Source of the DNA: Synechococcus sp. UW140
Lineage (GTDB): Bacteria > Cyanobacteriota > Cyanobacteriia > PCC-6307 > Cyanobiaceae
DNA: 64,000 nt
Assembly: GCA_945875915.1 (NCBI GenBank)
Contig: CAMCMT010000002.1
Span: 1-64,000, forward strand
Direction of reading: 5' to 3'
Below the pieces are notes generated by a model that did not search any database, had not been told where the DNA came from, and saw only the letters and a program-made list of their open reading frames with translations. Positions 1 through 64,000 of this stretch are shown piece by piece. A program made the translations under genes and the position numbers. The first letter of the stretch is position 1. Each line of letters starts with the position of its first letter.

Positions 1-435
1 CCGTTTTGCCATGTACCGCTCCTTGATCCGTAACGACAGAGGGGCAGGCATCGCAGGGCTCCAGACCGGAATCGGAACCCTGTTGTCGCGTCTTGAGACC
101 CGCCTATGTAGTTGCGCGGACCCGCCTACCTAATCGTCGCCGGACAGGCCGAACCAGGACCAGGACACAGACACTGACCCCCCTTGCATGGACCGACCCA
201 GTCGGCGATCTAGACGATGACCCGCATGTAGATCTTTCTGATTTCAAGGGCTCCGAGTTCTCCGAGGCTCTGAAGGCGAAACGGCGCACGACTATGAAGT
301 TGATTGCCTGGCAGTGAGTATGTCGGCAGACGGGAATCAATATCTGCCTGTTTTCTGTTAGCGATGCAAAAGGCACGATTATTTCAGAATTTCAGGTCGG
401 GATGTCTTGCTTCGCAATGACGATAGATTGGTCTT
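1..435. other. Left edge, no supported gene
   Basis: The stretch between the window edge and the arsJ stop holds only short open frames on both strands with no recognisable motif, no convincing start context and no tRNA-like cloverleaf. It lies downstream of arsJ, so it may contain the 3' end of that transcript, but I see no U-tract hairpin. Confidence 0.5.
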
Positions 436-1737
436 TCATCCTGCTGGAAGCGACTGGCGCGGTGGCGGCGGCAACCTGGTGCTGACCAAAAAGGCTGCCG
501 CCACCAGTAACGCTGAAGCCGCCAGGCATGTCTGCATACCACCGACCACAAATAGGGCTCCTGAGAGCAGGGTGCCAACTAGGCGTCCAGCGGCATTGGC
601 CATGTAGTAGAAGCCGACATTGAGGCTCACCGATTCAGCGTCGGTGTAGGCCAGAATCATGTAGCTATGAATCGAAGAATTCATGGCGAATACCACCCCA
701 AACACCGCCAGACCGACGACAACCGCTACCCCTGGATTGCCCACCTGACGCCAGAGAGCCAGGGAAATTAGGGCTGGGATAGCGGTGAGAATGGCGCTCC
801 AAAACTCAACTGCCTTGACCCCCGGCGGGGCGCTTTGGCCCCAGGCTCGCCGTAAGGCCGGCGCTGAAGCCTGCACGATGCCGTAGCCGATCACCCACAG
901 GCCCATGAAGCCACCAACCTCCCAGAACTTCCAACCCAGGACGGCTTCGAGGAACACCGGCAGCGCCACCACGAACCAGACATCGCGGGCACCGAAGAGA
1001 AAGAAGCGCGCCAAGGAGAGCCCATTGATGCCGCGGCTCTTGGAGAACAGGGCACTGAAGCCAGGTTTGGTCTTCATGCGGCCCATGTCGGCCGGTAGCA
1101 CCAGGGTGCCGCAGAAGGCCAGCAGCAGGCAGCCGGCCATCACCGCCACGGCTGCGTTGAAACCAATGGTGGCAAGCAGCACGCCGCCGAGGAAGAAGCC
1201 CACCCCCTTGAGGGCGTTCTTAGAACCGGTGAGGATGGCCACCCAGCGAAACAGTTGTTGTTCGCCCTGCTGCTGATCGTTTGGTGTTTCTGGCACTACG
1301 GTCTTGATGGCACTTTTGGCGCTCATCTTGTTGAGATCCTTGGCGATGCCGCTGATGGCCTGGGCCACCATCACGTAGGCCACGCTCCACCATTTCGGCC
1401 AGCTGTCGGCCACCGGGATCAACATCAGCAGGGCCGCCACCTGCAGCAAGGTTCCCGTCCAAAGGGTGAGGCGTAGGCCGAACCTTCCCCCCAGCCAGCC
1501 GCCGTAGAGGTTGGTGAGCACCCCAAAGAATTCATAGAAGAGAAAGAGCAGGGCAATTTCGAGCGTGCTATAGCCGAGCGCATGGAAGTGGAACACCACC
1601 AGCATGCGCAGGGCCCCATCCGTGAGGGTGAAGGCCCAGTAGTTGGCCGTCACGATCATGTATTGCTGCAGAGCTGACAGTCCTGGCATGGCTGGCCTGT
1701 TAGGCGGGAGCAACGGTGTGGGTTCTGGTGTCGTCAT
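436..1737 (-). CDS. arsJ: ArsJ-type MFS exporter of organoarsenical (1-arseno-3-phosphoglycerate)
   Basis: This is a 433-residue integral membrane protein with about 12 hydrophobic segments of the major facilitator type. The order of genes, with a GAPDH-like gene 29 bp upstream on the same strand and a divergent ArsR regulator, is the known ArsJ arrangement. In that family, arsenate is built into 1-arseno-3-phosphoglycerate by the partner GAPDH, and ArsJ exports the unstable product, giving arsenate resistance. The N-terminal stretch is proline-rich and precedes the first membrane segment at about residue 25, so Met1 or Met17 could be the start. The substrate is inferred from context and family; the membrane transporter call itself is secure. 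It is presumably co-transcribed with the GAPDH gene and derepressed by arsenic through ArsR. Confidence 0.88.
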   Translation of the reverse strand: MTTPEPTPLLPPNRPAMPGLSALQQYMIVTANYWAFTLTDGALRMLVVFHFHALGYSTLEIALLFLFYEFFGVLTNLYGGWLGGRFGLRLTLWTGTLLQVAALLMLIPVADSWPKWWSVAYVMVAQAISGIAKDLNKMSAKSAIKTVVPETPNDQQQGEQQLFRWVAILTGSKNALKGVGFFLGGVLLATIGFNAAVAVMAGCLLLAFCGTLVLPADMGRMKTKPGFSALFSKSRGINGLSLARFFLFGARDVWFVVALPVFLEAVLGWKFWEVGGFMGLWVIGYGIVQASAPALRRAWGQSAPPGVKAVEFWSAILTAIPALISLALWRQVGNPGVAVVVGLAVFGVVFAMNSSIHSYMILAYTDAESVSLNVGFYYMANAAGRLVGTLLSGALFVVGGMQTCLAASALLVAAAFLVSTRLPPPPRQSLPAG

Positions 1738-1766
1738 GGTGGGAAAGCTGCACTGATCTAGCGAAA

Positions 1767-2792
1767 TCAGCGCGCGTCAAGCAAGGCCACATGGCACACC
1801 AGATCCGCCATGCGGGAGCTGTAGCCCCATTCGTTGTCGTACCAGGCATAGACCTTGAGCTGGGTGCCGTTGACCACCATCGTGGAGAGACTATCCACGA
1901 TGGCGCTGCGGGAGTCGTTGACATAATCGACGGACACCAGCGGCCGGGTTTCATAACCAAGGATGCCGCGTAGGGGGCCATTGGCAGCCTCTTCGAAAGC
2001 CCGGTTGACCTCTTCCACCGTGACTTGGCGTTTGAGCTCGAACACCGCATCCGTGAGCGAGCCATTCAATAGCGGCACCCGCACGGCATGGCCGTTCAGC
2101 TTGCCTTGCAGTTCCGGGAAGATCATGCCAATGGCCTTCGCAGACCCCGTTGTGGTGGGAATCAGGCTTTGGCTGCAGGAGCGGGCCCGGCGCAGGTCAC
2201 TTTTGAAGGTATCAACCACCACCTGGGTGTTGGTCACATCGTGGAGAGTGGTGATCGAGCCGTGTTCGATGCCGAAGCTTTCGTGCACCACCTTCACCAC
2301 TGGCGCTAGGCAGTTGGTGGTGCAGGAAGCGGCGGTCGTTAGACGGTGGACGCTTGGGTCGTAAAGGTGGTGGTTGATGCCGTAGACGATGTTGAGTGCT
2401 TCGGCACCGGCGATCTCGCCCTTCACAGGGCAGGCCACCACCACATGTTTCAGGCCCAGCTGATCAAAGTAGGGCTGCAGGGTTTCCGGTGTCTTGAACT
2501 TGCCGCTGCATTCGAGCACCATCTCGACACCAGCCTGGCGCCAGGGCACAGCCGTGGGGTCTTTCTCCCGGCTGTAGCTCAAGGGGGTTGTTGCAACAGA
2601 AAAGCCACCGGTCGTTGCTTGAACCGCCTGGTGCCAGCGGCCATGCACCGAGTCAAATGCCAGCAGATGGGCAGCAGCATGAGCATCGCCTGCGGGATCA
2701 TTGACGTGCACGAGTTCGATTCCGGGCCGATCCCAGAGGGCACGGAAGACAAGGCGGCCGATGCGACCAAAGCCGTTGATGCCGATTTTCAT
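1767..2792 (-). CDS. ArsJ-associated glyceraldehyde-3-phosphate dehydrogenase
   Basis: The 341-residue protein starts with the NAD-binding Rossmann signature [13 protein letters not shown] and carries the catalytic motif [10 protein letters not shown] with the active-site cysteine, plus the C-terminal WYDNEWGYS motif of GAPDH. I chose the ATG at 2792 because it places the Rossmann motif at the very N-terminus; an open frame continues upstream to 2831 without similarity. Standing directly before arsJ and opposite arsR, it is best read as the arsenate-using GAPDH that makes 1-arseno-3-phosphoglycerate for export rather than the housekeeping Gap1 or Gap2. A dual glycolytic role cannot be excluded from sequence alone. 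Confidence 0.9.
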
Positions 2793-2833
2793 GGGAGGGA
2801 ACGCTGGAGCGTCGGCCGACGGCCCAACCATAG

Positions 2834-2849
2834 ATCAATTAGGGTTGAT
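2834..2849. promoter_or_regulatory. Putative ArsR operator in the arsR/GAPDH divergent region
   Basis: The interval between the two divergent starts contains the inverted repeat ATCAA (2834-2838), six-base spacer, TTGAT (2845-2849). The motif ATCAA-N6-TTGAT matches the site reported for cyanobacterial ArsR, as I recall it for Synechocystis. It lies 42-57 bp upstream of the GAPDH ATG and about 80 bp upstream of arsR, so one dimer could repress both directions. A separate perfect 12-bp palindrome, CGTCGGCCGACG, lies at 2810-2821 in the GAPDH leader. Confidence 0.65.
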
Positions 2850-2927
2850 TGAAGATCGGCGCTGCCTCCATCCCCTTGCGTCCGTGCCGCAAGTCCCCAT
2901 ACCTTCAGTCCCTCTACCGTCGGCTGC

Positions 2928-3308
2928 TTGGTCGACAGACTCGTGTTAGCTGACCCAGTCTTCTCCACCTTGGAAACCACGGCACCATCGGGTTCAAAGG
3001 CTGAGCCGCTTGCAGAAGATCAGGCCCAACGGCTCCTCCGTGCCTTGGCCGAGCCCATTCGCCTACAGGTGCTGGCGGCCCTGCAAAACGGCGAACGTTG
3101 CGTCTGTGACCTCACCAGCGACCTGGATCTGGGCCAGTCCAAACTTTCCTTCCATCTCAAGGTGCTCAAGGAGGCGGGCCTAATCCGCGCTCGCCAGGAA
3201 GGACGCTGGATCTACTACGGCTTGGAGCCCGCCAGTTTGTTGCTGCTGCGCGACTGGCTGGGTGAGCTCGCTGTCGCGTGCCAATCCCCCGCGTCTCCCT
3301 GTTCCTAA
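2928..3308 (+). CDS. arsR: ArsR-family metalloregulatory repressor
   Basis: This 126-residue protein is a winged-helix ArsR/SmtB repressor. The motif ERCVCDL places two cysteines in the first recognition-helix region, the classical As(III)/Sb(III) sensing site, followed by the helix-turn-helix (QSKLSFHLKVLKEAGL) and a wing (ARQEGRWIYYGL). It is divergent from the arsenate GAPDH/arsJ pair and very probably represses them and itself through the ATCAA-N6-TTGAT site between them. The frame has no ATG: the start is either TTG at 2928 or GTG at 2943, and no strong Shine-Dalgarno separates them. Confidence 0.88.
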   Translation: MVDRLVLADPVFSTLETTAPSGSKAEPLAEDQAQRLLRALAEPIRLQVLAALQNGERCVCDLTSDLDLGQSKLSFHLKVLKEAGLIRARQEGRWIYYGLEPASLLLLRDWLGELAVACQSPASPCS

Positions 3309-3692
3309 CTCCGATGGACCATCCCGGCGCAGGTCACCCCTCCCCCGTTGCTCCCCAGGGAGGTTGAGCGGCCATCTTTCCCGACTCGACCAGCTGCTGC
3401 TGGTGTAGATCCTGCTGGCGATGGCTTGGGCCTGCTGGTGGGGCGCCTGGTTCCTGGTCTCCAGACCCTGCTTGGTTTGGTGCAATAAAAGGCACCCACC
3501 TCAGTGCGATGGACAGGACCTTAGCGCTGCTGGCATGAGCCGTGGGTGGTTTGAAAGAAAACGCCATCACAGTAGGGGTATACTGGATTTGGCATCTTGA
3601 GTAAAAGCACCCCGATCAACGGCAGCGGCGTCAGCTTTCCTGGCAGTCACCTCGGGCAACCATTGTGACCATCACCCACCCCACTGAAGGCC
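3309..3692. other. Intergenic stretch after arsR, no gene seen
   Basis: No open frame here has coding character or a recognisable motif. A short in-frame hydrophobic reading ends at about 3488 but lacks a start and similarity that I can name. A TATACT-like hexamer near 3580-3586 could be a -10 element for the broken gene that follows. Confidence 0.4.
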
Positions 3693-3920
3693 ATGATCGA
3701 TTCTCCTAGGGCCCCTTACGAGGTTCAGTTCTCCTGCCCTGATCACGAGCAGGAGTTGCAGCGCATCGACGCCTGGTGGCGCGCCGCCAACTATCTGGCT
3801 GTGGGGATGATCTACCTGCGCGATAACCCGCTGCTGGCCAAACCCCTGTGTTACGGCATCTATGGGCTGTCTTTGTCCCCCCCCTCCCCGTTAGGACGAG
3901 CGTGCTACAAGAACAAGTAG
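3693..3920 (+). pseudogene. Phosphoketolase (Xfp) N-terminal remnant
   Basis: The 75-residue frame contains [18 protein letters not shown] followed by [10 protein letters not shown], which is the conserved N-terminal segment of xylulose-5-phosphate/fructose-6-phosphate phosphoketolase. Intact enzymes are about 800 residues and continue with a lysine/histidine-rich LLGHWGT region; here the match stops at about residue 52 and the frame closes after 75 residues with unrelated sequence. The remainder of the gene is not in the window. I read this as the decayed 5' end of a deleted gene, consistent with the gene-poor region around it. Phosphoketolase would have fed acetyl-phosphate synthesis from the Calvin cycle. 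Confidence 0.75.
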
Positions 3921-4039
3921 TGGACCAAAACCGACAAGTTTCTGGCCGATAGGGAGCCGCCCGTGCCATGGCAGGCTCTTTTTAATCTGATTGAGCTTTG
4001 CCTACCTAATACCAGCTAAAAAGGGTCTGTCCTCCCTTC

Positions 4040-4324
4040 TTACTGCCATAAGGAAGCATTTTCTTGAGGCAGAAGTGTTTTAGCCTCAGCAATCCAGGCA
4101 TGGAAGACGCGCATATCGAGTCGCCCACCATGCTCCTTTTCGCTTGGTTCGACATTATGGGCGAACCAAGCGCCGATAAGTTCACAATCTTTACTTTCTG
4201 CCACCTGCTTGAGGAAAAGTAACCCTAGAGCAGTCCTACTGCTTCTCCGGACTTCGTTTACGAGACGGTGAAAGCCCATCTCAAGGAAAGAGGTATCGCC
4301 ATAATCTAGGGCATCATTATTCAC
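4040..4324 (-). CDS. Hypothetical protein, 94 aa
   Basis: I do not recognise this frame. It opens with GTG at 4324, has no clear ribosome binding site and predicts a soluble, mildly acidic protein with no membrane segment and no metal-binding pattern. A central LGLLFLKQVAESKDCELIG segment looks like a helix-strand unit. Its composition is plausible for a real protein, but it sits in a decayed region next to a phosphoketolase remnant and could itself be a fragment. Confidence 0.35.
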   Translation of the reverse strand: MNNDALDYGDTSFLEMGFHRLVNEVRRSSRTALGLLFLKQVAESKDCELIGAWFAHNVEPSEKEHGGRLDMRVFHAWIAEAKTLLPQENASLWQ

Positions 4325-4852
4325 CCAGACTTGATTGCTGCTCCCAGTTTCACCCCTTACCTAGGCCGGAGGCTACAGCAGCGGTTCACTTTTCTGAAGA
4401 CCCAGCTTAGGCGGCTGGCCCAAAATATCGGCAAGATCTAGGTGCTGGCTGCTACGACTAACCTGTTAATGGCATGCCGTCAACTGCTGCATCCAAGCTA
4501 AGCATGTGATTTGAGTGGCCATTGAGCATTGACCAGGGCAACAATGAAGGGTAAATTCTATTAACTTTGCGCAAACTAATCGACTTGAACCTTGGGATTA
4601 GCAGAGTTAATCGTCCCGTTGGGCGCTATGGGGACTCGTGACAGCGTCGTTGTTCAGAGCTTGCCTAGCCCCGGCGGCTCAACAGGATTCTGGTTCCCGG
4701 CATGATGGTCTGCGGCCATCGCTTGGCTATAGTGGCTACTGGTTTGTTTTGTATTGTCAACGAACCTAGATGATGCCTTGTCGGATTATTTTTGTTGTGA
4801 TAGGCTCCGTTCGCAATTAATTGGGGGCTGGTTGGCCTCAAGTTTTTGAACG
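4325..4852. other. Gene-poor stretch with a possible decayed coding remnant
   Basis: No intact gene is visible. On the plus strand, 4373-4501 reads LQQRFTFLKTQLRRL, then after an in-frame stop VLAATTNLLMACRQLL; the basic/leucine-rich pattern resembles the C-terminal end of some transposases, but this is weak. The rest is AT-richer than neighbouring genes and carries no tRNA or repeat that I can see. Confidence 0.3.
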
Positions 4853-5293
4853 ATGCCCTTAACGCTTCCACCTCCCTCCCCGCCGGCTTGGCCCAATGAT
4901 TTGCTGCCCTTAAGGAAGGAGTTGATTCGACAGGGCTTCCATGTACTGCTCAAGACTCCACCAGCGGCAGAGATGTATGGCCAGTTTGAGCCCAAACTCC
5001 GTACGATCTGGATCGCGCCGGTCACAGTTCCGTTAGAAATTATGCGGACTACCTTCCTGCATGAAGCCATCCATGCTGCCCAGAGTTGTCCCCATGGGCG
5101 CATGACCTTGCTTGGATTTAAGGCCAACGTGTTGCCGGTGGTCGAGAGGGAAATTAATGGCATCCTTTCCACGCGCTATGGCCACGCTAACCGCGCCTTA
5201 GAGCGGGAGGCCTTTTTGTTGCAATCTCAGCCGAATGTTGTGGCAGTTCTTATTCGGGCCCTACGTACCCGTTGCAATCTCAAAACGACCTAG
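4853..5293 (+). CDS. Small conserved HExxH protein (putative metalloprotease-like)
   Basis: The 146-residue protein has the zinc-binding motif H70-E71-x-x-H74 within FLHEAIHAAQ, preceded by a strand-like segment (LRTIWIAPVTVP), and followed about 45 residues later by the glutamate-rich LEREAFLLQ that could supply the third ligand, as in gluzincin-type folds. No signal peptide or membrane segment is seen, so it is probably cytoplasmic. I recall similar short HExxH proteins in marine and freshwater Synechococcus annotated as hypothetical, but no substrate is known. The ATG at 4853 is the only good start. It stands alone between gene-poor stretches. Confidence 0.75.
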   Translation: MPLTLPPPSPPAWPNDLLPLRKELIRQGFHVLLKTPPAAEMYGQFEPKLRTIWIAPVTVPLEIMRTTFLHEAIHAAQSCPHGRMTLLGFKANVLPVVEREINGILSTRYGHANRALEREAFLLQSQPNVVAVLIRALRTRCNLKTT

Positions 5294-6013
5294 GTTGCCT
5301 AACGGAGGTTGGCTTGTGTGCCTGCTAGGAAGCGTTATTCGCCCAATAGCAAGCTTGGCTTCTGGCATCAGTTACCTGTTTGCATTGGTCGTCTGCTAAT
5401 TTAATGTTGAAGCAGTTATTACCCATGGGTTACGTTAAGCACCCGGGTTTGGGGTGTACCGAAAGCGTTTGCCAATCGGACCGCCGTACTTCCCCTCGGA
5501 GCGCCTCCATCGAGGTGCCGCTGCCGTGGCTTGGCAACACATAGGCGTAAATGGGAACAATCCAATGACAACCAGGCTCAACATCAGGGATTGGGAGATT
5601 TGACAAATCTCTTGCTCCTTTGGGTCCAGGCAGGAAGCCACACTCCCAGCCTTATTTATCACTCCCTTTTCAAGGCTATTTGAGTCCGTTTATTTTGACC
5701 TATTCACCTATCCAGTATTGATTGTGTTTTTTGGAACCCAACAGGTGATCCACCATGGCGCCCATCCCTTGCTGGCCCACTCGGATCGGCCAGGCAATTG
5801 CTACGGCTCCACCACGGATCTGGCGGTAGCCGTTCAATTTAAACGGCATAGAGACCACTTTGCGGTAGGCTCCCCCAATCCTGGTTTCCATGGTGCTGCT
5901 TCTGAGGTGCTTTTTTCACCGTGGATAGAAGTTTCTTTTCAACATTACCCAGCACCCTGTCCTTCCCACGGGTGTTCTGTCCTTGTAGCTTGGTGTTTCT
6001 TTGGTTGAACCCC
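5294..6013. other. Long intergenic region with only doubtful small ORFs
   Basis: No recognised gene is present. A minus-strand frame (5435-5662, 75 aa) has a hydrophobic stretch followed by QATAAAPRW, which could be a small secreted protein starting at an internal Met, but the support is slight. Opposed short frames at 5700-6008 overlap each other and show no motif. An octamer CTGTCCTT occurs twice, about 21 bp apart, downstream of the response regulator. Confidence 0.35.
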
Positions 6014-6763
6014 CTAGCCGTTCAGTCGTTGAAACATGTAACCCGTACCCCGGCAGGTCAAGATCAGCTCTGGATTCTCAGGATCGATCTCGATTTTGCA
6101 GCGCAGGCGTGATACATGCACATCGACCACCCTTGTTTCGGAGAGTCGTTCGGGCGTATAGCCCCAGATACGTCTGAGGATTTCAATGCGGTCGATTGCC
6201 TTGCCGGCATTCTCCACGAGCACCTCCAAAAGGCTTAATTCGAGTTCAGTGAGGCGAATTTGTTCATCCCCCCGGTACACCTTTCGCCTGTTGCTATCAA
6301 TTCGCAAATCGCCGGCCACTAGGAGGGTGTTAGATGGGATCTCTTGGCCCTTGGCTTGGGTCTTACTGGCTCGCCGGCGCAGCAGGCAGCCAATACGGGC
6401 GATCAATTCCTTAGGGCTGAAGGGCTTCACCATGTAGTCGTCTGCGCCCAGTTGTAGGCAGGCAATTTTCTGAGAGACCTCATCTATTGCCGAAAGCATT
6501 AAGATTGGGATGCTGGTGCGGTTGCGCAGCTTTTCACAGACTCCGTAACCATCTAGCTGGGGCAGCATCAAATCGAGGATCACCAGATCTGGATTAACTT
6601 CTCCAAAGGTCTTCAAACCTGCTAACCCGTCGGCGGCAGTGGCTACCTCGTAGCCCACCATTCTTAACCGAGTTTCGAGGATCTGGCAGATGTTGGGTTC
6701 ATCGTCGACGACCAAGATCTTGGCTTTTGGCTTGGGGTCAACAGCAAGCAACGAGTGGCCCAT
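6014..6763 (-). CDS. RpaB-like OmpR/PhoB-family response regulator
   Basis: The 249-residue protein has a receiver domain (about residues 14-128) with the acidic pair D20-D21, phosphoacceptor D64 in LVILDLMLP and the lysine in YMVKPFSPKEL, joined to a winged-helix output domain ending VVDVHVSRLRCKIE and RGTGYMFQRL. The C-terminal half is close to cyanobacterial RpaB, which controls photosystem and high-light genes through HLR1 sites, but the receiver is more divergent (LMLPQLDGYG), so this may be a paralogue rather than the essential RpaB. No histidine kinase gene adjoins it. An HLIP gene with repeated GTTACA half-sites occurs elsewhere in this window. Confidence 0.8.
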   Translation of the reverse strand: MGHSLLAVDPKPKAKILVVDDEPNICQILETRLRMVGYEVATAADGLAGLKTFGEVNPDLVILDLMLPQLDGYGVCEKLRNRTSIPILMLSAIDEVSQKIACLQLGADDYMVKPFSPKELIARIGCLLRRRASKTQAKGQEIPSNTLLVAGDLRIDSNRRKVYRGDEQIRLTELELSLLEVLVENAGKAIDRIEILRRIWGYTPERLSETRVVDVHVSRLRCKIEIDPENPELILTCRGTGYMFQRLNG

Positions 6764-7048
6764 AGCGTTGGTGGTTGATTAATAAGCTGCTGTTGGGCTG
6801 GTACCAAGCATTCTTAATACATCTTTTTAAATGCCTGTCAGCTTTCCAGTGGTGGTTTCAAGGAGGGTCGTCCTCCTGCTTCACCTTGTTGTCCCGTGCT
6901 CGCCTATTTCTGGCCGACCTTGGCCTGTTAGAGCCTCGTTGCTCTCAACTGCCTAATGCTATTGAGAATCGCTTGCAAAAGGGCCGTTGGTCTGGTTAAG
7001 TTGCCTCCTTCGAGCCCGGCGCCCTTAGGGCGTTGTTGTGTCCTGGCC
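6764..7048. other. Leader region upstream of the IdiB-like gene
   Basis: This divergent interval lies between the response regulator and the Crp-type gene. It contains a hairpin AGGAGG (6861-6866), five-base loop, CCTCCT (6872-6877), and a short hairpin CGCCC-TTA-GGGCG at 7020-7032 just before the start codon. The 14-mer TGAGAATCGCTTGC at 6963-6976 recurs at 7089-7102 inside the coding region. I see no clear Fur box. Confidence 0.4.
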
Positions 7049-7696
7049 ATGGCGTCCCCCTTGCTGAACGAGCCTGCTGGTGCCCTAGTGAGAATCGCTT
7101 GCGGTCAAAGCCTGTGGCTGGACATCGGGCCCTTTGGCCCCAGCGCCGCCCTTGAGATTGTCGAGGGCATTGGCCGCCTGTCGTGCCCATGCGAGCAGGG
7201 CGACGCCATGACGATCGCCTTCCTCCAAGCGGGTGACCAGTGGCAGTGCCAGCGGAGCTGCATCCAGGCCGTTTGCTTGGAGGCGCTGACGCCGCTTGTG
7301 CTTCGTCCCCTGGTGCCCCCTGTCGATACGGCCAGTTCTGACCTCGTGCAGGACTGGACCCTTCAGTTGCTGCGGATTCGCCACCTCGCCAAGGCCGAGC
7401 AGCGCCTCCATGCCCTGCTGGGTCTATTGGTGTTCCGCCTGGGACGCCGGTGTGGTGCCTGGTGTGATCTTCCTTTTCGCCTCAGCCACGACCGCCTGGC
7501 CGAGCTGATCGGTACCACCCGGGTTACCACCACCCGGTTGATGTCCCAGTTCCGCCTGGCCCAGCTTCTGGAAGTGCCCCGCCAAGGGGCCTGGATGCGC
7601 CTGGCTCCCGCCCTGGTGTATTCGGCCCCTCTGGCCCCCCTGGAAGGCCTGCCCTCCCACCCGTTCCATTCGCCCTACCGAACCCATGGCCGTTGA
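7049..7696 (+). CDS. idiB: Crp/Fnr-family regulator, IdiB-like
   Basis: From the ATG at 7049 this is a 215-residue protein. The C-terminal part contains a Crp-type helix-turn-helix (LSHDRLAELIGTTRVTTTRL, then MSQFR), and the N-terminal part fits a degenerate cyclic-nucleotide-binding-like sensor domain with no obvious cAMP pocket. Its stop overlaps the futC start by 11 bp, which indicates translational coupling. In Synechococcus elongatus the Crp-family regulator IdiB lies beside the iron-binding protein gene idiA and activates it under iron limitation; the same neighbourhood here supports that role. The open frame extends upstream to 6956 but the extension shows no domain. Confidence 0.75.
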   Translation: MASPLLNEPAGALVRIACGQSLWLDIGPFGPSAALEIVEGIGRLSCPCEQGDAMTIAFLQAGDQWQCQRSCIQAVCLEALTPLVLRPLVPPVDTASSDLVQDWTLQLLRIRHLAKAEQRLHALLGLLVFRLGRRCGAWCDLPFRLSHDRLAELIGTTRVTTTRLMSQFRLAQLLEVPRQGAWMRLAPALVYSAPLAPLEGLPSHPFHSPYRTHGR

Positions 7697-8870
7697 GGCC
7701 CCTGCTCCTGTGCTTGCTGCCCTGCCGGTTGCCCCTGGGCGGTTTTCCGCTGGGCCTACAACGGCCGGATCGATTGCCCTGGAGGAGGTTTGGCATCGCT
7801 ATCGCAATACCTCCAGTTCCGGCTGGTGTTTGCGGGACCTCAACTTGACCCTCGAGCCCGGTGAACTGCTCGGTTTGCTCGGCCCATCCGGCTGCGGCAA
7901 GACGACCTTGCTACGCCTGATCGCAGGTTTTGAGCGGCCCAGCCGCGGTCGGGTGCTGCTGGATGGGAGGGAGGTGGCGGGCCCCCACCATTGGCTGGTG
8001 CCCGAACGGCGGGGGGTCGGCATGGTATTCCAGGACTACGCCCTGTTCCCCCACCTCACGGCCTGGCAGAACGCCTGTTTTGGTTTGCCGCGCCGCTCCA
8101 GCCACGCCAGCGTGCAGGGGCTGGTTCAAGCCCAGGCACGGGTGCGCTGGTTGTTATCCCTGCTCGGATTGGAGGGGTTGGAGCAGCGCTATCCCCATGA
8201 ACTCTCTGGCGGCCAGCGTCAACGCCTTGCCCTGGCCCGGGCCCTGGCCCCCGCCCCCCGGCTGTTGCTCCTCGATGAACCCTTCTCGAACCTCGATGGT
8301 GAGGTGCGCCTGCGCTTGCGACGGGAGCTGCCTGGTCTGCTGCGGCAATGCCAGACCAGCGCCGTGCTTGTGACCCACGATCCCCAGGAGGCCCTGGCCG
8401 TGTGCGATCGAATCGCCGTGCTGTCGGACGGCCGGCTCGAGCAATGCGCCCTGGCCCAGGAGCTGGTCGCGCGGCCGGCTAGCCCCTTCGTGGCCCGCTT
8501 TGTCATGCAGGCGAATGTGCTTCCAGGTCGGCTGCAGGCCGGCGCGTTGCAGACAGCGTGGGGGAAGTGGCGTCCTTGCGACGCCGCGCCGTTCGCGTCC
8601 CAGGCGCTTGAGCCGGGGGCGCCCCTGGAGGTGGTGCTCCTGGGCGACGCCCTGGCCCTGGAGGCCGATCCCCAGGGGAGCGCCCGGGTGCTGGCTCGGG
8701 AGTTCCATGGCCACCACTGGCAGCTGCATCTGGAGGATCGCGGCTGCCCGTTAACCCTGAAGATCCCCCTGGATCGCCCCTTAGAGCCCGGCCAGTCCTG
8801 CCGCTTGCAGCTGGTTCGGGGTGGCCGCGGGATCCTGTTTCCGGGGGGCCAGCCCGTTGAGGTGGTTTGA
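7686..8870 (+). CDS. futC: Iron(III) ABC transporter ATP-binding protein FutC
   Basis: This 394-residue ATPase has Walker A (GPSGCGKTT), Q-loop (VFQDYALFPHL), signature (LSGGQRQRLALARAL), Walker B (LLLLDEPFSNLD) and the switch histidine (VTHDPQEAL), followed by a C-terminal regulatory TOBE-like extension from about residue 280. It is the FbpC/PotA type of importer ATPase and energises Fe3+ uptake with the FutB permease and FutA binding protein encoded convergently next to it. It overlaps the IdiB-like gene, so it is probably expressed as part of the same iron-responsive message. Confidence 0.88.
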   Translation: MAVEAPAPVLAALPVAPGRFSAGPTTAGSIALEEVWHRYRNTSSSGWCLRDLNLTLEPGELLGLLGPSGCGKTTLLRLIAGFERPSRGRVLLDGREVAGPHHWLVPERRGVGMVFQDYALFPHLTAWQNACFGLPRRSSHASVQGLVQAQARVRWLLSLLGLEGLEQRYPHELSGGQRQRLALARALAPAPRLLLLDEPFSNLDGEVRLRLRRELPGLLRQCQTSAVLVTHDPQEALAVCDRIAVLSDGRLEQCALAQELVARPASPFVARFVMQANVLPGRLQAGALQTAWGKWRPCDAAPFASQALEPGAPLEVVLLGDALALEADPQGSARVLAREFHGHHWQLHLEDRGCPLTLKIPLDRPLEPGQSCRLQLVRGGRGILFPGGQPVEVV

Positions 8871-8936
8871 ACCTGGCCCCAGCAGGGCGGTAACGCCCGA
8901 GCTGAAGCAGGTTGAGCCTCTGGGAGAGTCCCGTTC

Positions 8937-10547
8937 CTACGGAGCTTGCGATGGGGAGGCCCGCGGCAGCCCAGCCAGGGTGGTGGGTTCTGGTATCTCC
9001 TGATCCAGGCTTGGGATGAGGGCGATGGACGCCAGCAATCCCAGCACCAGGATCACCAGGGCGGGCACCAGGGCGGCCCCCAGGCGTTCATCACTGGCGT
9101 ACTGATAAACCCGCACCGCCAGGGTGTCGAAATCAAAGGGACGCAGGGCAAAGGTCAGCGGTAGCTCCTTGACCGTGTCGACAAACACCAGTAAGCCCGC
9201 CACCAGCAGGGGGCCGCGCAGCAGGGGCAGCTGGATCCGTCGCACTAGTCCGACCCAATCGCAGCCCAGGCTCTGTGCTGCCTCATCGATGTTCGGGGCT
9301 AGGCCCTCCAGGGCCGTATCGAGGCCCCCCTTGGCCACGGCTAGAAAGCGATCGACATAGCCCCAGATCAGCAGCAGCAACGGTGCCAGGCCCCAGCCAC
9401 CGCCCAGCAACAGAAAGCCCAGGGCCAGCACCGTGCCCGGGATGGCATAGCCCAGCCCGGCCCCATCGGCGAGGAATTGAACCCCGTTGGCCTTCACCAG
9501 ACGCTTGCCGATCGAGAGCACCAGGGCTGCCACCAAGGTGAGGCCCGTCGCCCCCAGGGCCAGGGCCAGGCTGCGCAGCCCCAGGGCAACCAGGTCCCCA
9601 GCCGGTTGGGCCAGGAGCTGGTCCCAGCTGGTCCAGGCCCAGAGCAGGGGGATCCCCAGGCTGGCTAGGGGCGGCACCAGGGTGACCAGCTGGGCGAGCC
9701 AGCAGCGCCAGCCCTGCAGAGGCCAGAGTTCCGGGCTTACCCCTTCCTGGCCGGCCGCCCATAGGCGACTGCGGCGCCGCCCCAGGCGCTCGCTCCAGAG
9801 CAGCAGGGCCACCAGCACTAAGGTGACCAGGGCCAGGGCCACGGCCCCAGGTAGGTCGCCTTCCCCTTGCCAACGCTCCAGGATCGCGGCGGAAAGGGTC
9901 GGCACCCCCAGCAGTTGCACGGCGCCAAAATCATTGACCACCTCCATGGCCCCCAGGGCCATCCCCGCCGCCACCGCGGGCAGGGCCAGGGGCAGGGCCA
10001 CCCGCAGGAAACTGCCCCAGGGCCCCGCCGCGAGGGAGCGGCAAACCTCCTGCTGGCGGGCACCAGTGCGGCTAAAGGCTTCGCTGCTCAACAACACCAC
10101 GTAGCTGTAGGTGCCGAGGCCCAGCACGGCAATCGCCCAGCCCAGGCCACCGATGCGGAAGCCCGAGCGGCTGCCGAGGTCGATCAGGGTTCCGGCCAGC
10201 AGGTAACTGGGCGTGGCCAGGGGGAGCAACTGCGCCAGCCTCAGCCAGCGGCGTCCGGGGAACTGGCAGCGGGCCGTGAGCCAGCCATTGCAGGTGCCGA
10301 TCAGGCCGCCGGCGCAGCCCACACCCAACACCAGCGTCAAGGTGTTGGCTAGGGCGCCCAGGCCCTGGTCGCCGAGCTGCAATCCAGCCAAGGCTTGGCC
10401 CTGGCTGGCAACCAGGCCTAGGGCCACCAGGGGGGCCAGGGCCAGCAGGCCCACCAGGGCCACGGCCAGGGCCAGGGGCCAGGGCTCGGGGGCCGACGGT
10501 CGTTGGCCCGACCAGGGCCAGCTCAAACCAGGGCTCGGTTTGCTCAC
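8937..10547 (-). CDS. futB: Iron(III) ABC transporter permease FutB
   Basis: The 536-residue protein has about 12 membrane segments arranged as two fused binding-protein-dependent permease domains, typical of FbpB/FutB. The two cytoplasmic coupling loops are seen at CRSLAAGPWGSFLRVALP and EAAQSLGCDWVGLVRRIQLP. The GTG start overlaps the futA stop as GTGA, so translation is coupled to the binding protein. It converges on futC with a gap of 66 bp; the three-part importer is therefore split into two transcription units that meet tail to tail. Confidence 0.9.
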   Translation of the reverse strand: MSKPSPGLSWPWSGQRPSAPEPWPLALAVALVGLLALAPLVALGLVASQGQALAGLQLGDQGLGALANTLTLVLGVGCAGGLIGTCNGWLTARCQFPGRRWLRLAQLLPLATPSYLLAGTLIDLGSRSGFRIGGLGWAIAVLGLGTYSYVVLLSSEAFSRTGARQQEVCRSLAAGPWGSFLRVALPLALPAVAAGMALGAMEVVNDFGAVQLLGVPTLSAAILERWQGEGDLPGAVALALVTLVLVALLLWSERLGRRRSRLWAAGQEGVSPELWPLQGWRCWLAQLVTLVPPLASLGIPLLWAWTSWDQLLAQPAGDLVALGLRSLALALGATGLTLVAALVLSIGKRLVKANGVQFLADGAGLGYAIPGTVLALGFLLLGGGWGLAPLLLLIWGYVDRFLAVAKGGLDTALEGLAPNIDEAAQSLGCDWVGLVRRIQLPLLRGPLLVAGLLVFVDTVKELPLTFALRPFDFDTLAVRVYQYASDERLGAALVPALVILVLGLLASIALIPSLDQEIPEPTTLAGLPRASPSQAP

Positions 10548-11602
10548 AACCAGCCGTTGGCTTCCATCAGCTTCACGGCGTCCCGGTTGCGGCTGCCCAG
10601 CTGTTCGGCCGAGAGGCCATCGGCCTGGAAGCGGCCCATCCCTTTCAAGATGGCGTCATCGCCGTAGCCCTTGAGCGGATATTCATGGTTGGCCTCGGCG
10701 TAGCCCTTGCCGCCCACCGGTGAGGCCAGAAACTCAATCAATTTCAGGGCCGCCTGGGGATTTTTGGCGTAGCGGGTGATGCCGGCACCGCTGATGTTCA
10801 CATGGGCGGGTTTGGGGAACACAACCGTCAGTTTGCGCGCTAGGGCCTGATCGGCCGCACCACTCTCGCCATTGAGCAGGCGCGCCAGGTAGTAAGTATT
10901 CACCAGGCCAACGCCGCATTGGCCGCTCCCCAGGGCCCGAATTAGGGGAATATCGGAGCTGAAATAGGGCTGGGTGACGTTGCTCGTCATCCCCTTCACC
11001 CAACGACTGGCCTGGGCGTCGCCGCGGATGAGTATCTGGCTAGCCACCAGGGATTGGTTGTAGACACTCTTGCGATCGCGCAGGCAGACCTTGCCCTTGA
11101 GGGCCGGATTGGCCAGATCGCCATAGGTGCGGATTGAGCCAGCTTTCACTAGCGCCGGATTGACCAGCACCACCCTTACCCGTCGGGTCAGGCCCACCCA
11201 GAGGCCCTTGCTGTCGCGCAGGCTCAGGGGCACCGTGCGCAGCAGGGCGGCGGAGCGGGCCGGTTGCAGCAGGTCTAGCGATGCGGCCCGCTCGAGGCGG
11301 GCCGCATCGACGAGCACGAGCACATCGGCGGGGGTGTTTTTGCCTTCCTGGCGGAGACGCTCAATTAAGCTGTCATCCTTGGCCTCGAGCAGCTTCACCT
11401 GGATGCCCGTTTGGGCGGTGAATTGCTGATAAAGTTTTTGATCGCTATTGTAATGGCGGCCGGAATAGACGCCGATGCTGGTTTCTTCTGCTTGGCTAAC
11501 GCCGCCGGTTGTGAATAAGCCAATGGCTGCTAGAGCGTACGCGCAAGTCCAGGTCCTGCGGCGCCAGGGTGCTCTCTTTGAGGTTGGGATAGTTGTAGCC
11601 AT
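10544..11602 (-). CDS. futA: Periplasmic iron(III)-binding protein FutA/IdiA
   Basis: The 352-residue precursor has an N-terminal export signal with three consecutive arginines (KRAPWRRRTW) before a hydrophobic core and a VSQA-type cleavage site, which would fit Tat or Sec export. The mature part begins SIGVYSGRHYNSD and contains the paired tyrosines of LVNTYYLARL used for Fe3+ coordination in FutA/FbpA proteins. It delivers ferric iron to FutB and in cyanobacteria also protects photosystem II under iron stress. It is the first gene of futA-futB, with a GTGA overlap to the permease. Confidence 0.9.
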   Translation of the reverse strand: MATTIPTSKRAPWRRRTWTCAYALAAIGLFTTGGVSQAEETSIGVYSGRHYNSDQKLYQQFTAQTGIQVKLLEAKDDSLIERLRQEGKNTPADVLVLVDAARLERAASLDLLQPARSAALLRTVPLSLRDSKGLWVGLTRRVRVVLVNPALVKAGSIRTYGDLANPALKGKVCLRDRKSVYNQSLVASQILIRGDAQASRWVKGMTSNVTQPYFSSDIPLIRALGSGQCGVGLVNTYYLARLLNGESGAADQALARKLTVVFPKPAHVNISGAGITRYAKNPQAALKLIEFLASPVGGKGYAEANHEYPLKGYGDDAILKGMGRFQADGLSAEQLGSRNRDAVKLMEANGWL

Positions 11603-11697
11603 GGGTTCAGAACGTTACCAATTGTTTGTTCAAAGCGTAAGCGGCTTGATCCATGGGTCATGTCTCGATTGATCGCCGTCTAGGTGATATTTGTAAC

Positions 11698-11719
11698 ATC
11701 CCTTTGGCCTTGAAGGGAT
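11698..11719. terminator. Weak hairpin between the FAS1 gene and futA
   Basis: ATCCCTT (11698-11704) and AAGGGAT (11713-11719) form a seven-base-pair stem with an eight-base loop, 12 bp beyond the FAS1 stop on the minus strand. There is no U-tract, so it is either a weak terminator or a structural element in the region upstream of futA. Confidence 0.3.
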
Positions 11720-11730
11720 CTTATGCTGGC

Positions 11731-12132
11731 CTAGCCGGGCAAGATCACCCGGTCGATCCCGTGGATCACCCCATTGCTGCAGACCAGATCGGCCATGAGC
11801 ACCGTGGCGTTTTTGATTTCAAACGGATCCGAGCAGCGCACCGGAATCGGGGCCCCTTCCAGGCTTGGCCACTCCTGCTGCTTCACCAACTGGGCCTGGT
11901 GATGGGCCCCGGAAATCACGTGGTACTTGAGGATCCGTGCCAGCTGGGGCGGGTTATCGACGAGGGTTTGGACGGTGCCGGGGGGCAAGGCGGCAAAGGC
12001 TGCATCGATGGGGGCGAAGACCGTGAAGGGGCCAGGCCCTTCGAGGGCTTTCCTCAGGCCGGCGGCATCCACGGCTGCCAGCAGGGTGCCAAAGGCTCCG
12101 GCTGCCTGGGCGGTTTCGAGAATGGTGGGCAT
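11731..12132 (-). CDS. Fasciclin (FAS1) domain protein
   Basis: The 133-residue protein is a single FAS1 domain: the N-terminal TILETAQAAGAFGTLLAAVDAAGL, the H1 box FTVFAPIDAAFAALP and the H2 box at the C-terminus (NGVIHGIDRVILPG). No signal peptide or anchor is visible, so it may remain in the cytoplasm or be exported by another route; many cyanobacterial FAS1 proteins are short like this. FAS1 domains mediate adhesion or small-molecule binding, but the role here is unknown. It lies 130 bp downstream of chpX on the same strand, separated by a strong hairpin. Confidence 0.9.
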   Translation of the reverse strand: MPTILETAQAAGAFGTLLAAVDAAGLRKALEGPGPFTVFAPIDAAFAALPPGTVQTLVDNPPQLARILKYHVISGAHHQAQLVKQQEWPSLEGAPIPVRCSDPFEIKNATVLMADLVCSNGVIHGIDRVILPG

Positions 12133-12225
12133 CGGGTTGGTGGCGCGGCTAGCAAGGGGGTGGGGGGTTGATCGTCTTCAAGATGACCCAAACGACACCA
12201 GCCCATCTCAATCGGCTGGTCAAGA

Positions 12226-12255
12226 TAGCCCGATTCAAAGAGCTGAATCGGGCTA
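12226..12255 (-). terminator. Perfect 12-bp hairpin after chpX
   Basis: TAGCCCGATTCA (12226-12237) pairs perfectly with TGAATCGGGCTA (12244-12255) around a six-base loop, eight bases past the chpX stop. On the minus strand it is followed by UCUUGACC rather than a clean U-tract, so termination may be partial or it may stabilise the 3' end of the NDH-1 operon message. Confidence 0.6.
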
Positions 12256-12262
12256 AAAGATT

Positions 12263-13558
12263 CTAACGATAGTCCTGGGTTTGGATGTCAGAGAGGCGCG
12301 CCTCTGGCCGCAGAAATCGATCCATCTGGGCTTCGAAGAAGCTTCGGTTGGCCTGGAGGTGCTCCGCTTTGGTGTCATCGAGGGGATAGAGCAGGGCACA
12401 GCGCAGGGCCTGGATCACGGCCGAGGTCACGTTGTACATCGAACGCTGGAAGGTGATCCCCAGCTGAATGAGCTGGTCTTGCTCGCCGCGGCGATGCTCT
12501 TTGTAGAGCTCCTGCAGATAGGGGGGTAAGAAATGCAGCATGTCCTGCATCATCAGGGTGGGTGGAATCCCCGCCGAACCCACGGGAAACACATCCGCAT
12601 AGAGGATGCCGTAGTGGAAATCAGCCTGCTCGGCTGGCACTTGGTCTGCCTGGGCGTTATAGCTTTTGGTGCCCCGAAAGGGTGAGGTGCGATAGAACAC
12701 CGCCTCCACGTAGGGAAGGGCGGCCTCGTAGAGCCAGGTGAAGCCCTCGCTTTTGGGAATGATCTCGATGCACTCCCCTGCGATGAACACTTGGTGGTAG
12801 ATCGGCCGGCCCGCCACGGCAAAAATGCCATTGACCAAAAAGTCCATAGCCGCTGGCACGCTGGCGAGCTGGCCCTCGTCGTAGAGGTCGCTCATTTCAA
12901 AAAATACCGGTGCCATCACCTCCCAAAATAGGCCCAGATTGGCGCTGTAGGAGAGCTGGCGTACCTTCTCGATAAACATCTCCGGAAAGAGCTTGTAAAG
13001 CCCCAGCATCACCAGGTTGCCTTTGAAGTAGGCCCTGATCGCCCGATCGGCGTTGGCCCGGTAGGCCTCGCTGGCGAGGTAGTCGTTGAAGCGGCCCCCC
13101 AGGCCCTGGTGCCAGAACATGGCCTGCATGCAGGCCTCGGCGAACTCCATGTTCACCCGGTCGTGCCAGAGGTGGTGCAGCAGCTTCGGCATGGCGCGGG
13201 TTTCGCCCTTGGCCATGAACTCCAGCAGCTCCGGATGGGCCTTCTCGCCCCCACGCCAGATCCGCAGGGATGCCTGATCGCCCGCATAGCGATTGGGAAG
13301 ATCGAGATACTCCTGGGAGATGAAGTACTTGAAGGCCGGCAGCGGGTTGAGAAACACGCGTTCGGCAATGTAGAGCAAATCACGCCAATAGAAATCCATT
13401 GGCACGGCATAGGCCTTGTAGATGCCGATGATTTGCTTGAGATTCTCTGGCGTGTCCGGCAGCATCGAACCACCGGCCTCCAGCCGATGGATCACATCGG
13501 CGTAGGCATGGCTGGAGGGGCCTAGGACGGAGGCGCCCTCGGGGGAGGAGCGGGTCAT
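12263..13558 (-). CDS. chpX: CO2 hydration protein ChpX/CupB of the NDH-1 CO2-uptake complex
   Basis: This 431-residue protein belongs to the cyanobacteria-specific ChpX/ChpY (CupB/CupA) family, recognisable by segments such as YKAYAVPMDFYWRDLLYIAE and HDRVNMEFAEACMQAMFWH. Histidines and cysteines in these blocks fit the zinc-dependent, carbonic-anhydrase-like vectorial conversion of CO2 to bicarbonate on the thylakoid NDH-1 complex. Its start overlaps the ndhD stop as ATGA. I favour ChpX (CupB, constitutive NDH-1_4) over ChpY because alpha-cyanobacteria typically keep only the ndhF4/ndhD4/chpX set; this choice is inference. Confidence 0.88.
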   Translation of the reverse strand: MTRSSPEGASVLGPSSHAYADVIHRLEAGGSMLPDTPENLKQIIGIYKAYAVPMDFYWRDLLYIAERVFLNPLPAFKYFISQEYLDLPNRYAGDQASLRIWRGGEKAHPELLEFMAKGETRAMPKLLHHLWHDRVNMEFAEACMQAMFWHQGLGGRFNDYLASEAYRANADRAIRAYFKGNLVMLGLYKLFPEMFIEKVRQLSYSANLGLFWEVMAPVFFEMSDLYDEGQLASVPAAMDFLVNGIFAVAGRPIYHQVFIAGECIEIIPKSEGFTWLYEAALPYVEAVFYRTSPFRGTKSYNAQADQVPAEQADFHYGILYADVFPVGSAGIPPTLMMQDMLHFLPPYLQELYKEHRRGEQDQLIQLGITFQRSMYNVTSAVIQALRCALLYPLDDTKAEHLQANRSFFEAQMDRFLRPEARLSDIQTQDYR

Positions 13559-15027
13559 GATGGCAACTGGCTTCGGAGGGCAAGGGCGGCGGTGCTGGCC
13601 TCGCTCCAGCCGGTGAGCCCGGCGGGCCAGATCCCCGTGAGCAGCACCAATACGGTGAGAAGAATCGCTGGCAGGCGTTCAGCGAGGCGGGTGGTCTGCC
13701 AGTCGGCGCGGGCGTTATCGAGGCGACCGAAGCCCACCCGGTTGAACAACCGAACCGCATAGACGGCCGTGAAACCGGAGGCCACCAGGCACACCAGCGT
13801 GGCGCGGGGGAACACGGTCCAGCTGCCCTCGAACACCAGCAGCTCGGCTGGAAAGCCTGCCAGGCCGGGGATACCTGCGGCGGCCATGAGGGCCAGAAGC
13901 AATAACCCCATGGTGAACGGCAGGCCGCGGATCGGGTTGAGGAGGCCGGAGAGCTCGGCGATAACCGTTGTGCCGGTTTTGCGTTGAATCAGACCAACGC
14001 AGGCGAACAGCAGGGCCACGATCAGGCCGTGGGCGATCACCTGGGCCACCGCACCCTGCAGGCTCAACGGCGTGGCAGCTGCCAGGGCTAGCACCAGCAG
14101 GCCCATGTGGCCGAGGGAGCTGTAGGCCATCAGCCGGCGCATGTCGGTGGCGGCGATGGCGTTGAGGGCGCCGTACACCGCACTCACCGCCCCGGCCGCA
14201 GCGATCCAGGGGGAAAAGATGACCCAGGCATCGGGCAGCATCCCCACTCCGAAGCGCAGCAGGCCATAGGCCCCCAGCTTGGACACCGCCCCACCCAGCA
14301 TCATCACGACTGGTGCCGGTGCCTCCGCATAGGTGAAGGGCTGCCAGCCGTGCAGGGGCACCAGCGGCAGCTTCAAGCCAAAGCCCAGCAGCAACAGGGC
14401 CAGAACCCAGGCCTGGCCACTGGGGGGCAAGGGGGCTGAGGCCAAGGCCTCGAAGCTGAAGCTCACCGCCGCATCGGCGCCGCCAGCCCCCTGACCAAAC
14501 CAGCCGAAGGCCAGCACGCCGCCTAGCAGGCTCAGGCCCGACACGGCGCCGTAGATCAGAAAACGCACGGCGGCGCCAGCCCTGCGGGCCCCACCCCAGA
14601 TGGCCACCAGCAGGGTGGTGGGGATCAGCACCAGCTCGAAGGCCAGCACAAACAGCAGGGCGTTGTGGGCCAGGAAAGCCCCCATGACCCCCAGGTTGGT
14701 GGCCAGCAGCAGGGGGTAGTAGAGCCGCGGCCGGCTCTGGTCAACCGGTGAGGCCAGCACCGCCATGGCGGTGAGTAAGGCCGTGAGTAGCACCATCGGC
14801 ATCGACAGCCCATCGAGGGCCAGATCCAGGCCCAGGCCCAGCTTCGGCAGCCAGGTGAGGCCGATGGCGATCGGCACCTGGCGCCAGGCCACCAGGCCTA
14901 TGGCGAGTTGGACCAGGGCAGCGGCGGCGGCCAGGGTGCGTACCAGGCCAGGACGCTCGGAGGGCACCAGGGTCAGCAGCAGGCCAGCCGCCAGCGGCAC
15001 CCCTAACAACAACAACAGCAAGGTCAT
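13555..15027 (-). CDS. ndhD4: NDH-1 subunit 4 (NdhD4), CO2-uptake type
   Basis: From the ATG at 15027 the protein is 490 residues with about 14 membrane segments and the proton-channel features of NuoM-like subunits (for example AFELVLIPTTLLVAIWG and KLPLVPLHGWQPFTYAEAP). It joins NdhF4 and ChpX in the thylakoid NDH-1 complex that hydrates CO2. The start MTLLLLLLGVPL matches the usual NdhD N-terminus. The frame, however, stays open through six upstream 15-bp repeats and contains an ATG at 15114 that overlaps the ndhF4 stop as TGATG, which would add 29 residues of a PSAV[IM] repeat. Its stop overlaps chpX as ATGA. Confidence 0.9.
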   Translation of the reverse strand: MTLLLLLLGVPLAAGLLLTLVPSERPGLVRTLAAAAALVQLAIGLVAWRQVPIAIGLTWLPKLGLGLDLALDGLSMPMVLLTALLTAMAVLASPVDQSRPRLYYPLLLATNLGVMGAFLAHNALLFVLAFELVLIPTTLLVAIWGGARRAGAAVRFLIYGAVSGLSLLGGVLAFGWFGQGAGGADAAVSFSFEALASAPLPPSGQAWVLALLLLGFGLKLPLVPLHGWQPFTYAEAPAPVVMMLGGAVSKLGAYGLLRFGVGMLPDAWVIFSPWIAAAGAVSAVYGALNAIAATDMRRLMAYSSLGHMGLLVLALAAATPLSLQGAVAQVIAHGLIVALLFACVGLIQRKTGTTVIAELSGLLNPIRGLPFTMGLLLLALMAAAGIPGLAGFPAELLVFEGSWTVFPRATLVCLVASGFTAVYAVRLFNRVGFGRLDNARADWQTTRLAERLPAILLTVLVLLTGIWPAGLTGWSEASTAALALRSQLPS

Positions 15028-15117
15028 GGCAGAAGAGATTGCGGCAGAGGAGATCACGGCTAGAGGGATCACTGCAGAAGGGATCACGGCAGAAGGCATC
15101 ACTGCAGAAGGCATCAC
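15028..15117. repeat. Six tandem copies of a 15-bp unit at the ndhF4/ndhD4 junction
   Basis: On the plus strand, six consecutive 15-bp units begin at 15028, 15043, 15058, 15073, 15088 and 15103; the units nearest ndhF4 read ggcagaaggcatcac or tgcagaaggcatcac, and a partial seventh lies inside the ndhF4 3' end. Divergence rises toward ndhD4. Since 15 is a multiple of three, the array is in frame with ndhD and reads as a five-residue repeat (VMPSA or VIPSA) on the minus strand; it contains the ndhF4 stop codon. Confidence 0.92.
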
Positions 15118-17020
15118 GGCAGAACCGAAGCAAGGGGGCCTGGGATGCCAGCGATTAACAAGGCCGCCATCAACAGCACGCCCAATACGAGGGTGAGGGC
15201 GTAGGCCTGGGAGCGGCCGGAGGTGGTGAGGCTCAGCCGGCGGGCTCCAGCGAGGGCGGCCGCTCCGGTGCCGCCGCTGAAGCCATCCACCAGCCTGCTT
15301 TCGCTCCAGGCGCCGAAGCGGGCCAGGGTCAACACCAGGGCCACCACGGTGCGGTGGTAGAAGCGCTCGGTTTGCATGTCGTGGGCCAGCCATGCCTGAA
15401 TGCCGCCCAGGGCCTCAGGCAACCGGGCCAGGCCATGGGGCCTTAGGTAGAACACCGCCGAGAAACCGCCACCGAGCAGGGTGGAGGCCAGCAGGGGCCA
15501 GCCCAGGGGTCCCCAGCCAGGGATCGGCGTGAAGGCGTACATGCCGTTGCGCACCAGCAGCTGGGGCAGGTGCAGCACCAGGCCCATCACCACGGTGGTC
15601 GGCACCACCATCAGCCACAACACCTCGGCGGAGCGCTGGGTGAACGGGGTGGGGCGCCCACCCCAAATTTGACCGAACACCCGGATCAAGCCGGCACTGA
15701 TCAGGGTGTTGGCCAGCAGCACCACCCCGCCCAGCAGCCAGGGATGGGCGCTGGCGGCGACCAGCACCAGCAGCTCCTGCAGGGCGGCGAAGCCGGCGAA
15801 GGGGGGAAGGCCGATCAGGCCGGCGGTGCCGGCCAGGAAGGCCAGGCCCATCAACGGCCGCCGGCTCCAAAGGCCGCCCAGCTGGGTGAGGTCCTGGGTG
15901 ACGTTGCTGATCACGATCGTGCCGATGGCCATCAACAGCAGGGCCATTGGCAGGGGATAGACCAGCAACAGGTGGTCGGCCACGGCCGTGCCCCCGAGGC
16001 CCACGGCCACGAACAGCAGTCCCAGCCAGCTACTCACCAGGAAACTCAACGCCCGCTTGACATCCACCTGGGCCAGGGCAATCAGGGAAGCCACCACTGC
16101 CGTGGAACCGCCCACCACCACCAGCACGCCCTGCACGAAGGGGCTGAGCTCGAGCAGGGGCTCCAGGCGCAGGAGTACCCAGGCCCCCCCACCACCACCA
16201 CCGCATTGCGCAGGATCGTCGAGGGCAGCGGGCTCTCCATGGCCTCATCCAGCCAGAGGTGCAGCGGGATCTGGGCGCACTTGCCCATCGGGCCCGCAAT
16301 CAGGGCCAGCAGGATCAGCTGGAAGCCCGCTGGCAGGGGCCGGCCGTTATTAATGATGTCGGCGGCCCAGCCCTGTAGGCCGTGGAAGTTCCAGGTGCCG
16401 GCCACAGGCAGCAGGGCAATCACCCCTGCTAGCAGGATCAGGTCACCGATGCGCTTGGTGAGAAAGGCGTCGCGGGCCCCCTTCACCACCAGGGGCTGGT
16501 TGTACCAGGTTCCCACAATCAAGTAGGTGCCCAGGGTGAGCAGCTCCAGGATCACGTAGCTGAAAAACACCGAATCGGTGAGCACCAGGGCACAGAGACC
16601 CGCCTCGAAAAAGCTGAGCGAACCGAAGAAGCGCGGCCAACCCCAGTCCATCTCCAGGTAGCCGATGGCATAGATCTGCACCAACAGGTGCAGGCCCGTG
16701 ATTAAGGCCATGGCGATCAGCGCCTGCTCGGTCACCAAGCCATCGAAGCCCACCCGCAGGCCGCCGGTATTCAGCCAGGTCCAGCCGAAACCCAGGGGGC
16801 GGTAGAGGGCTTCAGCTCCGGCCCGGGCGTTGGTGTGCAGGGCGATCAGGGCGATCAGGCTATGGCCGAAGGCCACAGCCACCATCAGCAGATTGATGTA
16901 GCCGGCGGGCCTGGGTCCCATGCGGGAGATCAGGCCAGGCGACCACAGCAGCGAGAGGAGGGCCGCCAGCAGGGGGTAGAGCGGCACCAACCAGGCCGTT
17001 TGCAGGACTGCAACGGTCAT
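15114..17020 (-). CDS. ndhF4: NDH-1 subunit 5 (NdhF4), CO2-uptake type, interrupted by a one-base frameshift
   Basis: Two overlapping minus-strand frames together make one NdhF: the N-terminal frame (17020 to about 16190) runs through PLHLWLDEAMESPLPSTILR and the C-terminal frame (about 16183 to 15114) resumes with WVLLRLEPLLEL and VGGSTAVVASLIALAQVDVK. The break sits exactly at a run of seven G on the coding strand (plus 16184-16190); one more G would give VVVVGGAWVLLRLEP and restore a full-length NuoL-like protein of about 635 residues. This is either a homopolymer sequencing error, a recent loss, or slippage. Partner genes ndhD4 and chpX are intact, which favours a functional gene. NdhF4 is the distal proton-pumping antiporter-like subunit of the CO2-uptake NDH-1. 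Confidence 0.88.
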
Positions 17021-17273
17021 CGGCAGATTGGGGGTAGGGGGGGTGGCCGCAAAGCTTAAAGATCATGGCTTCGACCTGACGAATGGCAGCCAATCCGTTT
17101 TGCTATATCATCAACAAGGAATGCTGATCAGTGCAGCCAGGGAGCTGCTTGTCTGTTCCTCTGTCCTGCTTTTTGCCCCGATTGCCCTGCCAGCAGCTCG
17201 CTTGATTCCCTGAGGATTGCGAAGGCTCCTTACTAGACATTTGCCATGCTTGCGGTTACCTCGCTGCACACCG

Positions 17274-18794
17274 ATGGCCGCTCCGGCACCCGCCCACCAG
17301 CGCCTGGGCGACCACCTGCACCAAACCCGCCTATGGGGCTCGATTAGCAGCGCCCTGTACTACGACCAGAACACCGTGATGCCCCCGGCCGGGGCCCCCT
17401 GGCGCGGCGACCAGCTCGCCCTGCTGGCCAAACAACTGCACGAGCGCCAAAGCAGCGCCGCCTACGCCGACCTGCTGGCCGAAGCCGAAGCCGAGCTAGA
17501 TGGGGCCTCGGCCCCTGAGGCGGTGCACAACCTGCAGTTGCTGCGCCAGGAGCTCAGGCGCCAGCAGGCCCTCGATCCAGACCTGGTCGCCGCGCTCGCC
17601 CAGGCCCAGTCCAGCGGCAACGCCCGCTGGCAGGACGCCCGGCGCCAGGACGATTTCGCCAGTTTCGCCCCGGCCTTGGAGCGGCTGATCCAGCTGCGGC
17701 GCCAGCAGGCGTCCCAGTTGGCCAGCGCTGAGCCGGTTCAGCGCAGCCCCTGGGAAATCCTGGCCCAGCCCTACGAGCCAGCCATCAGCAAAACCAGACT
17801 GGAGGATCTCTTCACTCCCCTGAAGGCCCAGTTGCCGGCCCTCCTGGAGCAGGTGAGGGCCACAAGCACCCCCCACCCCGCAGCCATCGATCTGCCCGAG
17901 GCCCTCCAGGAGCAGCTCTGCAGCGAACTGCTCAATCGCTGGGGCTACGACCCGGCGCACTGCCAGCGATCGCGCTCGGCGCACCCCTTCTCCTGCACCG
18001 TTGGTCCCCAGGACTTCCGCATCACCACCCGGGTGGTGCCGGGGCAGCCCTTCTCCGCCTTCCTGGCCACGGCCCATGAATGGGGCCACTCCCTCTATGA
18101 GCAAGGCCTGCCCCGGAGCGGCGATCACTATTTCCCCTGGCCCCTGGGGGACGCCACCTCGATGGGGGTGCATGAAAGCCAATCGCTGTTCTGGGAATGT
18201 CGGGTGGCCCGGGGCGAGGCCTTTGCCGGCCGTTGGTATCCGCGTTTCCGCTCCGGCCTGGCGGACGATCCCTGGGGTGAGCCCCAGCGCTTTTGGCGCG
18301 CCCTCAATCCGCTGCAGCCCGGCCTGATCCGGGTGGAGGCCGATGAATTGAGCTACTGCCTCCATATCGTGCTGCGCTACGAGCTGGAACTGGCCCTGAT
18401 CGAAGGCGATCTGCCGGTGGCCGAGCTCCCCGGGGAATGGAACCAGCGCATGCGGTCGCTCCTGGGTCTGGTGCCCCCCAGCGATCGCGAAGGCTGCCTG
18501 CAGGACATCCACTGGGCCGAGGGTCTGTTTGGCTATTTCCCCTCCTATGCCCTGGGCCACCTGATCAGTGCCCAGCTGGCTGAAGCGATGGAACGCCAGC
18601 TCGGGCCGATTGAGCAGCGGGTGGCCGAGGCGGATGAGGCCAGCCTGCGCGGCTGGCTAGCCGGGCAGGTCTGGCCCCTGGGCCACCGCGTCAATGGCGA
18701 AGAGTTGGTGCAGCAGGTCTGCGGCGAGCGCCTCAGTGCGGCTCCCTTCCTCCGCTATTTGGAGGCGAAGCTGGCGCGGCTCCAGGCGATCTAA
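17274..18794 (+). CDS. M32-family carboxypeptidase (Taq type)
   Basis: The 506-residue cytosolic enzyme carries the zinc motif HEWGHSLYEQGLP, the downstream GVHESQSLFWE glutamate ligand region and the DEL/HIVLRYELE block, all characteristic of carboxypeptidase Taq (M32). It removes C-terminal residues from peptides, probably in intracellular protein turnover. I chose the ATG at 17274 (MAAPAPAHQRLGDHL) because the family begins there; the frame is open back to a TTG at 17217 but the extra segment is basic and unlike the family. It is divergent from ndhF4. Confidence 0.9.
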   Translation: MAAPAPAHQRLGDHLHQTRLWGSISSALYYDQNTVMPPAGAPWRGDQLALLAKQLHERQSSAAYADLLAEAEAELDGASAPEAVHNLQLLRQELRRQQALDPDLVAALAQAQSSGNARWQDARRQDDFASFAPALERLIQLRRQQASQLASAEPVQRSPWEILAQPYEPAISKTRLEDLFTPLKAQLPALLEQVRATSTPHPAAIDLPEALQEQLCSELLNRWGYDPAHCQRSRSAHPFSCTVGPQDFRITTRVVPGQPFSAFLATAHEWGHSLYEQGLPRSGDHYFPWPLGDATSMGVHESQSLFWECRVARGEAFAGRWYPRFRSGLADDPWGEPQRFWRALNPLQPGLIRVEADELSYCLHIVLRYELELALIEGDLPVAELPGEWNQRMRSLLGLVPPSDREGCLQDIHWAEGLFGYFPSYALGHLISAQLAEAMERQLGPIEQRVAEADEASLRGWLAGQVWPLGHRVNGEELVQQVCGERLSAAPFLRYLEAKLARLQAI

Positions 18795-18879
18795 GCCGGT
18801 GGCGGCTGCTGATCTGGCCCTTGCACCTTGCAGGGTTGTCCCGGAGCCGGTTCGATCGAGCTGCTGATTTGCGCTGCCG

Positions 18880-19035
18880 ATGTCCGAACTGGATCACCAT
18901 TGCCTGGCCTTGGCTATCAACGACCTGCGCCAGCTCCGCTCCGAGCAGCGGCAACGGGCCCTGCGCCAATTTTGCGCCATTGATGCACGCCTAGGCCAAC
19001 GTTTAATGCTGGAACTGTGTTATCTGGGTGACTAA
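18880..19035 (+). CDS. Small hypothetical protein, 51 aa
   Basis: An ATG at 18880 opens a 51-residue frame (MSELDHHCLALAINDLRQL...) ending LMLELCYLGD. It predicts a compact, charged two-helix protein without membrane segment. It lies 85 bp after the carboxypeptidase on the same strand and is followed by a structured stretch (19043-19090). I do not recognise the family; length and amphipathic pattern make it a plausible real small protein. Confidence 0.45.
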   Translation: MSELDHHCLALAINDLRQLRSEQRQRALRQFCAIDARLGQRLMLELCYLGD

Positions 19036-19042
19036 AATCTTG

Positions 19043-19090
19043 CCCCTTCCAATCCCCCTGTCTGCCAGTTGGAGTCTCTCTGGGAAGGGG
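19043..19090. terminator. Long imperfect hairpin between convergent genes
   Basis: CCCCTTCC (19043-19050) can pair with GGAAGGGG (19083-19090), with further inner complementarity between CCAA (19049-19052) and TTGG (19069-19072). It lies between the 51-aa ORF and the convergent VOC gene, so a bidirectional terminator is the simplest reading; there is no U-tract. Confidence 0.3.
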
Positions 19091-19148
19091 GTAAGCATCT
19101 GATGGTGCCATGGGCCGGCAAACACCCCCATCCACCAAGGTGTTATCC

Positions 19149-19538
19149 CTATTGCCTATAGAGATGGACCAAAAGCAGCAGGCGATTGCCTTCGGGATCG
19201 AGCAGCCAGGCTTCAGCGCCAAAGGCTTCTAGCCGTGGGGGTTGCTCAAGGATCGCCCCCGCCGCCAAGGCCGAGTCGATCCAGGCCTGGAGCTGGGCCA
19301 GGGGCTTGTCGTTAGCGCAATCCTGTTGGAGGCAGAGGGAGAGCCGGCCGATTTGGCGGGGCAGGGGCCGGGTCGAGGAGGGCTCGTAGATCTCCAATAG
19401 GCCACCCCCCGGCCAAGTCAACTGCCAGTGGCTGGCACTGAAGCCTTCTTTGGGCTGGCAGCCGAGCAGGTTTCCGTAAAAGCTCGCAAGCCTGCGGCTG
19501 TCATCGGCCGCCAGCACCAGGCTTGTCCGCAACGGCAT
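19149..19538 (-). CDS. VOC (glyoxalase/bleomycin resistance-like) family protein
   Basis: This is a 129-residue single-domain protein with the paired beta-alpha-beta-beta-beta modules of the vicinal oxygen chelate fold: RTSLVLAADDSRRLASFYGNLLG at the N-terminus and AWLLDPEGNRLLLLV at the C-terminus. The start at 19538 puts the first strand at residue 3 and has a GA-rich sequence upstream; an open frame extends to 19586. Members include lyases, dioxygenases and resistance proteins, so the reaction cannot be named. It is divergent from the methyltransferase gene. Confidence 0.8.
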   Translation of the reverse strand: MPLRTSLVLAADDSRRLASFYGNLLGCQPKEGFSASHWQLTWPGGGLLEIYEPSSTRPLPRQIGRLSLCLQQDCANDKPLAQLQAWIDSALAAGAILEQPPRLEAFGAEAWLLDPEGNRLLLLVHLYRQ

Positions 19539-19663
19539 CGAGGCTCTCGATCTTTTGATCAGCCCGGATCGGGCTGGTGGAGCCATTGTGCTGCCCCCAA
19601 CCCAGGCAACGCCACGGCCCTGGCTCCGATTTAGCCAGGATGGCCCCAGTCAGGCACACCCAC

Positions 19664-20317
19664 ATGGTGGTTCAGGTTCTCAGTGGGGCGGATCGACGCA
19701 AACTCGATGGGGCCGATGACGCCCTCTTTTATGCCGTCCCCCGGTTTGTGCAGCACCTTGATGGCGGTTTCCGCGCCCGTCTCACGGACCTTTACCGCCA
19801 ACGGCTCCCCGAGGGTGCCCAGCTGCTCGATCTGATGACCAGCTGGGTCAGCCACCTGCCCGAGGAGATCCCCTATCCGAGTGTGATCGGCCATGGCCTC
19901 AATGCTGAAGAGCTCCAGGCCAATGGTCGCCTTAATCGCTTTTGGGTTCAGAACTTCAACAGGGACCAAACCCTGCCCCTTGAAGCGGCCAGTGTTGATG
20001 CGGTATTAATCACCGCCGGCTGGCAATACTTGCAGCAGCCTGAAGCAATTGCAGCTGAAGTCCTGCGGATTCTGCGGCCTGGTGGCCAGCTGATTGTGGC
20101 TTTTTCGAATCGGATGTTTTCCCAAAAAGCACCTCGACTCTGGTTGGAGGGCACGGACCAGGACCACCTGTTAATGGTGGCCCGGGTGCTGGTGGCCCAG
20201 GGGTGGCCCGAGCCGGAACTGCTGGCCGAACCCACCCGTTCCCCAGGCCCGCTGGGCTGGCTAGGGGGCCAGGGGGATCCCTTCTTTGCTGTGATCGCCA
20301 CAAAGCCAATCACTTGA
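19664..20317 (+). CDS. Class I SAM-dependent methyltransferase-like protein
   Basis: The protein (217 residues from the ATG at 19664) fits the methyltransferase fold, with a motif I position reading LLDLMTSWVSHLPEE instead of a glycine-rich loop, then VIGHGLNAEELQAN at the acidic-residue strand and a post-motif region VLRILRPGGQLIVAFSNRMF typical of the type-11 family. Similar proteins occur across cyanobacteria and plastid-bearing plants. The start is uncertain: ATGs at 19577, 19640 and 19664 are in frame, and I prefer the last because it places ADRRKLDGADD near the N-terminus as in homologues I recall. Substrate unknown. Confidence 0.75.
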   Translation: MVVQVLSGADRRKLDGADDALFYAVPRFVQHLDGGFRARLTDLYRQRLPEGAQLLDLMTSWVSHLPEEIPYPSVIGHGLNAEELQANGRLNRFWVQNFNRDQTLPLEAASVDAVLITAGWQYLQQPEAIAAEVLRILRPGGQLIVAFSNRMFSQKAPRLWLEGTDQDHLLMVARVLVAQGWPEPELLAEPTRSPGPLGWLGGQGDPFFAVIATKPIT

Positions 20318-20660
20318 GAAGGTTTTGGCCTGTTGTTGGGCCTCGATCCCTAGGATGATTTTGGCCAAATTGAGTATTAATAATCAGGCCTAAAGTATGC
20401 CGCCCGCAGCTGATTCATCCTCGCCCAACCTCACCATACTCGTGTGATGCTTCTGGGCCCCAATTGGTGGCGATGGGGCTGTCTCCCCGATCGCCCCCGA
20501 GTCCCACTGCAGGCCAACTCTCGGCTGCCCGGTAATTGCCGGCTCCCGGGTTGACTCCCGATCTGTAACAGGCGGTCACAGGGGCCAGGGGCCAGGGGCG
20601 GATTTGTCAGGTGGGCCGTTTAAACTCCAGGTCAGCCTGCAAGCCTTGAGCCGCTCCACC
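20318..20660. other. Upstream region of psb30
   Basis: No gene is seen in this interval. An AT-rich block near 20370-20385 (TGAGTATTAATAAT) may contain the psb30 promoter, and a GGGGCCA unit is repeated twice near 20581-20595. A GGCC-bounded hairpin near 20328-20343 follows the methyltransferase stop and may end that transcript. Confidence 0.4.
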
Positions 20661-20768
20661 ATGGGAATTGACTTTCACCTGATCGCCAACTTCGCAGCCC
20701 TCGCCTTGATCACCCTGGCGGGTCCTGCCGTTGTCTTCATCCTTTTCTATCGCCGCGGCGCCCTCTGA
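20661..20768 (+). CDS. psb30: Photosystem II protein Psb30 (Ycf12)
   Basis: The 35-residue frame begins [20 protein letters not shown] and ends [10 protein letters not shown], the near-invariant sequence of Psb30/Ycf12, a single-helix subunit at the periphery of the photosystem II core next to PsbJ and PsbK. The helix spans about residues 7-29. The last 22 bp overlap the tail of the convergent CLC gene, so both stop codons lie inside the opposite coding sequence. Confidence 0.95.
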
Positions 20769-22024
20769 AGATCGGCTAGGGCATGGTAAATCGGACGATC
20801 CAGCACCAGTCGACCCGCCATCGCCCCGACCACCGCAGCCATCAGCAGGCCCCCGCCTAGCTGCTGATCGCCGGCGAGCCGGATCGCAAATGCGATCGTC
20901 ATCACGGGCAACTGGGAGATGCCAGCCAGGGTTGCGGCCATGCCCAGGGCCAGGCCCAGCTCCGCTGGGCCGCCAACTAGATGCATGAAGCCGTGGCCAA
21001 ACACGGCGCCCAAGGCAAAGGCCGGATCGATCAGGCCCCCTGGCACCGACGCGCCTAGGGCAAGCACTGGCCCGATTAGGCGCACCACCAGGATTCCGAG
21101 TCCCCGTCCTGGCCAGGCGTTTTCGTCGCTGATCCAGGTGGTCATCACCGCTTCGCCATCGCCGCCACTGGCGCCTCCGCTGGCCAGGGCCAGGCCACTG
21201 AGCAGGCCCCCCAACACCAGGCCGATCAAAATTGGATTCTTTTTGGCGATCGGCGTGACCCAAGAGGTCACCAGCAGGAGCAGGCGACCGAACAGTCCAC
21301 CCAACAGTCCACCGAGGATGCCAATCGGAACTGCCCACAAGTATTGGGCGATTTCCCCCGTTTGAATCGTGATCAACCCCAGGGCAAACATCGGTTGTCC
21401 GTCGATCTGGGCCATGCCCGCCGCAGCGCCGCAGACCAGCAGGGCCGGCCAGATCAGGCTGGCTTGAAAACGGGTCATCAGTTCTTCGACGATGAAGACC
21501 AGCCCCATCAAGGGGGTGTTGAACCCCCCTGCCAGGCCTGCTCCCGCAGCCACGGCCAACACCTCCTCAGGTTTCAGGCCCCGAAATAGGCCTGGCCAGC
21601 GGCTGCGCAGGGCTTGGGCTACGGCTGCGCCCACCTGCACCAGCGGCCCTTCGCGGCCGAGGGGGAACAGGGCCAGGCTGGCCAGGCTCCACAGGGAGAG
21701 CCGCAGCACGGTCGGGGTGGCACCGAGCAACTGGGCTCCCTGCTCCGGATCTTCGACGCAGGCCACGGTTTGGGGGATGCCTGATCCCTTCCCCCGGGCA
21801 AAGGCCCCGTTTTGCATTAGCAGGAGCAAGGGCATCACCACCAGGGGCGCCAGGGCCAGGCCCTTGGCCAGCGGCGTCCAACCTGCGGAACTGAAGGCAG
21901 GCAGCTGGCGGAGCAGCAGGTCCTGCCAATGGTCGACCAGGTTCAGGGGCCAGCAGGCCAGGCCCACCAACACACCCAGGAGAACCAGAGAAAAGAGTTG
22001 CCCCATCGTGACCATTGCGCTCAC
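20747..22024 (-). CDS. CLC-family chloride channel/transporter
   Basis: The 425-residue membrane protein carries the CLC selectivity signatures [10 protein letters not shown], the gating-glutamate motif [10 protein letters not shown], and a variant of the third motif ([15 protein letters not shown]), with about 16-18 helical segments. It transports Cl- or a related anion by channel or H+-exchange mechanism; the usual GSGIPE is GSGIPQ here. It begins five bases after the recJ stop on the same strand, so it is probably co-transcribed with recJ, and ends inside psb30 tail to tail. Confidence 0.88.
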
Positions 22025-22029
22025 CAGCT

Positions 22030-23973
22030 TCAGGCCACCAGGCCCAGGGCCATGGCGGCATCTTGAACCAAGCTCCGCAGGTAGGGGTGGCTGGATTGGG
22101 GGTGATTCCCACTGTCTGCCAGGTTGAAGGCCTGGCCCGGACCTGCCGCAGGAGTGGCCCGCACTTCCTCACCGGAGCCATTTCGGATCATCAATCCATC
22201 CCCATGGCGCCGGCACCAGTACAGCCGTTGGCGTCGTTGCAGGCAGATCTCCTCGCCCCCGCTTGCCCTTAGGGCCACCACCTCGAGCTGCAGCCGTTCT
22301 TCCCCCTGCCAGCGGTTATTGCGCAGCCTGTAGGCCACATCCACCACGGCAGGTTGGTGCTTGGGGCCTTGCCAGCGCCAGGCCATCGCCCGGATGCGTC
22401 CCTGCCCCTGGGCCAGGGTTAGCTGCAGGTGGCCGCCCCGCAGTTCCCGTTGGTCCACTACCTCACAGGAGTGGCTCCAGAACAGGGGGGCCGGCATGGC
22501 GATCCCGAACGGCTCTAGGCGTTGCAGTTGTTGCCAGAAACTCCGATCGATTTGCTCGATTGGTAACAGGGCTTCCGGTTCAACAATGGTGCCTTCGCCC
22601 CGTTGCTCCAGCCAGGCCGCCGCCAGACCATTAAGGCGCCCATGCAGCTCGGCCACCCGTTCCGCCAAAACGGTGAACCCCCCAGCCGCCGGGTGTCCGC
22701 CGTAACGAATCAACAGATCGTGGCAGTGCTTGAGGGCCTGATCGGCGCCAAAGCCAGCCGGCGCCCGCACCGAGGCCCGTAGGCGCCCATCCCCCTCGGA
22801 GGCCAGCAGGGCCACGGGCCGGTTGAAGCGCTCCACCAGGCGGGACGCAACGATACCGATCACCCCATGGTGCCAGTGGGTCTGGGCTAACAGCAGGAAG
22901 GGGCTTTGCTGGTCCCCATCGGCCTCAACCAGGGCCACGGCCTCCGCCTCAATCGCCTCACACAATTCGCGCCGCTGGCGGTTGTAGCCCTCACAGGCCC
23001 GGGCCAGCTCCAGCGCCTCGTCCTGGTCGGCGGTGGTGAGCAGATCCACCACCAGTTGGGGATCCCCGAGGCGGCCCACCGCATTGATGCGTGGTGCGAG
23101 TTGGAAGCCGACACTGCCGGCGTCAATGGGGCTGTCATCGAGGCCGGCCACCTGTTGAAGGGCCTGCAGACCGGGTAAGGCGCTGCCCTTGAGCCCGGGC
23201 AGTCCATCCATTAACCAGCGCCTGTTCACCCCGACTAGGGGAGCCATGTCGGCAATGGTGCCAATACAAAAAAGATCACGGGCATTGGCCAGGGCCTGCT
23301 GATCGCCCAGGGCTAGGGCCAGGGCCTGTCCCAACACGTAGGCCAGACCCACGCCGGCCAAACCCCGGTAGGGGGAGCCCTCCGGCGTACAGGCCGGATG
23401 GAGCAGGGCCAAAAAAGGCGGCAGTTCGTCAGGCAGGCTGTGGTGGTCCGTGAGGATCACATCGAGGCCTAGGGCCTGGGCCCGCAGGAGGGCGTCCCGG
23501 GCGGCCACGCCGTTGTCCACCGTGACCAGGAGGCCAACCCCCTCGCCATGGAGCCGCTCCACCATGGCGACATTGAGTCCATAGCCATCCTCTTGACGGC
23601 TGGGGATGGCGGCTTGGGGCCTGGCCCCTAGGCGCTGCAATACCCCCACCAGCAGGGCCGTACTGGTCATGCCATCGGCGTCGTAGTCGCCGCAGATGGC
23701 CACGGCCTCAGCGGCCTTGCAGGCCTGGCGTAGGCGGACGACGGCCTTCGCCAGGTCGGCGAAATGGTCGCCTGGCTCGGGAGCTGGGGGGGGATCGAGA
23801 AGTCCCGCGATCGCCTCCGCCGTGTCAAAGCCCCGTCGTTGCAACACCGCCAGCAGGGGGGGGGGCAGTTCTGGCTGGGCCAGGGACCGGGGCTCGTGGA
23901 CTAGCGGCGCCGGCAACTGCCAACGGGGCTCGGTTGGCAATGGCGCCAAGGCGGGGATCCGGTAGGAGGTCAT
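22030..23973 (-). CDS. recJ: Single-stranded-DNA-specific exonuclease RecJ
   Basis: The 647-residue protein has the DHH phosphoesterase motifs in order: ICGDYDADGMTSTALL, VTVDNGVAA, LTDHHSLPDELPP, GLAGVGLAYVLGQAL, then the DHHA1 domain with RYGGHPAAGGFT. RecJ is the 5'-3' ssDNA exonuclease of the RecF recombination and mismatch repair pathways. Length is slightly above the E. coli enzyme and includes a C-terminal OB-like region. It is divergent from cbbY and followed at once by the CLC gene. Confidence 0.93.
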   Translation of the reverse strand: MTSYRIPALAPLPTEPRWQLPAPLVHEPRSLAQPELPPPLLAVLQRRGFDTAEAIAGLLDPPPAPEPGDHFADLAKAVVRLRQACKAAEAVAICGDYDADGMTSTALLVGVLQRLGARPQAAIPSRQEDGYGLNVAMVERLHGEGVGLLVTVDNGVAARDALLRAQALGLDVILTDHHSLPDELPPFLALLHPACTPEGSPYRGLAGVGLAYVLGQALALALGDQQALANARDLFCIGTIADMAPLVGVNRRWLMDGLPGLKGSALPGLQALQQVAGLDDSPIDAGSVGFQLAPRINAVGRLGDPQLVVDLLTTADQDEALELARACEGYNRQRRELCEAIEAEAVALVEADGDQQSPFLLLAQTHWHHGVIGIVASRLVERFNRPVALLASEGDGRLRASVRAPAGFGADQALKHCHDLLIRYGGHPAAGGFTVLAERVAELHGRLNGLAAAWLEQRGEGTIVEPEALLPIEQIDRSFWQQLQRLEPFGIAMPAPLFWSHSCEVVDQRELRGGHLQLTLAQGQGRIRAMAWRWQGPKHQPAVVDVAYRLRNNRWQGEERLQLEVVALRASGGEEICLQRRQRLYWCRRHGDGLMIRNGSGEEVRATPAAGPGQAFNLADSGNHPQSSHPYLRSLVQDAAMALGLVA

Positions 23974-24089
23974 TCTGCGCGGTGTCGTCCCGCCTGCCCA
24001 TGGGCAAGGCCGTTCCCTAGAGGGTTCTGCCTGCCCAAGTTGCTGCCGTTGGATCCGGTGGAGCCTGACTCCGGCTTTAGCCTGCCCCG

Positions 24090-24863
24090 ATGCCTGGATC
24101 CGGCTCCGATCGCGCGCCTGCTGCCCTGCTCTGGGATGTGGATGGCACCCTGGCGGAAACGGAGCTCCAGGGCCATCGCCTCGCCTTCAACCGGGCCTTC
24201 GCCGCAGCGGGGCTGTCCTGGGATTGGGACCTGGACACCTACCGGAGCCTGCTGGCGATCGGTGGCGGCCAGGAACGCATGCGCTATTACGCCATGGCAG
24301 TGGCGGGCGTGGAATGGCCGGCCGATCGCCTTGCTGCTTTGCAACGGTCCAAACAGGGCCACTACCGCCAGCTGGTGCAGGCCGGTGAGGTGCACTTGCG
24401 CCCCGGGGTGGGCCGCCTGATGGCGGCAGCTGCTGCTGCGGGTCTGGCGCAGGCGGTCGTCACTACCAGTGGCCGCGAGGCGGTGGAGGCCTTGCTGTTG
24501 CAGTTGCTGCCCGATTTGATGCCCCAGCTGGCCGTTCGGGTTTGCGGTGAGGATGTGGCGACTAAAAAACCCGATCCTGAGGGGTACCAAAGGGCCCTTG
24601 CGCTGCTTGGCCTGCCACCAGGGCAGGTTGTGGCGATCGAGGATTCGCCCCAGGGTCTGGCCGCTGCTACAGGGGCAGGAATCGCCACCCTGGTGACCAG
24701 GAGCCTGGCCACCGCTGAGCAGCCAATCGACGCTTTTGCTGGGGCCGGCGCCCTGGTCAGCCACCTGGGTGAACCCAATCAACCAGCCCAGGTTCTGCAT
24801 GGTCCCCCTTGCCCCGGCGGCCAGATCTCCCTTCGCTATCTCCACCAGCTGTTGCAGCCATGA
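24090..24863 (+). CDS. cbbY: HAD phosphatase CbbY-like (probable xylulose-1,5-bisphosphate phosphatase)
   Basis: The 257-residue HAD hydrolase has nucleophile D16 and general acid D18 in LLWDVDGTLAETE, a cap domain with GHRLAFNRAF, motif II threonine in VVTTSGR, and motif III/IV in KKPDPEGYQRAL and VVAIEDSPQGL. The D-x-D-GTLAETE-x-x-GH pattern followed by a CbbY-type cap is that of CbbY, which destroys xylulose-1,5-bisphosphate, an inhibitory Rubisco misfire product. Phosphoglycolate phosphatase is the main alternative. It heads a three-gene chain joined by ATGA overlaps to ycf20 and a glycerate kinase. Confidence 0.82.
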   Translation: MPGSGSDRAPAALLWDVDGTLAETELQGHRLAFNRAFAAAGLSWDWDLDTYRSLLAIGGGQERMRYYAMAVAGVEWPADRLAALQRSKQGHYRQLVQAGEVHLRPGVGRLMAAAAAAGLAQAVVTTSGREAVEALLLQLLPDLMPQLAVRVCGEDVATKKPDPEGYQRALALLGLPPGQVVAIEDSPQGLAAATGAGIATLVTRSLATAEQPIDAFAGAGALVSHLGEPNQPAQVLHGPPCPGGQISLRYLHQLLQP

Positions 24864-25204
24864 CCCCTCCCAAGCTGCAGAGCACCCGCTTTGAACTGCT
24901 GCTGGGCCAGCTGGTCCGGTCCCTGGTTGGCAACTGGCGTGGCAACTGGCGCCGACGCAGCCTGGGCTTGCTTGCTTTGTTAGTGGGTCTCTACGCCGGC
25001 AGCAACCTCACGGCCTATTACCTGCAAATGATTGGCCACCGGCCCGTGGTGGTGTTGATCTGGCTGCTGGTGATTGAGATCGTGGTCTGCCTGAGGAGTC
25101 GCCTGGTTGAAGAGGACCCCTCCCTGGCCTGGATCGTGGCCGACAACCTGCGCATCGGCCTGGTCTATGCGGTGGTGCTTGAGGCTTTCAAGCTGGGATC
25201 ATGA
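24860..25204 (+). CDS. ycf20: Ycf20/DUF565 membrane protein
   Basis: From the ATG at 24860, which overlaps the upstream stop as ATGA, this is a 114-residue protein with two to three hydrophobic helices (LGLLALLVGLYAGSNLTAYY, VVVLIWLLVIEIVVCL). It belongs to the DUF565/Ycf20 family found in cyanobacteria, red algal plastids and green plants, where the plant homologue affects photoprotective quenching. The biochemical function is unknown. The tight coupling to cbbY and glyK suggests expression with photosynthetic carbon metabolism. Confidence 0.85.
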   Translation: MTPPKLQSTRFELLLGQLVRSLVGNWRGNWRRRSLGLLALLVGLYAGSNLTAYYLQMIGHRPVVVLIWLLVIEIVVCLRSRLVEEDPSLAWIVADNLRIGLVYAVVLEAFKLGS

Positions 25205-26067
25205 GTTTTGAAGCTTCCCTGCTAACCAGGCTGGTCGCCCTAGTCCGCCAGGGGGAGTGCCCCGTGATCGGGCTGAATGGGCCCGTGGGCGCTGGCAAAT
25301 CGAGCCTGGCCCGGCGGCTGGCCCAGCAGGCTGCCGCCCAGGGCCTGAACCTGGCCGTGGCCTCGATTGATGACGCCTATCTGCCCTGGCATCCCCGCCT
25401 GCTGGCCATGGCGGGCAATCCCTTCAGCGTTGATCGGGTGCCCCCAGGCAGCCATGACCCCGGGCTACTCGTTGAGTCGATTGTGGGGTGGCGCCGTGGT
25501 CGCCAAGGGGGTACTTCCAGCCCCGGCCTGCTGCGTTTGCCCCGGTTCGATAAACGGCTGCGCCAGGGGGCCGGCGACCGATCCGGCTTCAGTCAGCACG
25601 TTGCCGATGGCCTGCTGCTGGAGGGCTGGCTGATCGGCTGCCGCCCCCTTGGGGTTAGCCAGATCCAGGCCACCAGTGGGTCAGGAGCAAGCTTGGTCGG
25701 ATCCCCTTGCCTGACTGCGGATGAGTGGGCTTGGCTACCCCGTTGGAACCAGGCCCTAGAGACCTACCAACCCCTTTGGCAACAGCTCAATGGGCTATGG
25801 GTGCTTTGGCCGATGGATTGGCGACTGCCCCGGCGCTGGCGCTTTCAGGCTGAGGCCAAACAACGGCGCCTTGGTGGCGGCTGGCTCAGTGGCACCAAGA
25901 TTGAACAGTTGGTGCGATCGAGTCTGTGCTCCCTGCCGCCCGAGCTGTATCTGAAGCCCCTGCTGACTGGGGCCAATCAGCTTCGGTTGCTTGATTGCCG
26001 CAGACGCAGCCTCTGGGAAGGGCCTGGACGGGACTTTGATCCCAGCGATGCCCTACTCATCCGTTGA
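25201..26067 (+). CDS. glyK: D-glycerate 3-kinase (GlyK/GLYK type)
   Basis: The 288-residue P-loop kinase has Walker A in IGLNGPVGAGKSSLARRL at about residue 23, a Walker B-like ASIDDAYLPW, and the motifs GSHDPGLL and RFDKRLRQGAGDR of the plant-type glycerate kinase, which phosphorylates D-glycerate to 3-phosphoglycerate as the last step of photorespiration. The ATG overlaps the ycf20 stop as ATGA. A kinase of uridine type is less likely because of the GSHDP and FDKRLRQGAGDR motifs. It converges on rpmF across a CTGGGG/CCCCAG hairpin. Confidence 0.85.
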   Translation: MSFEASLLTRLVALVRQGECPVIGLNGPVGAGKSSLARRLAQQAAAQGLNLAVASIDDAYLPWHPRLLAMAGNPFSVDRVPPGSHDPGLLVESIVGWRRGRQGGTSSPGLLRLPRFDKRLRQGAGDRSGFSQHVADGLLLEGWLIGCRPLGVSQIQATSGSGASLVGSPCLTADEWAWLPRWNQALETYQPLWQQLNGLWVLWPMDWRLPRRWRFQAEAKQRRLGGGWLSGTKIEQLVRSSLCSLPPELYLKPLLTGANQLRLLDCRRRSLWEGPGRDFDPSDALLIR

Positions 26068-26099
26068 AGCAAGCAAAGCCAAGCTCCGCCCTGGATTTT

Positions 26100-26118
26100 C
26101 TGGGGACTTAGCCCCCAG
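26100..26118. terminator. Hairpin between convergent glyK and rpmF
   Basis: CTGGGG (26100-26105) and CCCCAG (26113-26118) form a six-base-pair stem with a seven-base loop between the two stop codons. It lacks a U-tract on both strands. Confidence 0.4.
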
Positions 26119-26140
26119 CAGGCCCAAATCTCAACAGGGC

Positions 26141-26317
26141 TCAGCCCTCGGTTTCTTCCTCTTCAGCGATCGGGTAAACGAAGCCTTGGGCCCGGCCGCT
26201 CAGCACGGCCTTGCCGATCGAGAGGGCCTTTTGGGCCGCTACCCGGGCCTTGCCCTTCCAGGTGGCGTGGCGCTGATTGCGCTTGCCTTTCGATGTTTTC
26301 TTCTTGGGAACAGCCAT
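26141..26317 (-). CDS. rpmF: 50S ribosomal protein L32
   Basis: The 58-residue protein begins [20 protein letters not shown], the standard start of bacterial L32; the ATG at 26317 is therefore chosen over an upstream frame. The basic N-terminal half binds 23S rRNA. The C-terminus ends in an acidic tail (EEEETEG). The zinc cysteines of C+ L32 forms are absent. It is divergent from ftsH, with 85 bp between the starts. Confidence 0.95.
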
Positions 26318-26402
26318 CCCTTTCGCGCAACCAAACAACCATCTTCCGCTGCCGCCTTGCCTTTCGTCAAATCGCTAAGCTCCTTTCTATTGACTGGGTC
26401 TT

Positions 26403-28253
26403 GTGACCAGCAGCACTCCACAACCAGCAGCCCAGCCCCTAAGGCCGCCAGCGCAGCGACCCGCCGAAGCCCCCTCCCTCCTGCGGGATCTGGGCTTGGC
26501 CAAGTCGCCACCGCCGAGCTACAGCAAGCTGTTGCAACAGGTGCGCACGGGCCAGGTCAAGGACCTCGAGCTGTCCCTAGTGCGCCGGGAAGTCACCGTC
26601 ACCTATCCGGCCGGCGCCAAGGTTCAGGTCCCAGTTTTCAATAACGACCAGGAGCTGTTGCGCACGGCCCAGCAGGCCCGTGTCCCCTTATCAGTCCGCG
26701 ATGACCGCCGCGATGAGGCCACCGCCGGTTTGATCGGCAATATTTTGTTAGTGGTGTTGCTGTTTGGCGGCCTCACCCTGCTGATTCGTCGCTCCACCCA
26801 GGTGGCCAATCGGGCCATGGGTTTTGGCCGCAGCCAGGCCCGTATCCAGCCCGAAGGCAGCATCGATGTGCGCTTCGAAGATGTGGCTGGCATTGCCGAA
26901 GCCAAGCAGGAACTCGAAGAGGTGGTCACCTTCCTACGCCAGCCCGAACGCTTCACCACCATCGGCGCCAAGATCCCTAAAGGGGTGTTGTTGGTGGGCC
27001 CTCCTGGCACGGGTAAAACCCTTTTGGCAAAAGCGATCGCCGGCGAAGCTGGGGTTCCCTTCTTTTCGATCGCCGCGTCTGAATTTGTTGAGATGTTTGT
27101 GGGAGTGGGGGCATCGCGCGTGCGCGATTTATTCCGACGCGCCAAGGAAAAGGCACCCTGCATCATCTTCATTGATGAGATCGATGCGGTTGGTCGCCAG
27201 CGGGGTGCAGGAATTGGCGGCGGCAATGATGAGCGCGAGCAAACCCTCAACCAATTGCTTACCGAGATGGATGGCTTTCAGGACAATTCTGGAGTGATCC
27301 TGCTGGCCGCCACCAATAGGCCCGATGTGCTCGACACGGCCCTGATGCGGCCCGGTCGTTTTGATCGCCGCATTGTTGTTGACTTACCTGATCGTCGTGG
27401 GCGCGAACAGATCCTGGCGGTGCACGCCCGCAGCCGCCCCCTGGATCCTGAGGTGTCCCTAAACGATTGGGCCAGCCGCACCCCTGGATTTTCCGGTGCC
27501 GACCTCTCTAATTTACTTAATGAGGCGGCGATCCTCACGGCCCGACGGGATCGCCAGACCATTGACGACCAGGCCCTTAACGATGCTCTTGAACGCATCA
27601 CCATGGGTCTGGGGGTGGCGCCCCTACAGGACAGTGCCAAGAAGCGCCTGATTGCCTATCACGAAATTGGCCACGCCCTGCTCACCACCCTCTTGCCCCA
27701 AGCCGATCAGCTCGACAAGGTCACCCTCCTGCCCAGGGCAGGCGGCGTCGGCGGCTTTGCCCGCACCATGCCCGATGAGGACATGCTTGATTCAGGCTTG
27801 ATTAGTAAGGCCTACCTGCGCGCCCGCCTGGTGGTAGCCATGGGCGGCCGGGCGGCAGAAGTGGTGGTGTTTGGTCCCAGTGAAGTGACCCAGGGCGCCA
27901 GTGGTGACCTGGAGATGGTTAGCCGCATCTGCCGTGAAATGGTGACCCGTTATGGCTTTTCAAGCCTGGGTCCGGTGGCCCTAGAAGCGGATGGTGGTGA
28001 GGTGTTCCTTGGGCGAGATTGGTTGCGTTCTGATCCCCACTATTCCCGCGAGACTGGTAATCGTATTGATGTGTTGGTGCGTAACCTTGCCCGGGAATCC
28101 CTCCAGGAAGCCATCAATCTGCTGTCGCTGCGGCGTATCCTGATCGACGAGTTGGTCGACCTGTTGATTGAGCAGGAAACCCTGGGCGGCGAAGAGTTCC
28201 GCGCGGTTGTTAGTCGCTATGAAAGTGTCTGCGAACCTGTTGCCGCAATTTGA
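26403..28253 (+). CDS. ftsH: ATP-dependent zinc metalloprotease FtsH, lacking the N-terminal membrane segment
   Basis: The 616-residue protein has an AAA module (Walker A GPPGTGKT at residues 199-206, Walker [10 protein letters not shown], second region of homology RPGRFDR) and the protease motif HEIGH at 420-424, so it degrades membrane proteins in the thylakoid or plasma membrane. It starts with GTG at 26403; an in-frame stop at 26391 rules out an upstream extension. The N-terminus is proline- and alanine-rich and soluble; the only clear membrane helix is at about residues 109-129, whereas ordinary FtsH has a first helix before the periplasmic domain. It is probably one of the FtsH1-4 paralogues; I cannot say which. 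Confidence 0.92.
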
Positions 28254-28254
28254 G

Positions 28255-28293
28255 GCTTTACGGCTAACCCCCAGGCCTCTTACCCCGTAAAGC
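28255..28293. terminator. Possible bidirectional terminator between ftsH and the bicupin gene
   Basis: GCTTTACGG (28255-28263) pairs with CCGTAAAGC (28285-28293) across a 21-base loop that itself contains GCCTC, complementary to GAGGC at 28252-28256. The two convergent stops lie inside the structure. No U-tract is present. Confidence 0.3.
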
Positions 28294-29305
28294 GGATGTC
28301 GAGGCTGCGCAGGTAGGTATGTAGGCCGGCGTCCTGGATCGGCAGTAGATGGGCTACCCGGTCGCTCTCGTTGACGTGGGCATGCCAGTGGCCGGGGGGC
28401 GTCACAAACACTCCGCCCGGTTCCCATTCGATCCGCTTTGGATTGAGAATCGAGCCATTGTCAGCTAGGGCTGGGCCCACCAGGGTGTAACAGCCCGGAT
28501 CGCAGTCGATGATCAGGTCGATCGCCACGGACTGGTGGCGGTGAGGCGGTTGGCAGGAGCCGGCGCGCACGGCGCCATACATGGCCCAGAGGGTGTGGCT
28601 CACCGTGCGACTGGCCGGCAGGTCGGCGTTGGCGAGCAAGATGCTGAGGCGATTACTGCGCTGGGAGCTGGGGTCTTCCATCAGGTTGGTCAGCTCTGCT
28701 TTGAGCCGCTCGCCGCCGTAGAAGGTGGCCTGGAAGCGGGGCTCACAGGGCTGCACCCCCAGATAGGTGAGCAGGGGGCCGTCATGGACCCAATAGAGAA
28801 CGCTGGTGACATCTGCGCTCAAGGTTGGCACTGCTCCTGCCGGCAGCACGAAAAGATCGCCCTGGCCCCAGGTGCGCTGGATGGAATCCCCCAGGTCCGA
28901 CCCCTCGCGCTCGATTTGGCCGTGGCCCTGGAGCACAAAGAACAGGGAGCTGCTGGCCCGGGCGGTGGCGGCCAGGCTATCGCCAGCCCGTAGACGCAGG
29001 AAGCTGGCAGCTAATCCCGGGCTGGTGGCCGGGGCCGGGCAGCCCAGTTCGGCACTGGTATCGAGCGGCAGCAACGCCGTCGGCCCTGAGCTGTGCAGGG
29101 ACGGGCCCCATTGGCGATAGCCGATGGGTTCGGTAAGGCCCTTTCGCACCGGATTGGCAGCTTCGCGGTAGTCGAAGAAGCGGGCCTTGTCCTCTAGGGA
29201 GCCTTGGCGATTGGCCCAATCGATGGTCGACTCTGATACGCCCCGATTGGAAGGGTCGCTGGGATTCGGCGACTGGGGGGCAAGCGGACGGTTTGCCTGA
29301 GTCAT
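28280..29305 (-). CDS. Bicupin protein (gentisate 1,2-dioxygenase-like)
   Basis: From the ATG at 29305 this is a 341-residue protein with two cupin barrels. The first (about residues 90-190) includes SSSLFFVLQGHGQIE and QGDLFVLPAG; the second has a metal-binding-like PPHRHQSVAIDLII and ends with GGVFVTPPGHWHAHVNES. The HxH and later histidines of the second barrel are consistent with Fe(II) binding as in gentisate or 1-hydroxy-2-naphthoate dioxygenases, but no aromatic-degradation genes are nearby. It lies 31 bp after the MoaD-like gene on the same strand. Substrate unknown. Confidence 0.75.
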   Translation of the reverse strand: MTQANRPLAPQSPNPSDPSNRGVSESTIDWANRQGSLEDKARFFDYREAANPVRKGLTEPIGYRQWGPSLHSSGPTALLPLDTSAELGCPAPATSPGLAASFLRLRAGDSLAATARASSSLFFVLQGHGQIEREGSDLGDSIQRTWGQGDLFVLPAGAVPTLSADVTSVLYWVHDGPLLTYLGVQPCEPRFQATFYGGERLKAELTNLMEDPSSQRSNRLSILLANADLPASRTVSHTLWAMYGAVRAGSCQPPHRHQSVAIDLIIDCDPGCYTLVGPALADNGSILNPKRIEWEPGGVFVTPPGHWHAHVNESDRVAHLLPIQDAGLHTYLRSLDIRFTG

Positions 29306-29336
29306 CGTCGCAAAAGGGGCAGCGGAGGGGTTTGCG

Positions 29337-29612
29337 TTAACCACCGGCCACGGCCGGCACAATCGAGACTTCATCGCCATCTTTAAGCGGCGTCTCCTGA
29401 TTCTGAAGGAAACGAATGTCTTCACTGTTCACATACACGTTGAGGAAACGCCGTAGTTTGCCACCCTCATCACAGAGTCGGCCAAGGATGCCTGGATAAC
29501 GTTCTTCTAATGCCTGCAATAGGCCATTAACGCTGCTGGCGTCCACTTCGGCGCTGGACTCATCGGCGGTAAATTTCTGTAGGGGTGTGGGGATTAGAAC
29601 CAGAACAGCCAT
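29337..29612 (-). CDS. MoaD/ThiS-family ubiquitin-like sulfur carrier protein
   Basis: The 91-residue beta-grasp protein ends in [10 protein letters not shown]; the terminal Gly-Gly is what an E1-like enzyme adenylates and converts to a thiocarboxylate. A conserved strand ([17 protein letters not shown]) and GDEVSIVPA fit MoaD rather than ThiS. Instead of molybdopterin genes, it lies between threonine synthase (178 bp upstream) and a bicupin (31 bp downstream). CysO-like sulfur carriers paired with PLP synthases are known, so a role in sulfur transfer to an amino acid is possible but unproven. Confidence 0.85.
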
Positions 29613-29790
29613 GGCGGAATGGTGATGGAAAATTGAATAGGAGCAGGTTTTGGGGGATACCCCAGGATTGGCGGCCCTTGGGTTGGGTGGGCCCTGGCCT
29701 AGCGAGTAGCGGGATGGGCTCTGCCTGCAGCAATCGGGGGGCTAATCGGGAGCAGGCGTTTTGCCCAATGGTGTTTGATGGCCTGTGTGA

Positions 29791-31098
29791 TTAGGCCAGG
29801 GGCTTAGGGTTGGCCCGATGCAAGGCTTGGGCCTGTTCCCAGGCTGCGTTGAAGCTGGCCAGTTGGGGTTCGATCGTTAGGGGCTCACCCACGGCACTTG
29901 AGATGGCCTCCAGGGTTTTGAGGCCATTGCCGGTGATGTAGGCAACGGTAGTCTCGCTGGGATCAATCTTGCCCTGTTCGACCAGCTTCTTCAGCACCGC
30001 AATCGTGGTTCCGCCGGCGGTTTCGGTGAACACGCCTTCGGTTTCGGCGAGGAGCTGGATGCCAGCCACGATCTCTTCATCACTCACGGCCGCAATCGTG
30101 CCGCCGGTGCGGTTGGCGATGTCGATGGCGTAGGGGGCATCGGCCGGGTTGCCGATGGCGATCGATTTAGCAATCGTGTTGGGCTTCACCGGCGTGATGA
30201 AATTGCGGCCTTCTGCGAAGGCCTGGGCGATGGGCGAGCAGCCCTCCGCCTGGGCACCACTAAAGCGAACAGGCTTCTCATCCACCAGGCCCACTTTGAT
30301 GAACTCATCGAAGCCCTTGCGGATTTTGGTGAATAGGGAGCCTGAGGCCAGGGGCGCCACGATGTGGTCGGGCAATTGCCAACCCAGCTGCTCGATCACC
30401 TCATAACCCAGGGTTTTCGAGCCTTCCGAGTAATAGGGACGCAAGTTGATGTTGACGAATCCCCAGCCATAGGTATTGGCCACTTCCGAGCAGAGCCGAT
30501 TCACCTGGTCGTAGTTGCCCTTCACCGCCATCAAGGTTGGGTTGTAGATCAGGGTGCCAAGCACCTTGCCCAGCTCCAGATCCGACGGGATGAACACGCA
30601 GCAGTCCAGCCCGGCATAGGCTGCGATCGCTGCAGTGGAATTGGCCAGGTTGCCGGTGCTGGCGCAGCTCACCGTCGTAAACCCCAGTTCCTTGGCGCGG
30701 GTCAGGGCGACGGACACGACCCGGTCCTTGAAGGACAGGGTCGGCATGTTGACGCCATCGTTTTTAATATAGAGATTCTTGAGGCCTAAGCGCTTGGCCA
30801 GACGGTTGGCTTTGAGCAGGGGTGTGAAGCCCGTGCCCACATCAATAGGGTCACCCTCAATCGGCAGAAACTCTCGATAGCGCCATATTGAAACCGGACC
30901 GGCCTCAATCGTGGCGCGGGTGACCCGGGATTTGATGACGTCGTAGTCGTAGACCACTTCCAGGGGGCCAAAACAGACGTCCTCACAGACGTGCTTGGCT
31001 CCGGCGCCGTAGGGATGGCCGCATTCCTTGCAGCGCAGGCCGGTGAAGGTGGAACGGGACAGGGTGGCTGCCACGGAGCTTGCGCAGATATGGGACAA
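29791..31098 (-). CDS. thrC: Threonine synthase
   Basis: This 435-residue fold-type II PLP enzyme has the lysine motif TLSFKDRVV, the substrate loop SCASTGNLANSTAAIAAYAG and the glycine-rich phosphate-binding region. The N-terminus carries four cysteines (LRCKECGHPYG, then CEDVCFG), a zinc-ribbon-like feature seen in many cyanobacterial threonine synthases. It converts O-phosphohomoserine to threonine. It is upstream of the MoaD-like gene on the same strand, which raises the question whether either influences homoserine-phosphate or sulfur use. Confidence 0.92.
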   Translation of the reverse strand: MSHICASSVAATLSRSTFTGLRCKECGHPYGAGAKHVCEDVCFGPLEVVYDYDVIKSRVTRATIEAGPVSIWRYREFLPIEGDPIDVGTGFTPLLKANRLAKRLGLKNLYIKNDGVNMPTLSFKDRVVSVALTRAKELGFTTVSCASTGNLANSTAAIAAYAGLDCCVFIPSDLELGKVLGTLIYNPTLMAVKGNYDQVNRLCSEVANTYGWGFVNINLRPYYSEGSKTLGYEVIEQLGWQLPDHIVAPLASGSLFTKIRKGFDEFIKVGLVDEKPVRFSGAQAEGCSPIAQAFAEGRNFITPVKPNTIAKSIAIGNPADAPYAIDIANRTGGTIAAVSDEEIVAGIQLLAETEGVFTETAGGTTIAVLKKLVEQGKIDPSETTVAYITGNGLKTLEAISSAVGEPLTIEPQLASFNAAWEQAQALHRANPKPLA

Positions 31099-31328
31099 CG
31101 TTAGCAGCGACTTTTGGCCCGCCTCGAAATACCCGATCTGAAATATCGGGATTTAGAATGTCAGCCCTTGGCGGCGACGGGACCGTACCCCTGGCCTTTG
31201 GTGCCAAGGGTTGCTGCCGCTACTCCATGGCATCAGGTTGCTTGCCTGGCTTGCCCCCTGGTGTCACCTGCTGGTAGCGGAAGCCTTGCCTAGCCTCAGG
31301 GGTACCAGCCTCCTCGCGTTCGGTCCCC

Positions 31329-34160
31329 TTGCGTCGCCCCATTGCCCTACTGCGCTTCGCAGCCGCCGTGGCCCTTGTGGTTGGCCTGGCCATCGCCCTT
31401 AGCCGCCTGGGGATCGAATGGCAGTGGTTCAGCCAGTTCAATGCCCAGGGGGTGGCCCTCAATCGCTGGTCGATTCAGATCGTCACCTTTTGCCTGGTGA
31501 TGGGCCTGGGGGGCTATCTGCAATGGAAGCAGCTGCAGCGGTCCTGGCGCCTTCGCCGGGTGATCGATGCCAAGGACCTGCCCCCATCACCGCTTGTCGC
31601 CCTACGCGGCTGGACCCTGCTGGTGTTGTACGGGGCCCTTTTACTTTTGTTGGCTGGGGCCCTCAGCTATCTGGTGATCCAGGCCCAGGATCTGATTGTC
31701 GCCCCCTTCAGCGGCGAGGTGATTACGGGTATTCCGGTGCTGGCCGACCTCCCTGCCGGCTTGCTGGTCGGCTTGGTCGTAGGCCTGCTAATGCCCCTCT
31801 TGCTTTGGCCCCTCACCACCCTGCGCCTCACCCTGGCGGTGGCCCTGGCCGGTTCCGCTACAGCCCTGGCCAGGGGTTGGAGTCTTTGGCTGCCGGCCCT
31901 CATGGCCGTTCCCTTCAATGAGAGTGATCCGGTCACTGGCCTAGACCTCTCCTTCAGTGTCCTGCAATTGCCGGCCCTGCGCCTGCTGCTCAGTGTGGTG
32001 TTCGCCCAGGGGGTGGTGGGCCTGGCCAGTTGCTTTTGGTTGACCTTCACCGAACGCAGCAGCCTCACCGACATGGTCTTTCCTGGCCTGACCCGTAGCC
32101 AGCAGCAGATGCTGCAGCCCCAGTTGGCGGTGTTGGCCTTTGTGGCGGCGTTTAGCCAATGCCTGACTCCCTTCAATTTGATGGTCGAGGGCACTGGCGT
32201 GGCTGCAGGAGCTGGTTTTGTCGACCTGCATGTCAGCTTGCCCTTGCGGTTGCTGCTGGCCCTGCTCCTGGTGGCCATGGGCTTCAGCCTGCTGTTGCCC
32301 ATGCCGGCGGGCTGGATGCGGCGCAAGCTGTTGATTCCCTTGGGTGCAGCCGCCTTGGGTGTGCCCATTTTGCAGGCAATTGTGGCACCGCTGCTGGAGC
32401 GTTTGTGGGTGCAGCCGCGGGAATTGGCGGTGGAAACCCCCTATCTGGCCCGCAGCATTAAGGCAACAAGATCAGCTTTTGCGATCGATGTTATGAACTA
32501 TATGACGATGCGTCCAAAGGAGCGGTTGTCCGCTGCTGATCTGGCCAAAAGTCCTGGCACGCTGGCTAATATTCGCCTCTGGGATACGAAACCGTTGCTT
32601 AGCACCAACCGTGAACTGCAGCAATTGCGCCTTTACTACCGCTTCCCAACTGCAGCGGTGGATCGCTATCCCCTAACAGCTGATGCCGCCACTAAGGGGT
32701 CTCAACAGGTGATCATTGCGGCTCGGGAGTTTGATACCAGCGCCTTATCTAAAAAATCGCGATCCTGGCTCAACACCCACATGGTTTATACCCATGGCTA
32801 TGGCTTTACGGTCTCACCTGTTAATACGGCTGGTGATGATGGCTTGCCTATGTATTTCATCAAAGATATTGGCAGTAGCGCCAAGGTTCTTGGGATTCCA
32901 AAGCTGGGAATCGATTCCGCTTTGGTAAGGAAAGCGTTGCCCGTGGGCCAACCCCGCATCTATTTTGGCACGATGAGGAAACCCTATATGATTGCCCCTA
33001 GCAAGGTTGCGGAATTTGATTACCCCGATGCAGGGTTGGGGGCGATTAATAGTAGCTTAACGGCTCGGGGTGGTATCAAGCTGCACAATTACCTCGAACG
33101 ATTGATGGCCGCCATCTATTTGGGCGAGCCTAGGTTGTTGTTTCTCTCCTCGCTTAGCCCCGATTCGGTTCTATTGATTCGGCAGCAGGTTAACCAGCGG
33201 CTCAAGGCACTTGTACCTTTTCTCGACTTTGAAAGCCAGCCCTATCTTGTGACAGCCAAGGTCGAGCAAGGTGATGGCTATAGGCGAGATCAGTATCAAT
33301 ATTGGTTTTTGGATGGATTTACAAGTAGTCGCAGCTACCCTTATTCCGATCCAAGCTCTACTGGACTGCGTTATCTGCGCAATCCAGTTAAGGCTGTCGT
33401 CGATGCTTATAGCGGAAGAGTTTGGCTCTATGTAAGTGACCCTAATGATCCAATTCTACGCACCTGGCAACGAATTTTTCCAAATCTTTTCCGGCCCCTT
33501 TCGGCCATGCCAAAATCCTTACTAAGCCACATCCAGGTACCCCAGCGTCAGTTTGAAATCCAGGCGGAAAAGCTGCTGCAGTATCACGTTAAAAATATAA
33601 AGAGTTTTTATGACGGTGATGATGCATGGTCCCTCCCCCTTGAGATCTATGGATCTGCAACTGTCAAGCTAAAGCCCTATCACGCAACCTTGCAGCTGCC
33701 GGGCGAAAGCAAGCCCGAATTTGTCTTGCTGGTTCCTTTCACCCCCTCGAAGCGCGCAAATTTAGTTGGCTGGCTGGCGGTGCGAAACGATCCGCCCAAT
33801 TATGGCCAACAATTGTTGGTTCGTTTCCCCAGGCAGCGCCTAGTTCTCGGCCCCCAACAGGTGTCTGCCCTGATCGAACAGGATCCGGCTATCAGTTACC
33901 AATTCGGTCTCTGGAATCGAGATGGCTCGAAGGTCGTGCATGGCAACATGCTTGTTCTACCGGTGGGCGACGGCCTGCTCTATGTTGAGCCGATTTATCT
34001 GCAATCAAAAAACAGTGAGCTGCCGACGTTGGTGCGGGTAGTGGTGACTGATGGTTATACCTTTGTGATGCAGCGTAACCTCAAGGATGCTTTGCAAAAG
34101 CTTGTGCAGGCCGGCGGCAATCGGGTAGCGGCGCCTCTCAAAGATCCAACCGCACCTTAG
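31329..34160 (+). CDS. UPF0182 family large membrane protein
   Basis: The 943-residue protein has seven or so hydrophobic helices in the first 330 residues and a long extracytoplasmic C-terminal part with motifs such as VYTHGYGFTVSPVN, DGLPMYFIKDI and PYLVTAKVEQGDGY, all typical of UPF0182 (COG1615). Members are widespread in cyanobacteria and actinobacteria, and no biochemical function is established. The start is TTG at 31329, after which the first helix begins at once. It is divergent from thrC and has no close downstream partner. Confidence 0.9.
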   Translation: MRRPIALLRFAAAVALVVGLAIALSRLGIEWQWFSQFNAQGVALNRWSIQIVTFCLVMGLGGYLQWKQLQRSWRLRRVIDAKDLPPSPLVALRGWTLLVLYGALLLLLAGALSYLVIQAQDLIVAPFSGEVITGIPVLADLPAGLLVGLVVGLLMPLLLWPLTTLRLTLAVALAGSATALARGWSLWLPALMAVPFNESDPVTGLDLSFSVLQLPALRLLLSVVFAQGVVGLASCFWLTFTERSSLTDMVFPGLTRSQQQMLQPQLAVLAFVAAFSQCLTPFNLMVEGTGVAAGAGFVDLHVSLPLRLLLALLLVAMGFSLLLPMPAGWMRRKLLIPLGAAALGVPILQAIVAPLLERLWVQPRELAVETPYLARSIKATRSAFAIDVMNYMTMRPKERLSAADLAKSPGTLANIRLWDTKPLLSTNRELQQLRLYYRFPTAAVDRYPLTADAATKGSQQVIIAAREFDTSALSKKSRSWLNTHMVYTHGYGFTVSPVNTAGDDGLPMYFIKDIGSSAKVLGIPKLGIDSALVRKALPVGQPRIYFGTMRKPYMIAPSKVAEFDYPDAGLGAINSSLTARGGIKLHNYLERLMAAIYLGEPRLLFLSSLSPDSVLLIRQQVNQRLKALVPFLDFESQPYLVTAKVEQGDGYRRDQYQYWFLDGFTSSRSYPYSDPSSTGLRYLRNPVKAVVDAYSGRVWLYVSDPNDPILRTWQRIFPNLFRPLSAMPKSLLSHIQVPQRQFEIQAEKLLQYHVKNIKSFYDGDDAWSLPLEIYGSATVKLKPYHATLQLPGESKPEFVLLVPFTPSKRANLVGWLAVRNDPPNYGQQLLVRFPRQRLVLGPQQVSALIEQDPAISYQFGLWNRDGSKVVHGNMLVLPVGDGLLYVEPIYLQSKNSELPTLVRVVVTDGYTFVMQRNLKDALQKLVQAGGNRVAAPLKDPTAP

Positions 34161-34351
34161 TTGCCCCAATCGGGCCAGAGCCCCCGAAACGCTGTTGATC
34201 CCAGCCCATCCCCTAGGAGGTCCCGCCCAACGAAACAATGCAGGATTGGGGTTTATACGGTTCCAGACCAACCCGCCTGGTTACGTTGCGTTGTCTCGGT
34301 GCCGCAGAACTGCATCCGTTTTGACCACGGGCCTTGGTCAGGCAGGCTTTG

Positions 34352-34594
34352 ATGGCAGAGTTGCTTGCCTTAGTGCACCCACCCATGGGCTATGAACCCG
34401 GATCTAGCGAGTGCCGTTTGCTGATTGACAGCAAGGCCCAGATTGGGGCTGTGCTGCTAAACCTCGATCGGCTGGAGAATACTGACCACATCCGGCGCCA
34501 GCTAGTGGCTGTCTACAACCAGCTCGAAGGCCTCCATGACCTGCGGCGCACCCATCGGCCGGCCTCCACTTTGTCTGAATCCTCCTTGTCCTAA
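34352..34594 (+). CDS. Small hypothetical protein, 80 aa
   Basis: An ATG at 34352 opens an 80-residue frame (MAELLALVHPPMGYEPGSSE...) with a hydrophobic-strand segment (ECRLLIDSKAQIGAVLLNLD) and a charged helix (RRQLVAVYNQLEGLHDLRR). The alternation of strand and helix looks like a genuine small globular protein, possibly conserved in picocyanobacteria, but I do not recognise it. It follows the UPF0182 gene by 190 bp on the same strand. Confidence 0.5.
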   Translation: MAELLALVHPPMGYEPGSSECRLLIDSKAQIGAVLLNLDRLENTDHIRRQLVAVYNQLEGLHDLRRTHRPASTLSESSLS

Positions 34595-35015
34595 AGGCTT
34601 CCGCCCCTGGTTGAAGGTCAAGGTCTTCGGCCGGCCTGTCTTTCTCAGTAAGGTTGAGCCCCTTAACAGTGCACACCCAGCCCCACCGGAGGCCAAAACA
34701 GACGCCCAGGCCAGTCCAGCAGTCGGAGGAGTTGATCCCTAGGGCTAGGTCGTTGGTTCTCTTGCCAGTGCTAGCCCTGCCCCAATGGACTGACTGGGCC
34801 ACGGATTTGGCGGCTGGAATCCTCGGGGCCAAGGTGATCCCCCCAACCTCTATCTTCACTCCTCCCTGGTGCAGACCCGTCAGTGGCCATACCATCCCCA
34901 GGTGCGCCCCTGGGCCCTGCCGCTACTCAGCTGGCTATGCAGCGATACCATCGCCATGATCAACCTTTCCCTGCGGATCTCCCTGGCAGGCACCCTGCGG
35001 TCCTAAATTTCTCTT
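34595..35015. other. Intergenic stretch with a possible decayed reading frame
   Basis: No intact gene is visible. A plus-strand frame without a good start, ending at 35006, reads LYLHSSLVQTRQWPYHPQ and then a hydrophobic stretch up to ISLAGTLRS; it looks protein-like but is unrecognised and may be a remnant. Confidence 0.3.
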
Positions 35016-35129
35016 ATGAACGTCGATAACAATCAACGGCCTCCCTGGCTGAACTGGCTTTTCTTGGGAATCTTCCTTTTGAGTAGCTGGCAGCTGGCTG
35101 GTTACTGGTTTCAACAACTGCACCACTAA
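35016..35129 (+). CDS. Single-helix small membrane protein, 37 aa
   Basis: The ATG at 35016 opens MNVDNNQRPPWLNWLFLGIF and closes after 37 residues with GYWFQQLHH. One strongly hydrophobic tryptophan-rich helix spans about residues 11-31, flanked by polar ends, as in many small photosystem or cytochrome-associated proteins, but I cannot match it to a named subunit. It is convergent with ppk2, 29 bp away. Confidence 0.5.
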   Translation: MNVDNNQRPPWLNWLFLGIFLLSSWQLAGYWFQQLHH

Positions 35130-35158
35130 CGGGGCGAGCCTTAAGTGGCATGACTCTG

Positions 35159-36097
35159 CTATGGATAGGCATTGGGCACGAAGAACTGCTCATTCAAGGG
35201 GGGCCGTTTGTAGCCCTTGGCAGGTTTTCGCGGCGAAAGTTTTAGGGCAGGCGGCGTCATGTCGTGGTAGGGGACTTTGCTGAGTAGGTGGAGGATGCAA
35301 TTGAGGCGGGCGCGCCGCTTGTCATCGGCATCCACGGTGAACCAGGGCGCTTCGGGAATATTGCTATGGGCAAACATCTCATCTTTGGCGCGTGAGAAAT
35401 CTTCCCAACGATCCCTTGATTCAAGATCCATATCACTCAATTTCCAGCGTCTTGTTCCATCTTCAATCCGGGCTTTGAAACGGGCTTCTTGCTCTTCATC
35501 ACTAACCGAAAACCAGTATTTCAACAGCATGATGCCGCTGCGCACCAGCATGCGTTCAAATTCTGGGCAGGATTGTTGAAATTCTTGCAGCTCTGCTGCT
35601 GTGCAAAATCCCATCACCCGTTCCACCCCGGCCCGATTATACCAACTGCGATCAAAGATCACGATTTCCCCTGCCGTCGGGAACTGTTCCACATAGCGTT
35701 GGAAATACCATTGGCTGCGCTGTTGGTCCGAGGGCTTGCCCAGGGCTACGACCCTGCAGCCGCGGGGATTCATCGGTTCGGTGATGCGCTTGATTGTGCC
35801 GCCTTTGCCGGCGGCATCGCGGCCTTCGAACACTACAATCAGGCGCAAGCCTTCTGCCTTCAGCCAATACTGCATTTTCACCAGTTCCTGCTGGAGATGC
35901 ATCAACTCCTTTTCGTAAAATCCACGGTCAAGCCGACCTGGATTGATCTTTAGATCAGCGGTCCTGGCCCGGTCGGGATCTTGCAGGGGCGCCAGATCAT
36001 CGAGCTGGGACGGGGGGAAGGGGCGAGCGCCGATCACGGGCCCCTGGGCGTGCTTCGCTCCGGGGCTTGCCTTGGGCTTGCGATGGTTTTTTCCCAT
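35159..36097 (-). CDS. ppk2: Polyphosphate kinase 2 family protein
   Basis: The 312-residue protein has the PPK2 core: Walker A FEGRDAAGKGGTIKRI, the lid region ALGKPSDQQRSQWYFQRYV and Walker B VIFDRSWYNRAGVERVMGF. PPK2 enzymes use polyphosphate to phosphorylate nucleoside mono- or diphosphates. The single domain with a basic, disordered 40-residue N-terminus fits class I. It is not in an operon with other phosphate genes here. Confidence 0.92.
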   Translation of the reverse strand: MGKNHRKPKASPGAKHAQGPVIGARPFPPSQLDDLAPLQDPDRARTADLKINPGRLDRGFYEKELMHLQQELVKMQYWLKAEGLRLIVVFEGRDAAGKGGTIKRITEPMNPRGCRVVALGKPSDQQRSQWYFQRYVEQFPTAGEIVIFDRSWYNRAGVERVMGFCTAAELQEFQQSCPEFERMLVRSGIMLLKYWFSVSDEEQEARFKARIEDGTRRWKLSDMDLESRDRWEDFSRAKDEMFAHSNIPEAPWFTVDADDKRRARLNCILHLLSKVPYHDMTPPALKLSPRKPAKGYKRPPLNEQFFVPNAYP

Positions 36098-36214
36098 TCC
36101 CAGCTCCTTTCCCCATGGGCTTGAAAGTGCTAGCTCTTTTTAAACTGCAATCGCTGCCGGCGGGCAAAACCTTTTCAGAGCTTCATGAGTCGAACCAGCC
36201 TTCTGGTGAGTGCC

Positions 36215-36598
36215 CTACCTAGGGCTTGGTGTTGCGGTTGGTTTGGGCCTCAGGAGGGCCCGGGCTAGCCGAACTAGCCCCCCAGCGAGAAAGGCCAGGG
36301 CGAGAAGCACAACCCCCACTAGCACCAACACACCCAATAACTGCAACAGGCCCAATCCCAGTTTCGAGAGCCCGCCGATCAAGTTGGCAATCGCATTGCT
36401 GACCAGCAGCAGGGTGTCGAGGCGCTCAGGCAATCGCATGAGGGCGAGGAGCAGGCCCATCCCGCCGGCCAGCAGTAGGAGGGCTTCAGCCAGTTGGCGA
36501 ATTCGACCAGGCGGACGCTTGCGCTTGGAGTCTTGACGCCCGATCTGGCTGCGGCGACCGGGCCGGATCAGGGTGAGACGTTTCGAGGCTCGGCTCAT
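36215..36598 (-). CDS. Hypothetical two-to-three-helix membrane protein, 127 aa
   Basis: A strongly basic N-terminus (LIRPGRRSQIGRQDSKRKRP) precedes two or three hydrophobic segments (QLAEALLLLAGGMGLLLAL and LLQLLGVLVLVGVVLLALAF). Its ATG overlaps the upstream stop as ATGA, so it is translationally coupled to the 83-aa gene and is the last member of the DUF3038-DUF4335 cluster. I do not recognise a named family. Confidence 0.7.
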   Translation of the reverse strand: MSRASKRLTLIRPGRRSQIGRQDSKRKRPPGRIRQLAEALLLLAGGMGLLLALMRLPERLDTLLLVSNAIANLIGGLSKLGLGLLQLLGVLVLVGVVLLALAFLAGGLVRLARALLRPKPTATPSPR

Positions 36599-36846
36599 GG
36601 GCTGATGCTGTGGCCGGCGCCGCGCATCCAGCGCTCGAACTCAATCAACACCAATTCGTTGGGGCAATCGACCAAGGAGAGGTCACCCACGGTGCAATCG
36701 CCATGGCCGCCATGGTGCAGGGAGAGGCGAAAGGTGTCACCGCTCAAGCCGCAAACTTCTGGGTCACTGCGCACCACCACATCGAGGGAGGCGCCTAGGC
36801 GTGTGACCCGTCGGCGATATTCAGGCCAGCTCATTTGGATTGACAT
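36595..36846 (-). CDS. Small conserved cyanobacterial protein, 83 aa
   Basis: From the ATG at 36846 (MSIQMSWPEYRRRVTRLGAS) the protein is 83 residues, probably a compact beta-rich fold with HHGGHGDCTVGDLSLVD near the middle. The frame is open back to 36885 but the added residues are proline-rich. It is coupled to the following membrane protein by an ATGA overlap and lies 108 bp after DUF4335. The family is unknown to me. Confidence 0.65.
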   Translation of the reverse strand: MSIQMSWPEYRRRVTRLGASLDVVVRSDPEVCGLSGDTFRLSLHHGGHGDCTVGDLSLVDCPNELVLIEFERWMRGAGHSISP

Positions 36847-36954
36847 CGCACTAGGGCCAGGGAATGGGTGGGCCGATGGGCCCAAGATGGATAAGGGCTG
36901 GGTGGAGCTTCCCAGGGGCTGGATCGCTCCAGTGTGGCGATCCCAGCGCCAGCG

Positions 36955-37605
36955 TCAACGGGGGGGCTGGTTCGCTCCGGAGGGGGCTCCAGTCTTGGCA
37001 GGGGCGGCCATTGGGTTGGTGGTTCTCTTGTCCTGGGCTGGGTTGATGCTGCCCGGTTTGGGGGTCGGCACCATCCAGGAGATGGCGCCGGCGAGCCCCA
37101 GGGCCGCCATGCCGCATAGGGGCGCCGCGATACGGCGGCCCAGGGGCACCCGCTTACGCAGCTCGTTGCGGCGCAACGGTTGCGGAGTGGGCGTCTGGAG
37201 GTTCAGCTGCAGGCGCCCATCCAGTAGGACCTGGTCCAGGCAGCGCACAAGGTCGGCCAGTTCAGCGTCGTCCAGGTGCAGGGCCAACGGCGGCGTGTTG
37301 GGCTGGCTACTGCGCAGCTCGAGCCGGTGGCGAGAGTCTTCAAGGTGGATCGCTACCGGGGAGTCCGGGGCGCCGAAGGCCCTGGGGGCGCTGCTGATCA
37401 GGTGGCGGGCGTAGGGGGCCACCACCTGCAGCAGGGCTTCGAGGTGCTCCCGTTTGCCCTCCAGTTCCGTGTGGCCGGCCAGGGCCAGACTCCAGCCGGT
37501 GAGGATGCCGATCGCCTGGCTGCCCTGGCCCGTCGACACATCTGGGTAGCCCTCCACCGTCAGGCGACAGCTGATCTGTTCGTAGCGGAGGCTGAGCTTG
37601 ATCAC
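36955..37605 (-). CDS. DUF4335 domain protein
   Basis: The 216-residue protein begins with a strand-rich DUF4335 domain (MIKLSLRYEQISCRLTVEGY, later GILTGWSLALAGHTELEGKR) and ends with one membrane segment (IAAPLCGMAALGLAGAIS) followed by a disordered proline-rich tail. DUF4335 is restricted to cyanobacteria and commonly adjoins DUF3038, as here. Function unknown; the single helix suggests thylakoid or plasma membrane attachment. Confidence 0.8.
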   Translation of the reverse strand: MIKLSLRYEQISCRLTVEGYPDVSTGQGSQAIGILTGWSLALAGHTELEGKREHLEALLQVVAPYARHLISSAPRAFGAPDSPVAIHLEDSRHRLELRSSQPNTPPLALHLDDAELADLVRCLDQVLLDGRLQLNLQTPTPQPLRRNELRKRVPLGRRIAAPLCGMAALGLAGAISWMVPTPKPGSINPAQDKRTTNPMAAPAKTGAPSGANQPPR

Positions 37606-37678
37606 GGCGGGCAGCTTGGGGAGGGGTCTGGGCGGATCGGGGCTTGGCGCAACGGCGGTTCAACCGCGGGCGCTGGCT

Positions 37679-38221
37679 TCAGGGTTCGGGATCCAGCAGG
37701 CTGGCCTTGAGCCGCTCGACCCCACCGCTGCCGGCACTGAGGGCCAGGCTCAAGATCAGCTGGTGACAGAGCTGGGGCCCTTCGATCGGATCTAACAGGT
37801 TGCGAACGCCGACCCGGCGCAGGTTCAACCGTTCCTCAATCAGCTCCTGAAGGCGCGAGCGAAACAGGGTCCAGCGCTGGTCGCTCACCGCCGCCGGCTC
37901 GGCAGCCGAGAGCAGCTGGCGCAGCATCGGGTAGAGCCGTTCGGCCATAGCGGTCAGGATCCTGATCAGGGCATCGGTGTCCTGAACCTCGAGCTGGCCC
38001 CGGCGGGTGGAGCGGCGCAGGGGGTTGTGGCAACGGCGCTTCCAGAGTTCAACCCGGTTGGGGAACAGGGTTTGGTAGCCCAGTTGCTCACTCATCCAAA
38101 CCATGGCCTCGCCCCCGTTGAGGTCGAGGGCCTCCGCGCAAAGGAGCATCAGATCGAGGCGCTCCAGTCCACGCCTGGAAAGGGGGGTGGGCCGGATCAA
38201 GGCGGTAGAAACGTCAGCCAT
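37679..38221 (-). CDS. DUF3038 domain protein
   Basis: This 180-residue soluble, helix-rich protein matches the cyanobacterial DUF3038 family, with LERLDLMLLCAEALDLNGGE at the N-terminus and LRQLLSA and LILSLALSAG helices. It is the first gene of a four-gene minus-strand cluster (DUF3038, DUF4335, 83 aa, 127 aa) and is divergent from apt. No function is known for the family. Confidence 0.8.
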   Translation of the reverse strand: MADVSTALIRPTPLSRRGLERLDLMLLCAEALDLNGGEAMVWMSEQLGYQTLFPNRVELWKRRCHNPLRRSTRRGQLEVQDTDALIRILTAMAERLYPMLRQLLSAAEPAAVSDQRWTLFRSRLQELIEERLNLRRVGVRNLLDPIEGPQLCHQLILSLALSAGSGGVERLKASLLDPEP

Positions 38222-38313
38222 GGCTGCGATACTGCCAGTGCCTGAGCCAATCCGTCATCTGGGGGGGTCGCTGCCTCGACCAGCCCCAGGGCCCTTGACG
38301 ATCTTTTTTCACC

Positions 38314-38841
38314 ATGTCTGCCATAGATCTGCGCCTGCTGGTGCGCGATGTTCCTGACTTTCCCAAGCCGGGGATCCTGTTCCGCGACCTCACTCCCTTG
38401 ATGCGCCAGGCCAGTGCCTGGCAGGAGGTCGTGCGGCAATTGGCCGTGATCTGCGATCGCCTCCAGCCCGATCTGATCGTGGGCATTGAATCGCGGGGAT
38501 TCATCGTGGGCACGGCCCTGGCCACAGATCGGCGCCTGGGCTTCACGCCGGTGCGCAAACCCGGCAAGTTGCCAGGTGTTGTCCATGGCATCGATTACAG
38601 CCTTGAATACGGAACAGATCGGCTTGAAATCTTGGCCGATGGCTTTGAAAACGGCCCCAGGGTTCTCATCGTTGATGATTTGCTGGCCACTGGCGGCACC
38701 GCCAGGGCCTGTTCCCAGTTGGTGCAACAGGTGGGCGGCACCCTCTGCGGCTTTGCCTTCGTGGTTGAGCTTGCAGACCTGGGCGGCCGCGCCAAGTTGC
38801 CGGATGCCGTGCCGGTTGAGTCGCTGATCATCTATTCATGA
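38314..38841 (+). CDS. apt: Adenine phosphoribosyltransferase
   Basis: The 175-residue enzyme has the PRPP-binding motif [16 protein letters not shown] and the family N-terminus [23 protein letters not shown] with [12 protein letters not shown]. It salvages adenine to AMP. Length is typical. The upstream T-rich CTTTTTTCACC immediately before the ATG lacks a Shine-Dalgarno. It converges with the DUF2949 gene with 10 bp between the stops. Confidence 0.95.
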
Positions 38842-38851
38842 CCGCCATCCT

Positions 38852-39058
38852 TCAAGGTTGGCTGTCCTGCCAGGCGAGCACCTGATCGAGCTGATCCAGG
38901 CTGATTAGGCCAAAGCGCCAGAGCACCACCGGCAGGGGGGCCTGTTCGAGTTTGGCCTGCTTGAGACCAAGGTTGAGGGCGTTTTCGCCTAAGCCCAGCT
39001 CTTGGCGGAGGTAGCGGACCAGGCCGCTGGCGGGCTGGGGCGTAGTTGGGACCACCAT
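38852..39058 (-). CDS. DUF2949 domain protein, 68 aa
   Basis: This short protein has the cyanobacterial DUF2949 pattern: LVRYLRQELGLGENALNLGL, then LPVVLWRFGLISLDQLDQVL. It predicts a helical, soluble protein. It lies 13 bp after the FAD monooxygenase stop on the same strand, so the two are likely co-transcribed. Function is unknown. Confidence 0.85.
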   Translation of the reverse strand: MVVPTTPQPASGLVRYLRQELGLGENALNLGLKQAKLEQAPLPVVLWRFGLISLDQLDQVLAWQDSQP

Positions 39059-39071
39059 GGCGCCATGGTGC

Positions 39072-40301
39072 TCATCGCTGCCAGAGGCGGCAAGGGCCCT
39101 GGGTCATGGCGGCCAGGCTCAGGCGCCTCAGCAGGGGGGCCCCATTCAGCAGGTCGAGGGCCAGGCGGCGCAGGGGTAAGAGCAGTCGGGAGCGATTGGA
39201 AAATAGCCCTACTAGCAGGTGGGTCGCCAGCAAGGTGGCTGCGAGGTCGGGCCAACGGCGCCAGCGGTAGGCCGCCGCCAGCCGCCCTGGGGCTAGGCGC
39301 CCGGCAGTAACCCGGCCGGCTAACTGCTGCAGGCAGGCCACATCGCGCCAACCCAGGTTGAGGCCCTGGCCACCGACGGGATGGCAGCGGTGGGCACTGT
39401 CCCCCACCAGCACCAAGGAGCCCTTGGCTAGGGGCCAGGCCAGGCCAAGGGCCACCGGATAGGCCCGTGGCTGGTCCAGCAGGACTTCCGCTTGCAGCTG
39501 GTCGGGGAGGGCGCCGGCTAGCTGGTCAAGGAAGGCGGCGCCATCGAGACTTTCCAGCTGGCGAAGCCGTCGCGCTGACGCACTCCAGACGAGCTGGAAG
39601 GCATCGCCGCCCAGGGGCAAAACCGCAAAGGGCCCCTCCGGGCGCAGCAGCTCCCAGGCCTGGTCGGCCCGCGATCCCCTAAGACGCACCTGAACTGTCA
39701 AGCAGGCCTGGTCGTAACTGCGCTGCACCCAACCCAGGCCAGCGGCCTGGCGACTCGGGGACTGGCTGCCATCTGCGGCAACCACCAGATCAACAGGAGC
39801 CGTTCCAGGGGCCTCGGGATGGGAGGCCGAGCGGCCCAGGTGTAGAGAAACTTGCGGGCTGGCGCGGAGCTGCTCTAGCAACAGAGACATCAGGGGGCCG
39901 TGCTGGCTGATCCAGCCGACGGCTTCGCCGTCTGGTCCTGATCCGGGCCCCGCCGAGCGAGCCGACCCAGTGGGGTCAGGGGCCCCGATGTCTTGCCCGC
40001 CCATGTGCCGTCTCGGGCTTAAGTCGGTGGCACTGAAGTGGCACTGGCGGTCCGTGCCCTGGTCCCAGAGTTCCAGGCTGCTGAACGGCACCAGCCGGGG
40101 CGCCAGGGCCTGCCATAGGCCCAGGCGTTCAAGGAGGGATGCACTGGAGTGGGTAAGGGCGTAGGCCCGTTGGCGCCCCAGGAGCGCCGGGGCATCCAAA
40201 GGGTCATAGAGGTGTACTTGCCAGCCCACCTGGGCCAGGGCCAGGGCCGCCAGGCAACCGGTGGGACCGGCCCCATGCACGTGCGCTTGGCTCATGGGCA
40301 T
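39072..40301 (-). CDS. UbiH/VisC-family FAD-dependent monooxygenase
   Basis: The protein (409 residues from the ATG at 40301; 40295 is also possible) has the FAD-binding GxGxxG in VHGAGPTGCLAALALA, the ATG/DG-type motif VAADGSQSPSRQAAG, and the second FAD motif GDSAHRCHPVGGQGLNLGWRD. UbiH-like enzymes hydroxylate quinone rings; cyanobacteria lack ubiquinone, so a role in plastoquinone or another aromatic or isoprenoid substrate is inferred, not shown. DUF2949 follows directly. Confidence 0.85.
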   Translation of the reverse strand: MPMSQAHVHGAGPTGCLAALALAQVGWQVHLYDPLDAPALLGRQRAYALTHSSASLLERLGLWQALAPRLVPFSSLELWDQGTDRQCHFSATDLSPRRHMGGQDIGAPDPTGSARSAGPGSGPDGEAVGWISQHGPLMSLLLEQLRASPQVSLHLGRSASHPEAPGTAPVDLVVAADGSQSPSRQAAGLGWVQRSYDQACLTVQVRLRGSRADQAWELLRPEGPFAVLPLGGDAFQLVWSASARRLRQLESLDGAAFLDQLAGALPDQLQAEVLLDQPRAYPVALGLAWPLAKGSLVLVGDSAHRCHPVGGQGLNLGWRDVACLQQLAGRVTAGRLAPGRLAAAYRWRRWPDLAATLLATHLLVGLFSNRSRLLLPLRRLALDLLNGAPLLRRLSLAAMTQGPCRLWQR

Positions 40302-40392
40302 TGGCCTGGTATTAGAGCTGGGGCGATGCAATCGCCGGTGGGAAAGGTTCTAAATCGCTGCCGGCGCGGAAGCTGGCCAAGGACGGCCAAAC

Positions 40393-40425
40393 AAAAAACC
40401 GCAGGCCAGTGAGGCACCGCGGCTT
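40393..40425 (-). terminator. Rho-independent terminator downstream of the HLIP gene
   Basis: Read on the minus strand, a GC stem (arms at about 40419-40425 and 40397-40402, with additional G-C pairs inside) is followed by UUUUUUGUUU (plus-strand A-run at 40393-40398). It would end the HLIP transcript about 120 nt past the stop, or a small RNA lying between. Confidence 0.55.
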
Positions 40426-40546
40426 TGATCAAGTTGACCGTCGTAACGGATGATAGGCCCGTTGGAATAGGTGCTCTTGGCAGGCTGTTACAGCTAGGTG
40501 GTGGAGTTCTGAGCTGCTCGAGACCAGGAGTTCACCTTGGTCTGGT

Positions 40547-40801
40547 TTAGCCGATGCCGAGCAAACCGCGGGTGAAAGACTCACCACCCAAGGCATATTC
40601 GGTGGCCAGCAAGGCGATGAAGCCCAGCATCGCCATGCGGCCGTTCAGCACTTCGGCACGCTCGTGGAAGCCCCAGCTGCTTTCGACGCTCACCACTTCC
40701 ATGCGGGGCTCAGTAGCGAAGGCGTTGAGGCGTCCGCCGTCCTCGGTGGTCACTGTGGCGCCGCGGATGACGGCGGAAGCAGCTGCGGTTGATTGGGTCA
40801 T
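40547..40801 (-). CDS. hli: High-light-inducible protein (HLIP/Scp)
   Basis: The 84-residue protein ends with a single chlorophyll-binding helix: HERAEVLNGRMAMLGFIALL carries the E-x-x-N-x-R chlorophyll a/b-binding signature, followed by ATEYALGGESFTRGLLGIG. The 40-residue N-terminal arm is soluble. HLIPs bind chlorophyll and carotenoid, protect photosystem II assembly intermediates and dissipate excess energy. The upstream region has two GTTACAA direct repeats exactly 20 bp apart around a palindrome, which suggests stress-responsive control. Confidence 0.92.
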   Translation of the reverse strand: MTQSTAAASAVIRGATVTTEDGGRLNAFATEPRMEVVSVESSWGFHERAEVLNGRMAMLGFIALLATEYALGGESFTRGLLGIG

Positions 40802-40828
40802 GGGACGACTTTGGTGTGGATGACGGAA

Positions 40829-40856
40829 TTGTAACGCAATATTGCGCCTTGTAACG
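40829..40856 (-). promoter_or_regulatory. HLIP promoter with HLR1-like half-sites and palindrome
   Basis: TTGTAACG occurs at 40829-40836 and 40849-40856, reading CGTTACAA toward the gene, with spacing of exactly 20 bp. The RpaB-binding HLR1 element is built from GTTACA-like half-sites, usually about 10 bp apart. Between them, CGCAATATTGCG (40835-40846) is a perfect 12-bp palindrome. The gene-proximal copy contains TACAAT, which could be the -10 hexamer. Confidence 0.55.
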
Positions 40857-40915
40857 AGCCTGAAGCCGATGGCCCCCGATTTGGCCTGGGAGGGGTTTGC
40901 TGCTTGGGCCCACCC

Positions 40916-41560
40916 TCAGCGCAGGCGCCTGAGGCAGAGCTCCTCAAAGGCGGGCCGCAGCAGGTAGGGGTAGTCACCCACCCAGAGTTTCAGCTGGGGA
41001 ATCCAGCCATCGCTGAGGGCACTAACGCGGGAAAAGTCTTTGCGCTCACTCAGCACCAGGCAGCGAATCACCATGCCCGGCCGGATCGGCTTGTGCTTTT
41101 TGTCGTAGGGGAAGCGAATCTGGCCCAGGTAGCCGTCCTGATCTTCCAGTTCCAGGCAGAGCCAGGTGCGGCGATTTTCCACCAGTTCCAGGCGACCACT
41201 CTGGTCGGTCTGCTCCTGGCGCCCCTCAAGCCGCTCGCGGGTGAAGAGGTCGGCGATGCGGCCTTCAAAGATCGCCGCTGCCGGGTAGCGCCGCAGGACG
41301 TTGTTACGTTGCCCCGCCGCCAGGATCGGCCCCCAGAGCAGGTAGAAGAAAAAGATGAAGCCCACCACCATGAACACCCCGCCCCACTGGGTGGAGAACT
41401 GGCTCTGGCTGACCAGCAGCGCCAAAACTCCGCCGATGACGGCGATCAGCACCCGTTGCAGGACCTGCTGGGGGGATCCGCTGCTGGCGTTGAACTGGGG
41501 TCCGGTGGCAATTGCCGGAATCAGGCGCTGCAGTTCGCCGTCCTTGAGGGGAAGCAGCAT
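40916..41560 (-). CDS. Conserved cyanobacterial membrane protein, 214 aa
   Basis: An N-terminal soluble stretch (MLLPLKDGELQRLIPAIATG) precedes two hydrophobic helices (VLIAVIGGVLALLVSQ and VFMVVGFIFFFYLLWGPIL), and the C-terminal half is a soluble beta-rich domain (WLCLELEDQDGYLGQIRFPY, VIRCLVLSERKDF). I recall similar proteins throughout cyanobacteria and in plants but know no function. It is 33 bp after dapB on the same strand. Confidence 0.75.
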   Translation of the reverse strand: MLLPLKDGELQRLIPAIATGPQFNASSGSPQQVLQRVLIAVIGGVLALLVSQSQFSTQWGGVFMVVGFIFFFYLLWGPILAAGQRNNVLRRYPAAAIFEGRIADLFTRERLEGRQEQTDQSGRLELVENRRTWLCLELEDQDGYLGQIRFPYDKKHKPIRPGMVIRCLVLSERKDFSRVSALSDGWIPQLKLWVGDYPYLLRPAFEELCLRRLR

Positions 41561-41593
41561 GGCTCGTCTCTTAAGCCTCCATGCTGGACCCGA

Positions 41594-42499
41594 TCACAGC
41601 AAACGCTCCAGCCCGTAGACCAGACCGCAGAGCTGGCGCACCCGTCGCACGGTCAGCATGACCCCGGGCATGTAGGCGGAACGATCGATCGTGTCGTGCC
41701 GCAGGGTGTAAGTCTCCCCCTCGGAGCCGAACATCACCTCCTGGTGGGCCACCAGACCCGGCAGGCGAATGGAGTGGAGCCTTAGGCCGCTGGGGCGCTG
41801 GCCTCCGCGGCAACCCGCCAGGCTTTCGTGCTCCTCCACCTGCAGGGCGTTGAAGTCCTTGCCCAGCTCTTCGATTAATTCGGCCGTTTTGATGCAGGTG
41901 CCGCTGGGGGCATCGGCCTTGCGGTTGTGGTGCAGTTCGGTCAGTTCGGCGAAGTTGTAGAAGCGGGCTGCCGCAGCGGCGGCCTGTTGCAGCAACACCA
42001 TGCCCACGCAAAAATTGGGGATCACGGCCCCCCCCATGGAGGCTTTCTCAGCAAACAGGGCTAAGTCGCCGAGTTGCTGGGGCGACAGTCCCGTGGTGCC
42101 GATCACCGGATGTACGCCGTAGGCGATGGCGGCGCGGGTGTGTTCGTAAACGACGCTGGGATGGGTGAAATCCACCAGTACGGCCCCAGCGCCCGGGCCG
42201 GCCTGGCGCACCGCCTGGCTGCTGGCGCAGAGGGCTCCCTCGAAGTCGGCCGTGATCGCCACCTCGAGCTCCCCCAGGCCCAGCTCCAGGCCCACGTCCA
42301 TGCCCTCCTTGCCGGGGGTGGTGTCGATGGCCGCCACCAGGGTCGTGTCGGCTGCGGCCAGCACGGCCTTGATCACCTCGGCGCCCATGCGGCCTAGGGC
42401 ACCAGCCACCACCACCGGAATCGGCGCCGCAGTTGTTGCACCCGGGGTCGGCCCTGGCTGGGAACCGGATAACGGCGACTCGGTTGAAGCGCTGGTCAT
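41594..42499 (-). CDS. dapB: 4-hydroxy-tetrahydrodipicolinate reductase
   Basis: The 301-residue enzyme starts with a proline-rich leader and then has the NAD(P)H-binding [20 protein letters not shown], the catalytic motif [15 protein letters not shown] and [10 protein letters not shown]. DapB reduces the dipicolinate precursor in lysine and peptidoglycan synthesis. The leader of about 27 residues is longer than usual; an internal start cannot be seen because there is no nearby Met. It lies 55 bp after the HD-GYP gene on the same strand. Confidence 0.94.
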
Positions 42500-42554
42500 G
42501 GCAAGGAGCGCGCAGCTTTGGGCCCGAGCCTATGGGGTCAGCCTGCCTGCCCGC

Positions 42555-45500
42555 TCAGGCGGCGGCTGCCTGGGCGATGGCCAGCAGCGCTTCCCGATCG
42601 ACAGCATCGATCTGGGCCGGGTCCATGTGACGTTGGGCGTAGCTGAGATACACCTCGGAGCTCAGGAACAGGTCGAACAAATCAGTATCGATGTGCTGCT
42701 CTGGGACCATGCGGGCCATGATCGCCAGGGCTTCGGAGAGCTTCAGGCCCCGCTTGTAGGGACGGTCGGCGGCGGTGAGGGCCTCAAAAATGTCGGCGAT
42801 GGCCATCACCCGGGCCAGAACCCCCATCTGCTCGCCGCGCAGGCGACGGGGGTAGCCGCGGCCATCGAGGGTTTCGTGGTGGGCGCCGGCGATCTCGGGC
42901 ACCGCGGCCAGGTGGCGCGGAAAGGGCAGGGCCGAGAGCATCCGGATCGTTTGGACCATGTGCTCGTTGATCTTGAAGCGATCTTCTGGGCTGAGGGTGC
43001 CCCGCTCCACCGTGAGGTTGTGCAGTTCCCCCCGGTTGTAGAGGTATTTCGGCACCTCCATTTGAAAGCCCCAGGGGTTGCCTGCGGGGATGCGATCCCG
43101 CTCTGGCCGCTCGATCAGTTGATCGGGGCGGTCGGCCAGCAACGGTTCCCGCACGGGCAAGGTGGGTGCTGGCTGCCGTTGGCGGCGCCGCAATTCTTCA
43201 GGCCCCACCCCGAGCCGGTCATCGAGGCTGCGGCGCCAGGTGCGGGTGGCGATGGCCTGGAGCCGCTCGATCCGTTCCGCTGCCATCCGTTCGCCTCCCA
43301 AGTTGCAGCTGGCAACAAAGGCAAAGTCGTCATCGAGGCTGCGCCAGCTGGCGTTGAGGGTGTGTTGGCTGGTCCCTGGGTTGGTTCCGCTGGCGAGACG
43401 CTGCCAGTGTTCGGTTTCAGCTTCGCTTTTCAGCAGCTCAAACCGCATGCGGATCTCATGGATCCGGTCCTGCACTGTTTCCAATTTGGTGGCCTTATCG
43501 ACCACATGGTCGGGAGTTGTGACCTTGCCGCAATCGTGCAGCCAGGCGGCCACATGCAGGGCCTCCCATTGATTTTCATTAAGTTGATAGCTGGCAAAGG
43601 GGCCTTCTTCGGAGTCACAGGCAGCGGCGGCTAGCAATTTGGCGATCTCCGGCACCCGGGCGCAGTGGCCACCGGTGTAAGCACTCTTGGCATCAATCGC
43701 ATCGGCAATCACCTGGATGAAGGCCTCAAATAGGCGCTTTTGCTCCGCAATTAACTGGCGGGTTTCCAGGGCTACCGCCGCACTACCCGAGAGGGCCCGG
43801 CTGAAGGCGATCCGGTTGGCATCGGGCCTTGCGTCGAACCAGAGCACTAGCGCCCCCAACACCGAGCCATCCCGTTGGCGCAGGGGCAGCGGCATGCAGG
43901 CCTGGGACCCTGGGCCAAGGGCAGCCACTAGCCGGTCACAGCGCTGCAGGTGCAGCATCGAGGCCAGTTCCGCTTCGGTTAAGGGCGGGAGGGCCTTGGG
44001 ATCGGTGGGCTGGTCGCCCACTATGGCAAGTGCTGCCTTAAAGCTGCCGGTTTCCCCAGCTCCCTGAGCGCTAGCGCTGCCACTACCCCTATCGGAATTG
44101 CCATCCTGCTCTCCTGCGCTGGGCCTTTGCTGCTTGACCGGGTTTTGAGCCAGGGTTGGGCCTGGTGCCAAATAGATGGCACCGGCGCTGGCGGCCGAAG
44201 CGCCGATCGATTCCTTGAGTAGCAGGGCCAGCAGGGCATCCACATCCTGTTCAGCTCCCAGGGAGGCCGAAATCTTGAGAAAATGGCCAATCGTGCGCCC
44301 CATGCCATCGAGGGTTAGGGACAGGTCGTCCACTTCCCGCACCAGGGAGCGCAGCCGGGGACCCGTGCCGAATTGGAAGCTGCGCATCGCGCCCGCCCCC
44401 TCGGCGAGGCGTTTGAGGTCCCGCGATAGGCGCCCGGCCAGCATCACCAAGAGCCAAATGGTTACAGCCACCAACAAAAAGGTGGCCAAGAAGATTTGCC
44501 AGCGCTGTTGACGGGCATCGGCCATCAGTTCGGCCTCGGGCACGGCCACGGCCAGATAGAGGGATTGGTTCGCCAGGGGCGTTGGCAGCGGCACCACCTT
44601 CTGATACCAGTTTTGACCCTCAAAACGTCCCTGGTGAAACCCTTGGCCGACTTCTTTGGGTAGGTCAGCGGCCAACTGGGCAAGGGCGGGGTTGGCCAAT
44701 TGACCCAGCTTGGGAAGACCCTGGGAAGCCAGCGCAGCGCTGGAGAGGTTGGGGCTAGTGACCAGCAGCAGGCCCTGGCGATCCACGATGGCTAGCCCCG
44801 TGGCAGCCGGTAGCCGGTGGCGGGCCAGGGCGGCAGCCAGGTTGCCCGGATCGATGGCGGCACCCACCACCGCTTGTCCTTGGGCGATGGGTTGGGAAAG
44901 GGTCAGGCCGAGCCGTCCCCCCAGGGCCAGGCGGCTGACCGGGGCCAGCACCAGCTGACCGCCATGACGAGCCAATTGGTACCAGGGCCTCAGGCGTGGA
45001 TCAAAGCCCGCCGGCAGTAGGGGCTTGAGCTGGGGGGCGGCTAGGGGCCGTTGGTCGCGGCCCAGAAGCCACTGCCGGGCCTGGAGGCGTCCGGCTTGCT
45101 GGCTGAGGCTCACCACGGTCCAGGCGGCTCCAGGGGGTATCGATTGGCCCGGTGCTATAGCAGAACTCCTGGAAACCAGCAGCAGTTCGCCGCGTTCGTT
45201 GGCAACAAACAGGGCAGAAAGACTGGGGGCCTGCTCCAGGGTTTTGATCAAGGCCGGCAGCTGGCCTGTGGCGGCCTCGATATCGCCGCTGGGGGCCAGG
45301 CTGGCCAGCCGATCGAGCTGGGCCTTGGTCAGGGCCGGGTTGAGGGCCAAGGTCAAGGTTGCGGCCAATTCGCTTGCTAAGGCTTCCAGAACCTGGTCGT
45401 TGGCGCGGGTGATCAGCCGTTTGGCGTGGTCGGCGAAGATTAGGGAGCGCAGGAAGCCGCTACCCAGAATTAGGGGCAGGATCAGCAGCACCAGGGTGGT

Positions 45501-45614
45501 CTGGAAGGAGCGGGGCCGGCGCAGACCCCAGGCGCCAGGAAACGTGTGACCCAGGAAATCGAGGTTTAGGCGGGCCATCGGCGTTGCTTCAGGGCTGGGG
45601 TTGCGCCATGGCAT
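42555..45614 (-). CDS. Membrane sensor with Cache-like, HAMP, GAF and HD-GYP domains
   Basis: The 1019-residue protein has an N-terminal membrane helix (LVLLILPLILGSGFLRSLIF), a large periplasmic sensing region of Cache type, a second helix (WQIFLATFLLVAVTIWLLVM) with HAMP, a GAF-like domain and a C-terminal HD-GYP domain: AWLHDCGKVTTPDHVVDKAT, AHHETLDGRGYPRRLRGEQ and ADIFEALTAADRPYKRG. HD-GYP proteins hydrolyse cyclic di-GMP or related dinucleotides. About 215 residues separate the HD motif from HHE, against roughly 60 usually, so an inserted segment is present. Starts at 45614 or 45578 are both possible. It is divergent from chlH. Confidence 0.88.
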   Translation of the reverse strand: MPWRNPSPEATPMARLNLDFLGHTFPGAWGLRRPRSFQTTLVLLILPLILGSGFLRSLIFADHAKRLITRANDQVLEALASELAATLTLALNPALTKAQLDRLASLAPSGDIEAATGQLPALIKTLEQAPSLSALFVANERGELLLVSRSSAIAPGQSIPPGAAWTVVSLSQQAGRLQARQWLLGRDQRPLAAPQLKPLLPAGFDPRLRPWYQLARHGGQLVLAPVSRLALGGRLGLTLSQPIAQGQAVVGAAIDPGNLAAALARHRLPAATGLAIVDRQGLLLVTSPNLSSAALASQGLPKLGQLANPALAQLAADLPKEVGQGFHQGRFEGQNWYQKVVPLPTPLANQSLYLAVAVPEAELMADARQQRWQIFLATFLLVAVTIWLLVMLAGRLSRDLKRLAEGAGAMRSFQFGTGPRLRSLVREVDDLSLTLDGMGRTIGHFLKISASLGAEQDVDALLALLLKESIGASAASAGAIYLAPGPTLAQNPVKQQRPSAGEQDGNSDRGSGSASAQGAGETGSFKAALAIVGDQPTDPKALPPLTEAELASMLHLQRCDRLVAALGPGSQACMPLPLRQRDGSVLGALVLWFDARPDANRIAFSRALSGSAAVALETRQLIAEQKRLFEAFIQVIADAIDAKSAYTGGHCARVPEIAKLLAAAACDSEEGPFASYQLNENQWEALHVAAWLHDCGKVTTPDHVVDKATKLETVQDRIHEIRMRFELLKSEAETEHWQRLASGTNPGTSQHTLNASWRSLDDDFAFVASCNLGGERMAAERIERLQAIATRTWRRSLDDRLGVGPEELRRRQRQPAPTLPVREPLLADRPDQLIERPERDRIPAGNPWGFQMEVPKYLYNRGELHNLTVERGTLSPEDRFKINEHMVQTIRMLSALPFPRHLAAVPEIAGAHHETLDGRGYPRRLRGEQMGVLARVMAIADIFEALTAADRPYKRGLKLSEALAIMARMVPEQHIDTDLFDLFLSSEVYLSYAQRHMDPAQIDAVDREALLAIAQAAAA

Positions 45615-45718
45615 GGCTCAGTCCAGTCGCCCCGGGCAGGCCCGTAACGCTCTGACGCATCGGACCACATAAAGCCATGGTGCTCCGTAGGCTGCTTCAC
45701 ATTGCTCAATCTGGCCAG

Positions 45719-48700
45719 ATGTTCACGCAGGTCCGCTCCGCCAGCCGCCGGGTCAGCCCCCAAGCCGTGAATGGTCGCGCCGTCATGAAGGCCGTGTATG
45801 TGGTGCTAGAGCCCCAGTACCAGAACGCCCTCACCCAGGCTGCCACCTCCCTCAACGACCAGAACGGTCCCTTGGCAATCGAGCTGAGCGGCTACCTGAT
45901 CGAGGAACTGCGCCAGAGCGAGAACTACGCCTCCTTCTGCGCTGATGTGGCCGAGGCCGACGTTTTCATTGCTTCCCTGATCTTCATTGAAGATCTGGCC
46001 CAGAAGGTGGTGGAGGCCGTGGCCCCCCACCGCGATCGGCTTAAAGCCGTGGTCGTGTTCCCCTCAATGCCGGAGGTGATGCGGCTTAACAAGTTGGGCA
46101 GTTTTTCGATGGCCCAGCTGGGTCAAAGCAAGAGCGCCATTGCCAGCTTCATGAAAAAGCGCAAGGAGGCGGGCGGCGCTGGCTTCCAAGACGCCATGCT
46201 CAAGCTGCTCAATACCCTGCCCACGGTATTGAAGTATCTGCCGGTGGAGAAGGCCCAGGATGCCCGCTCCTTCATGCTCAGTTTTCAGTATTGGCTTGGT
46301 GGCACGCCCGACAACCTGCGTAACTTCCTGTTGATGCTGGCCGATAAATATGTGTATCCCAGGGGCGAATCCGATCGCCCTGAACTCATTGTTGCCGAGC
46401 CGGTTGTGTTCCCAGATCTCGGCATCTGGCATCCCCTAGCCCCAGGCATGTTTGAGGATCTCAAGGAATACCTCAATTGGACTTCCAGCCGTAGCGACCT
46501 CTCCGAGAAGGCACGGAAGGGTCCTGTGGTCGGTCTGGTACTACAACGCAGCCACATCGTCACCGGTGACGAGGCCCATTATGTGGCTGTGATCCAGGAG
46601 CTGGAATACCGCGGCGCCACCGTCATTCCTGTGTTCTGCGGCGGCCTTGATTTCACCAAGCCGGTGAACGCCTTCTTCAAGGATCCGCTCAACTCTGATT
46701 TTCCATTGGTGGATGCGGTGGTCAGCCTGACCGGCTTTGCCCTGGTGGGTGGCCCTGCCCGCCAGGACCATCCCAAGGCGATCGAGGTGCTCAAGAGTCT
46801 CAATAGGCCCTACATGGTGGCCCTACCCCTGGTGTTCCAGACCACCCAGGAATGGGAGGAGAGCGACCTAGGTCTGCACCCGGTCCAGGTGGCCCTGCAG
46901 ATCGCCATCCCCGAACTCGATGGCGCCATTGAGCCGATCGTGCTCTCGGGCCGGGACGATGCCACCGGTAAGGCCCACACCCTCCAGGACCGGGTTGAGG
47001 CCATCGCTGAACGGGCGATTCGCTGGGCATCGCTGCGATTGAAGCCCCGCGCCGAGAAGAAGCTGGCGATCACGGTGTTCAGCTTTCCCCCCGACAAGGG
47101 CAACGTTGGCACCGCCGCATACCTCGATGTCTTCGGCTCGATCTATCGGGTACTCCAGGAAATGAAAGCCAAGGGCTACGACGTGCAAGCGATGCCGCGC
47201 AGCCCCAAGGCCCTGATGGATGCGGTATTAAGTGATCCCGAGGCCCTGGTTGGTTCCCCCGAGCTGGCGATTGCCCACCGAATGAGCGTGGAGGAGTATG
47301 AGCGGCTCACCCCCTATTCCCAACGGCTCGAAGAGAATTGGGGCAAACCTCCCGGCAATCTCAATTCCGATGGAACTAATTTACTGATCTACGGCCGCCA
47401 TTTCGGCAATGTGTTTGTGGGGGTTCAGCCCACCTTTGGCTACGAGGGCGATCCGATGCGCCTGCTCTATTCGCGCAGTGCCAGCCCCCACCATGGCTTT
47501 GCCGCCTACTACACCTACCTGGAGAAGGTGTGGCATGCCGATGCGGTGCTCCATTTCGGCACCCACGGTTCCCTGGAATTCATGCCTGGCAAGCAAATGG
47601 GCATGAGCGAAACCTGCTACCCCGATTCCCTGATTGGAGCCCTGCCCAATCTTTACTACTACGCTGCCAATAATCCCTCAGAAGCCACGATCGCCAAGCG
47701 CCGTGGTTATGCCTCCACGATCAGCTATCTCACACCTCCAGCGGAAAATGCAGGCCTTTATAAGGGTCTTAAGGAGCTGGGGGAACTGGTGGGCTCCTAT
47801 CAACAGCTGCGCGAGAGTTCCCGGGGAGTGCAGATCGTGAATGCGATCGTGGAAACGGCTCGCCAGTGCAACCTCGACAAGGACATCCAATTTTCCGATG
47901 CCGACGCCTCGGAGCTGGATCTCGATGGACGCGATGGCGTGGTTGGGGCTGTCTATCGCTCGTTAATGGAGATCGAGAGCCGCCTGTTGCCCTGCGGCCT
48001 TCACACGATTGGCAAGCCGCCCACGGCCGAGGAAGCGATCGCCACCTTGGTGAGCATCGCCGCCCTCGAGCGCACCGATGACGGTCTTCGCGCCTTGCCT
48101 GCGCTCCTGGCTGAGAGCCTGGGTCGCACGATCGATGGGATTTACCTCGGCAACGACCAGGGTGTGCTGGCCGATGTGGAGCTCAACCGCACGATCACCG
48201 AAACCTGCAGGACCGCCGTTGGGGCCATGGTCCGCCAGGTCACCGGCGCCGATGGCCGCGTCAGCATGCGCCAGAACTTTGGCTGGTTCTTTGCCCTGCT
48301 TGAACGCTTTGGCCTCCAGTTCCCCAGCCCCTGGCTTTCGGCCTGTCAATCATCCGGTTTTGCCACAGTTGATCAGGCTGAACTGGACAAGCTCTTCACC
48401 TACCTGAGCTTCTGCCTGCAACAGATCTGCGCCGATATGGAGATGGAGAGCCTGCTGCGGGCCCTCGATGGCGAGTACGTGCTGCCTGGTCCAGGCGGCG
48501 ATCCGATTCGCAATCCAGGCGTGCTGCCCAGTGGTAAGAACATTCATGCCCTCGATCCCCAGTCGATTCCCACCCGGGCCGCGATCGCGGCGGCGAAGGT
48601 GGTGGTGGACCGGCTAATTGAACGCCAGAAGGCCGAACAGGGAGCCTGGCCAGAAACGATCGCCTGCGTGCTTTGGGGTACCGACAACATCAAGACCTAC

Positions 48701-49729
48701 GGAGAATCCCTCGCCCAGATCCTCTGGTTCATCGGTGTCCGCCCAGTAGCCGATTCCCTTGGCCGCGTCAACAAATTGGAGTTGATTTCCCTTGAAGAGC
48801 TGGGCCGGCCCCGTATAGATGTGGTGGTCAATTGCTCTGGGGTGTTCCGCGACCTATTCATTAACCAGATGGCCCTGATCGACCAGGGCGTCAAGATGGC
48901 GGCGGAGGCCGATGAGCCCCTGGAGATGAATTTTGTGCGCCGCCACGCCCAGGAGCAGGCCACAGCCCAGGGCATCTCCCTGCGGGATGCCGCTACGCGG
49001 GTGTTCTCCAATGCCAGCGGCAGTTATTCCTCTAATGTCAATCTGGCGGTCGAGAACAGCACCTGGGAAGAGGAAAACGAATTGCAGGAAATGTACCTAT
49101 CCCGCAAAACTTTTGCCTTTAACGCCGATAATCCCGGTGAGATGAATCAAAACCGTGCGGTGTTTGAGTCGGCGATGAAAACGGCAGATGTTACCTTCCA
49201 GAATCTTGATTCCGCCGAAATCTCGCTCACCGATGTGAGCCACTACTTCGACTCCGATCCCACCAAGCTGATTGCAGGCTTGCGCGACGATGGCAAGGCC
49301 CCAGCTAGTTATATCGCCGACACCACCACGGCTAACGCTCAAGTGCGCTCCCTTAGTGAAACGATCCGCCTCGATTCGCGCACCAAGTTGCTCAATCCAA
49401 AGTGGTATGAGGGCATGCTCGATTCTGGCTATGAAGGTGTGCGGGAAGTGGCAAAAAGGCTCAACTTCACCCTGGGTTGGAGCGCTACCAGCGGTGCTGT
49501 TGATAATTTCGTCTACGAAGAAGCCAATGAAACCTTCATCAATGATCCGGAGATGCGCAAGCGCTTGCTTGAGCTCAATCCCCATAGCTTCCGCCGCATT
49601 GTGGGCACCCTTCTAGAGGTGAATGGTCGCGGCTACTGGGAAACCAGTGATGACAATATTGCCCAACTCCAGGAGATCTATCAGGAGATCGAAGACAGGA
49701 TCGAAGGCGTCAGCAACCCCCAGGCATAA
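45719..49729 (+). CDS. chlH: Magnesium chelatase subunit H
   Basis: The 1336-residue protein begins [20 protein letters not shown] and carries the blocks typical of ChlH ([56 protein letters not shown]). ChlH binds protoporphyrin IX and, with ChlI and ChlD, inserts Mg2+ at the first committed step of chlorophyll synthesis. I chose the ATG at 45719 because family members begin at MFTQV; the open frame reaches 45677. Neither chlI nor chlD is in the window. Length is normal. Confidence 0.97.
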
Positions 49730-49763
49730 TTACCCAAGCCCCTAGCCACATCTAGTCCGCACC

Positions 49764-51035
49764 ATGGCAGCCCCTGCTGATCTGGCAACGCCGATGCTGG
49801 CGGTTGCGGTGATTACGGTCACCGCCCAGCTGTTTGGTGCCCTAGCCCAACGCTGCCACCAACCACGGGTCGTTGGCGAAATTGTGGGTGGCATTGTGCT
49901 GGGCCCCAGCCTGCTAGGGGCCTTGGCGCCGGGCTTAGAAACCCATCTGTTCAGCAGCGCTGTGCGCGACCAACTCAACTTGCTCGGTCAGTTGGGCCTG
50001 GTGTTGTTCATGTTTTTAGTGGGGCTTGAGCTCAACCCCAACCTGTTGGTCGGTCGGCTCCCACTAGCCAGTCGCATCACCGCCGCTGGCGTACTCCTCC
50101 CCCTGACCTTGGGGGTGGGCCTGGCAGGAGTGTTTGAAACCTGGCTTCCGGATCTGTTGCCCGGCCATCACCTGCTCTCAGGCGCCCTGTTTATGGGCAC
50201 GGCCATGGCGATTACCGCCTTTCCGGTTTTGGCCCGGATCCTGCGGGACCGCGGCCTACAACACCAGCCCGTGGGAGCCCTGGCCATCACCACAGCCGCC
50301 ATCGATGACGCCCTCGCCTGGATTCTGTTGGCGGCCGTCGTAGCCCTGTCCCGTTCCTCTTCAATTTGGGGGGCGTTGGGCTCCTTTATCGGCACGGCTG
50401 CCTGGGCCCTGGTGGTGCTGGTCGGAACTCGGCCGTTGCGGCGCTGGTTGGAGGAGCACTACAAACAGGGCCGGGACCTTGGCCCCCTCTTGCAATCGGT
50501 GCTGTTTAGTGGCGCCCTATTCAGTGGGGTGGTGACCGAATGGCTGGGGGTCCACCTGATCTTTGGGGCCTTCCTTTGGGGGCTGGCCATGCCCCGTTAC
50601 GCCCCATTACGGCGCAAGTTGGAGCAGCAACTGGAATCGGTTGTGTTGCGCTTGTTGTTGCCCCTGTTTTTTGCGATAAGTGGCTTGAGTACCCGTATCG
50701 GCAGTCTCAATAGCCCGTCCCTGTGGCTGGCCTTGCTTGCCGTTCTTGTCGTGGCCGTCTGTGGCAAGTTTCTCGGCACCTGGGCTATCGCCCGCCTCAG
50801 TGGGGTCGAGAGCCGCGAAGCCCAGGCCCTGGGCTGGTTGATGAACACCAGGGGCCTCACCGAGTTGGTGGTGCTGAACGTGGGCCTGGCCCAGGGGGTG
50901 ATCAGCACCGAACTGTTCACGATTGGCGTCTTGATGGCCTTGGCTACCACGGTGATGACCGGGCCCTTACTGGGACGCCTGGGCTACGGGGTTGTTCAGG
51001 CTCCAAATAGGCGGGTAGCGACAGCCGAGCTTTAA
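49764..51035 (+). CDS. CPA2-family cation:proton antiporter
   Basis: The 423-residue membrane protein has about 12-13 helices with the core signature RVVGEIVGGIVLGPSLLGAL, then FLVGLELNPNLLVG and AITTAAIDDALAWILLA, whose paired acidic residues are typical of electrogenic Na+(K+)/H+ antiporters of the KefB/NapA type. No C-terminal RCK/TrkA domain is present, so regulation differs from KefB. It follows chlH by 34 bp on the same strand and converges with folP. Ion specificity is unknown. Confidence 0.88.
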   Translation: MAAPADLATPMLAVAVITVTAQLFGALAQRCHQPRVVGEIVGGIVLGPSLLGALAPGLETHLFSSAVRDQLNLLGQLGLVLFMFLVGLELNPNLLVGRLPLASRITAAGVLLPLTLGVGLAGVFETWLPDLLPGHHLLSGALFMGTAMAITAFPVLARILRDRGLQHQPVGALAITTAAIDDALAWILLAAVVALSRSSSIWGALGSFIGTAAWALVVLVGTRPLRRWLEEHYKQGRDLGPLLQSVLFSGALFSGVVTEWLGVHLIFGAFLWGLAMPRYAPLRRKLEQQLESVVLRLLLPLFFAISGLSTRIGSLNSPSLWLALLAVLVVAVCGKFLGTWAIARLSGVESREAQALGWLMNTRGLTELVVLNVGLAQGVISTELFTIGVLMALATTVMTGPLLGRLGYGVVQAPNRRVATAEL

Positions 51036-51062
51036 GCAGACTTGTCCATTCCCCTTGCGCCA

Positions 51063-51917
51063 CTACCAGCCTGGGGGACCCGTTGGCTTGCGCCAGAGGG
51101 CATCGGCCATGCGGGCGGTCTGCACGATCGGGCCGACATCGTGGACCCGCACGATGTCGGCCCCGCCGGCAATCGCCTTGCAGACCACCGCCGCCGTACC
51201 CCAAAGCCGGGCCCTGGGCCGGGGCTCCTTGAGCACCGCTCCGATGAAGCGCTTGCGCGAGGGCCCCACCAGCAGGGGATAGCCCTGGTCCCTCAGCCGT
51301 CCCAGGCCGTCCAATAGGTGTAGGCATTGGGCTTCGCTTTTGGCAAAGCCCAGGCCTGGATCCCAAATCAGTTGGCTGGCGGCTACGCCGGCTGCCTGGG
51401 CCCGGCTGCTCGCCTCCTGAAGCTCCCCAATCACGTCATCGACCAAATCGCCATAGGCCGTGAGGCTGTCCATGCTGCGGCTATCGCCGCGGCTGTGCAT
51501 CAGCACCAAAGGACAGCCCCATGCCCCCGCCACTCTTAGAAGTTTCGGGTCCATGCGACCGGCACTGACATCGTTGAGCCAATCCGCTCCAGCCTCCAGG
51601 GCGGCAGCCGCCACGGGGGCCCGGTAGGTGTCGATTGACAGCAACACCTGGGGCAGGGCCGAACGGATCAGCTCCAAGGCCGGCAGCAGCCTGGCCAGTT
51701 CGGTCCCTACCCCAATGTCCTCGGCACCGGGTCGGGTGCTTTGGGCACCCAGATCCAGCAGCGTTGCCCCCTGGGCGACCATTAGCCGGGCCTGCGCAAG
51801 GGCCTGGACCGCGCATTTAATCCGGCCGCCGTCGCTAAAGGAATCGGGGGTGAGGTTAATCACCCCCATCACATGGGTTCGCTCGCCAAAGGCCAGGGCT
51901 GGGCGGTTTGGGACCAT
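51063..51917 (-). CDS. folP: Dihydropteroate synthase
   Basis: From the ATG at 51917 this is a 284-residue enzyme with the pterin/pABA-site motifs HVMGVINLTPDSFSDGG, LLDLGAQSTRPGAED, WLNDVSAGR and LLVGPSRKRFIGAVL. It joins pABA to the pterin in folate synthesis. The frame is open upstream to 52025 through the 3' end of tpiA, but homologues begin shortly before GVINLTPDSF. It starts 25 bp after the tpiA stop and is probably co-transcribed with it. Confidence 0.94.
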   Translation of the reverse strand: MVPNRPALAFGERTHVMGVINLTPDSFSDGGRIKCAVQALAQARLMVAQGATLLDLGAQSTRPGAEDIGVGTELARLLPALELIRSALPQVLLSIDTYRAPVAAAALEAGADWLNDVSAGRMDPKLLRVAGAWGCPLVLMHSRGDSRSMDSLTAYGDLVDDVIGELQEASSRAQAAGVAASQLIWDPGLGFAKSEAQCLHLLDGLGRLRDQGYPLLVGPSRKRFIGAVLKEPRPRARLWGTAAVVCKAIAGGADIVRVHDVGPIVQTARMADALWRKPTGPPGW

Positions 51918-51942
51918 CGCTAGGGATGTCAGAGCCGTGCTC

Positions 51943-52683
51943 CTAGGCCGACTCGGGCACCTGGTAATTGGCGATCCGGGCGAAGCCCACTGGATCAAGG
52001 GAGGCGCCCCCCACCAACACGCCATTGATATCGGATTGGGCCATCAACAGGTCGATGTTGTCGGCCTTGACCGAGCCGCCGTATTGGACCACCACATCGG
52101 CATAGCCAACCCAGCTGCGGATTAGGCCGCAGATGCGGTTGGCTTCCGCGGCGCCGCAGGTTTTGCCGGTGCCGATCGCCCAGATCGGCTCATAGGCAAC
52201 CACCAGTAGGGCTGGATCCAGACCGTCGATGCCCTGCTCCACTTGGCGGCGGATCACCCGTTCGGCCTCGCCCCCTTCCCGTTGGGAGTCGCTTTCGCCC
52301 ACACACAGGATCGGGATCAACCCAGCTTTTTGGGCGGTACGGGCCCGCAGGTTGATCTGTTCGTCGGTTTCGCTGTAGTACTTGCGTGGCTCGCTGTGGC
52401 CCACGATCGCGTGGGTCACGCCGTGCTCCTGAAGCATGGCTGCCGAGATCATGCCGGTATAGGCGCCGGAGCGGTCCCAATGGACGTTCTGACCGCCGAT
52501 CTGGATGCCACTGCCCGCCAGGGCCTGGGCCAGGGTGGCGATCGCCGTGAACGGGGGCGCCAGCAGCACCTCCCGATCGCTTGGCAAACTGGCGACCAGG
52601 GGCAGGAAAGCGCTAGCAAAGGCCTGGGCCTCAGCGCAGGTCATGTGCATTTTCCAGTTGCCCGCGATCACCGACTTGCCCAC
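51943..52683 (-). CDS. tpiA: Triosephosphate isomerase
   Basis: The 246-residue enzyme has the N-terminal lysine motif [11 protein letters not shown], the catalytic histidine in [11 protein letters not shown] and the catalytic glutamate in [14 protein letters not shown], followed by the phosphate-binding [12 protein letters not shown]. It interconverts dihydroxyacetone phosphate and glyceraldehyde 3-phosphate in the Calvin cycle and glycolysis. The family usually has HSERR; here HSEPR. It is followed by folP. Confidence 0.96.
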
Positions 52684-52801
52684 TGCCTTCCCGAGTGCTG
52701 AATTCCCAACCTAAGGGGCCATCGGCAGTGCCTTCCTACCGTTGAATAACGCCTAACTCCTCTAGCCCCCAGCCCTACCAACCAAGGGCCCCGATAGGGG
52801 T

Positions 52802-53032
52802 TCAGCGGCGGGCCTCAAAGGGAGGTACCACATGCTCCTGGTCGGCCAACTTGACCCGATCGCCGGGCTGTAATTTGCGCCCACGCCGTTGCTCGAGCTC
52901 GCCATTGACGCGCACGTCGCCCTGCTGGATCCGGAATTTGGCCTCGCCTCCGGTGCCCACCAGGCCCTGCCATTTCAAGAATTGATCGAGGCGCAGCTCG
53001 CTCAGTTGGTCCAGCGGACCGTCTGCGGCCAT
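52802..53032 (-). CDS. S4-domain RNA-binding protein, 76 aa
   Basis: The small protein is a single S4 domain: LRLDQFLKWQGLVGTGGEAK, then GDVRVNGELEQRRGRKLQPG and DRVKL. It resembles YbcJ/RlbA-type proteins that bind structured RNA in ribosome biogenesis or recycling. I use the ATG at 53032; an open frame continues to 53125 but would overlap the divergent ABC gene. A short CCCC-GATA-GGGG hairpin at 52789-52800 lies just past the stop. Confidence 0.85.
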   Translation of the reverse strand: MAADGPLDQLSELRLDQFLKWQGLVGTGGEAKFRIQQGDVRVNGELEQRRGRKLQPGDRVKLADQEHVVPPFEARR

Positions 53033-53109
53033 GTCGGTCTCCCCACGGCTTGCCCCGTTCGGGTTTGGGGCTGGTGGGAAGGACAAAACAACGCTGATAG
53101 CTTGCCCTG

Positions 53110-54852
53110 ATGCTCGCACCTTCACCGGCCGGTTTCCGGCGTCTTCTGCCCCTGCTGCAGCCCTATCACCGCCAGCTCTGGGGTGGTGGTCTTTGCATGC
53201 TTGTTTTTGTGGGCTGTTGGCCTGTTTTGGCTTGGCTAGCGGGTCAGTTGGTGCCGGCGATCGGCTCGGGCGATGTCGCCAAGGTGTTCGAGGTGGTGGC
53301 CCTGGCCCTGGGGGTCTTCATGCTCCAGAAAATTGCCCAATTTGGCCAGGACACCCTGCTGGCCGGCCCGGCCCTGCAGGTGAGTCAGGACCTGCGCCGC
53401 CAGCTGTTTGCCCGCCTGCAGCGGCTTGAATTTGGCGCCCTGGAAAAACTCTCCGCCGGAGACCTCACCTACCGCCTCACTGAAGACGCCGATCGGGTTG
53501 GCGAGGTGATCTACAAAACGATTCAGGACAGCACCCCTTGCGTTCTGCAGCTAGTGGCGGTGTTCGCCTACATGGTGTGGCTCGATTGGCGCCTGTCCCT
53601 TGGCACCATGGTGCTGGCGCCCCTGGTGGCGGTGCTGGTGAGTGTGTTCGGGGCCCGGGTGATGGGCGCCGCCGAACGCAGCCAGAAGCAGGTGAGCGAG
53701 TTGGCAGCCCTGCTGGGCGAGGCAATCGGGGGCCTGCCCCTGGTGCGGGCCTTTGCGGCCGAACCCTGGCTGCAGGCCCGATTTGAAACCGAAATCGACC
53801 TGCATCGCCAGGCCCGCTTCCGCACCCAGCGCCTGCTGGCCCTTCAATACCCGGTGGTGGGCTTCCTGGAGGCAGCCGGGATCCTGGCGGTGTTGCTGAT
53901 GGGTGCAGCGCGCATCCAAAGCAACGAGCTCACCTCGGCGGGCTTCAGCAGCTACGTGGCGGCCCTTTTGATGTTGATCGATCCGATTTCCCACCTCACC
54001 ACCAACTTCAACGAGTTTCAGCAGGGCCAGGCGTCCCTGCGCCGTCTTCGGGCGATTGAGGCCGAGCCAATCGAGCCTCCTGATCGTGCCGATGCCCAGG
54101 CCCTGGGGGCCGTCCAAGGGGAGCTGGTGCTCGATCAGGTGGTCTACGGCTACGACCCCCAGAAAGCAGTGCTCCACGGCCTCAGCTTGCGGATTGAGCC
54201 GGGTCAGGTGGTGGCCCTGGTGGGGCCCTCGGGAGCTGGAAAAAGCACCCTCTTTTCGCTGCTCCTGCGCTTCAACATCGCCCAGCAGGGCCGGGTGTTG
54301 CTCGATGGCCAGGACCTGGTTGACCTGCGGGCCGCCGACCTGCGGCGGGCGATTGCCCTGGTGCCCCAGCAGAGCAATGTTTTCTCTGGCACGGTGATGG
54401 AGGCGATTGCTTTTGGCCGGGAGGTGAGCCTCGATCAGATCCGTCGGGCGGCCCGGCTGGCGAATGCCGATGGCTTCATCGAGGCCCTGCCGGGGGCCTA
54501 CCAGGCCCGGGTTGAGGAGCGGGGCAGCAACTTTTCTGGCGGCCAGCTGCAGCGGCTCGCCATTGCCCGGGCCGTGCTGGGGGATCCGGCCGTGCTGCTG
54601 CTCGATGAGGCCACCAGCGCCCTCGATGCCGAGTCCGAAGCGGCGGTGCAGCAGGGCCTGGAGCAGGCCATGGCTGGCCGCACGGTCCTGGTGATCGCCC
54701 ATCGCCTGGCCACGGTGCAGGAGGCCGACCGGATCCTGGTGCTTGATGGCGGCCGACTGGTCGACCAGGGCAGCCACGACCAGCTGATCAGTCGCCCTGG
54801 CCGCTACCGGGACCTGTGCGAACGCCAGTTGATCCGCGGCGGCGGCGACTGA
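53110..54852 (+). CDS. ABC exporter half-transporter (MsbA-like)
   Basis: The 580-residue protein combines a six-helix exporter membrane domain (about residues 20-320) with an ATPase domain: Walker A VALVGPSGAGKSTLFSLLLR, Q-loop LVPQQSNVFSGT, signature NFSGGQLQRLAIARA and Walker B VLLLDEATSALDAESE, with the H-loop IAHRLATV. It would function as a homodimer or with another half. Lipid, peptide or drug export are all possible. It is divergent from the S4 gene and followed by two small genes. Confidence 0.9.
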   Translation: MLAPSPAGFRRLLPLLQPYHRQLWGGGLCMLVFVGCWPVLAWLAGQLVPAIGSGDVAKVFEVVALALGVFMLQKIAQFGQDTLLAGPALQVSQDLRRQLFARLQRLEFGALEKLSAGDLTYRLTEDADRVGEVIYKTIQDSTPCVLQLVAVFAYMVWLDWRLSLGTMVLAPLVAVLVSVFGARVMGAAERSQKQVSELAALLGEAIGGLPLVRAFAAEPWLQARFETEIDLHRQARFRTQRLLALQYPVVGFLEAAGILAVLLMGAARIQSNELTSAGFSSYVAALLMLIDPISHLTTNFNEFQQGQASLRRLRAIEAEPIEPPDRADAQALGAVQGELVLDQVVYGYDPQKAVLHGLSLRIEPGQVVALVGPSGAGKSTLFSLLLRFNIAQQGRVLLDGQDLVDLRAADLRRAIALVPQQSNVFSGTVMEAIAFGREVSLDQIRRAARLANADGFIEALPGAYQARVEERGSNFSGGQLQRLAIARAVLGDPAVLLLDEATSALDAESEAAVQQGLEQAMAGRTVLVIAHRLATVQEADRILVLDGGRLVDQGSHDQLISRPGRYRDLCERQLIRGGGD

Positions 54853-54971
54853 GTTCTGGCTTGGAATTCCTGGGGTATTCGATCGCTTTTTGGCGATAAA
54901 CTACTCCCCCGCCAGGGTCTCCCGTCTGCCGCGTCCAATTACCCTGGCTCCTTATCTGAGCAGCTGGATCC

Positions 54972-55310
54972 ATGACCCAGTGGGATTACCGCGTCATTCA
55001 TATCAACCTAGAAAGTGGCCAACCCCCCCAGGCCCCCGATCCCCAGGTGGCCAGCGAACGCCTTGGGGGATTGTTGAGCCCCGAATTCATTGCCCGGGAG
55101 TTTCCCGAGCAATACAAGGCCGCTCCCTTGCCCCGCCATCCGGCAGAACAGCTTCAATTTTTCCTCAATCTGCTCGGCAAGGACGGTTGGGAGTTGGTAG
55201 AGACCGGTCAGGTGGGACCCCTGTTGATGTTTTTCTTCAAACGGCCTATCCGGGAATCCGCCCAGGAATCTGGACAACCCTCCCCGCCAAAAGGGCCAAT
55301 TAATCCCTAA
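54972..55310 (+). CDS. Conserved hypothetical protein, 112 aa
   Basis: The frame begins MTQWDYRVIHINLESGQPPQ and contains FLNLLGKDGWELVETGQVGP followed by LLMFFFKRP. The W-x-Y-R-V start and GKDGWELV pattern resemble the DUF4177-type fold, with a longer insertion in the middle. No signal or clear transmembrane helix is present. I think it is conserved among marine and freshwater Synechococcus; the function is unknown. It is followed 27 bp later by the DUF6447 gene. Confidence 0.7.
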   Translation: MTQWDYRVIHINLESGQPPQAPDPQVASERLGGLLSPEFIAREFPEQYKAAPLPRHPAEQLQFFLNLLGKDGWELVETGQVGPLLMFFFKRPIRESAQESGQPSPPKGPINP

Positions 55311-55337
55311 TCTGGGGCCGCCTACTTCTGACTAAGC

Positions 55338-55559
55338 GTGACCGAAGAGAACCAACAGCCGCTACTCACCTTTGAGGGCAAGCGCTACGACCTCAATACC
55401 CTGCCTGAAGAGTTGAAGGAACTGGTTCGGGGCATGCAGGTGGCCGATGCCCAACTTCGCCTGCACGAAGACACCCTCAAGGTGCTTGCCGTCGGTCGCC
55501 AGACCATGGCCATGCAGCTGAATGAACGGCTCCAGTCAGTGGAAGCCTTGCCGGACTGA
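55338..55559 (+). CDS. DUF6447 family protein, 73 aa
   Basis: A GTG at 55338 starts this acidic 73-residue protein: LLTFEGKRYDLNTLPEELKE is the strand-hairpin and loop of DUF6447, followed by a long helix (AQLRLHEDTLKVLAVGRQTM). The family is found in cyanobacteria and some proteobacteria with no known function. It is probably in one transcript with the 112-aa gene and converges on cysK. Confidence 0.8.
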   Translation: MTEENQQPLLTFEGKRYDLNTLPEELKELVRGMQVADAQLRLHEDTLKVLAVGRQTMAMQLNERLQSVEALPD

Positions 55560-55645
55560 TCGCCACGATTGGACCGAACCCGGGCCATCTTGCTGGATGC
55601 AACCGGACCCGGTGCTCCCGCAGGCAGCCCAGTCGATGGTCAGGC

Positions 55646-56629
55646 CTAGCGCTCTGGCGCCAGGCCCTTTTCGTTGAACACCCCTTCAAATAGCACCGAG
55701 CTGAGGTAACGCTCGCCGGAATCGGGTAAGACCACCACGATCGTGCAGCCGGCAAACGCCGGTTCCCGGGCCAACCGCAGGGCCGCCACGGTGGCGGCAC
55801 CACAGCTAATGCCTGCCAGGATTCCTTCCTCCCGCATCAAACGCCGGGCCATCGTCACCGCTTCTTCATCACTGACCTGTTCGACCCGATCCACGAGGGA
55901 CACCTCCAGGTTGCCTGGCACAAAGCCGGCGCCAATGCCCTGAATCTTGTGGGGTCCGGGCTGGATGGCCTCACCTGCGATCAGTTGGCTAATCACGGGA
56001 CTAGTTCTTGGTTCCACCGCCACGGACACCAGGGGCTTGCCCAGGGTCTGCTTGATATAGCGGCTAACCCCCGTGATTGTGCCGCCGGTGCCGACGCCAG
56101 CTACGAGTACATCCACTTCGCCATCGGTATCGGCCCAGATTTCCGGTCCAGTGGTGTCGTGGTGGATCTGGGGATTGGCCGGATTGACGAATTGCTGCAG
56201 CAACACATAGCGATCAGGCGCCGAGGCGGCGATCTCCTTGGCCCGGTTGACGGCGCCGGTCATGCCCAAGCGCCCTTCGGTGAGCTCGAGTTTGGCGCCG
56301 TAGGCGGTAAGCAACTTGCGCCGCTCCAGGCTCATGGTTTCTGGCATGGTCAAGGTGAGGGGGATCCCCTTGGACGCCGCCACAAAGGCCAGGGCAATGC
56401 CTGTGTTGCCGCTGGTGGGCTCGATCAGTTCCTTCCCGGGGCCCAGTAGGCCGTCCTTTTCCGCCTGGGCGATCATGGCGGCGCCGATGCGGCATTTCAC
56501 TGAATAGGCCGGATTGCGTCCCTCGATTTTGGCCAGCACCCGGGCGCCCCCTGGGGGGACAACTCGGTTGAGTTGCACTAATGGTGTGCAGCCAATCGTG
56601 AGGCTGTTATCGCTGAAAATCGCGGCCAT
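55646..56629 (-). CDS. cysK: Cysteine synthase A (O-acetylserine thiol-lyase)
   Basis: The 327-residue PLP enzyme has the lysine region [20 protein letters not shown], the substrate loop [16 protein letters not shown] and the phosphate-binding [16 protein letters not shown]. It makes cysteine from O-acetylserine and sulfide. Length and motifs are canonical for CysK, apart from NPAYSVKCR in place of the usual SVKDR. The long region upstream has no gene. Confidence 0.94.
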
Positions 56630-57302
56630 GCAACGGATGCCAGGGGTGCGGAAGCTGGGGTTACCTTAGGAAAGCCCTTGCCCCCTGGCCAGAATTTGTT
56701 GCGCCGGTTCAAGTTTGTTGGCAGAAGCTGGAGCCGAAGGTCGACCCGGTTGCCTGGTTTTGGGTGCCCTACCGCAATTTGGCGGGCCCTTGGGATTGAA
56801 GACTTTTAGGTAACTAGATTGGCTTGGTTTGATAGATTGACTAGGCCATGATTTTATATGGCTTCAGTTGGAGTTGCTGCCGAGTATTCCTTGGTTTAAG
56901 CGGTATGACCTATTCCCACTTCCTAGGTTTCATTTTAAAGGGGTCTGGTTAATTTAGAACGGGCCCTTGTCAGGGGCAAAGCTGTCAAGCCCACCAATCA
57001 ATAATTGCCCTGACCCGGCTGGCTAGTCACCCGAATCGAGTCGCCATTGGTGAGGCCGCTGGAGCTATCAATCGCCAGAGCAAGTCCGGCGCTCCCTAGC
57101 AGCGGTCCGGGGTGGCCTAGCAGGGGCGTTCAACCTCCCTGGGTAGGGGCTCAGGGTCCAGGCCCATGCCCGCATCGGCACTGGTTGGACAGCATTTGAC
57201 CCTTATTCCCAGGCACCGTTGGGGAAACGCCAAGGAGAAGGCCCGGCTCGGTGCCCTACAGCACAGCTGTCCGGTGCCCTTGCAGTGACAGAGTGAGTCC
57301 AG
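56630..57302. other. 673-bp region upstream of cysK and the ABC importer, no gene
   Basis: This divergent region is AT-rich around 56810-56960 and may hold both promoters. A minus-strand frame with no start codon (57003-57119) reads PLLGHPGPLLG and then GLTNGDSIRVTSQPGQGNY before a stop; it looks like a fragment of a longer protein and I do not recognise it. No tRNA or terminator is evident. Confidence 0.4.
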
Positions 57303-59096
57303 ATGGCATGGGGGCCAATGGCATTAGAGGCCGGCAGGGTTCCCCGCTTCGAACGGGCCAGATCAGCTACCAGGCCTGCGTCCCCATCGGCCGAACGGCC
57401 AGATCGGAGCCGCACCTTGCTGCTTGATTTCGCCCTGCTTCTGCTGGGACTCACCGTGGTGGTGGGCATCGGCAGCCTCAGCAGCCAGATGGCCGTCAGT
57501 TTCCATCCCCAGGCCCAGCTTCCGGGGGTGGACCTCAACCCCCTGTTGTTGCCGTACTACGCGGCCCGCTCCTCCCTGCGGATGTTCATCGCGTTGGTGA
57601 TTTCGCTCACGATTGCGGTGGCCATGGGCTCCCTCACGGCCCGCTCGCCCGTGGCCGAACGGCTGGTTCTGCCCTTGGTGGATGTGCTCCAGTCGGTGCC
57701 TGTGCTCGGATTTCTGGCTGTTATTGTGCCCTTTTTCATTGGCCTGTTTCCCGGGAGTTTGCTGGGACTTGAATCGGCGGCCCTGTTTGCAATCGTCACT
57801 GGTCAAGTTTGGAACCTGATCTTTTGCTATCACCAATCTCTGCGCACGATTCCAGCCGAACTCCGTGAGGCTTCACGGGTCTATGGCTTCACCGGTTGGC
57901 AGCAGATGGTGCGATTGGAGCTGCCAGCCAGTGCCATCCCGATGGTTTGGAATGCGATGATGAGTTTTGCGGGGGGCTGGTTTTTTGCCACCCAAAGTGA
58001 GGCGATAAGCGTTAATAATTCAAATTATATTTTGCCAGGTATCGGCTCCTATGTGGCAGCCGCCATTGCGCAACAACGGCTCGACTGTGTGCTTTGGGCC
58101 CTGCTGATGATGCTGCTGTTGATTGGTGTTACCGACCAGCTTTTCTGGCGACCCATTGTGACCTGGAGCGAGCAATTCCGCCTGGATACCAATTCGGCAG
58201 CCACCCCAAGCCACTCCTGGTTCCTCGAAACCCTGCAGCAATCGGAGTTGTTGCGTCAGCTCGGCCAATGGCTTGCGTCCTACTTGCTGCCCCTGGGGGC
58301 CTCCTTGAATCGCTGGACCCGCAGCCGCGGCCGCGATGGCCCGGCGCCCCTGCAGAAGCAAGAGCCCCGCTGGGTCGATAATTTGGTGGTACTTGCCGGT
58401 GCCGCGGCCACGGTGCTGGCCTGTCACCACAGCCTCGAGCAGGTGGGTCTGGGAGAGACCCTCAACGCTTTCGGCCAGGGCCTGCTCACCTTCGGCCGGG
58501 TGCTGGCCGTGGTGGGAGGCAGCACCTTGATTTTCCTGCCTTTGGCCGTGCTGATTGGCCTGCGGCCCCGTTGGGCCGCCCTGCTGCAGCCGGTGATGTT
58601 GATGCTCGCCAGCATCCCCGCCAACCTGCTCTTTCCCTTTTTTACGGTGGTGTTCCTGTTCTGCGGACTGCCGCTCTTTTATGGCTGCGTTGTGTTGATG
58701 GCCATGGGGGCCCAGTGGTATGTGCTGTTCAATGTCACCGCCGGAGCTAGCGCCATCCCCAATGACCTGCGCGAGATGAGCCAGGTGTTCCAGCTCAAGG
58801 GCCGCCAGCGCTGGCGGCGCTTCCTGCTGCCTGCCATGTTCAGCGCCTGGATCACCGGCGCGGTCACTGCCAGTGGTGCCGCTTGGAATGCTTCGATCGT
58901 GGCCGAGCTGGTGACCTGGGGAAGCCACACCCTGCAGACCCCCGGCATTGGCTCCTATATCGCTGAAGCCACCGCCGACGGTGACCAGCCGCGGTTGTTC
59001 TTGGGTCTCGTGGTGATGGCCCTATTTGTGGTGGGCACAAACCGGCTGGTGTGGCGGCCCCTTTATCGCTTTGCCGAGGAACGCTATGGAAATTGA
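57303..59096 (+). CDS. ABC importer permease, two fused domains
   Basis: The 597-residue protein has about 12 helices in two binding-protein-dependent permease domains of the nitrate/sulfonate/taurine family, with the EAA-type coupling loops EASRVYGFTGWQQMVRLELP and EMSQVFQLKGRQRWRRFLLP. The fused arrangement matches permeases that pair with ATPases bearing an AAA-associated C-terminus. Its stop overlaps the ATPase start by 11 bp. No periplasmic binding protein gene is nearby, so the substrate is unknown; bicarbonate, sulfonate or metal complexes are only guesses. Confidence 0.85.
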   Translation: MAWGPMALEAGRVPRFERARSATRPASPSAERPDRSRTLLLDFALLLLGLTVVVGIGSLSSQMAVSFHPQAQLPGVDLNPLLLPYYAARSSLRMFIALVISLTIAVAMGSLTARSPVAERLVLPLVDVLQSVPVLGFLAVIVPFFIGLFPGSLLGLESAALFAIVTGQVWNLIFCYHQSLRTIPAELREASRVYGFTGWQQMVRLELPASAIPMVWNAMMSFAGGWFFATQSEAISVNNSNYILPGIGSYVAAAIAQQRLDCVLWALLMMLLLIGVTDQLFWRPIVTWSEQFRLDTNSAATPSHSWFLETLQQSELLRQLGQWLASYLLPLGASLNRWTRSRGRDGPAPLQKQEPRWVDNLVVLAGAAATVLACHHSLEQVGLGETLNAFGQGLLTFGRVLAVVGGSTLIFLPLAVLIGLRPRWAALLQPVMLMLASIPANLLFPFFTVVFLFCGLPLFYGCVVLMAMGAQWYVLFNVTAGASAIPNDLREMSQVFQLKGRQRWRRFLLPAMFSAWITGAVTASGAAWNASIVAELVTWGSHTLQTPGIGSYIAEATADGDQPRLFLGLVVMALFVVGTNRLVWRPLYRFAEERYGN

Positions 59097-60441
59097 TGCT
59101 TCGCTGGCGTCCCAACCCGTGACCTCCCAGCCCCTGCTCAAGGTGCGTCACGTCGCCAAGCTGTTTCGCAGCGCCGATGGCAGCAGCCGGGTGGCGGTTC
59201 TCGACGACATCGACCTCGATATCCAGGCGGGCGAAGTGGTGGCGCTGCTCGGCCGCAGCGGCAGCGGTAAGAGCACGTTGCTACGACTGATGGCCGGCCT
59301 GATCGCCCCGAGCGAAGGCCTGATTGAGCGCGATGGCCAGCCGCTGCGGGGCGTCAATCGGGATGTGGCGATTGTGTTCCAGAGCTTTGCCCTGTTGCCC
59401 TGGCTCACGGTGCTGGACAACACTGCCGTGGGCCTAGAGGCCCGCGGCCTGGGCGAGAAGGAGGTGCGGCGCCGGGCCCTGCGGGCCCTGGCGATGGTGG
59501 GCTTGGAAGGGAGCGCCGAGGCCTATCCCCGTGAGCTCTCCGGTGGCATGCGCCAGCGGGTGGGCTTTGCCCGCGCCTTTGTGATGGAGCCTGCCTTGCT
59601 GTTGATGGATGAACCGTTCAGCGCCCTCGATGTCCTCACGGCCGAAAACCTGCGCCGCGATATTGATGAACTCTGGGCTGGCGGAACCTTCCCGGCCGGC
59701 TCGATCGTGATCGTCACCCACAGCATTGAGGAGGCCGTGTTGCTCAGTGATCGGGTCGTGTTGCTCAGTGCCAATCCGGGCCGCATTCGGGGGGTTGTGC
59801 CCAATCCCCTCCCCCGTCCCCGCGACGACACGGCGCCGGACTTCCGGGCCCTAGTGGACACCCTCTACAGCTATATGACCGATCCCGACAAGCCTGTGGG
59901 CACCAGCCCCCTGGCGGTGGAGCAGACCACCAGCCAGGACGCCCTAGCCCTGCCGCCCGTTTCCCTGGGCGCCGTGGTGGACCTCCTCAGCCTGGTGCCG
60001 GAGCAGGAGGGCATCAGCGTGGCCGAGCTGGCCGATGAGCTGGTGCTCGAGCTCGATGACCTGCTGCCGATCCTCGATGCCGGCGAATTGCTGGAGTTGA
60101 TGGCGGTGGATGGGGCCCGCCTGGGCCTGAGCTCCGTGGGCCGGGCCCTGGCTGAGGCCAGTGAGGAGGAGCAACAGCGCCTGTTGCGTAGCCAGTTGCT
60201 GCTGCATGTGCCCCTGGTGCGGCGCCTGCAGGAGGCCCTAGGGGCCAGTGCCAAGGCGGAAGTGGAGGGCGACTTCGTGCTCGACCTACTGAGTGAGCAG
60301 TTCACCCAGCCCGAGGCCGAGGCCATGTTTGAAACCCTGGTGAGTTGGATCCGGGCCTGCGGGCTGTTCCGCTATAGCCGTGAGCAGGATCGTTTCCGGG
60401 CAGGGGATGCCCTCGAGCAGCAGGAGGTCGGCCAGACCTAG
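59086..60441 (+). CDS. ABC importer ATPase with AAA-associated C-terminal domain
   Basis: From the ATG at 59086 this is a 451-residue ATPase: Walker A LLGRSGSGKSTLLRLMAG, Q-loop VFQSFALLPWLTVL, signature ELSGGMRQRVGFARAF, Walker B LLLMDEPFSALD and the H-loop IVTHSIEEA. Beyond residue 290 it carries a second helical domain (VSLGAVVDLLSLVPEQEG to ETLVSWIRACGLFRYS) of the AAA-associated type seen in nitrate/sulfonate/bicarbonate-like importers; this tail may regulate transport. Translation is coupled to the permease. Confidence 0.87.
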   Translation: MEIDASLASQPVTSQPLLKVRHVAKLFRSADGSSRVAVLDDIDLDIQAGEVVALLGRSGSGKSTLLRLMAGLIAPSEGLIERDGQPLRGVNRDVAIVFQSFALLPWLTVLDNTAVGLEARGLGEKEVRRRALRALAMVGLEGSAEAYPRELSGGMRQRVGFARAFVMEPALLLMDEPFSALDVLTAENLRRDIDELWAGGTFPAGSIVIVTHSIEEAVLLSDRVVLLSANPGRIRGVVPNPLPRPRDDTAPDFRALVDTLYSYMTDPDKPVGTSPLAVEQTTSQDALALPPVSLGAVVDLLSLVPEQEGISVAELADELVLELDDLLPILDAGELLELMAVDGARLGLSSVGRALAEASEEEQQRLLRSQLLLHVPLVRRLQEALGASAKAEVEGDFVLDLLSEQFTQPEAEAMFETLVSWIRACGLFRYSREQDRFRAGDALEQQEVGQT

Positions 60442-60953
60442 CGATATGGCGCTGCGAGGGACGGTCAGCAACGGGAGGCTGCCAATTGGTTCGAGCCCAG
60501 GTCTGGTTAAGAGAAACCTGCTTCCGTGGAGCCCTAGGCGTTGATGGCCTGTGGTAGTCGTAGCGCCGGATGAACCTGGTTTTGACCTGCTGGGCGAGCA
60601 GGCAAGAGCCCCATGGGTTAATTAGCCCAAGCGAGCCGAAGTAGGTGGTGGGTAGGGGCATCAGGCCTTGGCCCTGGCTGCAGCCAAGCACTAGCTCATA
60701 CACAACCTTGCGGGCCTTCACCGCTCGGCCGGCTAGCTGTGGCTTAGCCCCGTTGTTCGTGGTCTTCAGGGCTGGGGCCGATACCTTTCTGCGGATCTCA
60801 GCGGAGATCACGATCAAGGCCGGTTCTGCTGGCCAAGGTCGGTCAAAATTGCCATGGTTAGGTCGAGGCCATTCCCTTGCCGGAGCTCCGTTCCCCTCGT
60901 CTCTCCCACGCTCTTCGTCTACCCCACCAGCGGCCTGACGCGACCCAATCTCC
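60442..60953. other. 512-bp region between the ABC importer and the CDF gene
   Basis: I see no gene. A long minus-strand frame (60302-61009) covers it but overlaps two real genes and has the composition of a shadow; its central part (VVYELVLGCSQGQGL) is not recognised. No U-tract terminator follows the ATPase gene. Confidence 0.4.
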
Positions 60954-61886
60954 ATGGGAGCCCACCACCCCACAAGCGGCGACCCGCTCTGCCACCCCGC
61001 CGTGATCATCCAGCGGCTGCCCCATCAGGTTCAGCATGTCCATTCCTTTGGTTCGGCTGCTGCCTTCCGCTGGAGTGTGGTTCTCAATAGTGGTCTCTCC
61101 GGGCTGCAGTTAGTGATCGGCTTTGGCTTTGGTTCGATGGCCCTTGTCGGAGATGCGGTTCATAATTTGGGCGATGTGGCAGGCCTGCTGCTGGGCTGGG
61201 GGGCCGAAAGGCTCAGCAGTCGCCCGCCCAACAAGCGTTTCACCTATGGCTTTGGTCGCAGTACCCAGCTGGCCTCGCTGCTGAATGCGGTTCTGATCCT
61301 GATGGCAGCCAGTGTGGTGTTTGTCGAAGGGCTGCAGCGCCTGCATGATCCGGTGCCCGTCCAGAGCGGCCCCGTGGCCTGGGCGGCGGCGGCGGGAGTG
61401 GTTGTGAACCTGCTCTCGGCCCGCCTGTTTGGCGATCTCCACCAGCATGATCTCAATCGCCGCGCGGCGGTGGTGCACCTGCTCACCGATGCGGCGGTGT
61501 CGGCCACTGTGTTGCTCAGTGCCCTGGTTGTAGGGCTCACGGGTTGGAACCGGCTCGATGGCCTCATGGCCATGGCCGTCGGTTTGGCCGTGGCCTGGAG
61601 CAGCTGGCAACTCCTGCGTGAAGCCCTGCTCGTGGCCCTCGATGCCGTGCCGCCGGGGGTGGACCTCGAGGAGGTCAGCCTGGCCCTCAACGGGTTGCAG
61701 GGAGTGGTGGAGGTGCATCACCTGCATGTGTGGGCCATGAGCACGTCCCAGAACGCCCTAACAGCCCACCTCAGCCGCCGTCTTGGCAGCACCGATGACA
61801 TGCAGCTGCTGCACCAGGCCAAACAGCGTCTGGCCGAGCTGGGTATCGCCCACAGCACCCTGCAACTGGAGCCTTTACTGGACTGA
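60954..61886 (+). CDS. Cation diffusion facilitator (CDF) metal exporter
   Basis: The 310-residue protein has six membrane helices and a cytoplasmic C-terminal domain. Metal-site motifs are in helix 2 (ALVGDAVHNLGDVAG, H-x-x-x-D) and helix 5 (VVHLLTDAAVSATV, H-x-x-x-D), the arrangement of Zn2+-preferring CzcD/ZitB-type transporters. A histidine-bearing N-terminus (HHPTSGDPLCHP, VQHVHSF) and the loop FGDLHQHDLN may also bind metal. It exports Zn2+ or a similar ion to the periplasm or thylakoid lumen. The first of several possible starts is used. Confidence 0.9.
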   Translation: MGAHHPTSGDPLCHPAVIIQRLPHQVQHVHSFGSAAAFRWSVVLNSGLSGLQLVIGFGFGSMALVGDAVHNLGDVAGLLLGWGAERLSSRPPNKRFTYGFGRSTQLASLLNAVLILMAASVVFVEGLQRLHDPVPVQSGPVAWAAAAGVVVNLLSARLFGDLHQHDLNRRAAVVHLLTDAAVSATVLLSALVVGLTGWNRLDGLMAMAVGLAVAWSSWQLLREALLVALDAVPPGVDLEEVSLALNGLQGVVEVHHLHVWAMSTSQNALTAHLSRRLGSTDDMQLLHQAKQRLAELGIAHSTLQLEPLLD

Positions 61887-61898
61887 TGGTCCCTATTC

Positions 61899-62222
61899 CT
61901 AGGCCAGAGGTGGGTGGGGCAGAGGTCCGCTGGGGGCCAGTAGGAACCGTTGCCCCGGGTGCCGCAGGGTGCGCCAGTGGCCGTTGGCGGTGGTTACCTC
62001 GATGCCGAACTCCTCGGCCAGGGCTGCCGGCATCGCGTCGGCGCAGAGGCCCCGGTCCTCGAGCCAGGCCTGGGCCGCTTCCCAAGCCGCATCCAGGCTC
62101 TCGAACTGGTCATCGAGGATCGGGTGGGGCTGGCCGCTTCGGTCGACAAACCGATAAACACGCCTGACTTCAGGGGCTGAAAACAGGGGAGGCATCGGGC
62201 CAAAGGCCAGGATTTTTTCCAT
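61899..62222 (-). CDS. Conserved hypothetical protein, 107 aa
   Basis: From the ATG at 62222 (MEKILAFGPMPPLFSAPEVR) the protein is 107 residues. The middle VYRFVDRSGQPHPILDDQFE and WEAAQAWLEDRGL blocks, and FGIEVTTANGHWRTLRHPGQ, suggest a small alpha/beta fold found in picocyanobacteria. No signal peptide is seen. The frame is open much further upstream but the extra part is shadow-like. It converges with the CDF gene with 12 bp between the stops. Confidence 0.65.
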   Translation of the reverse strand: MEKILAFGPMPPLFSAPEVRRVYRFVDRSGQPHPILDDQFESLDAAWEAAQAWLEDRGLCADAMPAALAEEFGIEVTTANGHWRTLRHPGQRFLLAPSGPLPHPPLA

Positions 62223-62493
62223 GCTGGCAAAGCCAAGCGGCCCTGGCCGTTTGCTCCGCAACAGTGGGGGGTCGCAATGATGACGACGATCCGGCTTGCC
62301 CCAAGGTCCCAGCCCCATCGCCCGGTCCCATCCCCCGGACCCTCGGCCCCGGTACCTGGTCCGATCCCAGTCCCGCCAGAACCACCCTTTAATGGGGCTA
62401 CGACGGCGAGCTGTCTCCGCTGGATTGGCGCCGTTGGCTGTAGCCAGCCTGGATTGCGGGACGTACCCTTGGCCGGAACCGTTGTTTCGGCCC

Positions 62494-62967
62494 ATGCTGA
62501 CCCGCTCCCTGCTGCTGGCTGCCACCCCCTTGATGCTTACTTTTGGCGCGGCTGCCCAAGCGGCCCCGCAGTGCCAATTTTTGCAGCCGATTGGCGGCAA
62601 CGGCGTCACCCCAATTGTGGCCAAATCGGTGAGCCGCGGCAAGCTAATTGGCCGGCCCAACTGGAACACCGATTTCATCGTTAACCAGCCCTACAGCAGC
62701 TTCAAATTCTTCTTCACAGCCAATTCAGCTGATCCTGGCGCCCAATATCCCGTTTCTGGCTTCATGAAGTTCAGCGATGGCAGCAACCTCCAGGTCATCA
62801 ACGAAACGATGAATCCGCCGATCGGCACGGGCCGCATGTTTGGCCCCTTCCCAGCTATCCCAGGCAAGCAGGCCAGCCAAATGAACTTCAAGGTGGGTAA
62901 CAGTGATGATCCCGGCTCCCTGGGCTTTAGCTATCGCATTTCCGTGCAGGGTTGTACCGGCATCTGA
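62494..62967 (+). CDS. Secreted hypothetical protein, 157 aa
   Basis: The ATG at 62494 gives a signal peptide (MLTRSLLLAATPLMLTFGAA) with an AQA cleavage site before APQCQFLQP. The mature part of about 130 residues is beta-rich, with two cysteines near the ends (PQCQF and VQGCTGI) that could form a disulfide. It resembles periplasmic or outer-surface proteins of unknown function in picocyanobacteria. A strong terminator follows at 63038-63071. Confidence 0.75.
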   Translation: MLTRSLLLAATPLMLTFGAAAQAAPQCQFLQPIGGNGVTPIVAKSVSRGKLIGRPNWNTDFIVNQPYSSFKFFFTANSADPGAQYPVSGFMKFSDGSNLQVINETMNPPIGTGRMFGPFPAIPGKQASQMNFKVGNSDDPGSLGFSYRISVQGCTGI

Positions 62968-63037
62968 CCCTACCCAGCGGTCCTAAGAACAGAACCATCT
63001 CTGCCGGGCTGCTCAACGAAGGGCCAGTCCCTCCTCG

Positions 63038-63071
63038 GGCTAGCTGGGTCCTGACCCGGTTGGCCTTTTTT
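63038..63071 (+). terminator. Strong rho-independent terminator
   Basis: GGCTAGCTGGGT (63038-63049) and ACCCGGTTGGCC (63054-63065) can pair along all 12 positions counting G-U wobbles, with a four-base loop CCTG, followed directly by six T (63066-63071). It ends the secreted-protein transcript and insulates the following transporter gene. Confidence 0.88.
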
Positions 63072-63134
63072 CTGCGAACAAAAGCGTGTCAGGCCATACC
63101 CGGAGCAAGCCCTTTCGCTCCCTAAGGTTGGTGT

Positions 63135-64000
63135 GTGAATGTTCCGATCCGACCCCGCAGCCTGGCTCTCCTTGGTGGGGGGGTTGTGGTGTTCTTGCTG
63201 CTTACCCGCGGCTGCTGGCCCCAGGGGGAGGAGTCCAAGCGCAAACCGGCGGTCTTGGTGTCCCTGGCGCCGGCGAGCCTGGGCAACTTCGATGAAACGT
63301 TCCCGATTACGGGCGAGGTCAAACCGCTGGCATCTGCAGCGATCCGCTCCCAAGTCTCGGGGGTGGTGCAGAGGGTCTATTTCCGCGAGGGCCAGGAAGT
63401 GGAAGCCGGCCAGCCCCTAATTGGCATTGACCCCAGCCCCTGGCAGGCGGCCCTCAACCAGGCGATTGCCAACCGCAATAAGGCCATCGCAAAGGTTCGG
63501 GAAGCCAATGCCGAAGTGAGGCGCAGCCGCTCGGAAGCCCGCCTCGCCCGCCAACGGGCCAACCGCTATGGCTCCCTTGGCACCCAGGGGGCTGTCAGTG
63601 TCGACCTGGCTGAGCAGTTTCGTAGCCAGGCCCTCTCCCTGGAAGCCACGGTCACCAGCCGCGAAAGCGAGGTCGAAAGTACCCGGGCCGACCTGGCGGC
63701 TGGCCGCGCCGCCGAAGCCAACGCCCGGCTCAACCTGGAGCGCACCACGATCCGCTCACCCATCCGGGGCCGGGCCGGCCAGTTGCGGTTGACCGCCGGC
63801 AACCTGGTGCGCGAGGCCGAGGACCGTCCCCTCCTGGTGGTCAACCAGTTTCGGCCGATCACGGTGCAATTTGCCGTGCCCCAACGGCTGATTCCGCGCC
63901 TGAAGCTGGGGCTCAAGGTGAAATTGGCCGCTGGTGATTGGGGCCAGCTGAGCTCGATTGATAACGCCGTTGACCCGAGCACGGGCACCACGGCCGTCAA
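63135..64000 (+). CDS. RND-type membrane fusion protein (HlyD/AcrA family), 3' truncated by the window edge
   Basis: A GTG at 63135 opens a frame that runs past the right edge (288 codons shown). It has an N-terminal membrane segment (LALLGGGVVVFLLLT), the lipoyl/barrel strand PITGEVKPLASAAIRSQVSG, VYFREGQEVEAGQPLIGIDP, a long coiled-coil hairpin with KVREANAEVRRSRSEARLAR and the returning half-lipoyl motif TTIRSPIRGRAGQLRL. It is the periplasmic adaptor of a tripartite efflux pump; the RND pump gene is probably next to the right. An ATG frame at 63139 is out of phase and not coding. Confidence 0.85.
   Translation, partial: MNVPIRPRSLALLGGGVVVFLLLTRGCWPQGEESKRKPAVLVSLAPASLGNFDETFPITGEVKPLASAAIRSQVSGVVQRVYFREGQEVEAGQPLIGIDPSPWQAALNQAIANRNKAIAKVREANAEVRRSRSEARLARQRANRYGSLGTQGAVSVDLAEQFRSQALSLEATVTSRESEVESTRADLAAGRAAEANARLNLERTTIRSPIRGRAGQLRLTAGNLVREAEDRPLLVVNQFRPITVQFAVPQRLIPRLKLGLKVKLAAGDWGQLSSIDNAVDPSTGTTAV

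Follow-up and report, generated by a model that had tools for sequence, protein, structure and literature searches.

A conserved ycf20–glycerate kinase gene pair in cyanobacteria and its extension by a CbbY-like phosphatase gene in Cyanobiaceae

Introduction

The gene families that meet at the locus described here are already known. Among the CbbY proteins of the HAD phosphatases, RsCbbY and AtCbbYA are two verified XuBP phosphatases, and the plant-type D-glycerate 3-kinases (GLYK) are represented by the solved structures 6ckg and 7xpc. The third family, Ycf20 (DUF565), is encoded in many algal plastid genomes, and we know of no biochemical role for it. In plants, reduced NPQ is reported for Arabidopsis with a mutated YCF20 gene (PMC12791165, citing Jung and Niyogi 2010). 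A full-text search of the open literature for ycf20 together with glycerate kinase, whose coverage left out most subscription journals, returned no paper, and we found no description of four features reported below, namely the pairing of ycf20 with glyK across the phylum, the second ycf20 present throughout Cyanobiaceae, a divergent phosphatase clade and the gene losses in genus g178. Here, we compare these systems with a locus in Synechococcus sp. UW140, contained in a contig stretch of 64,000 nucleotides (the “window”).

Genomic context and conservation

The locus consists of a CbbY-like phosphatase gene, ycf20 and glyK on one strand, bordered by genes that serve as locus markers (Table 1). 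As a sequence-only reading of the window had noted, each gene overlaps the next by a four-nucleotide ATGA, and we regard the three as an operon-like, probably translationally coupled unit whose co-transcription we infer. No sigma-70-like promoter was found at 23800–26500, and the number of terminator-like sites was not above chance. The true start of the neighbouring rpmF is probably an internal ATG. About 9 kb from the operon, the window also carries an NDH-1 CO2-uptake pair (12266–15393, minus strand), made up of a ChpXY-type CO2 hydration protein (PF10216, 9e-155) and a proton-antiporter-type NDH subunit (PF00361); a 318-aa ORF adjoining these CO2-uptake genes (15570–16523, plus strand) had no Pfam match at 1e-6.

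Table 1 Features of the locus, with window coordinates.
Feature	Position	Strand	Evidence and remarks
recJ, divergent upstream neighbour, locus marker	22030–23973	−	TIGR00644 2e-128; kept beside other Cyanobiaceae loci
CbbY-like HAD phosphatase gene, 257 aa	24090–24863	+	PF00702/PF13419; best PDB matches RsCbbY and AtCbbY; outside CbbY clade in tree
ATGA overlap phosphatase/ycf20, 4 nt	24860–24863	+	sequence; −4 spacing seen again in many Cyanobiaceae loci
ycf20 copy 2 (DUF565), 114 aa	24860–25204	+	PF04483; clade c2; ATG at 24860, TGA ends at 25204
ATGA overlap ycf20/glyK, 4 nt	25201–25204	+	sequence; −4 spacing seen again in other genera
glyK, plant-type D-glycerate 3-kinase, 288 aa	25201–26067	+	phmmer alignments to 6ckg and 7xpc; ATG at 25201
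rpmF (L32), convergent downstream neighbour, locus marker	26141–26338	−	PF01783; kept at other Cyanobiaceae loci
ftsH, downstream locus marker, after rpmF	26403–28253	+	TIGR01241

DUF565 was searched for in 386 genomes of the phylum, with the window's family taken as Cyanobiaceae on the basis of named relatives; those with the window-type ycf20 (copy 2, ycf20-2) include Cyanobium, Vulcanococcus, Synechococcus lacustris, marine Synechococcus and Prochlorococcus. DUF565 was detected in 183 genomes of the window's class, and the genomes outside that class yielded one marginal match (E 3.8e-4) and otherwise none. Three members of the class, from two genera (G177, G332 and G229), have neither DUF565 nor GLYK and carry a CbbY gene. 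In genus g4, two ycf20-2 matches each contain one TAA inside the matched stretch (G137:C1:354107-354430 and G366:C1:367501-367833) and may be shortened or decaying copies.

Outside Cyanobiaceae, ycf20 is followed by an adjacent, same-strand glyK in 66 of the 92 genomes in which both genes were located, spanning 14 families, with a gap that, measured from the nearest plausible start codon, mostly ranges from a few bases to some tens; the two genes lie apart in the remaining 26, and several families are wholly unlinked. Inside Cyanobiaceae, all 32 genomes checked have the phosphatase gene directly upstream of ycf20-2, and 20 of them have glyK directly downstream, the other 12 being 11 small-genome members (1.6–1.9 Mb, Prochlorococcus-like), which have glyK elsewhere and ycf20-2 still with the phosphatase, and one further genome. 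Metagenome-assembled genomes that lacked both the phosphatase and ycf20-2 most likely have assembly gaps there, and were left out as evidence. The gene order, which the sequence-only reading had proposed to check in other cyanobacteria, is therefore conserved and not specific to this strain. Beyond Cyanobiaceae, a CbbY gene was near ycf20 in 0 of the 40 genomes in which it was located (the nearest at 24 kb), and a family with large genomes (f7, probably Nostocaceae) has the ycf20-glyK pair and no CbbY at E<=1e-20 in any member. Since the pair is widespread and the phosphatase joined it only in Cyanobiaceae, the three-gene operon is an older two-gene unit that picocyanobacteria have extended.

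The four-nucleotide overlaps in other Cyanobiaceae genera, together with the phylum-wide adjacency, show that the arrangement is not due to chance. It might still be mostly historical, an old pair held together by inheritance and compact-genome packing whose products are functionally untied, and the relocation of glyK in the Prochlorococcus-like lineages, where ycf20-2 stays with the phosphatase, would fit such a history, as would the wholly unlinked families. So would part of genus g9, in which the glyK of the locus is gone, a distant type is encoded elsewhere, and the phosphatase and ycf20-2 have remained: in three members (G181, G469 and G451; L090, L107 and L108) glyK groups with G221-type sequences and lies away from ycf20, and in G330 of the same genus it is in place, an apparent gene displacement. 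However, cyanobacterial gene order changes readily, and survival at short spacing in 14 non-Cyanobiaceae families is hard to obtain by inheritance alone, and we consider a mostly historical arrangement unlikely.

Glycerate kinase and phosphatase

The product of glyK aligned in phmmer searches with the solved D-glycerate 3-kinases 6ckg (3.4e-19) and 7xpc (GLYK, 1.1e-12), with a P-loop (GPVGAGKS) and DD, GSHD and DKxxxxGxGDR motifs in register with both; no Pfam family scored above its cut-off. The protein differs from plant-type GLYK in being short and in belonging to a long-branched Cyanobiaceae group. Its identity as a plant-type glycerate kinase, by homology, is well supported and agrees with the original assignment of the third gene. 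GLYK was found in all 58 Cyanobiaceae with two DUF565 copies and in most other genomes. Functionally, it would act at the end of photorespiration, feeding glycerate back into the Calvin cycle.

For the phosphatase, which the sequence-only reading had taken for a CbbY-like enzyme removing XuBP, the first part of the assignment stands: the protein matched PDB entries 4uar (1.8e-39) and 4uav (9e-38), against 9e-10 for the next-best different PDB protein. The catalytic residues of the DxD, T, K and ED motifs are present (D16, D18, T126, K160, E184 and D185). Like RsCbbY and AtCbbYA, it combines the HAD core motifs with a cap-domain G-G-x-E-R loop; unlike them, it belongs to a separate clade and adjoins ycf20 instead of lying in a cbb operon. 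The second part is less secure, because the operon proteins fall outside the clade that holds the two verified XuBP phosphatases and have lost residues that are otherwise invariant. Evolutionarily, in a tree of 70 sequences a branch of 0.78 (99/100) separated them from RsCbbY, AtCbbYA and 20 further CbbYs of cyanobacteria, a position that, with the distant outgroup used for rooting, fits a sister group and a fast-evolving member of the clade equally. Of the 42 columns that hardly vary among the CbbYs, 27 are retained by 90% or more of the operon phosphatases. Among the residues lost is RsK52, the cap-loop Lys in G-G-K-E-R, which is K in 7% and R in about half of them (Q in the window protein); RsH75 and RsY198, kept in 24% and 11%, respectively, and others have been lost as well. 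This cap loop is presumably the substrate-specificity loop, as in the beta-phosphoglucomutase family, so that the substrate preference may have changed.

The enzyme could accordingly prefer a substrate other than XuBP, in which case the unit would not be a Rubisco misfire-repair operon, whichever role is given to Ycf20. The separating branch and the loss of RsK52, RsH75 and RsY198 are consistent with this possibility, but RsH20, the His of the cap, is retained along with the HAD catalytic residues, and each operon-bearing genome has only this one CbbY-like gene at E<=1e-20. Moreover, AtCbbYB, in which just 7 of the 13 signature residues remain, is nevertheless selective for XuBP (PMC10212915). 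Some signature loss is thus tolerated, XuBP is still the leading substrate candidate, and we hold a non-XuBP enzyme to be somewhat unlikely. The name XuBP phosphatase is plausible for the operon protein by sequence comparison, and the enzyme probably clears an inhibitory sugar phosphate produced by Rubisco.

Diversity and predicted structure of Ycf20

The window Ycf20 belongs to PF04483 (DUF565; E 3.8e-8, 34.0 bits against a cut-off of 27). Two DUF565 copies were present in 58 of 58 sampled Cyanobiaceae and a single one in each of the 125 other genomes of the class. A tree of 109 sequences resolved three well-supported groups, corresponding to copy 1, copy 2 (the window's) and the canonical single protein of other cyanobacteria; built without an outgroup, it groups the proteins and leaves aside the order in which they split. 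The window protein shares with canonical Ycf20 the conserved helical core and a C-terminal EAFKLGS, and differs from it in belonging to the Cyanobiaceae-only copy 2 clade and in lacking the NPWRR motif of copy 1 and the canonical proteins. As to which copy is the counterpart of canonical ycf20, the adjacent glyK and the FKLGS at the C-terminus point to copy 2, and the NPWRR motif to copy 1. In the window genome, the neighbours of copy 1 (L063) were not found at other copy-1 loci, for which reason a fructose-bisphosphate-aldolase-like gene seen by eye beside it was dropped as a guide to the meaning of its surroundings.

An AlphaFold2 model built from 52 sequences (pLDDT 79.5, pTM 0.59) has four helices (residues 10–27, 30–58, 61–82 and 89–113), a shorter N-terminal one followed by three of membrane-spanning length, and Ycf20 is accordingly predicted to be a small three-helix membrane protein. 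Foldseek returned no match at E < 1 for this model. In a second fold comparison, PsaL (photosystem I chain L, subunit XI) ranked first, with Z up to 8.9 and an rmsd of 3.9 over 85 residues, a similarity too weak to be trusted for helical bundles, which reach such a Z by chance; an hhalign alignment of Ycf20 with PsaL (PF02605) had a probability of at most 0.1, which did not exceed that for reversed PsaL, and kinship with PsaL was rejected. With no trusted match, we claim no fold. The suggestion that Ycf20 is a transporter thus found no family or fold support in Pfam, Foldseek or the fold comparison.

Functional implications

In three species of genus g178 (G421, G445 and G464; L083–L085), ycf20-2 sits between recJ and rpmF with both the phosphatase gene and glyK missing, and whole-genome searches of the three found no GLYK and only distant HAD proteins. 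An unrelated GlxK kinase occurs in two of these genomes, a MOFRL-type kinase, considered as a replacement for GLYK, is absent from the genus, and in G445, whose assembly is one contig, none of the three glycerate kinase types searched for was recognised. Because the related genus g181 (L041 and L042) has all three genes, the state in g178 represents loss, and with ycf20 in the middle, the two lost genes must have gone in at least two deletions that left it intact. The joint loss is a hint that the phosphatase and GLYK are linked with each other. Further afield, GLYK went undetected in at least 18 other genomes that carry ycf20. Retention of Ycf20 after loss of the enzymes shows that it has a role independent of either.

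These observations weaken the proposal of the sequence-only reading that Ycf20 shares a process with both enzymes, for example by transporting photorespiratory or Rubisco side-product metabolites across the membrane or by regulating them. The deep and repeated ycf20-glyK adjacency, the strict adjacency of phosphatase and ycf20-2 in Cyanobiaceae, and the absence of GLYK from the three sampled class members without DUF565 are all in line with such a tie. A tie to both enzymes was nevertheless not borne out, since Ycf20 is kept without both (g178), without detected GLYK, without the phosphatase (as in family f7) or with glyK elsewhere, and the small size of the protein (114 aa), its three helices of membrane length and the lack of a match to any transporter family also speak against it; we view this proposal as distinctly unlikely.

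Instead, we posit, with evenly balanced confidence, that the three genes form a co-expression unit of photosynthesis-support genes in which Ycf20 acts in the membrane, and not as a dedicated transporter or regulator for both enzymes. Since Ycf20 persists in genomes that lack one of the enzymes or both, it is probably co-expressed with them without acting on their metabolites. In this unit, ycf20-glyK is the old core; Cyanobiaceae have a duplicated ycf20, with a CbbY-like phosphatase gene before the glyK-linked copy. Ycf20 would most likely act on photoprotection in the photosynthetic membrane, and the unit would be shared since all three products are needed under the same conditions, which we infer to be high light and low CO2. 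Against this reading, adjacency conserved over such distances often reflects a closer functional tie than shared conditions, and in 26 of the 92 non-Cyanobiaceae genomes where ycf20 and glyK were both placed, the two are unlinked.

A photoprotective role would fit the reduced NPQ reported for the Arabidopsis YCF20 mutant. The Arabidopsis double CbbY mutant, however, is also altered in Y(NPQ) (PMC10212915), so that the NPQ phenotype of the YCF20 mutant may be indirect, through disturbed carbon metabolism, and the idea of a metabolic Ycf20 survives at lower probability. In one such version, the plant-type glycerate kinase of cyanobacteria would have in Ycf20 a membrane partner of its own, which either anchors it or lets glycerate or glycolate pass at the photosynthetic membrane; after duplication in picocyanobacteria, one copy would have been kept in a photorespiratory unit that was joined by a phosphatase of altered specificity, and the plant NPQ phenotype would stem from disturbed carbon recycling. 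We consider this version very improbable.

Nearly all of the photosynthetic cyanobacteria sampled have Ycf20, and the pair with glyK, the second picocyanobacterial copy and a genus that has Ycf20 without the enzymes provide testable handles on its function.
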